Assembly (NCBI RefSeq): GCF_000964005.1
Contig: NZ_JXYP01000021.1
Location: 1 to 64,000, forward strand
Reading direction: 5' to 3'
Length of the DNA: 64,000 nt
Source of the DNA: Williamsia herbipolensis
Lineage (GTDB): Bacteria; Actinomycetota; Actinomycetes; Mycobacteriales; Mycobacteriaceae
The position numbers were made by a program, and so were the translations under genes. Position 1 is the stretch's first letter, and each line of letters opens with the position of its first letter. Shown here piece by piece: positions 1 through 64,000 of this stretch. Under the pieces are notes generated by a model. It searched no databases. It saw only the letters and a program-made list of their open reading frames with translations, and had not been told where the DNA came from.

Positions 1-111
1 TACTCACCCGTTCGCCACTCGAGTACCCCGAAGGGCCTTTCCGTTCGACTTGCATGTGTTAAGCACGCCGCCAGCGTTCGTCCTGAGCCAGGATCAAACT
101 CTCCATGAAAA
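1..111 (-). rRNA. rrs: 16S ribosomal RNA, 5' end (partial)
   Basis: Read on the minus strand this is the start of a bacterial 16S gene: the universal 8F primer region AGAGTTTGATCCTGGCTCAG lies at about 84-103, followed by the actinobacterial stretch leading to ACATGCAAGTCGAACGG and a short V1 hairpin with a CTTCGGG-type loop. The gene runs off the left edge, so only about 110 nt are present. The mature 5' end is placed near 106-112 by analogy and could be off by several bases. The V1 sequence resembles Gordonia/Williamsia-type sequences from memory. Confidence 0.97.
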
Positions 112-470
112 ACCAGAGAAAAACAGCCACCAACCCAAAAGCCGGCAACCAGAATTTCAACACAATCTTCCCAGCAGAGAAAAAATCCCAACCAAAAAAA
201 CAACTGACAACCACCCCAAAAGGGCGGCATCAACAAAAAAACAGTGCCGGACTCAAAACCGACACCACAAAAAATGGCATAAACAATCCATCAACACACT
301 ATCGAGTTCTCAAAGAACACACACCCACGGACTGATCCTGTGACGAACCAGGCTCCGTGAGCCCCGTCAGAGCGCGTTGTTTCCCAACGATCTCTGACAT
401 GGGATTTGCACCCCAAGCGCGGAAGTTCCTCCGGAAACTCTCTCCGGTTTGTTTCCCCCGCTCTGCGGTG
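112..470 (-). other. rRNA operon leader
   Basis: This stretch carries no convincing protein gene; the small ORFs in it are chance readings of an A/T-rich leader. Read on the minus strand it is the transcribed leader of the rRNA operon, between the promoter near 479-507 and the 16S 5' end. It contains the BoxA-type antitermination signal and a pyrimidine-rich, T-run-containing segment next to the 16S gene, typical of precursor rRNA processing regions. Confidence 0.8.
310..319 (-). promoter_or_regulatory. BoxA-like rRNA antitermination element
   Basis: The minus strand reads TGTTCTTTGA, close to the nut-site BoxA consensus TGYTCTTT(A)A, within the small palindrome GTTCTTTGAGAAC. Its place in the rRNA leader about 200 nt before the 16S 5' end is where BoxA normally sits, allowing a NusA/NusB/NusE/NusG complex to protect rRNA transcription from premature termination. 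Confidence 0.8.
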
Positions 471-478
471 CGATATGA

Positions 479-507
479 AAGTTACACAGGCGCGAACGCA
501 GCGTCAA
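479..507 (-). promoter_or_regulatory. rrn promoter (-35/-10)
   Basis: On the minus strand a -35 hexamer TTGACG (502-507) is followed by a 17-nt spacer and the -10 hexamer TAACTT (479-484). These match mycobacterial-type rRNA promoters, and transcription would start near 471 toward the 16S gene. Only this one promoter is obvious between tyrS and the leader. Confidence 0.8.
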
Positions 508-533
508 ATCGCCTGGTCAGAGGCTCGCAAACG

Positions 534-1805
534 TTAACGGAAGCGCGCACCGGCGACGTTTCGCTTGCCGCGGCGCACCACGAGCCATCCGCCGGCCAGC
601 AGATCCGCCGACGTCGCCACCCAGTCCGGGTCGACCACCTTCGCGTTGTTCACGTAGGCCCCACCCTCGGCGATCGTGCGACGAGCTGCCTTGTTGCCGT
701 CACTGAGACCGGTCGCGACCAGCAACTCGACGATCGTGGGTTCGTCGGCGGACGCGTAGTCGGCGACCACGGTCTCCGAGAGTGCTGCGCCGAGCGTCGC
801 CCCGTCGAGGTCGTCGAGGTCGGCACGGCCGAAGAGGGCCTGGCTCGCGGTCTGCACCGCACGGGTGGCCTCGTCGCCGTGGACCAACGTCGTCATCTCA
901 GCGGCCAGTGTCTTCTGCGCCGAGCGCAGGTGCGGCGTCTCGGTGGTGGCGGTCTCGAGGGCGTCGATCTCGTCCCTGCTCAGGAAGGTGAACCACCGCA
1001 GGTATCGGATGACGTCGGCGTCGGCGGTGTTCACGAAGTACTGGTACCAGGCGTAGGGACTGGTCATCTCCGGGTCGAGCCACAGGCTCCCTCCCCCGGT
1101 GGACTTACCGAACTTCGTGCCGTCGGCCGCCGTGACCAGCGGGACCGTGATCGCGTGGAGGGCTGCCCCGTCGACGCGGCGCCCGAGGTCGACTCCACCG
1201 ACGATGTTGCCCCACTGGTCGGAGCCGCCGATCTGCAACGAGCAGCCGTACCGACGGTGCAGTTGGACGAAGTCGTTGGCCTGCAGCAGCAGGTAGCTGA
1301 ACTCGGTGTAGCTGATCCCGTCGCCGTCGAGGCGCCGCTTGATGGTGTCGCGCGCCAGCATGACGTTCACCGAGAAGTGCTTGCCGATGTCACGCAGGAA
1401 GTCGACGGCCGACAGCTCACCGGTCCAGTCCAGGTTGTTGGCGACGATCGCGCCGGTCTCGGTGTCGTCGATCGTGACGAACCTCTGCAGCTGTGCGTCG
1501 ATGCGCTGGGCCCAGTCACGCACTGTGTCGGTGGTCTGCATCGTCCGCTCGCCGACATCTCGCGGGTCGCCGATCATGCCGGTCGCTCCCCCGGCCATCA
1601 CGATGGGCCGGTGACCGGCGAGTTGGAAACGACGCAGCGTCAGCAGCGGCACGAGGTGCCCGGCGTGCAGGCTCGGCCCGGTGGGGTCGAACCCCGCGTA
1701 CAGGGTCAGCACCCCGGCCGACACCGCCGCGCGCAGCTGGTCGATGTCGGTGGACTGCGCGATCAGGCCGCGCCACTGCAGCTCGTCGATGATGTCGGTG
1801 CTCAC
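534..1805 (-). CDS. tyrS: Tyrosyl-tRNA synthetase
   Basis: Class I aminoacyl-tRNA synthetase that charges tRNA-Tyr in the cytoplasm. The protein from the chosen GTG is 423 aa, the usual bacterial length. The ATP-binding HIGH motif is present as HAGH near residue 47 and the KMSKS loop as KFGKS near residue 227; a C-terminal S4-type RNA-binding segment follows (residues about 355-415). The open frame extends upstream to 2024, but the GTG at 1805 overlaps the glycosylase stop (GTGA) and gives the standard N-terminus [13 protein letters not shown], so it is preferred. Translational coupling to the upstream DNA glycosylase is likely. It ends immediately upstream of the rrn promoter. Confidence 0.95.
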
Positions 1806-2500
1806 CAGTCCGATCCTTCCGCATCGATCGAGCCCGCGGCCAACCGACGTCGCCGGACCGCCGCCGATCCCGACCGGAAGGCCGAGACCGCCGGTGACCC
1901 GGCGATCCAGAACCGCCACGGTCGGCCGGTCGCGATGGTGATCCCCACCCTCGGCCCGCACACGACCGCGTCGTCGTCGAGAGGGGCGCCGCGGTGCAGA
2001 CGTAGCGGGCTCGTCGGGGAACACAGATCGAGACCGTTGTCGGCGAGGTCGGCCGCGACAGCCGCGCCCAGATTCCCCGGCCCCATGGCGAGGCGATGCG
2101 CCGCAATCCCCGACGAGCGTGTCCGTGACCTGCGACGTACGACCGAGTCCTCTCCCTCGAGCACCTCGGCGGCGCGGAGAAGCACTGCGGCACCCTCGCC
2201 GTCTGCCTCGGCCGAGACGTTGAGGCAGAGATGGATGCCGTAGGAGCGGTAGACGTAGAGCCGGCCGGCCCGACCGAACATCACACGGTTGCGTGACGTC
2301 GGTCCACCGAAGCCGTGTGCCGCCGGATCGGGGTGACGCCCCGTCGCCGGACCGCCATAGGCCTCCACCTCGACGATCCGGAGTCGCACCGGACCCGCGC
2401 CGGGTTCGCCGGGCGCGACGAGGTCACATCCGAGGATCCGGCGGGCGACGGTGACCGGGTCGACGGACAGTTCGTCGACGGTCAACAGCGCATCGGACAC
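1802..2500 (-). CDS. mpg: DNA-3-methyladenine glycosylase (AAG/MPG family)
   Basis: Removes alkylated purines such as 3-methyladenine and hypoxanthine from DNA as the first step of base excision repair. The 232-aa product has the family features: the early RILGCDLV segment, the VEVEAYGG motif with the catalytic glutamate, the SRNRVMFG and [13 protein letters not shown] stretches, and AMGPGNLG. Start is GTG at 2500. The stop overlaps the tyrS start by four bases, so the two genes are probably one operon. Next to tyrS is also where the gene lies in mycobacteria (recalled synteny). Confidence 0.93.
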
Positions 2501-2509
2501 CGCGGGTGA

Positions 2510-2731
2510 TCAGCCGCCGGATCGGGCGATCAGTGCGTCGTGCTCGGCATCGTCGACCGACCGGGCCTCGGGGATGAGCAACACGGGGATGCCGTCGTCG
2601 ATGCGGTAGACCTGCCGCAGGCGAGGGTTGTAGAGCACCTCGTCGGAGCCGCCGTTCCCCTCGATGTAGAGCAGTTCACCGTGGTCCTGCGGGCAGACAA
2701 GTCTCTCGCGCAGGAAGGCATCGAGCGGCAT
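2510..2731 (-). CDS. Trm112 family protein (UPF0434-like)
   Basis: Small 73-aa protein of the Trm112/UPF0434 family; in eukaryotes and archaea Trm112 is a zinc-binding activator of methyltransferases, while the bacterial form is poorly characterised. The ATG at 2731 gives the expected beginning MPLDAFLRERLVCPQDHGEL. Only one cysteine is left (LVCPQD) and the second CxxC of the zinc-binding type is absent, as in other short bacterial members. It ends nine bases before the glycosylase start, so co-transcription is likely. No partner methyltransferase is adjacent. Confidence 0.85.
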   Translation of the reverse strand: MPLDAFLRERLVCPQDHGELLYIEGNGGSDEVLYNPRLRQVYRIDDGIPVLLIPEARSVDDAEHDALIARSGG

Positions 2732-2833
2732 GTCTGCTCCTCGGATCGGTGTCGGCACCTCGGCGCCGACGGATCCCACCAGTCTACGAACGCGGTCGTG
2801 TTCGCGGTGCGACCGGCTCGCGTCGGGATCGGC

Positions 2834-5827
2834 TCAGGACGTACGAGCCGCGTTCGGTGCAGCGGCGTCGGCCGACGACATCTCCCATTCCTTCTCCGCG
2901 AGAACCGTGCGGGTGAGGCGGCGATAGCGGCCGGTGTCGTCGCGGTACCAGACCCGCGCACTCGGTTTCGGCAGCCCCTGGGCGCGGAACGACCCCGGCA
3001 GCGGCCGGTAGGAGTGGCTCACCGGGATGTCGTCGACCGCCCAGACGATGTGCGGACGCTCGGCGGCGGACAGGCCGGCCAGGGCCACACGCAGCGACGA
3101 CACCGTCAGCGCGTGGGTCGTGCGGCGGGGTGAGACCACCGCCACCGCCAGCTGCGACCCCGGGGTGCCCACCGGGTACACGACGACCTGGTCGACATCG
3201 GGGTGGCGGGACAGCGCGGAGATGATCGGTTGCGGGTACACCGGTCCCTCCGAGGACTTGATCACGCTGTGGACGCCGGCCACCAACCAATGGTCGCCGT
3301 CGACGTCGCGGCGGACGAGCTGACCGGAGGTCTCCCACCGATCGTGACGACCGAAGACATCGCGCAGCACCGTGGCCCCGGTCTCGTTGCGCTGCCGCGT
3401 CTGCGCCAACAACAGACCGACCTCGTCGACGTGGGCCTCGCGCACGAAACCGCGCGGGTCGAGGAGGAACCGTTCCTCCACCACGTCCCAGGCCGCGACG
3501 CGAACCCGATTGGTCTCCGGCAGGGGCCGCCCGACGGATCCGACCTTGCCGCCGGAGATGTTGGCGAGGATCGCCGCACCGTCGGCGGTCGCATAGAACT
3601 CGATGACACCGGCGTCGGGGAATCGTTCGACGACGTCGTCCCACAACCCCGCGGGCATGCCCGAACCGATGAACAACCGGATCGGGTTGTGGTCGGTGAT
3701 CGCCAGGTCGGTGTCACGGACGATGTCGCGCATCATCGTCCAGGTGTACGAGACGACGGTGATGCCGTACCGGTAGACCTCGCGCGCGAAACTCTCCGGT
3801 CCGATCCCCGACGACAGCGCGATGCGTGAACCGCCGACGACGGTCGCGCCGAGCGTGGTCAGCAGTCCCGATGCGTGATGCAGCGGGGTGAGGCAGTAGA
3901 CGGTGTCGTTGTCGGTGAGCGAGGCCGCCGACGCAGCGCCGAACGCCGACATCGCCCAGCGGTGGTTGCTGATCGGCCACTTCTGCAGCGCTCCGTCGGC
4001 CCCGGTGAACAGGATGAACGCGAGGTCGCTCGCGAGTCCGGGGTCGCTGCGGTACCACGAGGGCACCTCGACCCGGTCGGGGTCGATCTGCTCCATGTCG
4101 ATGACCTTGTCGCCGTCGGCCTGCGGGATGGAGCGGGCGTCCCCACCACCGAGGACGAGGACGCGTTCGGCGTGCGGCACGCACTCGTCGAGGCTCACCG
4201 GGTCGGCGACGACCACGAGCACGTCGGCGAGACGCAGCATCGTCGCCAGATCCGACGACGGGGGCAACGGGACGACCACGGCACCGAGTCGCGACAGTGC
4301 GGCGATCGCCACCAGCGCACTGGGACGGGTCTCCATCATGACGCCGACGTGCTCGCCGGGCCGAACCCCGCACTGGATGAGTCCGCGGACGACGTTGTCG
4401 ATGCGGGTGTTGACCTCGGTGTGGCTCAGGACGCGGTCCTCGAAGAGGAACAGCTCGCGCCGTCCGGCGCGTTCGGCGTTCTCACTCATCAACTTGCCCA
4501 ACGAGATCCGCGTACCGGGTTGGATCTGGCCGAGTCGCATGAGGCGGGGCAGGGTGCGGACGGACTCGCGCAGGACCGCCTGGGAGGTACGACGGAACGA
4601 TCCCGCCGCCGCCACCATCTCGCGGCTCACGCCGGCGCCCGCGTCGGCGACGGCGCCGATGCCGTGGGTGACGCGCGAGGCGAGGCTGACCCCCGAACCG
4701 GAACTCTGCTGCGGGGTCACCGCCATCGGCGCGATGGCCTCGGGCTTGTCGCCGTTGCCCTCGTGCCACTGGATCCACCGGGCGGTCGTGGGCCAGCTCT
4801 GCGCTCCCGACACCGATCCCACGACGAGCCCGAAGTGTCCGACGGGCAGCATCGTCTCGTAGACATCGGCGCGCGGCGCGGCGCGGCGGATGCCCCGGAC
4901 GGCGGCGGGTTGTCCGATGTCGTCGGCGCCGCCGACGAAAGCCAGTACGGGGCAGGTGATCTCGGCCAGGGTGACGAGGTGGTCGCGGATCACGAACCCG
5001 CCCGACACCATCCGGTTGTGCACCACGAACTGGCGCAGCAGTTCGGCGATCGCCGGACCCGACCAGGCGACCCACCCGTCGGCCTCGAGGAAGCGGCGCT
5101 GGTCCTCACGCGGCAACAATGCGTCGCGATCGTGGAGCTGGCGGAGGAAGTCGATACGGCTGCGCGCGGCCTTGACCGGATCGAGCAGCTGGAAGCCGGT
5201 GCGCGCCAACCACCCCGGGATGTTGAGCCGGTTGAAGACGTTGTCGGCGAAAACCTCGGCCAGCGGGGCCATGATGTTGGCGGGCAGCCCCAACGGGAGC
5301 GCGGCGAGCACGTCGACAGGGCTGCCGAAGGTGGTGAGGCTGGCGATCTGCTGCGACCGTCGGTAGGCGGCGGCCTGGTAGGCGAACATCCCGCCCTGGC
5401 TGTATCCCACGAGGTGGACATCACGCCCGGTCTCCTCGTGCATGAGGTCGATGATCTGGTCGATCGCCACGATGTGGTCGGCCAGGGTGCGTTCCATGCC
5501 CCCGGCCTCCTGGTCGGGGGAACCGAAGTCCACGACCCACGGGTCGATGCCCTGACCGTGCAGGATCGACACCGCACCGTTGTGCGGGGTGACGTCGTAC
5601 ACGTTGGCCGACACCATCATCGGCGGGATCAGCAGGACGGGGGGCCCACCGTTGAGGTCGTCGGGGAAGTAGCGCCGCAGGCGGTACATCGGCGCGGTCT
5701 CCTCGACCCGGAACGGGGTGGGCCGGGTGCCGGTGTCGAGCCCGCCCATGCGGATGACCTCGAGACCGTTCTGGGCGGTCGCGACGACCCGGTCCAGCGC
5801 GCGTCCGACGTTCGGGATGCCGACCAC
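2834..5827 (-). CDS. Two-domain protein: alpha/beta-hydrolase (lipase-like) fused to acyl-CoA synthetase-like domain
   Basis: A 997-aa protein with the length and architecture of M. tuberculosis Rv1683, annotated as a bifunctional lipase/long-chain acyl-CoA synthetase. Residues about 30-370 are an alpha/beta hydrolase related to PHA synthases, with nucleophile elbow GYSQGG (Ser at residue 143), an acidic residue in GGADD and a histidine in PVGHFGL. Residues about 440-960 are ANL-like. In that domain the P-loop normally reading SGTTGxPK is degenerate (FTGADGALQK), the YGxTE motif is FYATADG, and no canonical C-terminal catalytic lysine motif is seen, so ligase activity is doubtful. In mycobacteria the homologue is linked to triacylglycerol turnover; that role here is inferred. 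Confidence 0.88.
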   Translation of the reverse strand: MVGIPNVGRALDRVVATAQNGLEVIRMGGLDTGTRPTPFRVEETAPMYRLRRYFPDDLNGGPPVLLIPPMMVSANVYDVTPHNGAVSILHGQGIDPWVVDFGSPDQEAGGMERTLADHIVAIDQIIDLMHEETGRDVHLVGYSQGGMFAYQAAAYRRSQQIASLTTFGSPVDVLAALPLGLPANIMAPLAEVFADNVFNRLNIPGWLARTGFQLLDPVKAARSRIDFLRQLHDRDALLPREDQRRFLEADGWVAWSGPAIAELLRQFVVHNRMVSGGFVIRDHLVTLAEITCPVLAFVGGADDIGQPAAVRGIRRAAPRADVYETMLPVGHFGLVVGSVSGAQSWPTTARWIQWHEGNGDKPEAIAPMAVTPQQSSGSGVSLASRVTHGIGAVADAGAGVSREMVAAAGSFRRTSQAVLRESVRTLPRLMRLGQIQPGTRISLGKLMSENAERAGRRELFLFEDRVLSHTEVNTRIDNVVRGLIQCGVRPGEHVGVMMETRPSALVAIAALSRLGAVVVPLPPSSDLATMLRLADVLVVVADPVSLDECVPHAERVLVLGGGDARSIPQADGDKVIDMEQIDPDRVEVPSWYRSDPGLASDLAFILFTGADGALQKWPISNHRWAMSAFGAASAASLTDNDTVYCLTPLHHASGLLTTLGATVVGGSRIALSSGIGPESFAREVYRYGITVVSYTWTMMRDIVRDTDLAITDHNPIRLFIGSGMPAGLWDDVVERFPDAGVIEFYATADGAAILANISGGKVGSVGRPLPETNRVRVAAWDVVEERFLLDPRGFVREAHVDEVGLLLAQTRQRNETGATVLRDVFGRHDRWETSGQLVRRDVDGDHWLVAGVHSVIKSSEGPVYPQPIISALSRHPDVDQVVVYPVGTPGSQLAVAVVSPRRTTHALTVSSLRVALAGLSAAERPHIVWAVDDIPVSHSYRPLPGSFRAQGLPKPSARVWYRDDTGRYRRLTRTVLAEKEWEMSSADAAAPNAARTS

Positions 5828-5869
5828 CCTGGCTACCTCCTGGTCGATGAATCCGTGATCGGTGTCACT

Positions 5870-8544
<2,675 letters not shown>

Positions 8545-8614
8545 GAGTTCTGGGGCTCCCTGGTTGTCGTGTGTCGGGCGAGGTCGGTTCCGGCCGGGCC
8601 GGGTTCGGGTGTGG

Positions 8615-14495
<5,881 letters not shown>

Positions 14496-14541
14496 TTAAT
14501 TCATCACCGGGGGTCGGGCGTCGACGATCACCGCGACGACG

Positions 14542-17040
14542 TCACCGCAGACGGGCGCCGACCACCTCACCCGCGTGCGCGACCGCGGCGTCGCGGGCGC
14601 CCGAGGCGTCGTCCTCGGTCAGCGTCCGGTCGGCGGCGCGGAAACGCAGGGCGAACGTCAACGATTTCGAGCCCTCCCCGACCTGCGATCCCGTGAACAC
14701 GTCGTAGAGCCGGATGTCCTCGAGCAGTGCACCCGCACCCGCCACCAGGGCGCGTTCGACATCGGCGGCGGCGACCCCGGCGTCGACCACCACCGCGACG
14801 TCCTGCAACACCGCGGGGAACAGCGACAGCTGCGGCGCGGGCAGCGCCGAGGACAGCGGGAGGAGATCCAGTTCGAGCTCGACGGCACAGGTTCGGGGCG
14901 GCAGACCGGCCCGGTCGATGACAGCGGGGTGCAGCTCACCGGCCCACCCGACGTCGATCGATCCGCCCGCACCGTCGTCGGCGACCACCCGGGCGCACCG
15001 CCCGGGGTGCCACGGCACGTGCTCGGCGGCGACCATGCGCAGCTCCACCCCCGAGGCCCGACCGATCACGCGCGCGGCGTCGAAGGCATCCGACGCCTCG
15101 ACCGGGCGTCCCGGACCCCACGGTCCCGCGGGCTCACGCGCGCCGGTGAGGACGACCGCGGCGCGCAGGGGCTGACGCGGCAACGACCCCATCAGCTCGG
15201 CGATCTCGTCCGACGTCGGGCGGCGGGTCACGTCGACGGTGGCGACGGGGTGGACGTTCTCGTCGGCGATCATCACCTGCCCGATCGTGTAGAGCGCGAC
15301 GTCGCGCTGCCCGCGGGCGAGGTTGCGGACGGCCATCTCGACGAGGCCGGGCAGCAGCGTCGTGTTCAACTCGCTGCGCGCGGACTCCAGCGGGTTGAGC
15401 ACCCGCACCGTCGCGCGCCGCGGGTCGTCGGCGTCGACGCCCCAGAGGTCGAGGACGCCGGCGGGCATGAACGGGAACGGCAGCACCTCGACGAATCCCG
15501 ACATGGCCAGCGCGCGACCGACACTGCGGCGGCGGATCTGCTCCCGGGTCAGGCCGGTCCCCGCCGGGGCGCTGGGCGGTACCGCGGGGATGTTCTCCAA
15601 CCCCTCCAGTCGCAGCACCTCCTCGACCAGGTCGGCCGACTGCCGCAGATCCGAGCGCCACGACGGCGGCGACACCTGCAGGGTGCCGTCGGCGCTCTCG
15701 CTCACGACGCAACCGACCTGCTCGAGGCGGCGCACGGTGGTTCCCGGTGCGTAGGTGATCCCCGCGACGCGGTCGGGGAGGTCCGGGGCGATGGTCACCG
15801 TTGCCGGGGTCGTCTCGATCGCGACGTCGGTGTGACCGGGATCGGGTCGGCCGCCGGCGATCTCCACGATGAGTGCGGTGGCACGGGCCAACGCGATCGC
15901 GGTGATCTGCGGGTCCACCGTGCGTTCGAATCGCTTGCCGGCCTCGCTGGAGAGCCGGTGACGTCGTCCGGTCCGGAACGCCGACACCGGGTCGAAGTTC
16001 GCCGCCTCGAGGATGACATCGACGGTGTCGGTGGAGATCTCGCTCTCGGCGCCACCCATCACGCCGGCCAGGGCGATCGGTCCGCGGTCGTCGGCGATGA
16101 CGACGTCATCGGGGTCGAGGGTGCGCTCCACGCCGTCGAGGGTGGTGAGCGTCTCCCCCGCGCTCGCGCGACGCACCACGATCGTGCCGGCCACGTGCGC
16201 GGCATCGAACGCGTGCAACGGTTGCCCGAGTTCGAGCATCACGTAGTTCGTCACGTCGACCGCGGCCGAGATCGGCCGCACGCCCGCGACCAGCAGTCGC
16301 TTCTGGATCCACCACGGCGACACCGCCGTCGGGTCGACGCCGCGGATGACCTGCGCGCAGTAGCGGGTGGCGGACGAGGCCGGATCGATGCGGACCGGCC
16401 ACGCATCGACCGATGACCCGTCGCCGTCGCTCGGCGCCTCGGCACCCGCGGGATCGACGTAGGGCAGATCGAAGCTCGCCGCGAGTTCTCGCGCCAGCCC
16501 ACGTACCGAGAACGCGTAGCCACGGTCGGGTGTGACGTTCACGTCGATCGCGGTGTCGTCGAGGCCGAGGGCGGTGAGCGCGTCGGTTCCGGGCTCCGCG
16601 GTACCCGGGGCGAGCACCAGGATCCCGGAATGGTCGGTGCCGATGCCCAGCTCCGACACCGAGCAGATCATGCCGTCGGAGGTGTGACCGTAGGTCTTGC
16701 GTGCGGCGATGGCGAAGTCGCCGGGCAGGACGCTGCCGGGAAGGGCGGCCACGATCAAGTCGCCCTCGGCGAAGTTACGTGCGCCGCAGACGATTCCGCG
16801 GGGGGCATCCTCGCCGACGTCTACCTGACAGAACCGGATCGGCTTCTTGAACTCGGTGAGCTCGGTGATCTGCTCGACCCGCCCGATCACCAGTGGCCCG
16901 GTGATGGTCGGGAAGTCCTCGACATCCTCGATCTCGAAGCCGACGCGTACGAAGCCGGCATCGATCTCGGCGGTCGACGCCGCGAAGTCGGCGGCTCCGC
17001 GCTGCAGTGATTCGGTCAACCAGGACTGGGGAACGCGCAC
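14542..17040 (-). CDS. pheT: Phenylalanyl-tRNA synthetase beta subunit
   Basis: Large subunit of the alpha2-beta2 enzyme that charges tRNA-Phe. The 832-aa protein begins with MRVPQSWL, has the EMAP-like tRNA-binding domain at about residues 40-150 (IVCGARNFAEGDLIVAALPG), the B3/B4 editing region (about 215-400), the B5 domain, and a C-terminal anticodon-binding FDX-ACB domain (about 735-832). It lies 52 bp downstream of pheS, with which it is surely co-transcribed. Confidence 0.97.
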   Translation of the reverse strand: MRVPQSWLTESLQRGAADFAASTAEIDAGFVRVGFEIEDVEDFPTITGPLVIGRVEQITELTEFKKPIRFCQVDVGEDAPRGIVCGARNFAEGDLIVAALPGSVLPGDFAIAARKTYGHTSDGMICSVSELGIGTDHSGILVLAPGTAEPGTDALTALGLDDTAIDVNVTPDRGYAFSVRGLARELAASFDLPYVDPAGAEAPSDGDGSSVDAWPVRIDPASSATRYCAQVIRGVDPTAVSPWWIQKRLLVAGVRPISAAVDVTNYVMLELGQPLHAFDAAHVAGTIVVRRASAGETLTTLDGVERTLDPDDVVIADDRGPIALAGVMGGAESEISTDTVDVILEAANFDPVSAFRTGRRHRLSSEAGKRFERTVDPQITAIALARATALIVEIAGGRPDPGHTDVAIETTPATVTIAPDLPDRVAGITYAPGTTVRRLEQVGCVVSESADGTLQVSPPSWRSDLRQSADLVEEVLRLEGLENIPAVPPSAPAGTGLTREQIRRRSVGRALAMSGFVEVLPFPFMPAGVLDLWGVDADDPRRATVRVLNPLESARSELNTTLLPGLVEMAVRNLARGQRDVALYTIGQVMIADENVHPVATVDVTRRPTSDEIAELMGSLPRQPLRAAVVLTGAREPAGPWGPGRPVEASDAFDAARVIGRASGVELRMVAAEHVPWHPGRCARVVADDGAGGSIDVGWAGELHPAVIDRAGLPPRTCAVELELDLLPLSSALPAPQLSLFPAVLQDVAVVVDAGVAAADVERALVAGAGALLEDIRLYDVFTGSQVGEGSKSLTFALRFRAADRTLTEDDASGARDAAVAHAGEVVGARLR

Positions 17041-17092
17041 TGTGGCTCAACTACTTTCGAGATCGAGGTCGGGAACGGCGGTGGGGCCGAGG

Positions 17093-18256
<1,164 letters not shown>

Positions 18257-18277
18257 TCACGCCCGCCGCCGGACGAT

Positions 18278-19084
18278 TCAACGACGGGTGGCGCGCGCGC
18301 TCGACCACAGACAGACGGCGGCGGCCGCCGCGATGTTCAGGCTCTCGGCCCGACCGCGGATAGGTATGGACACCCGATGGTCGGCCGCGGCGAGCACCTC
18401 GGGCGGCAGTCCGTGCGCCTCGTTGCCGAACAGCCACGCCACCCCGGTGGCCAGCACGGCGTCGGCGTCGTCGAGGGACAGCTCGCCGTCGGCCGCGGTG
18501 GCCAGCACGGCGATCCCCGCTGCGCGGAGGGCGTCGACGATCGCCTGCGGGTCCTGCGCCCGCGCGACCGGTATGTGGAACACACTGCCGGCGCTTGCCC
18601 GCACGGCCTTGCCGTTGTGCGGGTCGACCGAGGACGCGCCCACGAGGAGCACGCCCGCGCACCCCATGGCGTCGGCGGTGCGGATGAGTGTGCCGGCGTT
18701 GCCCGGATCGGAGATGTCCACGCCGACGGCGACCGTCGCGGTCGGGCCGGCGCGGTCGATGATGTCGGCCGGCGAGGCGTCGAGCAGATCGCAGATCGCG
18801 AACAGGCCGGGGGTCGTGGAGGTCTCGGCGAGCTTGTCGGCGGCCCGCGCGGTGACCACGAGGATCTCGATCCCCGCCGTGCGCGCCATGTCGAGGACGT
18901 CGGCGTGGCGGAACTCCTCGTCGACGCGCACGAGGACGGTGCGCACGACACCGACGTCGAGAGCCGACCGCACCGCGTTCGTCCCCTCGATCAGGAACTC
19001 ACCACGGTCGCGCCGCTCACTCGCGCGATGCAGCTTGGCAAACGAGACGACCCGCGTGGAGCGCTCGGTGAGTGCTGCGTCCAC
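18278..19084 (-). CDS. SpoU/TrmH-family RNA 2'-O-methyltransferase (TsnR-like)
   Basis: SPOUT-fold, SAM-dependent methyltransferase acting on rRNA or tRNA ribose. From the GTG at 19084 it is 268 aa: an N-terminal substrate-binding domain (about 25-95, FLIEGTNAVRSAL) and a C-terminal knot with motifs DISDPGNAGTLIRTADA, WLFGNEAHGLP and IPIRGRAESLN. The place between rplT and pheS is that of M. tuberculosis tsnR (Rv1644) as recalled; the actual target nucleotide cannot be told from sequence. The frame is open upstream into rplT, but that part is an overlap artefact. Confidence 0.9.
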   Translation of the reverse strand: MDAALTERSTRVVSFAKLHRASERRDRGEFLIEGTNAVRSALDVGVVRTVLVRVDEEFRHADVLDMARTAGIEILVVTARAADKLAETSTTPGLFAICDLLDASPADIIDRAGPTATVAVGVDISDPGNAGTLIRTADAMGCAGVLLVGASSVDPHNGKAVRASAGSVFHIPVARAQDPQAIVDALRAAGIAVLATAADGELSLDDADAVLATGVAWLFGNEAHGLPPEVLAAADHRVSIPIRGRAESLNIAAAAAVCLWSSARATRR

Positions 19085-19134
19085 TGCGGGTCGTGTCGTC
19101 AGGGGTCGAGATGCGTCAGGCGACGGATCGTCGA

Positions 19135-19515
19135 TCAGGCTGCCGGGGCGTTGACGTCGTCGGGCAGCGCCTTCTTGGCGATGGCCACCAGACCGGCGAA
19201 CGCCTCGGGGTCGCTGACGGCGATCTCGGCGAGGATCTTGCGATCCACCTCGAGCTCCGCGATCTTCAGACCCTGGATGAAGCGGTTGTAGGTGATGTCG
19301 TTCGCGCGGGCCGCGGCGTTGATCCGCGAGATCCACAGCTTGCGGAACTCACCCTTGCGCGCACGGCGGTCGCGGTAGGCGTAGGTGAGGGAGTGCAGCT
19401 GCTGCTCTTTGGCCTTGCGGTAGAGCCGCGAACGCTGGCCGCGGTAACCCTTGGATGCCTCCAGGGTTGTCCGACGCTTCTTCTGGGCGTTGACCGCCCT
19501 TTTCACGCGTGCCAC
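19135..19515 (-). CDS. rplT: 50S ribosomal protein L20
   Basis: A 126-aa, strongly basic protein starting [15 protein letters not shown], needed for early 50S assembly. Length and sequence are typical. It lies in the conserved infC-rpmI-rplT order, 68 bp after rpmI. In several bacteria L20 represses this operon; no L20-mimic structure was identified here. Confidence 0.98.
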
Positions 19516-19583
19516 GTGGAATACCTCTTACTGTGTCGAGACCGCGCTCGGCGATCGATGAAACGGATGTGTGAGCGCGTCGC

Positions 19584-19778
19584 TCAGATGTTCAGGAGCC
19601 GCTTGATGCGGGGCGCGTCGCTGTCGGCGACCACGGCGGTGCCATCCAGGCGACGGGTGCGCTTGGTGGGCTTGTGCTCCATCAGGTGGCGACGGTTCGC
19701 CCGCTGACGCGTGATCTTGCCGCTGCCGGTCACCTTGAATCGCTTCGCGGTTCCCTTGTGCGTCTTTGCCTTCGGCAT
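19584..19778 (-). CDS. rpmI: 50S ribosomal protein L35
   Basis: A 64-aa basic ribosomal protein starting [20 protein letters not shown], the family hallmark. It sits 54 bp downstream of infC in the conserved operon. Confidence 0.98.
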
Positions 19779-19832
19779 GTTCTTCCTCGTCTGTGTAGAT
19801 GTGTGCGCCGGTCGTCGGCGCGCCCGGCGGGT

Positions 19833-20414
19833 CTATGCGCCGGATGCGTCGGTGTCCGACGGTCCTGTCTCGCGGACCTGGGTCACCTTGGCGCGGGTCT
19901 TGGCTCCCTTGTGCGGGGCCAGGACCATGGTCATGTTGCGGCCGTCCTGCTTGGCCGACGTCTCCACGAAACCGAAGTCGCTGACATCGGCGCCGAGACG
20001 CTGCAGCAGGCGGTAGCCGAGTTCGGGTCGCGACTGCTCGCGCCCGCGGAACATGATGGTCACCTTGACCTTCGAACCGGCCTCGAGGAAGCGGACCACA
20101 TGGCCCTTCTTCGTCTCGTAGTCGTGATCGTCGATCTTCGGCCGGAGCTTCTGCTCCTTGATGACCGTCATCTGCTGGTTACGGCGGGACTCGCGCTGCT
20201 TCTGCGCGGCCTCGTACTTGAACTTGCCGTAATCCATGATCTTGCACACCGGCGGACGGGCGTTGGGCGCCACCTCCACCAGGTCCAGATCGGCCTCGAG
20301 GGCCAGTCGCAAGGCGTCTTCAACACGCACGATGCCCACCTGCTCCGAATTCGGCCCGACGAGTCGGACCTCCGGTACGCGGATGCGCTCGTTGATGCGG
20401 GTCTCTGTGCTGAT
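19833..20414 (-). CDS. infC: Translation initiation factor IF-3 (AUC start)
   Basis: Binds the 30S subunit and checks start-codon selection. The protein is 193 aa if translation begins at the ATC at 20414: a GAGGAGG Shine-Dalgarno lies a few bases upstream and the product starts (M)[19 protein letters not shown], the normal IF-3 N-terminus. No ATG, GTG or TTG gives this N-terminus. A non-canonical AUU/AUC start is the classic infC device for autoregulation, because IF-3 discriminates against it. N- and C-terminal IF-3 domains are both intact. Confidence 0.95.
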
Positions 20415-20746
20415 GGGGCCTCCTCGGTGAAAACAATGGGTGCCGCGGACGGGCCGCGGGTCGTGCGCCGGATGCAGGCGGAACACCCTTGACTCAACGA
20501 AAAGGCCCCGCCGATGACGACATCGGTGGGGCCCGCAGTTGACCGGTCCGCACCTGCGGATGAACGTTGCCGCTCACGCACGTGCCACCTCCAACAGGAG
20601 GTATCCGACTCCTATTCCCGATGCGAGCACCGGGAGCGGTGTGCGGATGACCGGACCGGGCAACGGTCCGTGGAGACGGACGTCGATCGGTGGGAGCGGG
20701 ACTCCACTTGCAAACCCCAGCTCACGCCGGGGTGGTCTGACATGGA
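20415..20746 (-). other. Long infC leader with attenuator-like structures
   Basis: About 330 bp between a -10-like TAGACT (20747-20752, minus strand) and the infC start holds no convincing long gene. On the minus strand it can form several hairpins: GGACCG/CGGTCC (about 20653-20669), ACCTCC-TGTT-GGAGGT (20586-20601) and the terminator-like stem at 20504-20533. A GGAGG precedes a GTG that would open a short leader ORF running into the hairpin. Together these suggest attenuation of the infC-rpmI-rplT operon; the mechanism is an inference. Confidence 0.5.
20504..20533 (-). terminator. Terminator-like hairpin in the infC leader
   Basis: On the minus strand a 13-bp, GC-rich stem (arms 20504-20516 and 20521-20533, one G:T-type imperfection) closes a four-base loop and is followed directly by TTTT. 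It lies about 90 nt before the infC start codon, so it would act as an intrinsic attenuator rather than an operon end. Confidence 0.65.
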
Positions 20747-20758
20747 AGTCTAACAGTC

Positions 20759-21142
20759 ATGCCGGAAAACTCACATTCCGCCGACCTCGGGGCCGACGGG
20801 TCCCCCGAGCCCGGTGACCTGCCCGTGCGTGATCTGGCCGATGTGCCCGCGGTGGAGGTCATCACCAAATCGATCGTGATGCTGATGAGCGCGGCCGCCG
20901 AGAAACTCGGACTGGCCGACGACCCGTCGGCACAGGCGTCGGTGGATCTCGACGAGGCCCGCAAGCTCATCACCGCGCTGGCCGGCCTGGTCACCGCATC
21001 GATATCCGACCTCGGTCTGCACGCCGCACCGATCCGCGACGGACTCAAGAGCCTGCAGTTGGCGTTCCGTGAGGCCAGCAGCATTCCCGACGAACCGGGC
21101 GCAGGTCCCGGCGAGAAGCTGACCGGTCCCGTCCGCGGCTGA
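20759..21142 (+). CDS. DUF1844 family protein
   Basis: A 127-aa acidic protein of unknown function. The core VEVITKSIVMLMSAAAEKLG and LDEARKLITALAGLVTASI match the DUF1844 family as I know it. It is predicted helical and soluble, with no signal peptide or membrane segment. It is divergent from infC, whose promoter region overlaps its first codons, and convergent with uvrA (15 bp between stops). Confidence 0.75.
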   Translation: MPENSHSADLGADGSPEPGDLPVRDLADVPAVEVITKSIVMLMSAAAEKLGLADDPSAQASVDLDEARKLITALAGLVTASISDLGLHAAPIRDGLKSLQLAFREASSIPDEPGAGPGEKLTGPVRG

Positions 21143-21157
21143 GCCACCCGCCCCGCG

Positions 21158-24151
21158 TCAGCCGACCGAGGCGCGGGCCCGCGATCCGTTCGCGGCCTTC
21201 TTCTTCGCCGGCTTCGGCTTCGTGGCGGCCGCCGTGGCCTTCGCCGCAGGAGCCTTCTTGCGCGCCGGCGCCCGCGTCCCGGACGGCGCGGCCTGGGCCT
21301 CGACGATCTCCCGCAGGAACCCGCCGGTGTGACTCTCGGGTACCGCGGCGATGTGTTCGGGGGTGCCCTCGGCCACCACGACGCCGCCGCCCGAGCCGCC
21401 CTCGGGCCCCATGTCGATGACCCAGTCGGCCGTCTTGATGACGTCGAGGTTGTGTTCGATGACGATCACCGAGTTGCCCTTGTCGACCAGACCGTTGATG
21501 ACGGCGAGGAGCTTGCGGATGTCCTCGAAGTGCAGACCGGTGGTCGGCTCGTCGAGCACGTAGACGGTGCGCCCGGTCGAGCGCTTCTGCAGCTCCGCCG
21601 AGAGCTTCACGCGCTGCGCCTCGCCACCGGAGAGGGTCGGTGCCGGCTGCCCGAGTCGGACGTAGCCCAATCCGACCTCGACGAGGGTCTTCAGGAACCG
21701 GTGGATGGAGGTGACGGGCTCGAAGAACTCGGCCGCCTCCTCGATCGGCATGTCGAGCACCTCCGAGATCGTCTTGCCCTTGTAGTGCACCTCGAGGGTC
21801 TCGCGGTTGTACCGCGCACCGTGGCAGACCTCGCATGGCACATACACGTCGGGCAGGAAGTTCATCTCGATCTTGATCGTGCCCTCGCCGGTGCACGCCT
21901 CACACCGACCGCCCTTGACGTTGAAGCTGAAACGACCCGGCTGGTATCCGCGGACCTTCGCCTCGGTGGTCGCGGCGAACAGCGTGCGGATCTTGTCGAA
22001 GACACCGGTGTACGTGGCGGGGTTCGACCGCGGGGTGCGACCGATCGGCGACTGGTCGACCTGCACCAGCTTGTCGAGTTGGTCGAGACCGGTGATGCGG
22101 GTGTGGCGACCGGGCACCTGACGAGCGCCGTTGAGCTTGTTGGCCATCGTGGTGGCGAGGATGTCGTTGACCAGGGTCGACTTGCCCGAGCCCGAGACGC
22201 CGGTGACCGCGGTCAACACGCCGAGCGGGAAGCTGACGTCGATGCCTCGCAGGTTGTGTTCCCGCGCGCCGACCACGGTCAGCTGGCGCTTGCGGTCGAC
22301 CGGCCGCCGGATGTCCGGGATGTCGATGTGTTCACGACCCGACAGGTATGCACCCGTGAGGGATTCGGGATTCGCGAGCAGACCCTCGTAGCTCCCGCTG
22401 TGGACCACGTTGCCGCCGTGTTCGCCGGCCCGCGGGCCGATGTCGACGATCCAGTCCGCCATCCGGATCGTGTCCTCGTCGTGCTCGACCACGATCAGGG
22501 TGTTGCCGAGGTCACGCAGACGGGTGAGGGTCTCGATGAGCCTGCGGTTGTCGCGCTGGTGCAGTCCGATCGACGGTTCGTCGAGCACGTACAGGACACC
22601 GGCCAGGCCGGACCCGATCTGCGTCGCGAGCCGGATGCGTTGCGCCTCACCACCGGACAGCGATCCGGCCGCGCGTGACAGCGACAGGTACTCGAGGCCG
22701 ACGTCGAGGAGGAACGTGATGCGCGCCTGCACCTCCTTGAGAACCCGGCCGGCGATGGCCTGCTCCCGGGCACCGAGGGTGAGGTCGGAGAGGTAGTCGG
22801 CGCAGTCGCCCACCGACAGTGCGCACACGTCGGCGATCGACTTCTCGCCGAACCGTGGGTGGTCGAGCGTGACCGCGAGGATCTCCGGGCGTAGACGGGC
22901 ACCGGAGCACACCGGACACGGGATGTCGCGCATGTAGCCCTCGTACCGGTCCTTCATCTGCTCGGACTCGGTCTGCTCCATCCTGCGGTGCAGGAACTTC
23001 ATCACACCCTCGAACTCGGTGTAGTACGAGCGGGTGCGGCCGTAGCGGTTGCGGAACTTCACGTGGACCTGATGGTCGCTGCCGTTGAGGATCGCGCGAC
23101 GAGCTTTGACGGGCAGACGATTCCACGGCGTGTGGATGTCGAAGCCCATCTCGTCGGCGAGTCCGGAGAGCAGCCGCAGGAAGTAGTCGGCGTTGTGTCC
23201 GGTCGACCACGGTGCGATCGCGCCGTCGGCGAGGGTGGTCTCCGGGTCGGGGACGACGAGTTCCTCGTCGACCTCCTTGCGGATACCGAGGCCGTCACAG
23301 TCCGGACACGCGCCGTAGGGCGAGTTGAAGGAGAACGAGCGCGGCTCGAGGTCGTCGATGGCGATGGGGTGCCCGTTGGGGCAGGCCATCCGCTCGGAGA
23401 AGCGGCGTTCGCGGTCGGGATCGTCCTCCTCGAGATCGACGAAGTCGAGCACGATCACGCCGTCGGCGAGACGCAACGCGGTCTCGACGGAGTCGGTGAG
23501 CCGCTGTTTCGCCGACGACTTCACCGCGAGACGGTCGACGACCACCTCGATGTCGTGCTTCTCCTGCTTCTTGAGGGTGGGCGGGCTCGTGAGGGGGTGC
23601 ACGACGCCGTCGATGCGCGCGCGGGAGAAGCCCTGCGTCTGCAGCGAGGCGAACAGGTCGACGAACTCGCCCTTGCGGGTACGCACCACCGGGGCGAGCA
23701 CCTGGAACCGGATGCCCTCCTCCATCGCGAGGACCTGGTCGACGATCTGCTGCGGCGTCTGCTTGGCGATCGCGGCGCCGCACTCGGGGCAGTGCGCCTT
23801 GCCGGCGCGCGCGTAGAGCAGTCGGAGGTAGTCGTAGACCTCGGTGATGGTGCCCACCGTGGACCGCGGGTTGCGGTTGGTGGACTTCTGGTCGATCGAG
23901 ACCGCGGGCGAGAGGCCCTCGATGAAGTCGACGTCGGGCTTGTCCATCTGTCCCAGGAACTGGCGGGCATAGGCCGACAGCGACTCGACGTAGCGTCGCT
24001 GCCCCTCGGCGAAGATGGTGTCGAAGGCGAGGCTCGACTTCCCCGACCCCGACAGGCCGGTGAAGACGATCAGGCTCTCCCGCGGCAGGTCGACGTCGAT
24101 TCCTCGCAGGTTGTGTTCCCGGGCTCCTCGAACGATCAGACGATCTGCCAC
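21158..24151 (-). CDS. uvrA: Excinuclease ABC subunit A
   Basis: Damage-recognition ATPase of nucleotide excision repair. The 997-aa protein has two ABC-type ATPase halves: Walker [13 protein letters not shown] near residue 35 and [13 protein letters not shown] near 650, signature segments ([27 protein letters not shown]), and zinc-finger CxxC pairs (CPEC; CEAC/CEVC). The last 45 or so residues are a Lys/Ala/Pro-rich tail ([20 protein letters not shown]) beyond the normal UvrA end. Start is GTG at 24151. No clear LexA (SOS) box was seen upstream. Confidence 0.97.
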
Positions 24152-24350
24152 AGCTGTCCTCTACTCTGCGTCGGATCCGACGCTCGTCGCGTGCACATTG
24201 GTCGCCCGGTCGGTCGACACCATCGGTCGACACCGTCGGTTCGGGCCGATCCCGGCCAGACCGAGCACACCTCCATCGTAGGGGCGCGCACCGACACGAC
24301 CGATCCGGGAGACCGTCGGCAGGCGCCTCCGTGGCCCGGGTCACCGGTTG

Positions 24351-24356
24351 TAGCGT
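24351..24356 (+). promoter_or_regulatory. -10-like element for a leaderless transcript
   Basis: TAGCGT ends six bases before the ATG at 24363, which would put transcription start at or next to the start codon. No Shine-Dalgarno sequence precedes that ATG. This arrangement fits leaderless mRNAs, common in Mycobacteriales. Confidence 0.45.
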
Positions 24357-24362
24357 GAGTCC

Positions 24363-25046
24363 ATGACCGCTCCCGACATGACCGTGTCCGACGACTACAC
24401 CGGCGATCTGTCCGAGACCTCCGGGGCACAGCGCCGCACGACACCGACCGCGACGATCACCAAACTGTCGGTCGGTCCGATGGACAACAACGCCTACGTC
24501 GTCACCTGCCGCGAGACCGGCGACCGCCTCCTGATCGACGCGGCCAACGACCCCGATCGCATCCTCGCGTTGCTCGAGACGCTGCCCGGCACGCTCACCG
24601 CGATCCTCACGACCCACCAGCACTTCGACCACTGGCAGGGCCTCGCGAGGGTGCGGGAGTCGACCGGTGCGCCCACGCTCGCCGGACGCATCGACGCCCC
24701 CGAGATCCCCGTCGACACCGAGCGCTTGATCGACGACGGCGACGTGATCGAGGTCGGGAACCTGCGTCTGACGGCCATCCACCTCGTCGGCCACACACCG
24801 GGATCGATCGCGCTGGCCCTCGACGCCGGAGACCGCACACACCTGTTCACCGGCGACAGCCTCTTCCCCGGCGGCGTGGGAAAGACCTGGCAGGAGGGCG
24901 ATTTCGAGATCCTGCTCGGTGAGGTGACGACCAAACTGTTCGACCGTTACGACGACGAGACCTCCGTCTACCCCGGTCACGGTCTGGACACGACCTTGGG
25001 CACAGAACGGCCCCACCTGGGCGAATGGCGCGAGCGGGGATGGTGA
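24363..25046 (+). CDS. Metallo-beta-lactamase-fold hydrolase (glyoxalase II-like)
   Basis: A 227-aa protein of the MBL fold. The metal motif is THQHFDHW (HxHxDH form), followed by the later metal ligands in LVGHTPGSIAL, FTGDSLFPGGVG and YPGHG. Glyoxalase II and related thioester hydrolases share this pattern, but substrate cannot be assigned. It corresponds by position to M. tuberculosis Rv1637c. It is divergent from uvrA and probably leaderless. Confidence 0.88.
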   Translation: MTAPDMTVSDDYTGDLSETSGAQRRTTPTATITKLSVGPMDNNAYVVTCRETGDRLLIDAANDPDRILALLETLPGTLTAILTTHQHFDHWQGLARVRESTGAPTLAGRIDAPEIPVDTERLIDDGDVIEVGNLRLTAIHLVGHTPGSIALALDAGDRTHLFTGDSLFPGGVGKTWQEGDFEILLGEVTTKLFDRYDDETSVYPGHGLDTTLGTERPHLGEWRERGW

Positions 25047-25161
25047 GCACGCCCGGGCGCCTCCCGCCGGTCCTCGGCGCCCGGTAACCTCGACACGGCC
25101 CTGTGCCGCAGGTGACATGGATCCGTCACCTCTCAGAGCCCGCGTCCCGAGGAGGCCATCA

Positions 25162-26337
25162 GTGTTGATCCGCCGAATTGCCCGACCGATGCTCGCCAGC
25201 GTGTTCGTCGCCTCAGGCGTCACCGCGCTCCGGCATCCCGAACAGTTCGCCGAAACCGCGCGACCGTTCGTCAAGAAGTCCCAGCAGAACCTTCCCGACG
25301 ACATCACCGATCCGCTGCCGTCGGACACCGAGACCCTGGTGCGCATCAACGCGGCCATCCAGGTCGGTGGCGGCGTCATGCTGGCCACGGGCAAGTTCCC
25401 GCGTATCGCGGCGCTCGGCCTGGCCGGCTCACTGGTCCCCACCACCCTGGCGGGCCACGACTTCTGGAACGAGTCGGACCCCGAGGCGCGCAATGCCGCC
25501 CTCGTCGACTTCCTCAAGAACGTCTCGCTTCTCGGTGGTCTCCTGATCACCGCGGTCGACACCGAGGGCAAGCCCTCGCTGGCGTGGCGGGGCAAGAAGG
25601 CCGCCGAGCACGCCGCGGACGCGGTGACCTCGTCGCTGCCGTTCACCGGCGACTCCGGCGGTGACACCCTCGAGCATCTCCGTTCGGTCGCCGCCGATCG
25701 TGCGTCGCACGTCGCCGAGATCGCCAAGGACCGCGGACCCGTGGTGCTCGACGCCGCACGCGAGCGGGCGACCCCGTTGGCCGAGGCCGCGGTCGACCGT
25801 GGATCGAAGCTGGCCGAGATCGCCAAGGAGAAGGCCACCCCCCTGGCCGAGGCCGCCGCCGAGCGTGGGAGCGAGTTGGGTGAGAAGGCGGCGAAGGTCG
25901 CGCGCAAGCGCGCCGAGAAGGCCGCCAAGGTCGCCCGCAAGGAAGGTGACAAGGCGGCGAAGAAGGCGCGCAAGCGCGGTTCGAAGCTCGCCGACGCCGC
26001 ACTCGACCGGGGTTCGGACCTCGCCGACACCGCCCGTCAGCGCGCACTCGATCTCGCCGACCAGGCTCGCGACCGCGGGTCCGATCTCGCCGACCAGGCA
26101 CGTGATCGTGGTGCCGAGCTGGCCGATCAGGCCCGCGACCGTCGTGCGGAGCTCGCCGAGCAGGCGCGCGCCCGCAGCACCGAGCTGGCCGAGCAGACGC
26201 GTGCCCGCAGCGCCGAGCTGGCCGACCATGCCCGCGACCGTGCGGCCGATCTGGCCTCGACGGCCAACGACGAGGGTGCCAAGCTCTCGCGTCGTGCGCG
26301 CAAGCGTGCCGAGAAGGCGGCGAAGAACCTTCGCTGA
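25162..26337 (+). CDS. DoxX family membrane protein with long hendecad-repeat C-terminus
   Basis: A 391-aa protein from the GTG at 25162, which follows a GAGGAGG ribosome-binding site; an ATG at 25117 is in frame but lacks one. Residues about 1-135 form a DoxX-like membrane domain (IARPMLASVFVASGVTALRH, later AALGLAGSLVPTTLAGHDFW and a hydrophobic VSLLGGLLITAVD). From about residue 160 to the end it is a charged, Ala-rich helix without a break; residues about 273-382 are ten 11-residue repeats of the form G-x-x-L-A-D-x-A-R-D-R. Such 11-mers favour amphipathic, lipid-binding helices. The tail is rich in Lys/Arg near its middle and end. Function unknown; location is probably the cytoplasmic membrane. 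Confidence 0.8.
   Translation: MLIRRIARPMLASVFVASGVTALRHPEQFAETARPFVKKSQQNLPDDITDPLPSDTETLVRINAAIQVGGGVMLATGKFPRIAALGLAGSLVPTTLAGHDFWNESDPEARNAALVDFLKNVSLLGGLLITAVDTEGKPSLAWRGKKAAEHAADAVTSSLPFTGDSGGDTLEHLRSVAADRASHVAEIAKDRGPVVLDAARERATPLAEAAVDRGSKLAEIAKEKATPLAEAAAERGSELGEKAAKVARKRAEKAAKVARKEGDKAAKKARKRGSKLADAALDRGSDLADTARQRALDLADQARDRGSDLADQARDRGAELADQARDRRAELAEQARARSTELAEQTRARSAELADHARDRAADLASTANDEGAKLSRRARKRAEKAAKNLR
25978..26307 (+). repeat. Ten tandem 33-bp coding repeats (11-residue units)
   Basis: Ten consecutive in-frame units encode 11-mers such as GSDLADTARQR, GSDLADQARDR, GAELADQARDR and RAELAEQARAR. The Leu-Ala-Asp/Glu core and terminal Arg are most conserved. DNA similarity is highest in the central units, which suggests expansion by unequal crossing-over; the outer units have diverged. 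Confidence 0.8.
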
Positions 26338-26352
26338 GAACACCGTTCGATC

Positions 26353-26400
26353 GACGACGGGGTGTGCCGGTGACCGACCATGCCGACACACCCCGTCGTC
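26353..26400 (+). terminator. Long perfect hairpin between the DoxX gene and helR
   Basis: A 14-bp perfect inverted repeat (26353-26366 with 26387-26400) encloses a 20-base loop. It lies 15 bp after the DoxX-protein stop and is not followed by a T-run. Actinobacterial terminators often lack U-tracts, so it may end the upstream transcript; as it is within 65 bp of the helR start it might also regulate helR. Confidence 0.55.
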
Positions 26401-26463
26401 GTGACCGGGCCGGGACACGATGTACCCGCCCGGTCCGCATCACGAAAGGCACCCGACACATCC

Positions 26464-28773
26464 ATGACCTGGATCCGGGAGAAGGACGCGACGAGTCCCG
26501 TCTCCGCCGCTGACGCGGCCGACGACGTATCGGGCTCCCCCGTCGCGTCCGAGCAGTCACACCTCGACGTGGTCTACGCCCGCCTCGACCGCATGCGCCA
26601 GTCGACCGGCCGACGTCTGCGCACCGCCCTCGTCGAATCCGACGGCACCCCGCAGTCGCAGTCCGAGCGTGAGTCCTACGAGCGCATGTACTCCGATGAC
26701 CTCACCAAATACGATGCGGCCGAACACAATCTGTACTTCGGCCGTCTCGATCTCGACGACGGCGAGACACGCCGCATCGGCCGTATCGGGATCCTCGACG
26801 ACGACGAGCAGGACACCACGCTGCTGCTCGACTGGCGGGCGCCGCTGGCCCGACCGTTCTATGTGGCCACACCCGCCGCACCGGACTCCGTGGCCCTGCG
26901 ACGGCATGTCCGCACCCGCAACCGGCGGGTGGTGGCGGTCAACGACGAACGTCTCGACTCCGGCGACCTCGACGCGACGAGTCGCGGCGATGTGGTGAAC
27001 GAGGCCGCGTTGATCGGTGCGCTCAACGCCGCACGCACCGGTGAGATGACCGACATCGTCGAGACCATCCAGCGCGAGCAGGACATCATCATCCGGTCGT
27101 CGCACCGCGGGGTGACCGTCGTGCAGGGTGGCCCGGGTACCGGCAAGACCGCTGTCGCACTGCACCGCGCCGCCTATCTGCTCTACACTCACCGCGAGAT
27201 CCTCGGCCGCAGCGGTGTTCTCATCATCGGCCCGAACGACGACTTCCTCCGTTACATCAGTCAGGTGCTGCCCTCGCTCGGTGAGACCGGCGTGCTGCTG
27301 TCGACCGTCGGGGATCTCTATCCCGGGGTGAGCGCAGACCGACCCGACGACCGCCACGCGGCCGCGGTGAAGGGTGATCTCGCGATGGTGGAGGTGTTGC
27401 GCACCGCCGTGCGCGAGGCGCAGAACCTGCCGACCGAACCGGTCACCGTCCGCTTCGACGGGTACCCCCTGGTCATCGACCGAGCCCTCGTCAAGCGCGC
27501 CCGCGGTCGGGCGCGCTCGAGCCGGCGACCCCACAACCAGGCCCGCCCGATCTTCCTGCGGTCGGCGCTCGACGCACTCGCCGAGCAGCACGCCACGCGT
27601 ATCGGGTCGAGCACGATCGACGGTTCCCAGCTGATGAGTGCGGGCGACGTCGCCGACATCCGCGACGAGATGGAGCAGGACCCGTCCATCCTGCGGGCGT
27701 TGGCACGGTTCTGGCCACAGCTGACCCCCGACGGTCTGCTCCGCGAGGTGTTGAGCGATCCCGACCGGATCCGCGTCGCGACACCCGGCTGGGGCGCCGA
27801 CGAGCGGGACGCGCTGTGGCGGGATCCGCGGGCGGGCACCGGGTTCACCGTCGGCGACGTACCGCTGCTCGACGAACTCGCCGAGATCATCGGGTTCGAC
27901 GCGGGCGACGACGAGCGCGAGCAGCAGGCGCAGTGGCGCCGCCAACTCACCGAGGCGCAGGACGCGCTCGACATCCTCACCGGCTCGGCCCCGCAGGATC
28001 TCGAGGACGAACTCGACCCCGAGATCCTCATGGCCTACGACCTCATCGACGCCGAGCAGCTCGCGTCACGTCAGACCCGTCGACAGACGCTCACCACCGC
28101 CGAACGCGCCCACGCCGACCGCACCTGGGCGTTCGGACACGTCATCGTCGACGAGGCGCAGGAGATCTCGGCGATGGGGTGGCGGATGATCATGCGCCGC
28201 ATACCGAATCGGTGGATGACGATCATCGGCGACACGGCCCAGACCGGCGACCCCGCGGGGACCAGCGACTGGGGTTCGGTGCTCGAACCGTATGTCGCGG
28301 CCCGCTGGCGGCAACACGACCTGACCGTGAACTACCGCACGCCCGCCGAGATCATGACCGTCGCGGCCGGTGTGCTGGCCGCGATCGACCCGACCCGCAC
28401 TCCCCCGACCTCGATCCGACGGGCGGGGGTCGCGCCGACGGTGCTGCGCGTCTCGTCAGACGGGATCATCGACGCCGCGATCACCGCGGACATCGCCGGG
28501 CACGACGCCGACGCGGCGGGGGTGAGCGCGATCATCGCACCGGACGCGATCGTCGACGAGATCGCCGAGGCGGCCGGCGCCGACGTACGGGTGCTGGCCG
28601 TGACGGCCTGCAAGGGTCTGGAATTCGATCGCACGGTGGTCGTCGAACCGGCCGCGATCATCGCGCAGTCGCCTCGCGGCCTCAACGACCTCTATGTGGC
28701 TCTCACCCGCGCGACCCAGCGGTTGACACTGGTCCACGCCGCCGACCTGCCCGACTGCCTCACGCTCGACTGA
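26464..28773 (+). CDS. HelD/HelR-family RNA polymerase-associated UvrD-like ATPase
   Basis: A 769-aa superfamily 1 helicase-like protein. Walker A is VQGGPGTGKTAVALHRAAYL (near residue 200), Walker B is VIVDEAQEIS, with motif III GDTAQTGDP and motif IV NYRTPAEIM; motif VI lies near the end (YVALTRATQRL). The N-terminal coiled-coil HLDVVYARLDRMRQS and YERMYSDDLTKYDAAE match the HelD/HelR family, which removes RNA polymerase from DNA; HelR of M. abscessus and Streptomyces confers rifamycin tolerance (known from literature). No rifamycin-associated element was recognised upstream. The ATG at 26464 is chosen because earlier in-frame codons fall within a hairpin. The usual HelD and HelR subclasses cannot be told apart by eye. 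Confidence 0.85.
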   Translation: MTWIREKDATSPVSAADAADDVSGSPVASEQSHLDVVYARLDRMRQSTGRRLRTALVESDGTPQSQSERESYERMYSDDLTKYDAAEHNLYFGRLDLDDGETRRIGRIGILDDDEQDTTLLLDWRAPLARPFYVATPAAPDSVALRRHVRTRNRRVVAVNDERLDSGDLDATSRGDVVNEAALIGALNAARTGEMTDIVETIQREQDIIIRSSHRGVTVVQGGPGTGKTAVALHRAAYLLYTHREILGRSGVLIIGPNDDFLRYISQVLPSLGETGVLLSTVGDLYPGVSADRPDDRHAAAVKGDLAMVEVLRTAVREAQNLPTEPVTVRFDGYPLVIDRALVKRARGRARSSRRPHNQARPIFLRSALDALAEQHATRIGSSTIDGSQLMSAGDVADIRDEMEQDPSILRALARFWPQLTPDGLLREVLSDPDRIRVATPGWGADERDALWRDPRAGTGFTVGDVPLLDELAEIIGFDAGDDEREQQAQWRRQLTEAQDALDILTGSAPQDLEDELDPEILMAYDLIDAEQLASRQTRRQTLTTAERAHADRTWAFGHVIVDEAQEISAMGWRMIMRRIPNRWMTIIGDTAQTGDPAGTSDWGSVLEPYVAARWRQHDLTVNYRTPAEIMTVAAGVLAAIDPTRTPPTSIRRAGVAPTVLRVSSDGIIDAAITADIAGHDADAAGVSAIIAPDAIVDEIAEAAGADVRVLAVTACKGLEFDRTVVVEPAAIIAQSPRGLNDLYVALTRATQRLTLVHAADLPDCLTLD

Positions 28774-28805
28774 GCGAGAAGGCGGTCGGGCGTTCGACGA
28801 ACGGT

Positions 28806-29258
28806 TCAGACGGTGTGGACGATGAGGACGTCGCACGCCGACTTGCGCGCGACGTCGGCGGGCACCGAGCCGAGCAGTCGACCGGCGATCGAGTTGAGCC
28901 CCTTGTTGCCGACCACGAGGAGATCGGCCTTGGTGTCGCCGACGAGCTGCAGCAGCGCATCGACGGGCGCACCCTTCACCGGGCGGGTGGAGATGTTCGC
29001 GGTGGCCGCACCGGCCTTCACGGCACGCTCGCGTGCGGTGCGCAGGATCTCCTCGGTCGGCGAGCTGCCGTGCACCTGGTAGGCCTCGTCCTTGAGGACG
29101 TCGGACATCGTGTTGACGTCCTTGTTCTCGTGCGGGAAGAAAGCGCACGCGATGACGAGCTTGGCCCGATCTCCAGCGATGCCGCCCGCACGCTCGACCG
29201 CCTTCATCGACGACTCCGACCCGTCCGTTCCGACGACAACTGTCTGGTACGCGCTCAT
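28806..29258 (-). CDS. Universal stress protein (Rv1636-type)
   Basis: A 150-aa single UspA domain starting [17 protein letters not shown] behind a GGAGGAA ribosome-binding site; the longer open frame upstream lacks support. It has the nucleotide-binding pattern [20 protein letters not shown] followed by [13 protein letters not shown], i.e. G-2X-G-9X-G(S/T). Its M. tuberculosis counterpart by position, Rv1636, binds cAMP, so the same is plausible here (inference). Convergent with helR, 32 bp between stops. Confidence 0.9.
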
Positions 29259-29352
29259 CCATTCCTCCGTCTGTTTCACATCGGTGACCCTGCACCGAGG
29301 CGGCTCACGCCGACGCTCTCCGGCGCCGCCGACCACCGGCTTCGATATCCGG

Positions 29353-29381
29353 ACAATAGTTGCACGACAGAGCCTCTGTCG
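29353..29381 (-). promoter_or_regulatory. Usp promoter with a perfect 17-bp palindrome over the -35
   Basis: On the minus strand CGACAGAGGCTCTGTCG-type sequence at 29365-29381 is an 8-1-8 perfect palindrome (plus strand CGACAGAGCCTCTGTCG). About 8 bp downstream lies a TATTGT -10-like element (29353-29358) pointing to the usp gene. The palindrome covers where the -35 should be, as a repressor operator would. The cognate regulator is unknown. Confidence 0.5.
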
Positions 29382-29478
29382 GGCATTCGTGTGTATCCCC
29401 ACATCGTGTCGCCGGGCGTTGTCGCCATCACCCGTGACCGGCACGGACCGGGGTCGATCTGGTCCCCGTCCACCGGGA

Positions 29479-31632
<2,154 letters not shown>

Positions 31633-31701
31633 GTGCTCCAGAGTAGGCGCGGGGTCCGACAATCGCGCCGATCGTCCCGGGCTCCGATACCCTCCCGTCC
31701 C

Positions 31702-32280
31702 ATGGACGGCTCGGGGTCGGCGGGTGTGCACCCACCCAAACGCGAGGTGTTCGACGTGCCCGCCATGACCAACACCGACAACAAGGGCGTGGTGCGCCCG
31801 GTGCGGACGTACACCGAGACGTCGTTCGGTCTGTACATGTCACGGACCGCCGACAACCCGCGTTTCCACCACCTCGAGTCGTGGCTGCTGCCCGCCCTGG
31901 GGTTGCGGGCCAGCATCTTCCACTTCGTGGAGGGCCACCGGACCGGACAGCGCCTCTACCTCGACGTCGGCCGCTTCGCCGGTCCCGACGCCGACGGACG
32001 CTGGCACGCCGAGGACTGGTATCTCGACCTCGTGGACGTGCCCGGTACCCCTCTCGAACTCATCGACGTCGACGAACTCGTCGAGGCCCACGCCGCCGGC
32101 CTGATGTCGACGACCGAGACGGTGCGCGCGGTGGAGATCGCGACAGCCGCGCTGCTGGGCTGCGCCGAACGCGACCACGACATCGACCGATGGTTGGCCG
32201 ACGTCGGTGCGCCGCTGCGCTGGCTCGACGAACGCGCAGGTCAGTCGGGGGCCCCGGCGTCCGACATCACGCGCGGATAG
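31702..32280 (+). CDS. DUF402 domain protein
   Basis: A 192-aa protein with a DUF402-like C-terminal part (about 75-150: [21 protein letters not shown] and the downstream [13 protein letters not shown]), a fold shared with nucleoside-phosphate phosphatases and fatty-acid biosynthesis-linked proteins. It matches M. tuberculosis Rv1632c by position. A TACCCT at 31688-31693 puts transcription start near the ATG, so the mRNA may be leaderless. The 3' end overlaps the 3' end of coaE by 40 bp on the opposite strand. Confidence 0.8.
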
Positions 32281-33419
32281 ACCTCGTCGAACCAGGGTTC
32301 CTTGGCCTCGACATACGCGGTCGCGTCGCCCCGCGCCGACGCCTCCGCGGACCGTTTGACCGAGAGATACTCCGCCCGCAGGTCCGCATCGGCGATCAGC
32401 CGATCGCGGAACGCGACGGCGAACCGCGCGTTGGCCGAACCCTCCACACGGACGTGGACGTTCGCGTGCCGGCCGGGATCGGCGGCGACGTGCAGCGCCT
32501 TCACCCAGTCCTGCGGGTCGTCGGCGCCGGGTTTCGGCCGGTCGGCGCCGATGCCCTCGACGCGGGGGAAACCGCCGTCGGCGAGCAGGTCCGCGAGGGC
32601 CGCGATGCCCTCGGCGTCGGCGACGGTCACCTGCAGGTCGATGACGTCCTTCGCATCGAGATCGGGGACCGCCGTCGAACCGATGTGCTCGACCCGGATC
32701 GCCTTGTCGCCGCACACTGCCTGCAGGCGATTTACCAACCTGCGTCCCTGACGTGCCCAGGTGGGGTCCGCCGACATCAGCGCCACGGATCCGCGTGCCG
32801 CACGCGTGCGCGACCGCACGTTGGCCTCGTACGGCACCAGACGCTCGTCCCAGAGTCGCGCGGCCGCGCCGGCCAGGGCCGCGGCGGTGCTGCTGTTGTC
32901 GAGCCAGACGTCGGCGACCTCCCGTCGCTGGTCGACCGAGGCCTGGGAACGGATGCGCGCGCGGGCGTCGTCGGCATCCATTCCGCGCAGCTCGGTGAGA
33001 CGCTGCACCCGCAGGTCCTCGTCGGCGTGGACGATGACGACGAGGTGGAAGAACGGGGCCATCGAACCCTCGACGAGCAGCGGGACGTCCTGCACCACCA
33101 CGGCGTCATCGGGTGCGGCCTGCAGCATCTCCCAGGTCCGTGCACCCACGAGCGGGTGCACGATCGCGTTGAGGCGCTTGCGTTGGTCCTCGTCGACGAA
33201 GGCCTTCGCCGCGAGCGCCGGCCGATCCAGATCGCCGTCGGCGGTCAGGATGTCGCCGCCGAATGCCTCGACAAGAGCCGCGAGACCGTCGCTGCCCTTC
33301 GCGACGACCTCACGGGCGATGACGTCGGCGTCGATGAGATAGGCGCCGCGTTCGGTGAACGTGCGTGCGACGGTCGATTTGCCGGCGCCGATGCCGCCGG
33401 TGAGGCCCACTCTGATCAC
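32241..33419 (-). CDS. coaE: Dephospho-CoA kinase fused to a GrpB (UPF0157) domain
   Basis: Final enzyme of coenzyme A synthesis. Residues 1-200 are the kinase, with P-loop GLTGGIGAGKSTVA and the DADVIAREVV segment. Residues about 215-392 are a GrpB/UPF0157 domain (VEHIGSTAVPDLDAKDVIDL), a nucleotidyltransferase-like fold of unknown role. The fusion is known in mycobacteria, where CoaE is about 407 aa. The last 40 bp overlap the convergent DUF402 gene. Confidence 0.95.
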   Translation of the reverse strand: MIRVGLTGGIGAGKSTVARTFTERGAYLIDADVIAREVVAKGSDGLAALVEAFGGDILTADGDLDRPALAAKAFVDEDQRKRLNAIVHPLVGARTWEMLQAAPDDAVVVQDVPLLVEGSMAPFFHLVVIVHADEDLRVQRLTELRGMDADDARARIRSQASVDQRREVADVWLDNSSTAAALAGAAARLWDERLVPYEANVRSRTRAARGSVALMSADPTWARQGRRLVNRLQAVCGDKAIRVEHIGSTAVPDLDAKDVIDLQVTVADAEGIAALADLLADGGFPRVEGIGADRPKPGADDPQDWVKALHVAADPGRHANVHVRVEGSANARFAVAFRDRLIADADLRAEYLSVKRSAEASARGDATAYVEAKEPWFDEVYPRVMSDAGAPD

Positions 33420-33468
33420 GGCGACCAGTCTGTCAGAACCGGCGAGAGGCCCGGCAGCGTACGGCGGG

Positions 33469-34716
33469 CTACCGGGGCGTGACGCCGAGAAGGTAGGACA
33501 GCTGCGTGGCGAGCGGGTTCAGGTTGAGCTTGTCGGGATCCTTCTTGGGCGTCCGATCCCAGGGCTGGGCGACGCCGGGATCGGCGAATCGCGCGTTCTG
33601 GGCGCCGCGGACGTCGGTCGGATTCCCCTGCGCCACAGCACATCGTGCGTCGCGGTTGAACGCGAAATCGTCGTAGTCGATGTCGAAGTTCGGGTTCTTG
33701 CGTTTCTCGGCGGCGATGATCGCCTGCGTTCCCTCGTAGCCCACGGTGCAGTCGGGTGGGTTGTTGGTCTCCAACACGGCCCCGAAACGAATCGTCCCGT
33801 CGCCCGGGGCGGTGGAGTAGCTGCCACTCGACAGGGAGGAGAGCATGTTGATCGCGGGCCCCACGAGCGGGAAGGTGCCGCGGATGTTGCGGACGTCGGT
33901 GGCGAGATCGCGCAGCACCGAGGTCAGATCGCCGCCGCTGCGTTCGATGAGGGCCGCGATCTGGGTTGCGCTGGTCTGACCCGTGGTCAGCAGGCGCCGC
34001 AGATCGGGATCGCTCGTCGCGAGCTGCGCGGTCACCAGACCCAGGTTCTTCGACCAGTCGAGAATCGCGTCGGACTGATCGGCCTGCGTCGACAACACCG
34101 TGTCGCTGTTGCGGATCAGCGAGATCGTCGCGGGGAGATTGTCGTTGCCCGACTTCGACAGGTTCGCCAACGAGTCCACCAGCACCCGCAGGTTCTCGCC
34201 GTTGCCGTTGAACGCCTTCCCGAGCTCGGTGATCACCGTGTTCAGGTCGCCCAGCGGCACCGATTCGGTGAAGTCGACCGCCGAGGCCACGACGTCCTGC
34301 ACAGGGGTCGGGATCGAGGTGTCGGAGATGACCGACCCGTCCTCGAGGTAGGGGCCACCCACGCTCGAGGGACGCAGATCGACGTACTGCTCACCGATCG
34401 CCGACCGGTTGGCCACCACGGCCTGCGCGGTCGCCGGCACCTTCGGACCACCCGAATCGAGGTTCAACGCGACTCGGACACCGTCGGGACGCAGCGTGAG
34501 CGCGCCCACGCGCCCGACCGGGACACCCTGGTAGGTGACCTCGGCGTTGGTGAAGATGCCGCCGGAGTCGGTGAAGGCAGCGTTCACGGTGTAGATCCCG
34601 ACTCCGACGAGGTTGTCGATGCGGGCGTATTTCACCGCCAGCACGACGCCGAAAAGGGTCGCCACGACCACCAGGACGATGATCTGCCGTACCTGGAACC
34701 GGCTCACCATGTTCAC
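33469..34716 (-). CDS. Mce family protein (orphan)
   Basis: A 415-aa MCE/MlaD-type protein. One N-terminal transmembrane segment (about residues 12-30, IIVLVVVATLFGVVLAV) anchors it; the MCE domain covers about 38-115 (FTDSGGIFTNAEVTYQGVPVGRVG), then a long helical region (about 130-300) and a low-complexity C-terminus. Mce proteins build lipid-transport tunnels across the mycobacterial envelope. Normally six lie together behind two YrbE permease genes; none of those is nearby, so this is an orphan. The GTG at 34716 follows GAGGTGG; an ATG lies two codons later. Confidence 0.88.
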   Translation of the reverse strand: MNMVSRFQVRQIIVLVVVATLFGVVLAVKYARIDNLVGVGIYTVNAAFTDSGGIFTNAEVTYQGVPVGRVGALTLRPDGVRVALNLDSGGPKVPATAQAVVANRSAIGEQYVDLRPSSVGGPYLEDGSVISDTSIPTPVQDVVASAVDFTESVPLGDLNTVITELGKAFNGNGENLRVLVDSLANLSKSGNDNLPATISLIRNSDTVLSTQADQSDAILDWSKNLGLVTAQLATSDPDLRRLLTTGQTSATQIAALIERSGGDLTSVLRDLATDVRNIRGTFPLVGPAINMLSSLSSGSYSTAPGDGTIRFGAVLETNNPPDCTVGYEGTQAIIAAEKRKNPNFDIDYDDFAFNRDARCAVAQGNPTDVRGAQNARFADPGVAQPWDRTPKKDPDKLNLNPLATQLSYLLGVTPR

Positions 34717-34883
34717 AGCGTCGCCACCTCATCCTCTCGACGGTCGCCTGCCGAGGGTCGTGGTGTCACCACGTCACGCGTGCGCCGGGAAGAACACTGT
34801 CACAGAGGATCTGACGTTTTCAACGATCGATGGCACGGTTGGCCACGTCCGAGTAGTCGCGTTCGACACCCCGACGGCATCGG

Positions 34884-34899
34884 TGTGACACGGGTCACC
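34884..34899. promoter_or_regulatory. CRP-like site between rpsA and the mce-like gene
   Basis: TGTGACACGGGTCACC fits the CRP consensus TGTGA-N6-TCACA with one mismatch in the last position. It lies in the 314-bp intergenic stretch 34717-35030, about 170 bp upstream of the mce-like gene. Apart from this site and the rpsA terminator I see nothing gene-like in that stretch. Confidence 0.4.
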
Positions 34900-34972
34900 A
34901 CAACGGGGGGATCGGTCGAATCAGCGGCGATCGACATTGCCCATCGCAGATGTGATCGCACCGCACAGACGA

Positions 34973-35009
34973 CCGTGGGCCCCTCCTCGTGATGAGGAAG
35001 GGCCCACGG
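34973..35009 (-). terminator. rpsA terminator hairpin
   Basis: About 20 bp after the rpsA stop, the minus strand forms a long GC-rich stem: CCGTGGGCCC with GGGCCCACGG plus inner TTCCTC/GAGGAG pairing around a five-base loop. No T-run follows, as is usual in this group. Confidence 0.75.
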
Positions 35010-35030
35010 CCGAACGACGTGCGGGAGGTG

Positions 35031-36512
35031 TCAGGCGTTGCCGGACAGCTTCTCGCGCAGTGCTGCGAGCTGCTCGTCGCTGGCGAGCGAACCACCCCGT
35101 GCCGGCGCGGCTGCACCGGTCGAGGAGGAGCCACCCTCCGACGGGCCGGCCGAGGCCGACTCCGACGAGTAGTCGGTCGGGGCGTTGGCCGCCTCTTCCG
35201 CTGCCTTGGCGAACTTCTCGATCTGGGCGGTGTGCATCTTGTGACGACGCTCGGCCTCGGCGTACCGCTGCTCCCAGGCCTCACGCTGCTTCTCGAAGCC
35301 CTCGAGCCACTCGTTGGTGTCGGGGTCGAAGCCCTCGGGGAAGATGTAGTTCCCCTGCTCGTCGTAGCTGTCGGCCATGCCGTACTTCGAGGGGTCGAAC
35401 TCCTCGGTGTAGTCCTCGTTGGCCTGCTTGAGGCTCAGCGAGATACGACGACGCTCGAGGTCGATGTCGATGACCTTGACCATCGCGTCGTCGTTGACCG
35501 CGACGACCTGATCGGGCACCTCGACGTGGCGCTCGGCCAGCTCCGAGATGTGCACGAGGCCCTCGATGCCCTCTTCCACGCGGACGAACGCACCGAACGG
35601 GACCAGCTTGGTGACCTTGCCGGGCACGATCTGACCGATCGCGTGGGTCCGGGCGAACTGACGCCACGGATCTTCCTGGGTCGCCTTGAGCGACAGCGAC
35701 ACACGCTCGCGGTCGAGATCGACGTCGAGCACCTCGACGGTGACCTCGTCACCGACGGCGACGACCTCGGACGGGTGGTCGATGTGCTTCCACGACAGCT
35801 CGGAGACGTGCACCAGACCGTCGACGCCGCCGAGATCGACGAACGCACCGAAGTTGACGATCGACGACACGACGCCCTTGCGGACCTGACCCTTGGCCAG
35901 CTGGTGCAGGAACTCGCTGCGGACCTCGGACTGGGTCTGCTCGAGCCATGCACGACGCGACAGGACCACGTTGTTGCGGTTCTTGTCGAGCTCGATGATC
36001 TTGGCCTCGATCTCCTTGCCGATGTACGGCTGCAGATCGCGCACGCGACGCATCTCCACCAGCGACGCCGGGAGGAAGCCACGCAGACCGATGTCGAGGA
36101 TGAGACCACCCTTGACGACCTCGATGACGGTGCCCTTGACGGCCTCGTCCTTCTCCTTGAGCTCCTCGATCGTTCCCCAGGCACGCTCGTACTGCGCGCG
36201 CTTCTTGGAGAGGATCAGCCGACCTTCCTTGTCCTCCTTGGTGAGGACGAGGGCTTCGACAGCATCGCCGACGTTGACGACCTCGTTGGGGTCGACGTCG
36301 TGCTTGATGGACAGCTCACGCGAGGGGATGACGCCCTCGGTCTTGTACCCGATGTCTAGCAGGACCTCGTCGCGGTCGACCTTGACGATGGTTCCCTCGA
36401 CGATGTCGCCATCGTTGAAGTACTTGATCGTGGCGTCGATTGCGGCGAGGAAATCCTCGGCAGTGCCAATGTCGTTGATGGCAACTTGCGGCGAGATGAT
36501 GGTGGACGGCAT
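35031..36512 (-). CDS. rpsA: 30S ribosomal protein S1
   Basis: A 493-aa RNA-binding protein of the 30S subunit with four S1 domains at about residues 35-105, 122-188, 208-277 and 294-363 (for example GTIVKVDRDEVLLDIGYKTE and VSSIVNFGAFVDLGGVDGLV). The acidic/Ser-Ala-Gly tail ends LASDEQLAALREKLSGNA, the end typical of mycobacterial RpsA. Length is the usual actinobacterial one. Its own promoter and terminator are visible, so it is probably monocistronic. Confidence 0.97.
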   Translation of the reverse strand: MPSTIISPQVAINDIGTAEDFLAAIDATIKYFNDGDIVEGTIVKVDRDEVLLDIGYKTEGVIPSRELSIKHDVDPNEVVNVGDAVEALVLTKEDKEGRLILSKKRAQYERAWGTIEELKEKDEAVKGTVIEVVKGGLILDIGLRGFLPASLVEMRRVRDLQPYIGKEIEAKIIELDKNRNNVVLSRRAWLEQTQSEVRSEFLHQLAKGQVRKGVVSSIVNFGAFVDLGGVDGLVHVSELSWKHIDHPSEVVAVGDEVTVEVLDVDLDRERVSLSLKATQEDPWRQFARTHAIGQIVPGKVTKLVPFGAFVRVEEGIEGLVHISELAERHVEVPDQVVAVNDDAMVKVIDIDLERRRISLSLKQANEDYTEEFDPSKYGMADSYDEQGNYIFPEGFDPDTNEWLEGFEKQREAWEQRYAEAERRHKMHTAQIEKFAKAAEEAANAPTDYSSESASAGPSEGGSSSTGAAAPARGGSLASDEQLAALREKLSGNA

Positions 36513-36614
36513 ATGTTGGGTTGCTCCGGACAGTGTCGTAGTAGGGGTGATCGTGCGGGTTGTGGTCCGATGAGGACATGACTTCCCACGCGGGCGTGGG
36601 CACGCGCGTGACTC

Positions 36615-36644
36615 AGGCTACGCCAGGCGCTGTGTCCTGGGCAA
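36615..36644 (-). promoter_or_regulatory. rpsA promoter
   Basis: On the minus strand TTGCCC (36639-36644), an 18-nt spacer and TAGCCT (36615-36620) form a plausible housekeeping promoter; transcription would start near 36608, leaving a leader of about 95 nt before rpsA. Confidence 0.55.
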
Positions 36645-36711
36645 ATGGCCTCGATCGCCCTCCGAGACGCCCCCTGCCGGCATCGCCACGACGCAGTGTC
36701 CGGGAGCGCAG

Positions 36712-37515
36712 GTGAACAGACCGACCACACGTCTTCGGCCCGACTCGGCCGCCAGTGAGGACGCCAACCGACGGTGGTGGGACTCCGACGCCGCGAGCTA
36801 CCACGCCGAGCACGGCCGCTTTCTCGGTGCCGACTCCCCCGAGGGCGAGTTCGTGTGGTGTCCCGAAGGCCTGCACGAAGGTGACGCCGCACTGCTCGGC
36901 GAGGTCTCCGGACGCGACGTCCTCGAGGTCGGGTGCGGGTCGGCCCCGTGTGCGCGATGGCTTGTCGGTCGGGGCGCTCGGGTCATCGGGCTCGACGTGT
37001 CGGCGGCGATGCTGCGCAGCGGCACCGTCACCGCGGGATCGGACGGTCCGTCGCTGGTGCAGGCGGGTGCAGAGAACCTCCCCTTCGCCGACGCCTCCTT
37101 CGACATCGCCTGCTCGGCGTTCGGCGCGGTGCCCTTCGTGGCCGATTCGGCACGGGTGATGGCGGAGGTCGCCCGGGTCCTGCGGCCCGGCGGACGGTGG
37201 GTCTTCGCCGTCAACCACCCGGTGCGCTGGATCTTCCCCGACGACCCCGGGCCGGTCGGCCTCACCGTCGCCATCCCCTACTTCGACCGGTCGCCGTACG
37301 TCGAGGTCGACGACGACGGGACGGTGACCTACGTCGAACACCATCGGACCATCGGTGACCGCGTCCGCGAGATCCGGGCGGCGGGGTTGGTCCCCGACGA
37401 CATCGTCGAACCGGAGTGGCCGGAGTGGCTCGAGCAGGAGTGGGGGCAGTGGAGCCCGCTCCGCGGTCAGTACTTCCCCGGCACCGCGATCTTCTGCTGC
37501 ACCAGACCCGCCTGA
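36712..37515 (+). CDS. Class I SAM-dependent methyltransferase
   Basis: A 267-aa cytoplasmic methyltransferase. Motif I is VLEVGCGSAPCARWL (about residues 71-85), motif II ends in GLDVSAAM, and the post-motif region VLRPGGRWVFAVNHPVRW fits a Methyltransf_11 type. Tryptophan-rich segments (RRWWDSD at the start, EPEWPEWLEQEWGQWSP near the end) are conserved in this actinobacterial group as I recall. Substrate unknown. GTG start with a GGAG eight bases upstream; divergent from rpsA. Confidence 0.85.
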   Translation: MNRPTTRLRPDSAASEDANRRWWDSDAASYHAEHGRFLGADSPEGEFVWCPEGLHEGDAALLGEVSGRDVLEVGCGSAPCARWLVGRGARVIGLDVSAAMLRSGTVTAGSDGPSLVQAGAENLPFADASFDIACSAFGAVPFVADSARVMAEVARVLRPGGRWVFAVNHPVRWIFPDDPGPVGLTVAIPYFDRSPYVEVDDDGTVTYVEHHRTIGDRVREIRAAGLVPDDIVEPEWPEWLEQEWGQWSPLRGQYFPGTAIFCCTRPA

Positions 37516-37522
37516 GCGCCCA

Positions 37523-38317
37523 TCACAGTGACGCCATCAGGGTGCGCGTGGCGTCGTCGGCCGGGTGGAACAACTCGAGGGTCAGTTCGTCGACGGTCAC
37601 GTCGAGCGCGGTCTGCACCGATGCGGCCATGGACAGGAACGTCAGGTCTCCCACCCGGTGGCGGAGCCGCAGCTCCACCGCGACGCCCGCAGGGCCCGCG
37701 TCGACCGAGCTGGGCTGCGGATAACCGCGGACCTCGTCGAGCAGTTCGGTCAGCCGGGGGTCGCCGGTTCGGTTCGCCCGGCGGGTCAGCTGAGACAGCA
37801 GGTGTTCGCGCCACGGGCCGAGGTCGATGATCCGCGGGGCCAGACCATCCGGGTGGAGACCGAGACGGATGACGTTGATCGGCGGGGTGAGCAGTTCGAG
37901 CGAACACCCTTCGGCGATCGCGGCGACGGCCGCGTTCGCCTCCACCACGTCGAAGTGCCGGTCGAGAACCACCGCGGGGAACGGCATGTGTGCGGCGAGC
38001 ACGCGACGAAGGGCGTCGCGGACGGTGGCCAGCGCGGGGGCATCGAGATCGCGTTCGCCGTAGGCCGGCGCGTATCCCCCGGCCAGCAGCAGCTGATTGC
38101 GTTCGCGCAGAGGCACATCGAGACTGTCGGCGATCCGCAGGATCATTTCGGCCGTCGGCCGCGATCGACCGGTCTCGATGAAACTGACGTGCCTGCTGGA
38201 GATCCCCGCCTCGATCGCGAGGTCGAGCTGGCTGCGTCGTCGGCTGTTGCGCCACTGTCGCAGCAACTCCCCGACCGCGGGGCCGTCGAGGGCGCGCGAC
38301 GCACTGTGGAACACCAT
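37523..38317 (-). CDS. XRE-family regulator with MmyB-like ligand-binding domain
   Basis: A 264-aa regulator. Residues about 15-70 form a helix-turn-helix (LLRQWRNSRRRSQLDLAIEA then GISSRHVSFIETGRSRPTAEM). The rest resembles the MmyB-like domain, a PAS-like ligand pocket found in a large actinobacterial regulator family often divergent from a small oxidoreductase or SnoaL gene. It is divergent from the SnoaL-like gene and the palindrome at 38353-38369 lies 36 bp upstream of its start. Confidence 0.88.
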   Translation of the reverse strand: MVFHSASRALDGPAVGELLRQWRNSRRRSQLDLAIEAGISSRHVSFIETGRSRPTAEMILRIADSLDVPLRERNQLLLAGGYAPAYGERDLDAPALATVRDALRRVLAAHMPFPAVVLDRHFDVVEANAAVAAIAEGCSLELLTPPINVIRLGLHPDGLAPRIIDLGPWREHLLSQLTRRANRTGDPRLTELLDEVRGYPQPSSVDAGPAGVAVELRLRHRVGDLTFLSMAASVQTALDVTVDELTLELFHPADDATRTLMASL

Positions 38318-38352
38318 GCGCCGACACTAGGCGATCCGACGTCGCCGCGACC

Positions 38353-38369
38353 ATTACCTCCCGGGTAAT
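38353..38369. promoter_or_regulatory. Putative operator ATTACC-N5-GGTAAT
   Basis: The sequence ATTACCTCCCGGGTAAT has 6-bp inverted arms and a 5-bp spacer. It lies between the divergent XRE regulator and SnoaL-like genes. A second copy with the same arms and spacing is at 42507-42523. Confidence 0.55.
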
Positions 38370-38435
38370 CGACTGGGGCGCAACACCGCGCCGACACTGA
38401 CCGAACCGGATCGTCCGACAACGAAGGGACCCACC

Positions 38436-38819
38436 ATGAACGGCCACACCGACACCGTCGACCTCGACGGCCTCGTCGATCGGTACCTCGACATCTGGAA
38501 CGACACCGACCCGGCCGCGCGGCGCGAGAAGATCGACACCCTGTTCGCCGGCGACGGACGCTACGTCGACCCGCTGGCCACCGCGCGTGGCCGCGGCGAG
38601 TTCGACGAGCTCGTCGCGGGCGCGCAACGTCAGTTCGCGGGTCTCACCTTCCGGCGGGGACACGTGTTCGACGCCCACCACGACCTCGCGCGGTTCACGT
38701 GGGAACTGGCCACCGACCGCGACGCCGAGCCGATCGCCGTCGGATTCGACGTGGTCGAGGTCGACGGCGCCGGCAGGATCCATCGGGTGAGCGGCTTCCT
38801 CGACGTGATGCCCGCCTGA
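38436..38819 (+). CDS. SnoaL-like / NTF2-fold protein
   Basis: A 127-aa protein with the NTF2-like cone fold pattern: an N-terminal helix (VDRYLDIWNDTD), then FAGDGRYVDPLA and a beta-rich C-terminus (FTWELATDRDAEPIAVGFDV; RIHRVSGFLDVMP). Such proteins bind small hydrophobic ligands or act as isomerases/cyclases. It is divergently paired with the MmyB-type regulator, which probably controls it. An AAGGGA ribosome-binding site precedes the ATG. Confidence 0.8.
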   Translation: MNGHTDTVDLDGLVDRYLDIWNDTDPAARREKIDTLFAGDGRYVDPLATARGRGEFDELVAGAQRQFAGLTFRRGHVFDAHHDLARFTWELATDRDAEPIAVGFDVVEVDGAGRIHRVSGFLDVMPA

Positions 38820-38824
38820 GGCGG

Positions 38825-39586
38825 TCAGAGAATCCGGGACAGGAACGCTTGTGTGCGCTCCTGTTTCGGGTTCGACAGCACCTCGTTGGGCACGCCGCTC
38901 TCGACGATGCGGCCACCGTCCATGAAGACCAGCTTGTCGGCGACCTCACGGGCGAAACCCATCTCGTGGGTGACGACGATCATCGTCATCCCCTCGCCGG
39001 CGAGTGTGCGCATCACGGTGAGCACCTCGCCCACCAACTCCGGGTCGAGGGCCGAGGTGGGCTCGTCGAAGAGCATGAGCTTCGGGTCCATCGCGAGGGC
39101 TCGGGCGATCGCGAGACGCTGCTGCTGCCCACCCGACAACTGGGCCGGGTAGGCGGTGGCCTTGTCGGACAGTCCGACCTGTCCGAGCAGATCCTCGGCG
39201 CGGGCGACGGCGGCCTTCTTCGACACGCCCTTCACGCGGATCGGCGCCTCGATGATGTTGTTCAGAGCGGTGCGGTGTCCGAAGAGATTGAAGTGCTGGA
39301 ACACCATCCCGATGTCGCGGCGTTGATGCGCGGCCTGTTTGGGGCTCAGTTCGTAGAGCTTGCCGTTGGCCTCGCGATACCCGATGAGCTCGCCGTCGAC
39401 GTAGAGCCGACCGGCGTTCACCGACTCGAGATGGTTCACGCAGCGCAGGAAGGTCGACTTGCCGGAGCCGGACGGGCCGACGATGCACATGACCTCGCCC
39501 GGGTCGACGTCGAGCGAGATCCCCTTGAGGACCTCGAGGGCGCCGAAGTTCTTGCAGACCTGTTCGGCCCGCACCATCGGGGTCAT
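38825..39586 (-). CDS. Polar amino acid ABC transporter, ATP-binding protein
   Basis: A 253-aa cytoplasmic ATPase of the GlnQ/HisP type: Walker [14 protein letters not shown]-loop [10 protein letters not shown], signature [15 protein letters not shown], Walker [16 protein letters not shown]-loop VTHEMGFA. The ATG at 39586 overlaps the permease stop (ATGA). It is the third gene of a SBP-permease-ATPase operon. Confidence 0.95.
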
Positions 39587-40515
39587 TGGCCGCGTCCTCC
39601 CAAGGACTGTGCGCTGGCGAGCGCCTCCAGTTGCTTGCCGGTGAGCACACGGCTCGAGCCGCGTGAGTAGTACCGCTCGACGTAGAACTGGCCGACCATC
39701 AGCACACTGGTCACCGCGAGGTACCAGGTGGAGGCGACCAGCAGCAGCGGGATGGGCTGGAAGTTGACGCCCGCGATGTCGTTGGCGCGACCGTAGAGTT
39801 CGGCGCTGTAGGGGACGGCCGTGACCAGCGTCGTCGTCTTGAGCATGCTGATCACCTCGTTCCCGGTCGGCGGGATGATCACCCGCATCGCCTGCGGCAA
39901 CACCGTGCGCCACATGGTCTGTCCCCAACTCATGCCGAGCGCCTTCGACGCCTCGGTCTGCCCCTCACCGACCGACAGGATGCCGGCGCGCACGATCTCC
40001 GCCATGTACGCCGACTCGTTGAGCGCCAGGCCGATCATCGCGAAGGTGAACGCCGCGTTGAGATCCTGGATGTCGAAGTGCGCGAACTGGACGGTGAACG
40101 GGATGCCGAGGTCGATGGTCTTGTAGATCGACGGGAACAGCCCCCAGAACACCAGCTGCACGTAGACCGGCGTCCCGCGGAAGATCCACAGGTACACCCA
40201 TCCCACCGACCGCAACACCCGGTTCGGCGACAGTCGCATCACCGCGAGCAGCGCGCCGAGTACGACGCCGATGATCATGGCGAGCACGGTGAGGGCCAGC
40301 GTGTAACCGACCCCGGACAGGATCCGGGTGTCGAACAGGTACTTGCCGTAGGTCGACCAGCCGTAGGCGGGATTGGTCGCGGCGCCGTAGACGAACAGCA
40401 CCACCAGGACCACGACGACGACCGCCGCGATGATCTGTCCGGGCTTGCGGACCGGGATGGCCTTGATCGGGACCGGGTCGGCGGCAGAGGTCGCCACGGG
40501 TTCGGTGGAAGACAT
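39583..40515 (-). CDS. Polar amino acid ABC transporter, permease
   Basis: A 310-aa inner-membrane permease of the HisM/GlnP family with about six transmembrane segments, the first at about 30-48 ([18 protein letters not shown]). It has the cytoplasmic EAA loop ([20 protein letters not shown]). The N-terminal 25 residues are a Pro/Ala-rich cytoplasmic extension. It lies 25 bp downstream of the binding-protein gene. Confidence 0.94.
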
Positions 40516-40540
40516 CGAGATCGTCAGACAGACGGCGCGG

Positions 40541-41443
40541 TCAGTTGATCGCGCCGTTGATCACCGCGGTCGGGATCGCCCCGGCCTGAACACCCCACGA
40601 CTTCGTGATCTCCAGGTAGGCACCGCTGTCGATCAGACTCTGCACGGCCTTCTGGAGCACCGGCCCCAGCGCGGAACCCTTGGCCACCGGGTAGCCGTAC
40701 GGGGCGGAGTCGAAGACAGCACCGGCGGTGGCGAGCTTCCCGCCCGACTGCTTGATGGCGTAGGCGGTGACCGGTGAGTCGGCCGACATCGCATCGACCT
40801 TGCCCAGCACGACGGCGTTGGTGGCGTCGGCCTGGCTGTCGAACTTCACCTTGTCGATGGCGGGCTTGCCCGCGTCGGTGCACGCCTTGCTCTTCGCCGG
40901 GACCTCGTCGGTGTCCTCGGTGGTGTCGGACTGCACCGCCACCCGCAGGCCGCACGCATTGTTCGGATCGACCGATTTGCCCGCCGGCGCCGCCCACTGG
41001 ACACCCGCGCTGTAGTAGGTGACGAAATCCACCTGCTGCTCACGCTCTTTCGAGTCGGTGAACGACGACATGCCCTTGTCGTAGGTGCCCTGCTGGACGG
41101 CGGGGATGATCTTGGCGAAGTCCGATTCCTTGTACTCGGCCGTCACGCCGAGGGTTTTCGCGATCGCGTTCACGAGATCGACGTCGAAGCCGACGATCTT
41201 GCCGCTGGGATCCTTGAACTCGTTGGGCGAGTATGGAACATTGACACCGACCACCAGTCGACCCGAGGACTTGACCTTGTCCGGGAGCTGCGCGGCCAGC
41301 GCGTCGTTCTTCGACACGGCGATGCTCGAGGCGCCGGCGGACGGTGCCGTCCCGGACGTGCCCTCGCTGTTGGTGCAGCCGGCGGCCGTGAGCGCCACCA
41401 GGGCGGTCGCGGCGATGGTGGTGATCAGATGTGGTCGTCGCAC
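40541..41443 (-). CDS. Polar amino acid ABC transporter, substrate-binding lipoprotein
   Basis: A 300-aa family 3 binding protein. The GTG at 41443 follows GAGGGGAA and gives a signal peptide (VRRPHLITTIAATALVALTA) ending in a lipobox-like AAGC, so it is probably lipid-anchored outside the membrane. The body shows LVVGVNVPYSPNEFKDPSGK, IVGFDVDLVNAIAKTLG and SSFTDSKEREQQVDFVTYY, all typical. Specific substrate (glutamine, glutamate or other polar amino acid) cannot be settled by eye. First gene of the operon. Confidence 0.93.
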   Translation of the reverse strand: MRRPHLITTIAATALVALTAAGCTNSEGTSGTAPSAGASSIAVSKNDALAAQLPDKVKSSGRLVVGVNVPYSPNEFKDPSGKIVGFDVDLVNAIAKTLGVTAEYKESDFAKIIPAVQQGTYDKGMSSFTDSKEREQQVDFVTYYSAGVQWAAPAGKSVDPNNACGLRVAVQSDTTEDTDEVPAKSKACTDAGKPAIDKVKFDSQADATNAVVLGKVDAMSADSPVTAYAIKQSGGKLATAGAVFDSAPYGYPVAKGSALGPVLQKAVQSLIDSGAYLEITKSWGVQAGAIPTAVINGAIN

Positions 41444-41558
41444 AGGTCGTTCCCCTCGAGATCCATGGCGACGTGAAGTCGGATCGTCGCCTCTCGTGAC
41501 AAAAGACGACCCCGACCGTCGGCGAGTGGTGAGTGGCCACAGCGCGGACACTGGACCG

Positions 41559-42114
41559 ATGGCGCATTCCATCGAACTGCTGCTCGATCCCGACTCCGAC
41601 GCCGCCGTGCGGCGGATGTGGGCGGCCCTGCTCTCCGACGATCTACCGAGTCAGGGCGCGCACCGGTCGAATTCGAACCGACCGCACATCACGCTGATCG
41701 CCGCCGCGCGCATCGACGCCGGTGTCGACGCCGTCGTCGGCGAGCTCGCGGACCGGTTCCCCCTGACGGTGGACGTCGGTGCGACAGTGGTCTTCCGGGG
41801 GCGTCGGGCGACGGTCGCCCGGCTCGTCGTGGCGAATCGGGAACTGCTCGCACTCCACCGCGACCTCCACCACCTCGCGGCGCCGTTCGTCGACGGGGAT
41901 GTCGTCGACCACTGCACCCGGATCACTGGACACCGCATCTCACGGTGGCACGGCGGGTTCCCGACGACCAGCTCGGCCGATGCATCGCGGTCGCCGACGA
42001 CGCGGGTCAGGGCGCGGCGGTGGGACGGTGACCATCACCGGGTTGCGGCGGTGGGACGGTGACGCCCGTGAAGACGTCGAACTCATCGGCGTCCGACGGG
42101 ATCGCGGGAGGTGA
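41559..42114 (+). pseudogene. 2'-5' RNA ligase family protein, frameshifted
   Basis: The reading frame from ATG 41559 encodes MAHSIELLLDPDSDAAVRRM and the first HxTL motif (RPHITL). The second motif (WTPHLTVARRVPDDQL) is present only in another frame, reached if one C is restored in the CCC run at 41917-41919. The last segment (VTITGLRRWDGDAREDVELI) lies in the third frame, after an apparent 8-bp insertion at about 42020-42028. So the intact ancestor would end at 42114. Members of this family hydrolyse or ligate 2',3'-cyclic phosphate RNA ends. The unbroken frame 1 product would end at 42062 without the second catalytic motif. Confidence 0.75.
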
Positions 42115-42439
42115 TCGCGCCACCGATACCGCGTGACGCGGTGGGACGTGTGAGCACCGACTCCCAGTAGGAGTCCGGCATCTCGTCGCCCGCCCGCAGG
42201 ACCAGCCCCAGCCCGACGGCCATGAGGATCCCCAGGATCCCCAGCCAGAGACCCGCGGTGGCGATGAGCGTCCAGGCGACGATCACCAGCGGACGCCACG
42301 GATCGAACGCGATCAGCAGCGGCGCGAACGTGAACGCAGCACCCACGTAGAACGCCGACAGGTTCTTGTCACCGAGGATGACCACACGTAACCAACGGGG
42401 TGCGCTGGTGGGCAGTGATGCATGCGCCGGGGCTGTCAC
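42083..42439 (-). CDS. Small membrane protein
   Basis: A 118-aa protein with GTG start. Two or three hydrophobic helices are visible (AFYVGAAFTFAPLLIAF; LVIVAWTLIATAGLWLGILG continuing into ILMAVGLGLVL). Family not recognised. Its 3' end overlaps the decayed ligase gene by 32 bp on the opposite strand. The palindrome at 42507-42523 is 68 bp upstream of its start. Confidence 0.65.
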   Translation of the reverse strand: MTAPAHASLPTSAPRWLRVVILGDKNLSAFYVGAAFTFAPLLIAFDPWRPLVIVAWTLIATAGLWLGILGILMAVGLGLVLRAGDEMPDSYWESVLTRPTASRGIGGAITSRDPVGRR

Positions 42440-42506
42440 GGGATCGCCTCGCCTTCGGTGTCGATGTCGATGGGTTCATCATCGCGACATCGACACCGGT
42501 GAGTCG

Positions 42507-42523
42507 ATTACCTCGGAGGTAAC
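42507..42523. promoter_or_regulatory. Second copy of the ATTACC-N5-GGTAAY palindrome
   Basis: ATTACCTCGGAGGTAAC has the same arms and 5-bp spacer as the site at 38353-38369, and its core TTACCTC/GAGGTAA is even more symmetric. It lies just downstream of polA and upstream of the small membrane protein gene. Confidence 0.5.
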
Positions 42524-42533
42524 GCGACAGCGC

Positions 42534-45266
42534 TCAGTGCGCCGCCTCGTCCCACGACGTGCCGAAACCGACCGAGACATCGAGCGGCACCGACAGTTCG
42601 ATCGCCGACCCCATCTTCGCGCGCACCATCTCCTCGAGCTGATCGTGCTCGCCGTCGGCGACCTCGAAGACCAGTTCGTCGTGCACCTGCAGCAGCATCC
42701 GCGAATCCATCTCCGCGGCACGTAAGGCGTTCTGCACGTTGATCATCGCGACCTTGATGATGTCGGCGGCCGTGCCCTGGATCGGCGCGTTGAGCGCGGC
42801 ACGCTCGGCCACGTCGCGACGCTGCCGGTTGTCACTGTTGAGATCGGGGAGATAGCGACGGCGACCGAACAGCGTGGAGGTGTACTCGTTGCGGCGCGCC
42901 TCCTCGACGGTCTCGTGCAGGTAGTCGCGCACGCCGCCGAACCGGGAGAAGTACGCCTCCATCTGCTCCTTCGCCTCCGTGGTGCTGATCTTCAGCTGCG
43001 CCGACAGCCCGAAAGCACTGAGCCCGTACGCGAGTCCGTACGACATCGCCTTCACCCGACGACGCATGTCCGCGGTCACCTCGTCGATCGGGACACCGAA
43101 CGCCCGCGACCCGACGAAACTGTGCAGGTCCTCTCCGGTGTTGAACGCCTCGATGAGTCCGGCATCGGCGGACAGGTGCGCCATGATGCGCATCTCGATC
43201 TGGCTGTAGTCGGCCGTCATCAGCGACTCGAACCGCCGGCCGGGCGCCTCCCCCACCACGAATCCCTTGCGGATGTCGCGGCCGGCGTCGGTCCGTACCG
43301 GGATGTTCTGCAGGTTCGGTTCGGTCGACGACAACCGACCGGTCGCGGCGATCGTCTGATTGAAGGTCGTGTGGATCCGGCCGTCGTCGGAGACCGACTT
43401 CAACAGCCCGTCGACGGTGACCTTGAGCCTGGTCGCGTCGCGATGTTCGAGGAGATGGGCGAGGAACGGGTGCTCGGTCTTGTCGAACAACGACTGCAAC
43501 GCGTCGGCGTCGGTGGTGTACCCGGTCTTGGTGCGCTTGGTCTTGGGCATCTCGAGCTTGTCGAACAGCACGGCCTGCAGCTGTTTCGGCGAGCCGAGGT
43601 TGATCTGTTCGCCGATCACCTCGTAGGCCTGGTCGGCGGCCGACCGGATCCGGTCGGCGAACCGCGACTCGAGGTCACCGAGATGACCGGAGTCGACCGC
43701 GATGCCCGCGGCCTCGATGTCGGCGAGCACCACCAGCAGCGGCAGCTCCATCTCCGTGAGCAGGGCGAGGGAATCGATGTCGGTGAGCTCGCCGTCGAGC
43801 GTGGCCGCCAACTCGTGCACCGCCTGGGCGGCGATCATCTCCTGTTCGGCACGACGGGTGTCGTCGGCCCCCTCGTCGTCGAGCAGCGACATCTGGCCCT
43901 CGTCGGCGACATCGTCCGCGCGTAGTTCCCGCCGCAGATAGCGCAGGGCGAGATCGTCGAGGTTGAAGGAGCGCTGCCCGGGACGGACCAGGTAGGCCGC
44001 CAGCGAGGTGTCGCTGGTGATCCCGGCGATCGCCCACCCGCGCCCACGCAGCGCGTGGATGGCCCACTTCGCCTCGTGGATCGCCTTGGCGCACGTCGGG
44101 TCGGCCAACCATTCCGCCAGCGCCGCCTCGTCGTCGGCGTCGGCGATCGCCGTGTCGAGCCAGGCCGCCTCTCCGTCCTCGGCGGCGAACGCGATCCCCT
44201 CGGTGTCGGATCCGTGCACGCGTGCGGGCCCCACCACCGACAGCGCCGTGCGACCGGTACGGGCGTGGGCGTCGAGCCAGTCCCGCACCGTCCCGGAGGC
44301 CAGCACCTGCCCGCGGACCTCGAAGCCGGCCTCGGCCTCGGGCTCCACCGAGCTCAGCGTGGTGAAGATGCGGTCGCGGAGGACGCGGAACTCGAGGTCG
44401 TCGAACAGCTGGTGGATCCGCTCGCGGTCCCAGGGCTGCAGCGCGAGATCCTCGGGGGCGGTCGGCAGGTCAATGTCGCGGACCAGTTCGGTCAGGCGCC
44501 GGTTCATGAGAACCGAGGCCAAGTGCTCGCGGAGGGCGTCACCGACCTTGCCCTTCACCGCGTCGACGTTGTGCACGAGCGCCTCGAGCGATCCGTACTC
44601 CCGGATCCATTTCGCCGCGGTCTTCTCCCCGACCCCGGGTATGCCCGGGAGGTTGTCGCTCGGATCACCGCGCAGCGCAGCATAATCCGGGTATTGGGAG
44701 GGGGTGAGGCCGTATTTCTTGTCGACCTCCTCGGGGGTGAACCGGGTCAGCTCCGACACCCCGCGCTTGGGGTAGAGCACGGTGGTGTGATCGTCGACGA
44801 GCTGCAGCGAATCGCGGTCGCCGGTGACGACGAGCACGCGGAAGTCCTGCGCGCGGGCCTGCGTGGTGAGGGTCGCGATGATGTCGTCGGCCTCGTAGCC
44901 CTCGATGGCCATCACCGGGATACCCATCGCCGCGAGGACGTCCTTGGTCAGATCGACCTGGCCGTTGAACTCGTCGGGCGACTTGCTGCGCTGCGCCTTG
45001 TACTCGGGGTACATCTCCGCCCGGAACGTCTGGCGGGACACGTCGAACGCGGCGGCGATGTGCGAGGGCTGCTCGTCGCGCAACAGGTTGATGAGCATCG
45101 AGGTGAACCCGTAGACGGCGTTGGTGGTCTGACCCGACGCGGTCTTGAAGTTCTCCGCAGGCAGGGCGAAGAACGCCCGATAGGCCAGGGAATGACCGTC
45201 GAGGAGCATGAGGGTCGGCGACCCGGCGATGCCGGTCTTGGCTGCGGTGGTTCCGGTAGGGCTCAC
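42534..45266 (-). CDS. polA: DNA polymerase I
   Basis: Repair and Okazaki-fragment polymerase, 910 aa from the GTG at 45266. Residues about 20-310 form the 5'-3' exonuclease (LLDGHSLAYRAFFALP; LRGDPSDNLPGIPGVGEKTA). The middle segment is a 3'-5' exonuclease-like fold that appears to lack the proofreading carboxylates, as in mycobacterial PolA. The polymerase domain has motif A ADYSQIEMRIMAHLS, motif B RRVKAMSYGLAYGLSAFG and motif C QVHDELVFEV. The frame opens further upstream to 45317, but the GTG gives the normal N-terminus. Confidence 0.97.
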   Translation of the reverse strand: MSPTGTTAAKTGIAGSPTLMLLDGHSLAYRAFFALPAENFKTASGQTTNAVYGFTSMLINLLRDEQPSHIAAAFDVSRQTFRAEMYPEYKAQRSKSPDEFNGQVDLTKDVLAAMGIPVMAIEGYEADDIIATLTTQARAQDFRVLVVTGDRDSLQLVDDHTTVLYPKRGVSELTRFTPEEVDKKYGLTPSQYPDYAALRGDPSDNLPGIPGVGEKTAAKWIREYGSLEALVHNVDAVKGKVGDALREHLASVLMNRRLTELVRDIDLPTAPEDLALQPWDRERIHQLFDDLEFRVLRDRIFTTLSSVEPEAEAGFEVRGQVLASGTVRDWLDAHARTGRTALSVVGPARVHGSDTEGIAFAAEDGEAAWLDTAIADADDEAALAEWLADPTCAKAIHEAKWAIHALRGRGWAIAGITSDTSLAAYLVRPGQRSFNLDDLALRYLRRELRADDVADEGQMSLLDDEGADDTRRAEQEMIAAQAVHELAATLDGELTDIDSLALLTEMELPLLVVLADIEAAGIAVDSGHLGDLESRFADRIRSAADQAYEVIGEQINLGSPKQLQAVLFDKLEMPKTKRTKTGYTTDADALQSLFDKTEHPFLAHLLEHRDATRLKVTVDGLLKSVSDDGRIHTTFNQTIAATGRLSSTEPNLQNIPVRTDAGRDIRKGFVVGEAPGRRFESLMTADYSQIEMRIMAHLSADAGLIEAFNTGEDLHSFVGSRAFGVPIDEVTADMRRRVKAMSYGLAYGLSAFGLSAQLKISTTEAKEQMEAYFSRFGGVRDYLHETVEEARRNEYTSTLFGRRRYLPDLNSDNRQRRDVAERAALNAPIQGTAADIIKVAMINVQNALRAAEMDSRMLLQVHDELVFEVADGEHDQLEEMVRAKMGSAIELSVPLDVSVGFGTSWDEAAH

Positions 45267-45445
45267 ACCGAACCACTCTAGAGAGCCGGTCGGACACGCT
45301 GCGCCGACCTGCGACATGTCGGTCGGGAATGCGCTTCGCCCGGCCGGGTGTCCGTTCGGGCACTAGAGTCCCAACTCACGGTGAACAACGCCGCGCCCGG
45401 GTCGCGTTGCGCCGGAGAAGAACATCTGTGGAGGTGGACGGCCCG

Positions 45446-46780
45446 ATGCACGGCATTGTTTCGCGGGAACCCGCGAGGCCGCGACATCCACGGGGAACCG
45501 CGGTGATCCGATGGTGCGCAACGATCCTGGTGACCGCATTCGCGTCGATGATCCTGGCCTCGACGCTGGCGTCGACGGCATCGGCCGCCCCTGGTGACGT
45601 CCGCATCTTCGGCAACCTGCGCAACGGGACCGAGCGTGTGGCCGACGTGACGGTCACCGCGAAGGACACCGGCGGGGCCACGGTGGGCACGGCGAAGTCC
45701 AGCGCCACCGGCGCCTGGTCGATCAGCCTGCCCCCGGGCAACTATGTGGTCTCCATCGACGAGTCGACACTGCCCAAGGGCATCTCCGTCCAGGAGAAGA
45801 CGCGGTCGATCCCCGTGGTGTTGACCGCGGGCACCGACCGGCCGGTCATCTTCTCCTTCGGCGCCGAACGGACCTCCACCGAGGTCTCGGCGGTGTCGAA
45901 GCTGACGCGACTGGCCATCGACGGTCTGCGGTTCGGTCTCATCATCGCGATCACCGGCGTCGGGTTGAGCCTGATCTTCGGGACGACCGGTCTGACCAAC
46001 TTCGCCCACGGTGAGCTCGTGACCCTCGGTGCGGTCATCGCCTGGGCCATCAACGTGAAACTGGGCCTCAACCTCATCCTGGCCACCGTCATCGCGGTGG
46101 TGATCGGCGCGGGCATCGGTGTCGCCAACGAGCTGGGCATCTGGCGTCTGCTGCGGCGCCGACGATCGGGGTTGGTCGCACAGCTCGTCGTGTCGATCGG
46201 GTTGTCGCTGGTCGCGCGCTACCTGATCCTGATCTTCTTCTCCGATCGGTCGGAGCCCTTCGCCGACTACCAGGTCCAGACCCAGATCGGTTCGGGCGCC
46301 TTCGCCATCACCCCGGTCAACCTCTTCTGCATCATCGTCAGCCTGGTGGTGCTCGTGGCCGTGGCCACCATGTTGCAACGCACCCGGATCGGCAAGGCGA
46401 TGCGCGCCGTCGCCGACAACCGGGACCTCGCGGCCTCGTCGGGCATCGACGTCGACCGCGTCATCCTGTTCGTCTGGGCGCTCGCCGGCGCGCTGGCCAC
46501 CCTCGGCGGTGTCCTGTTCGCCCTGTCGGAACTCTCGGGCCGGGTCCAGTGGGAGATGGGGTTCAAGCTGTTGCTGCTCATGTTCGCCGGCATCACCCTC
46601 GGCGGTCTGGGTACCGCCTACGGCGCGCTCCTCGGCTGCGTGATCGTCGGTCTCCTCGTCCAGCTCTCGACGTACTGGGTCAACCCCGACCTGAAGTACA
46701 TCGGCGGTCTGGTCGTCCTGATCGTCATCCTCGCCATACGACCCCAGGGCATCCTCGGATCCCGCGCACGGATCGGCTGA
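45446..46780 (+). CDS. livH: Branched-chain amino acid ABC permease (LivH-type) with N-terminal extracytoplasmic domain
   Basis: A 444-aa membrane protein. Residues about 20-48 look like a signal peptide (WCATILVTAFASMILASTLA, then ASAAPG). Residues about 50-140 form a small beta-rich domain like carboxypeptidase-regulatory/CnaB folds (GNLRNGTERVADVTVTAKDT; ATGAWSISLPPGNYVVSID). Residues about 155-440 are the LivH permease, with eight or so membrane segments and FGTTGLTNFAHGELVTLGA and RAVADNRDLAASSGID motifs. Start chosen for the GGAGGTGG upstream. The extra domain should face outside and might help dock the binding protein (inference). Confidence 0.88.
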   Translation: MHGIVSREPARPRHPRGTAVIRWCATILVTAFASMILASTLASTASAAPGDVRIFGNLRNGTERVADVTVTAKDTGGATVGTAKSSATGAWSISLPPGNYVVSIDESTLPKGISVQEKTRSIPVVLTAGTDRPVIFSFGAERTSTEVSAVSKLTRLAIDGLRFGLIIAITGVGLSLIFGTTGLTNFAHGELVTLGAVIAWAINVKLGLNLILATVIAVVIGAGIGVANELGIWRLLRRRRSGLVAQLVVSIGLSLVARYLILIFFSDRSEPFADYQVQTQIGSGAFAITPVNLFCIIVSLVVLVAVATMLQRTRIGKAMRAVADNRDLAASSGIDVDRVILFVWALAGALATLGGVLFALSELSGRVQWEMGFKLLLLMFAGITLGGLGTAYGALLGCVIVGLLVQLSTYWVNPDLKYIGGLVVLIVILAIRPQGILGSRARIG

Positions 46781-46784
46781 CGAC

Positions 46785-47777
46785 ATGGATCTCATCGCAG
46801 CTCTGCAGACGTCGCTCGCCCAGCTCGTGGGGCCCTCGGCGATCTTCTACGCACTCCTGGCCATCGGGCTGAACCTGCACTTCGGCTACACCGGCCTGCT
46901 GAACTTCGGGCAGATCGGTTTCGCCCTCCTCGGTGGCTACGGCGTCGGCATCATGTCGGTGAAGTACGACCTGCCGTTGTGGGCCGGGGCGATCATCGGC
47001 GTCGTCGCCGCGGGCGTACTCGCCCTCGTGCTCGGCCTCCCCACCCTGCGCCTGCGCGCGGACTACCTCGCCATCGTCACCATCGCGGCCTCGGAGATCC
47101 TGCGGCTGATATTCCGATCGACCTCCACCGACAGCGTGACGGGGTCGACGAACGGCCTCTTCGGCTACGCCGACGGTTTCTATTCGCTGAGCCCGTTCGA
47201 CAACGGCAAGCAGTACTCGTTCATCGGCATCAAGTTCCAGGGCAGCGACCTGTGGTCGATGGTGATCGGCTGGATCCTGGTGGCGCTGCTGTGCCTGTTC
47301 GTCTTCCTTCTGGTCCGCAGTCCCTGGGGACGCGTGCTCAAGGCGGTGCGCGAGGACGAGGACGCCGCGCGGTCGGTCGGCAAGAACGCCTACTTCTACA
47401 AGATGCAGGCGCTCGTGCTCGGCGGGTGCATCGGCGGCCTCGCCGGGGTGTTCAACGCCCTGCAGACACAGTCGATCAACCCCGACTTCTACTCCACCGC
47501 CCAGACCTTCTTCGCCTACGGCGCACTGATCCTCGGTGGCGCGGCCACCGTGTTCGGTCCGGTCCTCGGCGCGATGCTGTTCTGGTTCCTGCTCTCGATC
47601 CCCGATGTGCTGCTGCGCCAGGCCACCTCGGGCGACAACCCCATCCTCGACCTCAGCCAGCAACAGGTCGGTGCCATCCGGTACGTCCTGCTCGGTGTCG
47701 CCATCGCCCTGATGATGGTGTTCCGCCCGCAGGGCATCCTGGGCAACAAGCGGGAGGTGCAACTCGATGCCAAGTGA
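46785..47777 (+). CDS. livM: Branched-chain amino acid ABC permease (LivM-type)
   Basis: A 330-aa inner-membrane permease, partner of the LivH-type protein four bases upstream. It shows LNLHFGYTGLLNFGQIGFAL at about residues 29-48, the cytoplasmic coupling loop VLKAVREDEDAARSVG and the usual FRPQGILG end. It has about nine hydrophobic segments. Its end overlaps the livG start by 11 bp. Confidence 0.95.
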   Translation: MDLIAALQTSLAQLVGPSAIFYALLAIGLNLHFGYTGLLNFGQIGFALLGGYGVGIMSVKYDLPLWAGAIIGVVAAGVLALVLGLPTLRLRADYLAIVTIAASEILRLIFRSTSTDSVTGSTNGLFGYADGFYSLSPFDNGKQYSFIGIKFQGSDLWSMVIGWILVALLCLFVFLLVRSPWGRVLKAVREDEDAARSVGKNAYFYKMQALVLGGCIGGLAGVFNALQTQSINPDFYSTAQTFFAYGALILGGAATVFGPVLGAMLFWFLLSIPDVLLRQATSGDNPILDLSQQQVGAIRYVLLGVAIALMMVFRPQGILGNKREVQLDAK

Positions 47778-48843
47778 CACGCCCCAGACCTCGACGTCGC
47801 TGACGTCGACCATCGCGACCCCACGGCTCACGGCGCTCTCGGCCGAGGAACGTGCACAGATCTTCTCGACCGTCGACCCCCTGCCGGGGAGCGCGAAACC
47901 CGACGCGATCATCACCGTCGACGGCATCACCCGGAAGTTCGGCGGGCTCACCGCCGTCGACGTCGCCCACCTGGAGATCCAGCGGGGCGCCATCACCGGA
48001 CTGATCGGGCCCAACGGTGCGGGCAAGACGACGTTCTTCAACCTCATCACCGGATTCGACAAACCGAACACCGGGACGTGGTCACTCAACGGCGACCCGC
48101 TGGGGAAGCTCGTCCCGCACCAGGTCTCGCGCCGCGGCATGGTGCGCACGTTCCAGCTGACCCGCGCGCTGGCGAAGTTGTCAGTGCTCGACAACGTGCG
48201 TCTCGGTGGTCGCCACCAGCGCGGGGAGCACTTCCTCGCCGCGTTGGCCCCGTGGACCTGGAGCAAGCAGGAAGCCGAGATCACCGAGCGGGCCCACGCC
48301 CTGCTGCGACGATTTCGTCTCGAGGAGAAGGCGAACGACTACGCCGGGTCGCTGTCCGGCGGCCAGCGCAAGCTCCTGGAGATGGCCCGGGCACTCATGT
48401 GCGACCCCGAGGTGGTGATGCTCGACGAGCCGATGGCCGGCGTGAATCCCGCACTCACACAGAGTCTTCTGGAGCACATCAAGTCGTTGCGCGAGGACGG
48501 CATGACCGTCGTCTTCGTAGAACACGACATGGACGTCATCCGCGACATCAGCGACTGGGTGGTGGTGATGGCGCAGGGCACGGTCATCGCCGAGTCCCTC
48601 CCCGACCGACTCGGTGACAACGAGGCGGTGGTCGACGCGTACCTCGGCGGACATCACGACCAGGCACTCGAGTTCGATGCCGACGGCAACCCGGTCGGCG
48701 AGACCGCGGTGCTCGCCCACGAGGTGGACGAGGCGATCGAGGAGACCCTGCAGGCGGGCGGCGACCTCTCTGCCCCTCCGCCCACGGTGACCTCGCCCCG
48801 ACACGATCCGACACCCCACGACGACGCCGAGGAGAAGCCATGA
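47767..48843 (+). CDS. livG: Branched-chain amino acid ABC ATPase (LivG-type)
   Basis: A 358-aa ATPase, about 100 aa longer than usual LivG because of an N-terminal extension of about 45 residues and a C-terminal, acidic and Pro-rich extension of about 60 (GDLSAPPPTVTSPRHDPTPH). The core has Walker A GPNGAGKTTFFNLITG, signature LSGGQRKLLEMARAL, Walker B VVMLDEPMAGVNP and H-loop VEHDMDVI. GGGAGG precedes the ATG. The stop overlaps the livF start (ATGA). Confidence 0.94.
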   Translation: MPSDTPQTSTSLTSTIATPRLTALSAEERAQIFSTVDPLPGSAKPDAIITVDGITRKFGGLTAVDVAHLEIQRGAITGLIGPNGAGKTTFFNLITGFDKPNTGTWSLNGDPLGKLVPHQVSRRGMVRTFQLTRALAKLSVLDNVRLGGRHQRGEHFLAALAPWTWSKQEAEITERAHALLRRFRLEEKANDYAGSLSGGQRKLLEMARALMCDPEVVMLDEPMAGVNPALTQSLLEHIKSLREDGMTVVFVEHDMDVIRDISDWVVVMAQGTVIAESLPDRLGDNEAVVDAYLGGHHDQALEFDADGNPVGETAVLAHEVDEAIEETLQAGGDLSAPPPTVTSPRHDPTPHDDAEEKP

Positions 48844-49667
48844 GCGAGTCCGACGGCCTCCAGAAGGGTGGCGGGAAGGTCGATCTGACACCGGCCCAGC
48901 TGGCCGCGACACCCGCTGAGCACCAGCGACGTGCCGGCAACGCCCTGATCCGCGCCGACGACATCACCGCCGGCTACCTACCGGGCATCGACATCCTCTC
49001 GGAGTGCAATTTCTACCTCGACGACGGTGAGATCGTCGGCATCATCGGACCCAACGGCGCGGGCAAGTCGACGCTGCTGAAGGCGTTGTTCGGATTGATC
49101 CCGATCCGCAACGGCTCGGTTCGCCTGCGCGACACCGACATCACCTCGGCCAAGGCACACACCCTCGTCCAGGCCGGTGTGGGGTACGTCCCGCAGACGC
49201 AGAACGTGTTCCCCGCGTTGACGATCGAGGAGAACCTCGAGATGGGGATCTACCTGCGACCCAAGAAGTTCGCCGAGCGTTTCGACGTGGTCGCCGACCT
49301 GTTCCCCCTCCTGTCCGAACGCCGCAAGGTGAAGGCGGGGTCGTTGTCGGGCGGTGAGCGCCAGATGGTGGCCATGGGCCGTGCTCTCATGATGGAACCG
49401 TCGGTACTGCTGCTCGACGAGCCGTCGGCGGGTCTGTCGCCGATGTTCCAGGATCAGGTCTTCATCCGGTGCAAGGCCATCAACGCCACGGGTGTGTCGA
49501 TCATCCTGGTGGAGCAGAACGCGCGCCGGTGTCTGCAGATCTGCGACCGCGGGTACGTCCTCGACCAGGGACGCAACGCGTACACCGACACCGGGGAGCG
49601 GCTGCGCAACGACCCGAAGATCATCGAGCTCTATCTGGGAACGTTGGCCGGTAGCTCCGAGAAGTAG
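48840..49667 (+). CDS. livF: Branched-chain amino acid ABC ATPase (LivF-type)
   Basis: A 275-aa ATPase with Walker A GPNGAGKSTLLKALFG, signature LSGGERQMVAMGRAL, Walker B VLLLDEPSAGLSP and the LivF-like VEQNARRCLQI. An N-terminal extension of about 35 residues precedes the domain. Last gene of the livHMGF operon; a strong hairpin follows. Confidence 0.94.
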   Translation: MSESDGLQKGGGKVDLTPAQLAATPAEHQRRAGNALIRADDITAGYLPGIDILSECNFYLDDGEIVGIIGPNGAGKSTLLKALFGLIPIRNGSVRLRDTDITSAKAHTLVQAGVGYVPQTQNVFPALTIEENLEMGIYLRPKKFAERFDVVADLFPLLSERRKVKAGSLSGGERQMVAMGRALMMEPSVLLLDEPSAGLSPMFQDQVFIRCKAINATGVSIILVEQNARRCLQICDRGYVLDQGRNAYTDTGERLRNDPKIIELYLGTLAGSSEK

Positions 49668-49714
49668 AGAAGGACACCACTTCTCGGCTCGCGGCCTCGC
49701 CCGGCCGCTGAGAC

Positions 49715-49756
49715 GACACGACCCCGCACCCCCTCTCGGGGATGCGGGGTCGTGTC
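49715..49756. terminator. Bidirectional terminator between livF and the binding protein gene
   Basis: A 14-bp perfect stem (49715-49728 with 49743-49756) with inner CCCC/GGGG pairing lies between two convergent genes. It would end both transcripts; T-runs on either side are weak. Confidence 0.8.
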
Positions 49757-49766
49757 TGTTCGTGGG

Positions 49767-51137
49767 TTACTTGCCGGCGACCGAGACGTACTTGCGGACG
49801 GGGCTGAGCAACTTGTTCGATCCGTCGAACTCCAGGATCCCGTAGGAACCGATCGACGGCTCACCCGCCTCGTTGAAGTCGAGGGTTCCGGTGACACCGT
49901 CGTAGTCGATGTCGCGGCCCTGGTTCACGAGGTCGAGGCACGCCTTGTACGAGGTGCACTTCTCGCCACCGGAGGTGACCGAGTTGATCTGGGCGGCGAT
50001 CGACCGTCCGTTCGTCGACTTCGCCTGTGCCGCAGCCAGAGCCGAGATGACGGTCGCGTCGTAGCTCTCACCGCCGTAGTTGAAGTCGATCAGCGACGGG
50101 TCGACGGACTTGAGTCGCTGCTCGAACTCGGCACCGGTGTTGGTGAGCGGCGTCGTGCCCTTCATTCCCTTGAGCACACCTGCACCGACGGCCTTGCCGA
50201 GGGCGTTGCCCATGTTGCCGTCGACGCCGTAGACCGACTTGCCGTCCGTCGGTCCGATGCCCACCTCGTGCATGCGGGTGATGATCTTCGCGCTCTCGTC
50301 GAAGCCGATGACCGCGATGCCGTCGGGGTTGAAGTTCTTCACCTGGTCGACCTCGGCGTTGAACGACTGCGCGTTGGGGTCGTAGATGATCTTCTGGATC
50401 TGATCGGCCGGGATGCCCGCGGCCTCGAGGTTGGTGATCGCCTCGGTCGCGAGCCCTGTGCCGTAGGGATCGTTGAGCGCCAGCACCGACACGCGTTGCA
50501 CGCCGTCGGCCGCCATGGTCTGCGCGAGCGCCTGGCCCTGCAGGGTGTCGGCGGGGGCGGTACGGAAGTACTGCCCCTTGTCGCGGTAACAGGTGAACTG
50601 GTCGGAGGTGTTGGCCGGGGAGAACATGACGACGCCCGCGGTCGCGACCTTGTCGATCACCTTCAGCGACACCGACGACGACGCGGCACCGATGATGACC
50701 TGCGTACCGGCCCCGATCTCGCGGTCGACGGTGGCGTTCGCGGTGTCGGTGGTGGTGTCACCGGAGTCGCCGGTGACCTCTTCCACCGGCTTGCCCAGCA
50801 CGCCGCCGTTGTCGTTGATGTCCTTCACGGCGAGCTTCACGCCGGCGAACTCCGGCGGGCCGAGGAAGGCGAGGCTGCCGGTGGCGGGCAGGAGGGTGCC
50901 GACCTTGAGTGCCGCGGTGCTGACCGGCCCCGGCGTTGCCTTCTCGACCGTGGGGCAGTTCAGTTTCTGCGCGAGGCCGAGGCCGGCGGGTGCCGGAGTC
51001 GACTCGATGCTCACACTCTCCGACGGTGCGCCCGAGGACTCCCCGGAACTCCCGCTGTCACTGCTGCTGCACGCAGCCAGTGTCATGACCGACACCGCTG
51101 CGACCACTGCACCACTCATGAGATGGCGACCCGACAT
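49767..51137 (-). CDS. Branched-chain amino acid ABC substrate-binding lipoprotein
   Basis: A 456-aa periplasmic-binding family 6 (LivJ-like) lipoprotein. The ATG at 51137 follows AAGGAGAA; the signal peptide ends in the lipobox TLAAC. A Ser/Gly-rich linker (about 24-50) leads to the body (VGTLLPATGSLAFLGPPEFA; IIGAASSSVSLKVIDKVA; VLALNDPYGTGLA). It is convergent with livHMGF and likely the binding protein of that transporter, on a separate transcript. Confidence 0.93.
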   Translation of the reverse strand: MSGRHLMSGAVVAAVSVMTLAACSSSDSGSSGESSGAPSESVSIESTPAPAGLGLAQKLNCPTVEKATPGPVSTAALKVGTLLPATGSLAFLGPPEFAGVKLAVKDINDNGGVLGKPVEEVTGDSGDTTTDTANATVDREIGAGTQVIIGAASSSVSLKVIDKVATAGVVMFSPANTSDQFTCYRDKGQYFRTAPADTLQGQALAQTMAADGVQRVSVLALNDPYGTGLATEAITNLEAAGIPADQIQKIIYDPNAQSFNAEVDQVKNFNPDGIAVIGFDESAKIITRMHEVGIGPTDGKSVYGVDGNMGNALGKAVGAGVLKGMKGTTPLTNTGAEFEQRLKSVDPSLIDFNYGGESYDATVISALAAAQAKSTNGRSIAAQINSVTSGGEKCTSYKACLDLVNQGRDIDYDGVTGTLDFNEAGEPSIGSYGILEFDGSNKLLSPVRKYVSVAGK

Positions 51138-51261
51138 CAAAATGTTCTCCTTGCGACAAGACGGCCGAGGAGGCATGCATCAGCATCCGAACCTTCCCTC
51201 GGTCCGGTAAAGCTAGCGCGGTCGTGTTGCCCGTGAGTAACATTCGCCGAAAACCGGCGCT

Positions 51262-51915
51262 CTACCCCTGTGCGGCGGTGTCGAGGGTCTCGATGACGAC
51301 CACCGCGACGGCCTTCATGGTCGTCCTCCGATCCATCGCGGCGCGCTGGATCCACGTGAACGCCTCGGGCTCCGTTAATGATTGACTGCTCATCAACAAT
51401 CCTTTGGCGCGCTCGACGAGCTTGCGCGTCTCCAAACGCTCGGTCATGTCGGCGATCTCGCCCTCGAGCGTCGTGAGTTCGGTGTAGCGACTGACCGCCA
51501 CCTCGATCGCGGGGACGAGATCGGCCTTGCTGAACGGCTTCACCAGATATGCGAGAGCTCCGGCGTCGCGGGCCTTCTCGACGAAATCGCGTTGCGAGAA
51601 CGCGGTCAGCATGACGACCGGCGCGAGGCGCTTCTGCGCGATCTCGGCCGCGGCGTCGATCCCGTCCCGCACGGGCATCTTGATGTCCATGATCACGAGG
51701 TCGGGGCGGAGCGACTCGGTGAGATCGACCGCCACCTGTCCGTTCGGCGCCTCACCGACGACGTCGTATCCCTCCTCACGGAGCATCTCCATGAGGTCCA
51801 TCCGGATGAGCGAGTCGTCCTCGGCCACCAGCACCCGGTGCGCGGGGCGGCTACGCGCCGCACGCTGCTCGGGCGCGGTGGGTCGGGCGGGTTCGGCGGG
51901 CGACGCTGATGTCAC
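51262..51915 (-). CDS. pdtaR: ANTAR-domain response regulator PdtaR
   Basis: A 217-aa two-component regulator that acts by RNA binding. Residues about 28-145 form the receiver domain: acidic pocket VLVAEDDSLIR, phospho-acceptor Asp in LVIMDIKMPV, Thr in MLTAFS and Lys in LVKPFS. Residues about 155-210 are the ANTAR domain (LVERAKGLLMSSQSLTEPEA, FTWIQRAAMD). It corresponds to M. tuberculosis Rv1626, partner of the kinase PdtaS encoded elsewhere. GTG start with GGAGG upstream. Confidence 0.93.
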   Translation of the reverse strand: MTSASPAEPARPTAPEQRAARSRPAHRVLVAEDDSLIRMDLMEMLREEGYDVVGEAPNGQVAVDLTESLRPDLVIMDIKMPVRDGIDAAAEIAQKRLAPVVMLTAFSQRDFVEKARDAGALAYLVKPFSKADLVPAIEVAVSRYTELTTLEGEIADMTERLETRKLVERAKGLLMSSQSLTEPEAFTWIQRAAMDRRTTMKAVAVVVIETLDTAAQG

Positions 51916-51967
51916 AGGAGGACCTCCATGGTGTTCTGCCCGGTCGACGCCGGGGCGGACCCGATCA

Positions 51968-51988
51968 CCAGGGGTCCGATTCCCCTGG
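51968..51988. promoter_or_regulatory. Inverted repeat in the pdtaR leader
   Basis: CCAGGGG and CCCCTGG form a perfect 7-bp inverted repeat around a 7-base loop, 53 bp upstream of pdtaR. As a hairpin in the pdtaR mRNA leader, or as an operator, its role is unknown. Confidence 0.35.
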
Positions 51989-52075
51989 ACAGTACCGGTT
52001 GGCACGTGCGGTCGCCGATCCACTACCGTGGTCCCTCGTGCCACCGGCCGCCCCGCGCGGCCACGGCATCGACGC

Positions 52076-52149
52076 GCCCCCGTAGCCCAATTGGCAGAGG
52101 CAACGGATTCAAAACCCGTCCAGTGTCAGTTCGAGTCTGACCGGGGGCA
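52076..52149 (+). tRNA. tRNA with CAA anticodon (Leu by anticodon), short variable loop
   Basis: A 74-nt cloverleaf: acceptor stem GCCCCCG/CGGGGGC (seven perfect pairs), D arm with a 3-bp stem, anticodon arm ACGGA-TTCAAAA-CCCGT (last pair A-C mismatched), 5-nt variable loop, and T arm GTCAG-TTCGAGT-CTGAC. The anticodon is CAA, read as Leu(UUG). Bacterial tRNA-Leu normally has a long class II variable arm, which is missing. CCA is not encoded (ACC then C). tRNA identity is therefore less certain than the cloverleaf itself. Confidence 0.8.
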
Positions 52150-52205
52150 CCCAGGCCGGCGGGCCGCGCGGACCGCATCCGGACTCCCATCGCCTCCGAG
52201 GCGGA

Positions 52206-53674
52206 TCACTCCCTGTCCTTGCTCCGCCAGCTCCGTTCGAAGGGCAGACGCCACGCGTGCGGCGCGATGAGCTGGTGGATCGCATTCGGACCCCACGACC
52301 ACGGGCTGTAGCTGCGCACCGGTGGCGGATCGGCCAGCAGCGGCGCCGACACCTCCCACAGTCGCTCGATGCCCTCGGCCGTCGTGTACAGGGTCCGGTC
52401 GCCCTTCATGGCGTCGAGGATCAGCCGTTCGTAGGCCTCGAGGACCAGGCCGGCATGCTCGTGCTCGCCCATCCCGAACTGCAGGGCTGAGCTTGTCGAG
52501 CTTCATCCCCGGACCGGGCCGCTTGCCGTAGAACGACAGCGACACCTTGAACACGTCGGCGAGGTCGAAGGTCAGGTGGTCCGGACCGTGTTGTCCCACA
52601 CCGGATCCCTGGGGGAACATGCTCTTGGGCGGTTCACGGAACCCGATCGAGATGATGCGTTGGCCCTCGGCCAGGCATTTCCCGGTGCGCAGGTAGAACG
52701 GGACGCCGGCCCATCGCCAGTTGTCGATACCGCACTCCAGTGCGATGAACGTCTCGGTCTCCGATTCGGGCGCGACGCCCGGCTCATCGCGGTAGCCGAT
52801 GTACTGCCCGCGCACCACGTCGTGCGGGTTCAACGGTTTCATCGACCGGAAGACCTTGTTCTTCTCCTCGCTGATCGGGCCGGGCGCCAACTCGGTGGGT
52901 GGTTCCATCGCCACGAACGCGAGGATCTGGAACAGGTGCGTGACGACCATGTCGCGGAAGGCGCCGGTCGATTCGTAGTACCCGGCACGACCCTCCAGCG
53001 ACAGCTTCTCCGGGACGTCGATCTGGATGTAATTGATGAAATTGCGGTTCCAGATCGGTTCGAAGAGACCGTTCGCGAACCGGAACGCGAGGATGTTCTG
53101 GGCCGACTCCTTGCCCAGGAAGTGGTCGATCCGGAAGATCTGCTCCTCGGCGAACCAGCGGTGGATCGACGCGTTGAGTTTCTTCGCACTCGCCAGGTCG
53201 GTCCCGAACGGCTTCTCCATGATCACCCGCGAGCGCTCCACGAGACCGGCCTCGTTCAGCATCTCGAGAACAGCCATCGCCGCCTTCGGCGGAACGCTGA
53301 GATAGTGCAGTACCCGCGCCGAGCCGCCGATGGTGTCCGAGGCGCGCTCGACCGCTTCGGCAAGGGCGGCCGGTCCGTCACCCTGCGAGACGTAGGTCAG
53401 CGAGTCGAGGAACTCGTCGACAACCTCCGAGGTCAGACTTCGGCTGGAGAACTCGAGACACGCCTTCCTGGCCGCGGCCCGGGAAGTCGTCGGTGGTGAT
53501 ATCGTCCAAACTCACGCCGACGACCCGGATCGCCGGCGTGAGTTTGGACATCGACAGGTGGAACAGCCCGGGGAGCAGTTTGCGTTTGGCGAGATCGCCC
53601 ATCGCGCCGAACAACACGACCACGTGCGGATCGCCGTCATCGGAGTGCTCGGGACGTTCCGCGGTGTCGATCAC
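52206..53674 (-). pseudogene. zwf: Glucose-6-phosphate dehydrogenase with two frameshifts
   Basis: Read on the minus strand, the GTG at 53674 starts a G6PD ([20 protein letters not shown]). The frame is lost at a C/G run at 53478-53483; with one base removed it continues DD-F[15 protein letters not shown]. The middle part, with active-site RIDHFLGKE and EKPFG, is intact. A second +1 shift at the run 52484-52486 breaks KLDKLS from LQFGMGEHEHAG; the C-terminus then ends at 52206. Without the two extra bases the protein would be about 488 aa, normal length. The nucleotide-binding motif reads GAMGDL. Either a recent pseudogene or two homopolymer sequencing errors. Confidence 0.85.
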
Positions 53675-53770
53675 TCGTCGATCGTCCCACCAGGGCGCTC
53701 ACACGGCACGATGAGCGAGTCGGCCACTCGCCACCACCGATGACAGCGGTCCCGCCGATGTCGTCCGAGC

Positions 53771-54352
53771 TCACGATGACGAGTTCGAACGCCCCTGCGC
53801 CGCCTCGATACCTCCGAGGATGATGTCGACCGAGGTTTCGATGACCTTGTCGTCGGGTACCTGACCGTGCATCAGCGCCGGACAGACCACCACACCCGAG
53901 AGCAGATGGATCGCCGATTCGGCGACCACGTCGTCTGCGATGCGCGCGAACATCGCGCGCGCGACACCCTCGCCGTCGGCGATCAGCCGCGTCCTGAACT
54001 CGGCGATCTCCTCCACCGAGGTGCCCCACTGCGCGAGCACGATGAGGATCCGGTCGAGCTTGATGTCGACCACGGCCGAGCGGAACGCCCGGAGTTCGTT
54101 GATGAGATCGGTACGGATGTCGCCGGTGGGCACCGAGTGCGGCATGTCGCCCAGGGCGTCGAGCGCGAGACCCACGAGGTCGATCTTCGACGGCCAGTGG
54201 GTGTACAGCGTCGTCTTCGAATACCCCGCGACGCGTGCGATGTGGGCGTGGGAGACCGCATCCCACCTCTGCTTGGTCAGGACCTCCAGAGCGGCGCGCG
54301 ACACGTCACCCCGGGTGCGCGCCACTCGCGCGTCCTCAGATGTGTCGGTCAT
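53771..54352 (-). CDS. TetR family transcriptional regulator
   Basis: A 193-aa repressor-type protein. The N-terminal HTH covers about residues 15-60 (AALEVLTKQRWDAVSHAHIA, VAGYSKTTLYTHWPSK); the C-terminal helical domain would bind a ligand. It is divergent from the MAA-type cluster, with 290 bp between start codons, so it is the likely local regulator (inference). Confidence 0.88.
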   Translation of the reverse strand: MTDTSEDARVARTRGDVSRAALEVLTKQRWDAVSHAHIARVAGYSKTTLYTHWPSKIDLVGLALDALGDMPHSVPTGDIRTDLINELRAFRSAVVDIKLDRILIVLAQWGTSVEEIAEFRTRLIADGEGVARAMFARIADDVVAESAIHLLSGVVVCPALMHGQVPDDKVIETSVDIILGGIEAAQGRSNSSS

Positions 54353-54447
54353 GTCCTCAGCTCTGTCGGTCGATGGTTCCCCTCCACTGTCTCACCCGCG
54401 TGGAGTGACGCCCTTCCACCGTCGCACGTTTTTCCGATGCAAACCTA

Positions 54448-54475
54448 TTGAACTGACAGACCGTTACTGTACTGT
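54448..54475 (+). promoter_or_regulatory. Putative promoter of the MAA-type cluster
   Basis: TTGAAC (54448-54453), a 16-nt spacer and TACTGT (54470-54475) form a plausible promoter facing the cluster. The spacer and -10 contain short inverted elements (ACAG-N7-CTGT) that could be a TetR operator. The remaining leader to the ATG at 54643 (about 160 nt) shows no other gene. Confidence 0.4.
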
Positions 54476-54642
54476 TGGATCAGAAGCAACGGGTCTGGCG
54501 TGGAAACCCAACGGCGCCAACACCTTTGGTTTTCCCTATTGGATACGACCATTGCCATCGTCCCACGCGCCGGCCGCCGGGACCCTCTCTTTCGGGTCCG
54601 TACCGCCGCCCACTGCTCTCCCACACCCTTCGAAAGGCCGTC

Positions 54643-55314
54643 ATGCCCGCAATCCTGTTCGGCTCCATCAGCACCCTCGCCGACACCTCTGAACTGCAGC
54701 GTCAGGCCTTCAACCAGGCCTTCGCCGAGCACGACCTGGACTGGACCTGGACCCGGGACGACTACATCGGCATGCTCGGATCCAACGGCGGGGCCGACCG
54801 CATCGCCGAGTACGCCTCGGCACACGGTGACGATGTCGACGCCGCCGCCGTCCACGCGACCAAGTCGAGGATCTTCCAGACGCTGATCGGCGACGCCGGT
54901 CTGCAGCCCCGCCAGGGGGTCGTCGAGACGGTGCAGGCCGCGAAGTCCGACGGTGTGAAGCTCGGGTTCGTCACGACGACGTCGCGCGAGAACATCACCG
55001 CGCTGCTCGACGCCCTCGCCCCGGCCATCAGCGCCGACACCTTCGACATCATCGTCGACTCCGACAGCGTCGAGACCCCCAAGCCCGACGCCGCGGCCTA
55101 CCGCTTCGCCCTCGCCGAGCTCGGTGAGCAGGCGGGCCACGCCGTCGCCATCGAGGACAACGAGGGTGGTGTCGCCTCTGCGGGTGCCGCCGACGTCCGC
55201 TGCATCGCGTTCCCGAACGAGAACACCGCCGACGGCGACTTCGGCTCCGCCGTCGAGGTCGTCGAGGTCCTGGACTCCGCCCGCGTGCGCGAGCTCGCCG
55301 CCGGCACCGCCTGA
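54643..55314 (+). CDS. HAD-superfamily protein lacking the catalytic aspartates
   Basis: A 223-aa protein with the CbbY/phosphoglucomutase-like HAD layout. Motif I, normally LFDLDGTLxDT, reads [11 protein letters not shown], so both the nucleophile Asp and the acid/base Asp are gone. Motif II ([10 protein letters not shown]), motif III Lys ([10 protein letters not shown]) and motif IV ([16 protein letters not shown]) are kept. Phosphatase activity by the usual route is not expected; a binding or regulatory role is an inference. A GAAAGG site precedes the ATG. It leads the mys-type genes, with 91 bp before the cyclase. Confidence 0.85.
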
Positions 55315-55405
55315 CCTCCACCTCTCCCGCCACACCCTTTTCGCCACACCTTTTCCCTGCCGAACCGCCGCCGACCTCGCGCGGCACACATCCTGGAGCA
55401 CCACA

Positions 55406-56617
55406 GTGAGCAATCTGCAAGCACAGGTCACCTCGACCGACCGCGCCTTCCACGTCGAGGGTTACGAGAAGATCGAATACGACCTGATCTACGTCGACGG
55501 CGTGTTCGCCGTCGACAACACCGAACTGGCCGACAGCTACCGCCCGTACGGTCGGGCGCTGATGGTCATCGACGAGACCGTCCTGTCGCTCTACGGCGAC
55601 GCCATCCGCACCTACTTCGACCACCACGGGCTCGATCTCACGGTGGTGCCGGTGCAGATCCGCGAGACCGCGAAGTCGTTGGAGACCTTCGAGACCATCG
55701 TCGGCGAATTCGACGCGTTCGGTCTCGTCCGCACCGAGCCGGTCCTCGTCGTCGGTGGTGGCCTGACCACCGACGTCGCCGGGTACGCCTGCGCGAGCTA
55801 CCGGCGCAACACGCCCTACATCCGCATCCCCACCACGCTGATCGGTCTCATCGACGCCAGCGTGTCGATCAAGGTCGCGGTCAACTACGGCAAGCACAAG
55901 AACCGTCTCGGCGCGTACCACGCGTCGCAGAAGGTGCTGCTCGACTTCTCCTTCCTCGCAACGCTTCCCGAGGATCAGGTCCGCAACGGCATGGCCGAGC
56001 TGATCAAGATCTCGGTGGTCGGGAACTCCGAGATCTTCGACATGCTCGACGAGCACGGTCCCGATCTCCTGCGCACCCGTTTCGGTCACCTCGACGGCTC
56101 CGCCGAGTTGCGTGCGGTAGGCGATCGACTGACCTACGCCGCGATCGCCACCATGCTCGATCTGGAGGCGCCGAACCTGCACGAGATCGATCTCGATCGT
56201 GTGATCGCGTTCGGTCACACCTGGAGCCCGACACTCGAGCTCACTCCCCCGGCGCCGTTCTTCCACGGGCACGCGATCAACATCGACATGGCGCTCTCGA
56301 CCACCCTGGCCGAGCAGCGCGGACACCTCACGGTGGCCGATCGCGACCGCGTTCTCGGTGTCATGAGTCGACTCGGCCTCGCCCTCGACAGCGAGTTCCT
56401 CACCGCCGAGCTCCTCGCCGACGCCACCGGTTCGATCCTCAAGACCCGCGACGGGCTGCTGCGCGCCGCGATCCCCGACCCCATCGGGAGCTGCCGTTTC
56501 CTCAACGACGTGACGACCGACGAGTTGGCCGACGCGCTGCAGATGCACAAGAAGCTGGTCGAGGAGTTCGATCGGGCGGGCGACGGTGTCGACATGTTCA
56601 CCGGTGCGCATGACTGA
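55406..56617 (+). CDS. mysA: Sedoheptulose-7-phosphate cyclase, demethyl-4-deoxygadusol synthase type
   Basis: A 403-aa member of the dehydroquinate-synthase-like cyclase family (GTG start). It has the NAD-binding [60 protein letters not shown] and the metal-binding region ([23 protein letters not shown]). This is the sedoheptulose-7-phosphate cyclase branch, shared by 2-epi-5-epi-valiolone synthase and demethyl-4-deoxygadusol synthase. The following mysB/C/D-type genes favour the latter, the first step to mycosporines. Confidence 0.88.
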
Positions 56618-57485
56618 TACCCACCCCGTGGAGATGTCGACACCGGCTGCGCCGCGGCCGGTCACACCGTCGACGATCCTCGCCGAGGTGGTGCGGGACA
56701 TGCGCGAGCGGCTCGAGGGGATCGACGGTCTCGATCGGTCGATCCTCGTCTCGGCGGCACGCGCCGAGGCGCTTGCCGCCGGACTCGACCCCTATCTGGA
56801 CCTGTGCACGACCGCGGAATCGGCGGCGCTGGCCGATCTCGCGATGCGCACCGCGCATCGCGACTGGGACGCGAACCCGTCGTCGATCCCCGAGGTGCGA
56901 CTCGAGCAGGAGATGCTCTCCGGCCATGTCGAGGGTCAGGCGCTGAAGTTCCTGGTGTTCGCGTGCGCCGCGCGGCGCGTGCTCGAGATCGGCATGTTCA
57001 CCGGTTACTCGGCGCTAGCGATGGCCGAAGAACTCGGCGAGGCCGGCGAGGTGGTGGCGTGTGAGATCGACGCAGACGTCGCGGCATTCGCACGCGAGTG
57101 CTTCGACCGTTCGCCGGTGGGGCGCCGGATCACGATCGAGGTGGGACCGGCGGGTGAGACCCTGCGGCGTCTCGACGACCGCTTCCGTGCCGGCGACGTC
57201 GCACCGTTCGACTTCGTCTTCATCGACGCCGACAAGCCGGGGTACCTCGGTTACCTCGACCTCCTGCTGGAGGGGTCGCTGCTCGCGCCCCGAGCCCTGA
57301 TCGCCGTCGACAACACCCTGCTGCAGGGCGAGCCCTACGCCGCCGGTACCACCGCGTCGGTGAACGGGGCGGCGATGGCGACGTTCAACGCCGCGCTCAC
57401 CTACGACGACCGTGTCGAACAGGTGGTGTTGCCCCTGCGCGACGGGCTCACCCTGATCCGGCGGGTGCCGGATCGCGCGCGGTGA
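56610..57485 (+). CDS. mysB: O-methyltransferase of mycosporine synthesis
   Basis: A 291-aa class I methyltransferase of the caffeoyl-CoA OMT-like group: motif [20 protein letters not shown], metal/SAM region [20 protein letters not shown] and [12 protein letters not shown]. An N-terminal stretch of about 50 residues ([17 protein letters not shown]) matches MysB-type proteins. It would methylate demethyl-4-deoxygadusol to 4-deoxygadusol. Its start overlaps the mysA end by 8 bp; an alternative start is the ATG at 56634. Confidence 0.86.
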
Positions 57486-58804
57486 CGTCACTGCGTGAGG
57501 CCAACGCCGCGCGCACCCTCGCGGTGCTCGCGGCGTTGACGGTGACCCTGCCGATCGATGCGGCCGTCGTGGGCACAGCCTGGGTGGTCGGTCGGCTGCA
57601 CCCTGCGCGCACGACGGATCCGGGTCCGTCCGTCGACCGGAAGACCGTGCTGGTGACCGGCGGCAAGATGACCAAGGCCCTGGCGCTCGCACGCGCGTTC
57701 CACGCCGCCGGCCACCGTGTGGTGCTCGTCGAGTCGACGAAGTACCGCTGGACCGGACACCGGTTCTCCCGCGCCGTCGACGCCTTCCACTGCACCCCCG
57801 AACCGACCGCACCCGGATACGCACAGGCCCTGCGCGACATCGTCGTCGACGAGGGCGTCGATGTGGTGGTGCCCGTGTCGAGCCCGGCGTCGAGCATCCA
57901 CGAGGCGGCCGCCCACACACTCCTCGACGAGCACTGCGAGGTCGTGCACGGCGACGAGAAGACGGTGCACATGCTCGACGACAAGGACGAGTTCTCCGCC
58001 CACGCGGCGTCCCTGGGTCTGGCGGTCCCGCACTTCGCGCGCATCACCGATCCGGTACAGATCGACGACTTCGACTTCCGTCCGGGCCGCGAGTACATCC
58101 TCAAGCGGATCGCCTACAACCCCGTGGGCCGGATGGACCTCACGCGCCTGCGACGCGAGACCCCCGAGGAGAACACCGCTTTCGCCCGCAGCCTCGGGAT
58201 CTCGCCCGACGATCCCTGGATCCTGCAGGAGTTCATCGAGGGCACCGAGTACTGCACGCACGGCACGGTGCGCGACGGGCGTCTCCAGGTGTACGCCTGC
58301 TGCGAATCGTCGGCTTTCCAGATCAACTACGAGATGGTCGACAAGCCCGACATCCGCCGCTGGGTCGAGACCTTCCTCGCACCGCTGGACCTGACGGGGC
58401 AGGCGTCGTTCGACTTCATCGAGGCCTCCGACGGCACCGTCTACGCCATCGAGTGCAATCCGCGGACGCACTCGGCGATCACGATGTTCTACGACCACCC
58501 CGGCGTGGCGGCGGCGTACCTCACCGACGACCACCCCACCGTGGTCCCGACGGCATCGTCGCGCCCGACGCACTGGATCTATCACGAACTGTGGCGACTG
58601 CTGACCGAGCGGGGACGTCGTGCACGGCTGGCGAGCATCCGGCGCAGCACCGACGCGATCTTCGACCGAGACGACCCGCTGCCGTTCCTGATGGTGCACC
58701 ACGTGCAGATCCCGTCGCTGCTGGTGAAGAACCTGCGTGCGCGACGCGGGTGGAGCCGCATCGATTTCAACATCGGCAAGTTGGTGGAGAACGGTGGCGA
58801 CTGA
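57482..58804 (+). CDS. mysC: ATP-grasp mycosporine-glycine synthase
   Basis: A 440-aa ATP-grasp protein that would attach glycine to 4-deoxygadusol. The N-terminus has a hydrophobic stretch (about 10-40: TLAVLAALTVTLPIDAAVVG). Then come KTVLVTGGKMTKALALARAF, the ATP-grasp lid/Lys region (REYILKRIAYNPVGRMDLTR), and the metal-binding end FDFIEASDGTVYAIECNPRT. GTG start overlaps the mysB stop (GTGA). Confidence in the substrate rests on the cluster. Confidence 0.85.
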   Translation: MTSLREANAARTLAVLAALTVTLPIDAAVVGTAWVVGRLHPARTTDPGPSVDRKTVLVTGGKMTKALALARAFHAAGHRVVLVESTKYRWTGHRFSRAVDAFHCTPEPTAPGYAQALRDIVVDEGVDVVVPVSSPASSIHEAAAHTLLDEHCEVVHGDEKTVHMLDDKDEFSAHAASLGLAVPHFARITDPVQIDDFDFRPGREYILKRIAYNPVGRMDLTRLRRETPEENTAFARSLGISPDDPWILQEFIEGTEYCTHGTVRDGRLQVYACCESSAFQINYEMVDKPDIRRWVETFLAPLDLTGQASFDFIEASDGTVYAIECNPRTHSAITMFYDHPGVAAAYLTDDHPTVVPTASSRPTHWIYHELWRLLTERGRRARLASIRRSTDAIFDRDDPLPFLMVHHVQIPSLLVKNLRARRGWSRIDFNIGKLVENGGD

Positions 58805-59867
58805 TCCCGTGACCGACGTGCCGAGGCGGCCCGAGCGCACCCTGGTGCTGCACCTCGTGGGGTCGCCCGTGGACGAGGCGTTCGCCGACCTGTCCCGCCT
58901 CTACGCATCGGGGTGCCTGGAGTCCCTGCGCGCCGACACGCGGTACGACAACCGGATCGCCCACGTGGCGCCGGGAGGTCGGTGGTCGTTCCCCGACGAC
59001 CTGACCCCGCCCGGGATCGCCGCGGCCGAGGAGTTCTCCGCTGCTCGGGCGTTGGAGATGATCGAGTCGTGGGGCGTCGACGTCGTCGTGCCGCAGATGT
59101 TCTGTCGACCCGGGATGACCTCGTACCGTTCGGTGTTCGACGTGCTCGGTATCGGGCGACTCGGCAACTCCGGTGAGGTGATGGCCATCGCCGCCGACAA
59201 GGCGGCCACCCGCGCGATCGTCGCGGCGGCGGGGGTCGCCGTGCCCGACGGCGAGGTGGTGCGGCGCGGCGACGCACCGACACTGTCGCTGCCGGTGGTG
59301 GTCAAGCCCGTCGACGCCGACAACTCCGACGGCGTGACGCTGGTCCGGGACGCCTCGGAGCTGCCCGCGGCCCTCGATACCGCTCTCGCACTGGGGGATT
59401 CTGCGCTGGTCGAGTCCTTCGTCGAGCTGGGGCGTGAGGTGCGATGCGGCATCATCGTCCGCGACGGTGAGCTCGTCTGTCTCCCACTCGAGGAGTACGC
59501 CGTCGATGCGGAGACCAAACCGATCCGCGATCGCGCCGACAAGCTGGCACGCTCCGACGACGGTGACCTCTTCCTCGTCGCGAAGGACGCCGACCACGCC
59601 TGGATCGTCGACGACGACGATCCGATCGTGGCGGTGGTGCACGAGGCCGCGCGTCGGTGCCACCGCGCGCTGGGGTGCCGCCACCACAGCCTGTTCGACT
59701 TCCGGATCGACCCGGAGGGCACGCCGTTCTTCCTCGAGGCGGGGCCCTACTGCTCGTTCGCCCCGGGCAGCGTGATCGCGGTCATGGCGAAGGCCGCGGG
59801 TATCGGGCTCGACGAGGTGTTCGCCATCGCGCTCGCGGAACTGCGCGCCGAACAGGAGAAACGATGA
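58794..59867 (+). CDS. mysD: D-Ala-D-Ala ligase-like MAA ligase
   Basis: A 357-aa ATP-grasp ligase of the D-alanine--D-alanine ligase group. Seen are NSGEVMAIAADKAATRAIVA, VVVKPVDADNSDGVTLV, LVESFVELGREVRCGIIV and the C-terminal FDFRIDPEGTPFFLEAGPYC. In cyanobacteria MysD adds serine, threonine or another amino acid to mycosporine-glycine, giving shinorine or porphyra-334; the residue used here is unknown. The GTG at 58794 overlaps mysC by 11 bp; GTG 58809 is an alternative. Confidence 0.85.
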   Translation: MATDPVTDVPRRPERTLVLHLVGSPVDEAFADLSRLYASGCLESLRADTRYDNRIAHVAPGGRWSFPDDLTPPGIAAAEEFSAARALEMIESWGVDVVVPQMFCRPGMTSYRSVFDVLGIGRLGNSGEVMAIAADKAATRAIVAAAGVAVPDGEVVRRGDAPTLSLPVVVKPVDADNSDGVTLVRDASELPAALDTALALGDSALVESFVELGREVRCGIIVRDGELVCLPLEEYAVDAETKPIRDRADKLARSDDGDLFLVAKDADHAWIVDDDDPIVAVVHEAARRCHRALGCRHHSLFDFRIDPEGTPFFLEAGPYCSFAPGSVIAVMAKAAGIGLDEVFAIALAELRAEQEKR

Positions 59868-60628
59868 AGCACACCGCACTGGACCCGCTGGGCGCCGAGG
59901 TGACCGGCGTCCGCGTGGGGCCGCTGGAACCCGCCGACACCGACGAGTTGCGGACGCTGCTCGCCGAGCACGGGGTGATCATCCTCCCCGACCAGGACAT
60001 CAGCGACGACGACTTCCTCGCGTTCCTGCGCAACTTCGGCGAGACGGTGTTCACCGTCGGGGAGACGCCGGTGGCGGGGCGTCCGGAGTTGAACGTGATC
60101 AGCAACGTGGGACGCTCGACCCCGCCGCGATCGCAGTTCCACGTCGACACCAGCTACGTGCGACATCCACCGGTGTACACCGCGTTACGAGCCGTCGACG
60201 TCCCCCTCGAGGGCGGTCAGACCCTGTTCAGCAACCAGTACCGGGCGTTCGAATCGTTGCCGGAGATGGTGCGTGAGGATCTGTCGGGGCGGACGGTGAC
60301 CCACGTGGTGACCGGCCTCGACCTCGACGACGACGCGGAGACGTCGGCGGTGCACCCGCTCTGCGCGACGCACCCGATCTCGGGCCGCACGGCGCTGTAT
60401 CTCTCGACGCCGCAGCGGTGTGCGGAGGTGAGTGGGCTCAGCGAGGAGGAGGCCGCCGACACGGTGGCGTCGCTCCTCGAGCACAGCACCCGTCCCGACA
60501 ACGTCCTCGCCCACCGGTGGTCGCCGAAGGATGTCGTGATGTGGGACAACCGCTGCGTGATGCACAAGGCGGACCACTCGGGTGTGGTGGGCGACCGCAT
60601 CATGCACCGCGGGATGGTGGGCGGGTAG
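59864..60628 (+). CDS. mysH: Fe(II)/2-oxoglutarate oxygenase, MysH-like (palythine-forming)
   Basis: A 254-aa TauD/TfdA-family dioxygenase. The iron triad is visible as HxD in RSQFHVDTSYV and the distal His in VMWDNRCVMHKADHSG, with the 2-oxoglutarate-binding Arg in RIMHRGMVGG. In cyanobacteria MysH converts disubstituted MAAs to palythines; place in the operon supports the same here (inference). The ATG overlaps the mysD stop (ATGA). Its last codons and stop lie in the first 26-bp tandem repeat, so the C-terminus may have been shaped by repeat expansion. Confidence 0.85.
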   Translation: MKHTALDPLGAEVTGVRVGPLEPADTDELRTLLAEHGVIILPDQDISDDDFLAFLRNFGETVFTVGETPVAGRPELNVISNVGRSTPPRSQFHVDTSYVRHPPVYTALRAVDVPLEGGQTLFSNQYRAFESLPEMVREDLSGRTVTHVVTGLDLDDDAETSAVHPLCATHPISGRTALYLSTPQRCAEVSGLSEEEAADTVASLLEHSTRPDNVLAHRWSPKDVVMWDNRCVMHKADHSGVVGDRIMHRGMVGG

Positions 60629-60712
60629 GACACCGCGGGATGGTGGGCGGGTAGGACACCGCGGGATGGTGGGCGGGTAGGACACCGCATGGTTGCGGGG
60701 GTCGGACACCGC
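60611..60712 (+). repeat. 26-bp tandem repeat, three perfect copies plus a degenerate one
   Basis: The unit GGGATGGTGGGCGGGTAGGA plus CACCGC occurs at 60611-60636, 60637-60662 and 60663-60688 without a mismatch; 60689-60712 is a 24-bp diverged copy. The first copy encodes the last residues and stop codon of mysH. There are no spacers, so it is not a CRISPR array. Confidence 0.95.
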
Positions 60713-60816
60713 CGATGATGTTCGGTCCCTGAGGTTTGGTCCGGGGAGTCGCCGGGTACCCGGTTCGCACGGGTGTCGCGGCAACGGCATCGTGGACGTC
60801 GACGTCAGAGGTGACA

Positions 60817-61587
60817 GTGCTCCTCAACCCCCTCCTCCCCTCCCACACCACGCATGTGACCGATCCGCTCGCCTTCGCGGGCGCGTCTGTGCGCGACGCG
60901 GTGGTCGCACCGCCGACAGAGGGATTGCTCCCCCACGAGTTCACGCTCGGCGATTCTGTGTACGCGCCCCAGGAGGACTCGTTCCTCCTGATCGAGGCCA
61001 TGCGGGCCGACAGCGACGCCATCGCGGGTCGGCGGGTGCTCGATCTGTGTTGCGGCAGCGGTGTCATCGGCATCGCCGCGGCCTGTCTCGGGGCGCGTGA
61101 GGTGATCGCCTTCGACATCAACCCCGAGGCGGTGCGCAGTACGGCGGTCAACGCCGCAGACGCCGGGGTCGTCGTCGACGCTCGGCAGGGCTCCATCGCC
61201 GAGGCGCTCGCCGCGGGTCCGTTCGACGTGGTGCTCAGCAACCCGCCGTACGTCCCGGCACCGGACGGTGTGGCCGGCGGGGACATGGCGGCGACCGCGT
61301 GGGATGCCGGTGCCGACGGCCGCTCGGTTCTCGATCCGTTGTGTCGCGCCGTTCCCGACCTGCTGACGGCGGAGGGGATGTGTCTGTTCGTGCACTCGGA
61401 GACTTCGGGTGTCGACACCACCGTGGCGATGCTCACCGCCGGGGGCGTGGGCGCGCAGAGCGTGGCGTCCGGGCACATCCCGCTGGGGCCGGTGCTACGC
61501 GAACGCGCCGAGTGGTTGGGTCGCCGCGGGCTGCTCCCGCCCGCGGCACAGACGGAGATGCTCGCGGTCGTCCGGGGTCGTCGATGA
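60817..61587 (+). CDS. HemK2/PrmC-like SAM methyltransferase
   Basis: A 256-aa class I methyltransferase of the HemK/MTQ2 group. It has PQEDSFLLIEAM, motif I VLDLCCGSGVIGIAAACLGA and the diagnostic NPPY catalytic motif (VVLSNPPYVPAP). Substrate may be a glutamine in a protein, but release-factor methylation is normally done by PrmC elsewhere, so the target is open. GTG 60817 has AGAGG five bases upstream; GTG 60811 is an alternative. The stop overlaps the next gene (ATGA). Confidence 0.85.
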   Translation: MLLNPLLPSHTTHVTDPLAFAGASVRDAVVAPPTEGLLPHEFTLGDSVYAPQEDSFLLIEAMRADSDAIAGRRVLDLCCGSGVIGIAAACLGAREVIAFDINPEAVRSTAVNAADAGVVVDARQGSIAEALAAGPFDVVLSNPPYVPAPDGVAGGDMAATAWDAGADGRSVLDPLCRAVPDLLTAEGMCLFVHSETSGVDTTVAMLTAGGVGAQSVASGHIPLGPVLRERAEWLGRRGLLPPAAQTEMLAVVRGRR

Positions 61588-61778
61588 CCGGGCGGCACAC
61601 GGTCCGGATGGTGGCGGGCGGTCCGATCATGGTGGAGGGTCCGGTCCGCATCGAGATGCCCGACGGTGCGGTGGTCGAGTCGGACCGATTCCTGGTCGCG
61701 ATCTGTGCGTGTAAGCGGAGCAAGACGTTCCCGCTGTGCGACACCAGCCATCGGCGGCGGGCGCGCGCCGTCGAGTGA
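61584..61778 (+). CDS. CDGSH-type iron-sulfur protein
   Basis: A 64-aa protein with the three-Cys one-His 2Fe-2S pattern: CACKRSKTFPLCDTSH. The conserved Gly of CDGSH is Thr here; ligands are intact. No signal or membrane segment. It is translationally coupled to the methyltransferase gene upstream and convergent with the haem-oxygenase-like gene. Confidence 0.88.
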   Translation: MTGRHTVRMVAGGPIMVEGPVRIEMPDGAVVESDRFLVAICACKRSKTFPLCDTSHRRRARAVE

Positions 61779-61835
61779 GGCCGCCGCACCCGCCGGTGCT
61801 GCGGCTCAAACCCGATCTGTCGGACCCGTTGTCGC

Positions 61836-62867
61836 TCAGTCGATGTCGATGGCTGCGTCCCCGCGTTGCCACGACTCCATCATGTGGTCGGCCAGCCGAC
61901 CCTCGACGAGGTCGAACGCGCGCATGCCGAACAGGACGTCGTCGTGCAGATCGGGTTCGTGGGTGATGAGGTCTCCGACCACGTCGGTGCGCATCACCTG
62001 TTCGTGCACCGCGTCGGCCTCGACGTGTTCGCGATAGAACGCCGCGCATGCGGCCGGCGCCCCCAGGCGATCCATCGCCTCGGCGAGACGACGTGAACCG
62101 GGCGACGAGGTGATCTCGGTGGCGGCCAGATGTCCCACCGATGCGCCGCGCAGCGCCCGGTGCAGGCCGATCATCGACATGAGGTTCACCGTCACCAGGG
62201 CCTGCGCGGGCGCGCGGTCGAGGTACCCGAGGTAGGTGGAGTCGAGTCCCGCGGCGTCCATGAGGTCGGCGAACAACTGCTGGTGCATGCGGTCGCCCCG
62301 CCCGCCGCCGTACTCGTCGAACTCGACGGCGACGAATGCCGCCTTGCTCCGCCCGGTGAGGCGCGGGATCGCCCAGGCGTGCGGGTCCGCCTCCTTGAGG
62401 TGATAGAGCGACCGCACCGCGAGGTACTCACGCATCTGTGTCCAGGTGCCCTCGTCGCGGAGGAAGTAGGAGGGTCCGGTGCCGTCGATGGGTTCGACCG
62501 ACATCTCCGACATCTCGCGGTCGACGTCGTCGTCGGGGCCGATCGGCGCGATGTCGACATCGAGGGCGGAGCGGAAACGCGCCTCGAGGTGGCGACGCAG
62601 GCCCAGGAGTGCCGGGTCCCACTCCCATTCGGGATCGACGCCCGCGAAGCCGCGGTAGTGCAGTTCGTAGCAGGTGTAGAGGGCGAGGTGGAGGTCGACG
62701 CCGTACGGGTCGGCCTCGGCGACCGCGGCGAGTGTGACCGGCGACGGTGCGTCGGCGTCCGGTCGCGAGCCCCTGAGGAGTTCGACCACCTCCGACGACA
62801 GCGCGCCGCGTCCTGCCGGCAGGGCCGGACCGGTGGACCGGACCGATTCGTGGATCGCGATGCTCAC
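61836..62867 (-). CDS. Haem-oxygenase-like, iron-containing redox enzyme family protein
   Basis: A 343-aa helical protein of the iron-containing redox enzyme/HDO-like group. Likely metal-binding residues occur in YTCYELHYRGF, VAVEFDEYGGGRGDRMHQQL and YREHVEADAVHEQVM; the spacing of Glu, Asp and His fits a diiron site but is not proven. Substrate unknown. The GTG at 62867 has AGGAG six bases upstream. Convergent with the CDGSH gene, with which it is often found in actinobacteria as I recall. Confidence 0.75.
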   Translation of the reverse strand: MSIAIHESVRSTGPALPAGRGALSSEVVELLRGSRPDADAPSPVTLAAVAEADPYGVDLHLALYTCYELHYRGFAGVDPEWEWDPALLGLRRHLEARFRSALDVDIAPIGPDDDVDREMSEMSVEPIDGTGPSYFLRDEGTWTQMREYLAVRSLYHLKEADPHAWAIPRLTGRSKAAFVAVEFDEYGGGRGDRMHQQLFADLMDAAGLDSTYLGYLDRAPAQALVTVNLMSMIGLHRALRGASVGHLAATEITSSPGSRRLAEAMDRLGAPAACAAFYREHVEADAVHEQVMRTDVVGDLITHEPDLHDDVLFGMRAFDLVEGRLADHMMESWQRGDAAIDID

Positions 62868-62938
62868 GCATTCTCCTGTTGTTGACGGCACAGGTGTGCC
62901 GGATAGCCTGTGCGACGACATCTCAAACCCCGCCCAGC

Positions 62939-63415
62939 TCACAGCGCCGGCGCGGTGGGTTTCGTCTCCGTGGACCGCGACTTGGCCATTCGCACCAGCA
63001 CCTCACGGTCGGGGGCGACCCCTGCCACGTCGATGGTGACCGAATCGGCGACGGTCCGCACGACATGCCATCCGAATCCGTCTGTCGACAGTGTCGACGC
63101 AGACCGCAACACGCCGCGGACCTCGACGGCGACACCCGCCGGAACGGCCAGGAGCGAGCAACCCACCGTGTCGGTCTCGCGCGAGCGCGTGATGATCTGG
63201 GTGGCGATCTCGTCGACCCCGAGGACGACGTCGGAGACATCGGCGATCGAGAAGTCCTCGGTCAGCAGAACGCTCTCCACCACCGACCGGATGACCGTCA
63301 GGTTCGACAACGACGCGCCGACGACCAGTTGCGCCGGGACCGCCTGCCGCGCCGACACCCGATCGACCTCGCTCGCGTGGACCACGATCACTCCTGACGT
63401 CGATTCACCGACCAC
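62939..63415 (-). CDS. RsbW-like ATP-binding protein (anti-sigma factor type)
   Basis: A 158-aa HATPase_c (GHKL) domain of the anti-sigma factor kind. LSNLTVIRSVVESVLL and the N-box region VVLGVDEIATQIITRS are typical, although the usual N-box Asn is Gln. A G-box-like DGFGWHVVRTVADSV follows. It may hold a sigma factor of the SigF/B type; no sigma factor or RsbV gene is seen in the window. Confidence 0.75.
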   Translation of the reverse strand: MVGESTSGVIVVHASEVDRVSARQAVPAQLVVGASLSNLTVIRSVVESVLLTEDFSIADVSDVVLGVDEIATQIITRSRETDTVGCSLLAVPAGVAVEVRGVLRSASTLSTDGFGWHVVRTVADSVTIDVAGVAPDREVLVRMAKSRSTETKPTAPAL

Positions 63416-63561
63416 CGCATCCCCGGGTATCCCGCCGGCACCGACCTCAAACGCCCCACCGGATCAGCGGCGTCCGGGGGTGCCGGTCGGCACACCGTTT
63501 CGATCACGCTCGTGGCGGGTAGTCCTAGCGGAGACAGATCCGATTCGGCGAGAGGCATCAG

Positions 63562-64000
63562 ATGACGTCATTGTGGTTGCAGGATCGGTCCCCGGAGCCG
63601 ACGACGGACCTGGCCCGGGGCGCGCGATACGACCACGTCGTCATCGGCGCGGGAATCACGGGCCTGGTCACCGCGGTCCTGCTCGCACGTTCCGGTGCGA
63701 CGGTGGCGGTTCTGGAGGCACGCCACCGGGGCGCGGTCACCACCGGCAACACGACCGGGAAGGTGAGCCTGCTGCAGGGAACGCGACTGTCGTCGATCGC
63801 GTCGCATCACGGGATGCGGGCGGTGAACGACTACGTGGCGGCGAATCGTGAGGGAATGGAGTGGCTGCTGCGCTATTGCGCCGACAGCGGCGTCGACGTG
63901 GACCGGGAGTCGGCGATCACCTATGCCGCCGGTGCCGATGGCGCGAAAACGGTCCGATCACAGTTCCGTGTGGCCCGCGAGGCGGGTCTCGATGTCGCTC
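63562..64000 (+). CDS. FAD-dependent oxidoreductase, N-terminal part (truncated by window)
   Basis: From ATG 63562 the frame is open to the window end, at least 146 codons. It encodes YDHVVIGAGITGLVTAVLLA, the GxGxxG dinucleotide fold of the DAO family, and NTTGKVSLLQGTRL, a stretch typical of FAD oxidoreductases that often carry a C-terminal Rieske domain. That domain, if present, lies outside. GAGAGG precedes the ATG. Confidence 0.85.
   Translation, partial: MTSLWLQDRSPEPTTDLARGARYDHVVIGAGITGLVTAVLLARSGATVAVLEARHRGAVTTGNTTGKVSLLQGTRLSSIASHHGMRAVNDYVAANREGMEWLLRYCADSGVDVDRESAITYAAGADGAKTVRSQFRVAREAGLDVA

Follow-up and report, generated by a model that had tools for sequence, protein, structure and literature searches.

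The Williamsia herbipolensis genes described here look like those for mycosporine-like amino acids (MAAs), compounds that are wanted as natural sunscreens. They raise the question of what the cluster makes and what a HAD protein does at its head. The genes occupy positions 53771 to 60628 of the window, by which we mean the whole 64,000-nucleotide stretch that was analyzed, in a genome of 4.74 Mb. A TetR gene is divergent from the series HAD, mysA, mysB, mysC, mysD and an oxygenase gene. Gene calls and family searches bear out the earlier note on this gene set, on the divergent TetR gene and on the stop/start overlaps that begin with mysA, and all seven genes are at the positions that it gave. 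With refined starts, the overlaps are 8 nt for mysA/mysB, 4 nt for mysB/mysC, 11 nt for mysC/mysD and 4 nt for mysD/oxygenase.

The HAD gene is present in all eight genomes of the genus Williamsia, its own included, and the order TetR-HAD-mysA-mysB-mysC-mysD-TauD is kept in all seven same-genus relatives that were fetched; therefore, the arrangement is not due to chance. An ANTAR-regulator gene adjoins the cluster in 7/7 of these loci, which indicates that the genomic site is conserved as well. The host had been described as Gordonia/Rhodococcus-like, which was near, but the genus itself is Williamsia. The gene set is not new, because the available text of PMC11888242 reports the HAD and TauD genes as conserved in actinobacterial MAA clusters, and the Williamsia cluster is a further case of an already published gene set. 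What the present analysis adds is the loss of catalytic residues in the HAD protein, the presence of HAD and TauD in five cyanobacterial MAA loci and a palindrome near CAGTACnGTACTG that accompanies the TetR gene.

Our explanation as a whole, which we consider probable, is a TetR-controlled MAA operon in which a TauD-type enzyme makes palythines and the HAD protein is a helper or sensor rather than a phosphatase. By reaction steps that are established MAA chemistry, MysA would convert sedoheptulose 7-phosphate to desmethyl-4-deoxygadusol, MysB would methylate it, MysC would add glycine to give mycosporine-glycine and MysD would add mainly serine to give shinorine. The TauD-type oxygenase would then hydroxylate the glycine side chain, which would be lost to leave palythine-type MAAs. 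The TetR protein would occupy a site resembling CAGTACnGTACTG between the divergent genes, in their promoter region, until a signal releases it. The HAD protein would be a former CbbY-type sugar phosphatase that lost its nucleophile Asp, its second Asp and its hinge His and kept its other pocket residues; it would bind a phosphorylated or polar ligand of the pathway, as helper or sensor, and have no phosphatase role.

The HAD gene (54643..55314, plus strand, start ATG at 54643) encodes a CbbY-family protein whose closest solved relatives are the CbbY proteins 4uat and 4uar (E about 5e-35; 5.3e-35 for 4uat). The first of these is RsCbbY, which the available part of PMC10212915 depicts together with xylulose bisphosphate and Mg. 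Motif I of the window protein reads FGSIST where 4uat and 4uar have FDxDGT. The same replacements run through a first set of 34 MAA-linked HADs, own included: G7, S8 and Q19 are found in 34/34 and I9 in 33/34 (L in 1/34), and neither motif I Asp is present in any of the 34. In contrast, D7, D9 and H19 are each found in 18/18 relatives outside MAA clusters, where "outside", for these 18 and for four cyanobacterial HADs, means that their loci of 3.2-3.7 kb contain no mys gene. R53, H71, K74, R90, K147, E171 and D172 are identical in all 34 MAA-linked HADs and in all 18 others. Presumably these conserved and replaced residues belong to the phosphate site, the Mg site and the hinge His. A second set consists of 69 HADs from the 80 named loci described below plus the window's own, which is in both sets, and it overlaps the first; 69 of its 70 members read FGS[IM][SG][TS]. 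The L129 HAD shows FGSIST in another frame, and so, its reading frame is broken there.

In a tree from which every second row of L095-L149 was left out, as were L129 and L159, the MAA-linked HADs cluster in a single clade apart from 22 others (SH-aLRT 100). The AlphaFold models are confident, with pLDDT values of 94.5 for the HAD protein and 94.3 for the TauD protein, and neither of the two matched any PADLOC family. Because three catalytic residues are replaced in every MAA-linked copy compared and the other pocket residues are invariant, the HAD protein is probably not a classical phosphatase. Judged by its sequence, a protein that is grouped with hydrolases in print is without the residue that such hydrolysis needs. 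A narrow search of open-licence PMC papers found no report of HAD pseudoenzymes without a nucleophile. We lean toward a single origin of the MAA HAD from a CbbY-type sugar phosphatase, with the catalytic residues lost and the pocket kept, which would make it a pseudo-phosphatase specific to this pathway. Such a protein could be, for example, a sensor of sedoheptulose phosphate or a helper either of MysA or of the TauD oxygenase.

Another explanation is that the HAD protein does have enzyme activity, that it relies on a different catalytic residue, for example Ser8, or on a Mg held by Glu171/Asp172, and that it carries out a pathway or clean-up step. The pocket loops are indeed more conserved than the remainder of the protein (mean entropy 0.65 over 72 positions vs 1.42 over 138; 68 rows, p 1e-8), with the reservation that these loops were in part picked after the conserved columns had been seen, and G7, S8, Q19, R53, H71, K74, K147, E171 and D172 are shared by 34/34 MAA-linked rows. 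However, to our knowledge, there is no HAD protein with a Ser nucleophile. Furthermore, in the accessible portion of PMC11284840, MysA, MysB and MysC of Rhodococcus fascians D188 alone sufficed for Streptomyces albidoflavus to make about 150 mg/L mycosporine-glycine, and therefore, the HAD protein is dispensable up to mycosporine-glycine. Strain D188 is absent from the set compared here, in which R. fascians is represented by A44A and NBRC 12155; their MysA proteins are 82-84% identical to the window MysA. We regard an active enzyme as unlikely.

The presence or absence of the HAD and TauD genes bears on a second alternative to the pseudo-phosphatase, namely that the TauD oxygenase specifically requires the HAD protein as a partner. 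The scan of named genomes took the best 80 of 434 loci, which is an uneven sample of genomes that are related and hence not independent. Among these 80 loci, 69 have the HAD gene and 63 have the TauD gene, and all 63 TauD-containing loci also have the HAD gene. The non-cyanobacterial loci have HAD in 64/64 and TauD in 58/64; L152, titled Melainabacteria, was counted with them because its HAD is identical to one from the window's order. The 16 cyanobacterial loci have either both genes, side by side (five loci), or neither (11 loci). These patterns are what a required partner would predict. However, five of the 11 loci with neither gene are on truncated contigs, and one of the 63 TauD genes, that of L149, is broken or truncated beside an intact HAD. 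Moreover, six complete loci have the HAD without a cluster TauD: L133, L150, L161, L167 and L171, all with ample flanks, plus L068 from another set. Any TauD elsewhere in these six genomes is at most 35% identical. (L116 also has the HAD without TauD, but that locus is truncated.) A strict rule that the HAD occurs only with TauD is thus rejected, and we consider a dedicated TauD partner improbable.

The five cyanobacterial loci with both genes belong to Drouetiella, Chamaesiphon polymorphus CCALA 037, Phormidesmis priestleyi and two uncultured cyanobacteria. Of 386 cyanobacterial genomes drawn evenly, 26 have mysA at E <= 1e-120, and among these only the draw centre, a Phormidesmis genome, has the HAD (48%) and TauD (52%); no other HAD match exceeds 36% and no other TauD exceeds 37%. 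The pair is therefore rare in cyanobacteria, yet it is present. The mysA genes of the cyanobacteria that have the pair group with other cyanobacterial mysA (in an earlier cyclase tree). The cyanobacterial HADs (4 rows) and TauDs (5 rows) fall among the actinobacterial proteins, each family as a single group whose exact place is modestly supported. Cyanobacterial mysA together with actinobacterial-like HAD and TauD suggests that the latter two genes moved in jointly.

The last gene of the operon (59864..60628, plus strand, start ATG at 59864) encodes a TauD/TfdA-type Fe(II)/2OG oxygenase (Pfam TauD, 6e-54). H93, D95, H234 and R245 are invariant in 30 aligned MAA-linked TauD rows, which are the window's own and 29 of the 63 TauD-containing loci, picked for diversity. 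By reference to TauD, we take the first three to be the Fe ligands and R245 to be the 2OG arginine. The MAA-linked TauDs (35 rows) are one clade against 18 other TauDs (SH-aLRT 100). The earlier note had called this enzyme MysH-type, which put it in the wrong family, and the proposed grouping with MysH failed. The window enzyme matches Pfam TauD only, not PhyH (PF05721), and BLAST against one PhyH MysH candidate gave E 0.50, i.e., no similarity; therefore, it is not MysH. Two PhyH proteins encoded near cyanobacterial mysA, one 2.5 kb away (L212) and one about 6 kb away (L213), qualify as MysH candidates by their location and family, and the sections of PMC10510106 on hand describe MysH of cyanobacteria as a phytanoyl-CoA dioxygenase. 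In a search for MysI, the locus around a 34% TauD in a mysA-containing cyanobacterial genome (L218) showed no mys gene, and this search identified no MysI. In a plasmid search for TauD, all 30 matches listed of 118 were below 37% identity.

The TauD assignment leaves the product to be considered. The oxygenase could hydroxylate an MAA or use another substrate, in which case palythines would not be formed. TauD/TfdA enzymes act on many substrates, and the best solved matches of the window enzyme are phenoxypropionate dioxygenases and PlaO1. Nevertheless, we find this doubtful, since shinorine, palythine and palythine-serine are the reported products of the R. fascians D188 operon, which includes HAD and TauD (an unpublished abstract quoted in the excerpted text of PMC11888242) and since MysI, also a TauD/TfdA enzyme, has been proposed as the palythine maker in Nostoc (PMC10510106, in part). 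By analogy with that R. fascians report, palythines would be the likeliest end product of the Williamsia cluster. The earlier prediction of palythine sunscreens thus loses its MysH route, but it may hold by way of TauD.

The TetR-family regulator gene (53771..54352, minus strand; Pfam TetR_N, 3.1e-9) has the equal position in 7/7 same-genus loci. Between it and the HAD gene is an operator-like palindrome, CGTTACTGTACTG (54462..54474, no strand assigned), with two mismatches to CAGTACnGTACTG. Sites with at most two mismatches to CAGTACnGTACTG are found in 23 of 39 TetR-HAD intergenic regions (own plus 38 named) vs about 0.6% of 780 shuffles, a figure that is flattered because the palindrome was picked from these regions. 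When a fixed 300 nt upstream was used, 21/38 loci with TetR and 1/28 without it had such a site; this comparison covers 66 of the 69 HAD-containing loci, with the window's own left out, and its Fisher p of 5e-6 ignores kinship. The other 17/38 TetR-containing regions fall short of the two-mismatch limit. If three mismatches are allowed, the window is at chance level (12 sites vs 9.4 expected). A pattern fitted to the window's own region and its close relatives had one match in the own genome, at this locus, and the reversed control likewise had one. The proposal of TetR control is plausible, in that a candidate palindrome accompanies the TetR gene, but the search of the own genome did no better than its control. 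The candidate palindrome offers a first handle on how this cluster may be controlled.

The remaining genes would supply the MAA core, and the claim of an MAA cluster stood up, with a desmethyl-4-deoxygadusol synthase (DDGS) cyclase and mysB, MysC and MysD in one operon. The MysA cyclase (55406..56617, plus strand, start GTG at 55406) matches 5tpr at E 1.8e-163 and 4p53 at E 7.2e-81 in a structure-linked search. The PDB names of these entries are "3-dehydroquinate synthase" and "Cyclase", respectively; we take 5tpr to be the Anabaena DDGS Ava_3858 and 4p53 to be ValA, an EEVS. An earlier cyclase tree, in which the only EEVS sat on a very long branch, was indecisive, and four plasmid-borne sedoheptulose-phosphate cyclases were then added. 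In the resulting 65-row tree, made by a quick method and with long branches among the non-mysA cyclases, 58 mysA rows, including the window and 5tpr, are on one side (SH-aLRT 99), 4p53 and the four plasmid-borne cyclases are opposite them (support 98), and L082 and L083 are a third group. The suggestion of an EEVS cyclase and a C7N aminocyclitol product has in its favor only that the cyclase is DHQS-like, and it is almost certainly wrong and was rejected, given that 5tpr is far ahead of 4p53, that the window cyclase falls in the tree with the remaining mysA rows, apart from five other sedoheptulose 7-phosphate cyclases, and that a complete mysB-mysC-mysD set is present.

The mysB product (56610..57485, plus strand, start ATG at 56610) is an O-methyltransferase (Pfam Methyltransf_3, 9.5e-43) and shares 51-52% identity with the MysB proteins from two mys clusters of cyanobacteria. 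The mysC product (57482..58804, plus strand, start GTG at 57482), an ATP-grasp ligase predicted to add glycine, scores 413.2 bits against NCBIfam NF005315 (cut-off 406) and shares 55-59% identity with the MysC proteins from two mys clusters of cyanobacteria. The mysD product (58794..59867, plus strand, start GTG at 58794) is a D-Ala-D-Ala-ligase-like ligase (Pfam Dala_Dala_lig_C, 3.5e-16). Its two omega-loop positions are L and A in an alignment of 78 MysD rows, as mapped through Nostoc HK-01 MysD, in which they correspond to F249 and S257. According to the available portion of PMC11983340, these two positions set the product, and L-A gives mainly shinorine, a rule derived from cyanobacterial enzymes. 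We therefore predict that the window MysD adds serine and yields mainly shinorine, which narrows an amino acid that had been called unknown.

The open-licence PMC papers searched contain little on palythine formation by routes other than MysH, and the Williamsia cluster fits a TauD-type route common to many actinobacterial clusters. The role of the HAD in MAA clusters is called unvalidated by GATOR-GC (PMC11888242, as far as its text was available), and the residue loss leads to a sharp prediction, namely that the protein would bind phosphate and not hydrolyze it. If this is true, a pseudo-phosphatase HAD would be an unrecognised component in how these bacteria make or tune their sunscreens.

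The comparison with known systems is as follows. The CbbY enzyme 4uat, a xylulose-1,5-bisphosphate phosphatase, has its family and the residues of motifs II-IV and of the cap in common with the window HAD; however, where 4uat has its nucleophile Asp, second Asp and hinge His, the window HAD has Gly, Ile and Gln. MysH of Nostoc linckia NIES-25 has likewise been proposed, in what was available on it, to convert an MAA to palythine by Fe/2OG oxidation, but it is of the phytanoyl-CoA dioxygenase (PhyH) type and the window enzyme is a TauD. By its described family, MysI of Nostoc sp. UHCC 0926, which is proposed in the same portion of PMC10510106 to act on the C3 glycine, is nearer to the window oxygenase. 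MysI stands with the NRPS MysE and the methyltransferase MysF, whereas no NRPS is encoded among the seven genes or the 10 neighboring ORFs scanned here, and MysD is present in its stead. The closest likeness is to the GATOR-GC clusters and R. fascians D188, which have the equal gene set of DHQS-like cyclase, O-methyltransferase, ATP-grasp, D-Ala-D-Ala ligase, HAD and TauD. The accessible sections of PMC11888242 do not mention the loss of the HAD nucleophile that was found here, and they state that HAD and TauD are absent from Cyanobacteriota, whereas both genes are present in five of the cyanobacterial loci described above.

Five of the MAA clusters fetched for comparison, L113 (Mycobacterium gordonae), L117, L143, L062 and L066, lack the O-methyltransferase gene mysB, and the cyclase gene mysA is followed directly by the ligase gene mysC. 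A search of these five genomes for MysB-like proteins gave only partial best matches, with identities of 41% or less. Therefore, the product of these clusters may be an MAA without the O-methyl group, or another methyltransferase may stand in for MysB. The contig that carries another of the fetched loci, L152, is titled Candidatus Melainabacteria; however, its HAD protein is identical to one from a genome of the window's order, and so, the title is probably wrong.

On the TetR side of the window cluster, the G6PD-like gene adjoining TetR (about 52126-53700, minus strand) is spread over three reading frames and so is broken or misassembled. Three other Williamsia genomes match its middle part at 98-99% identity, whereas their mysA genes are only 87% identical to that of the window; this difference in sequence identity suggests a recent exchange. 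On the other side, the oxygenase gene has its stop codon inside a perfect tandem repeat (60605-60688; 3.2 copies of a 26-bp unit). The small-domain methyltransferase gene downstream of this gene (60736-61587) is matched in only three of the seven same-genus loci, and thus probably lies outside the cluster.

Loci L216 and L217, which are the same places as L082 and L083, have HAD, mysB-C-D and TauD genes together with a divergent cyclase that is only 37% identical to the window MysA. Despite this divergence, the cyclase is nearer to the structure 5tpr (the DDGS Ava_3858) than to 4p53 (the EEVS ValA).
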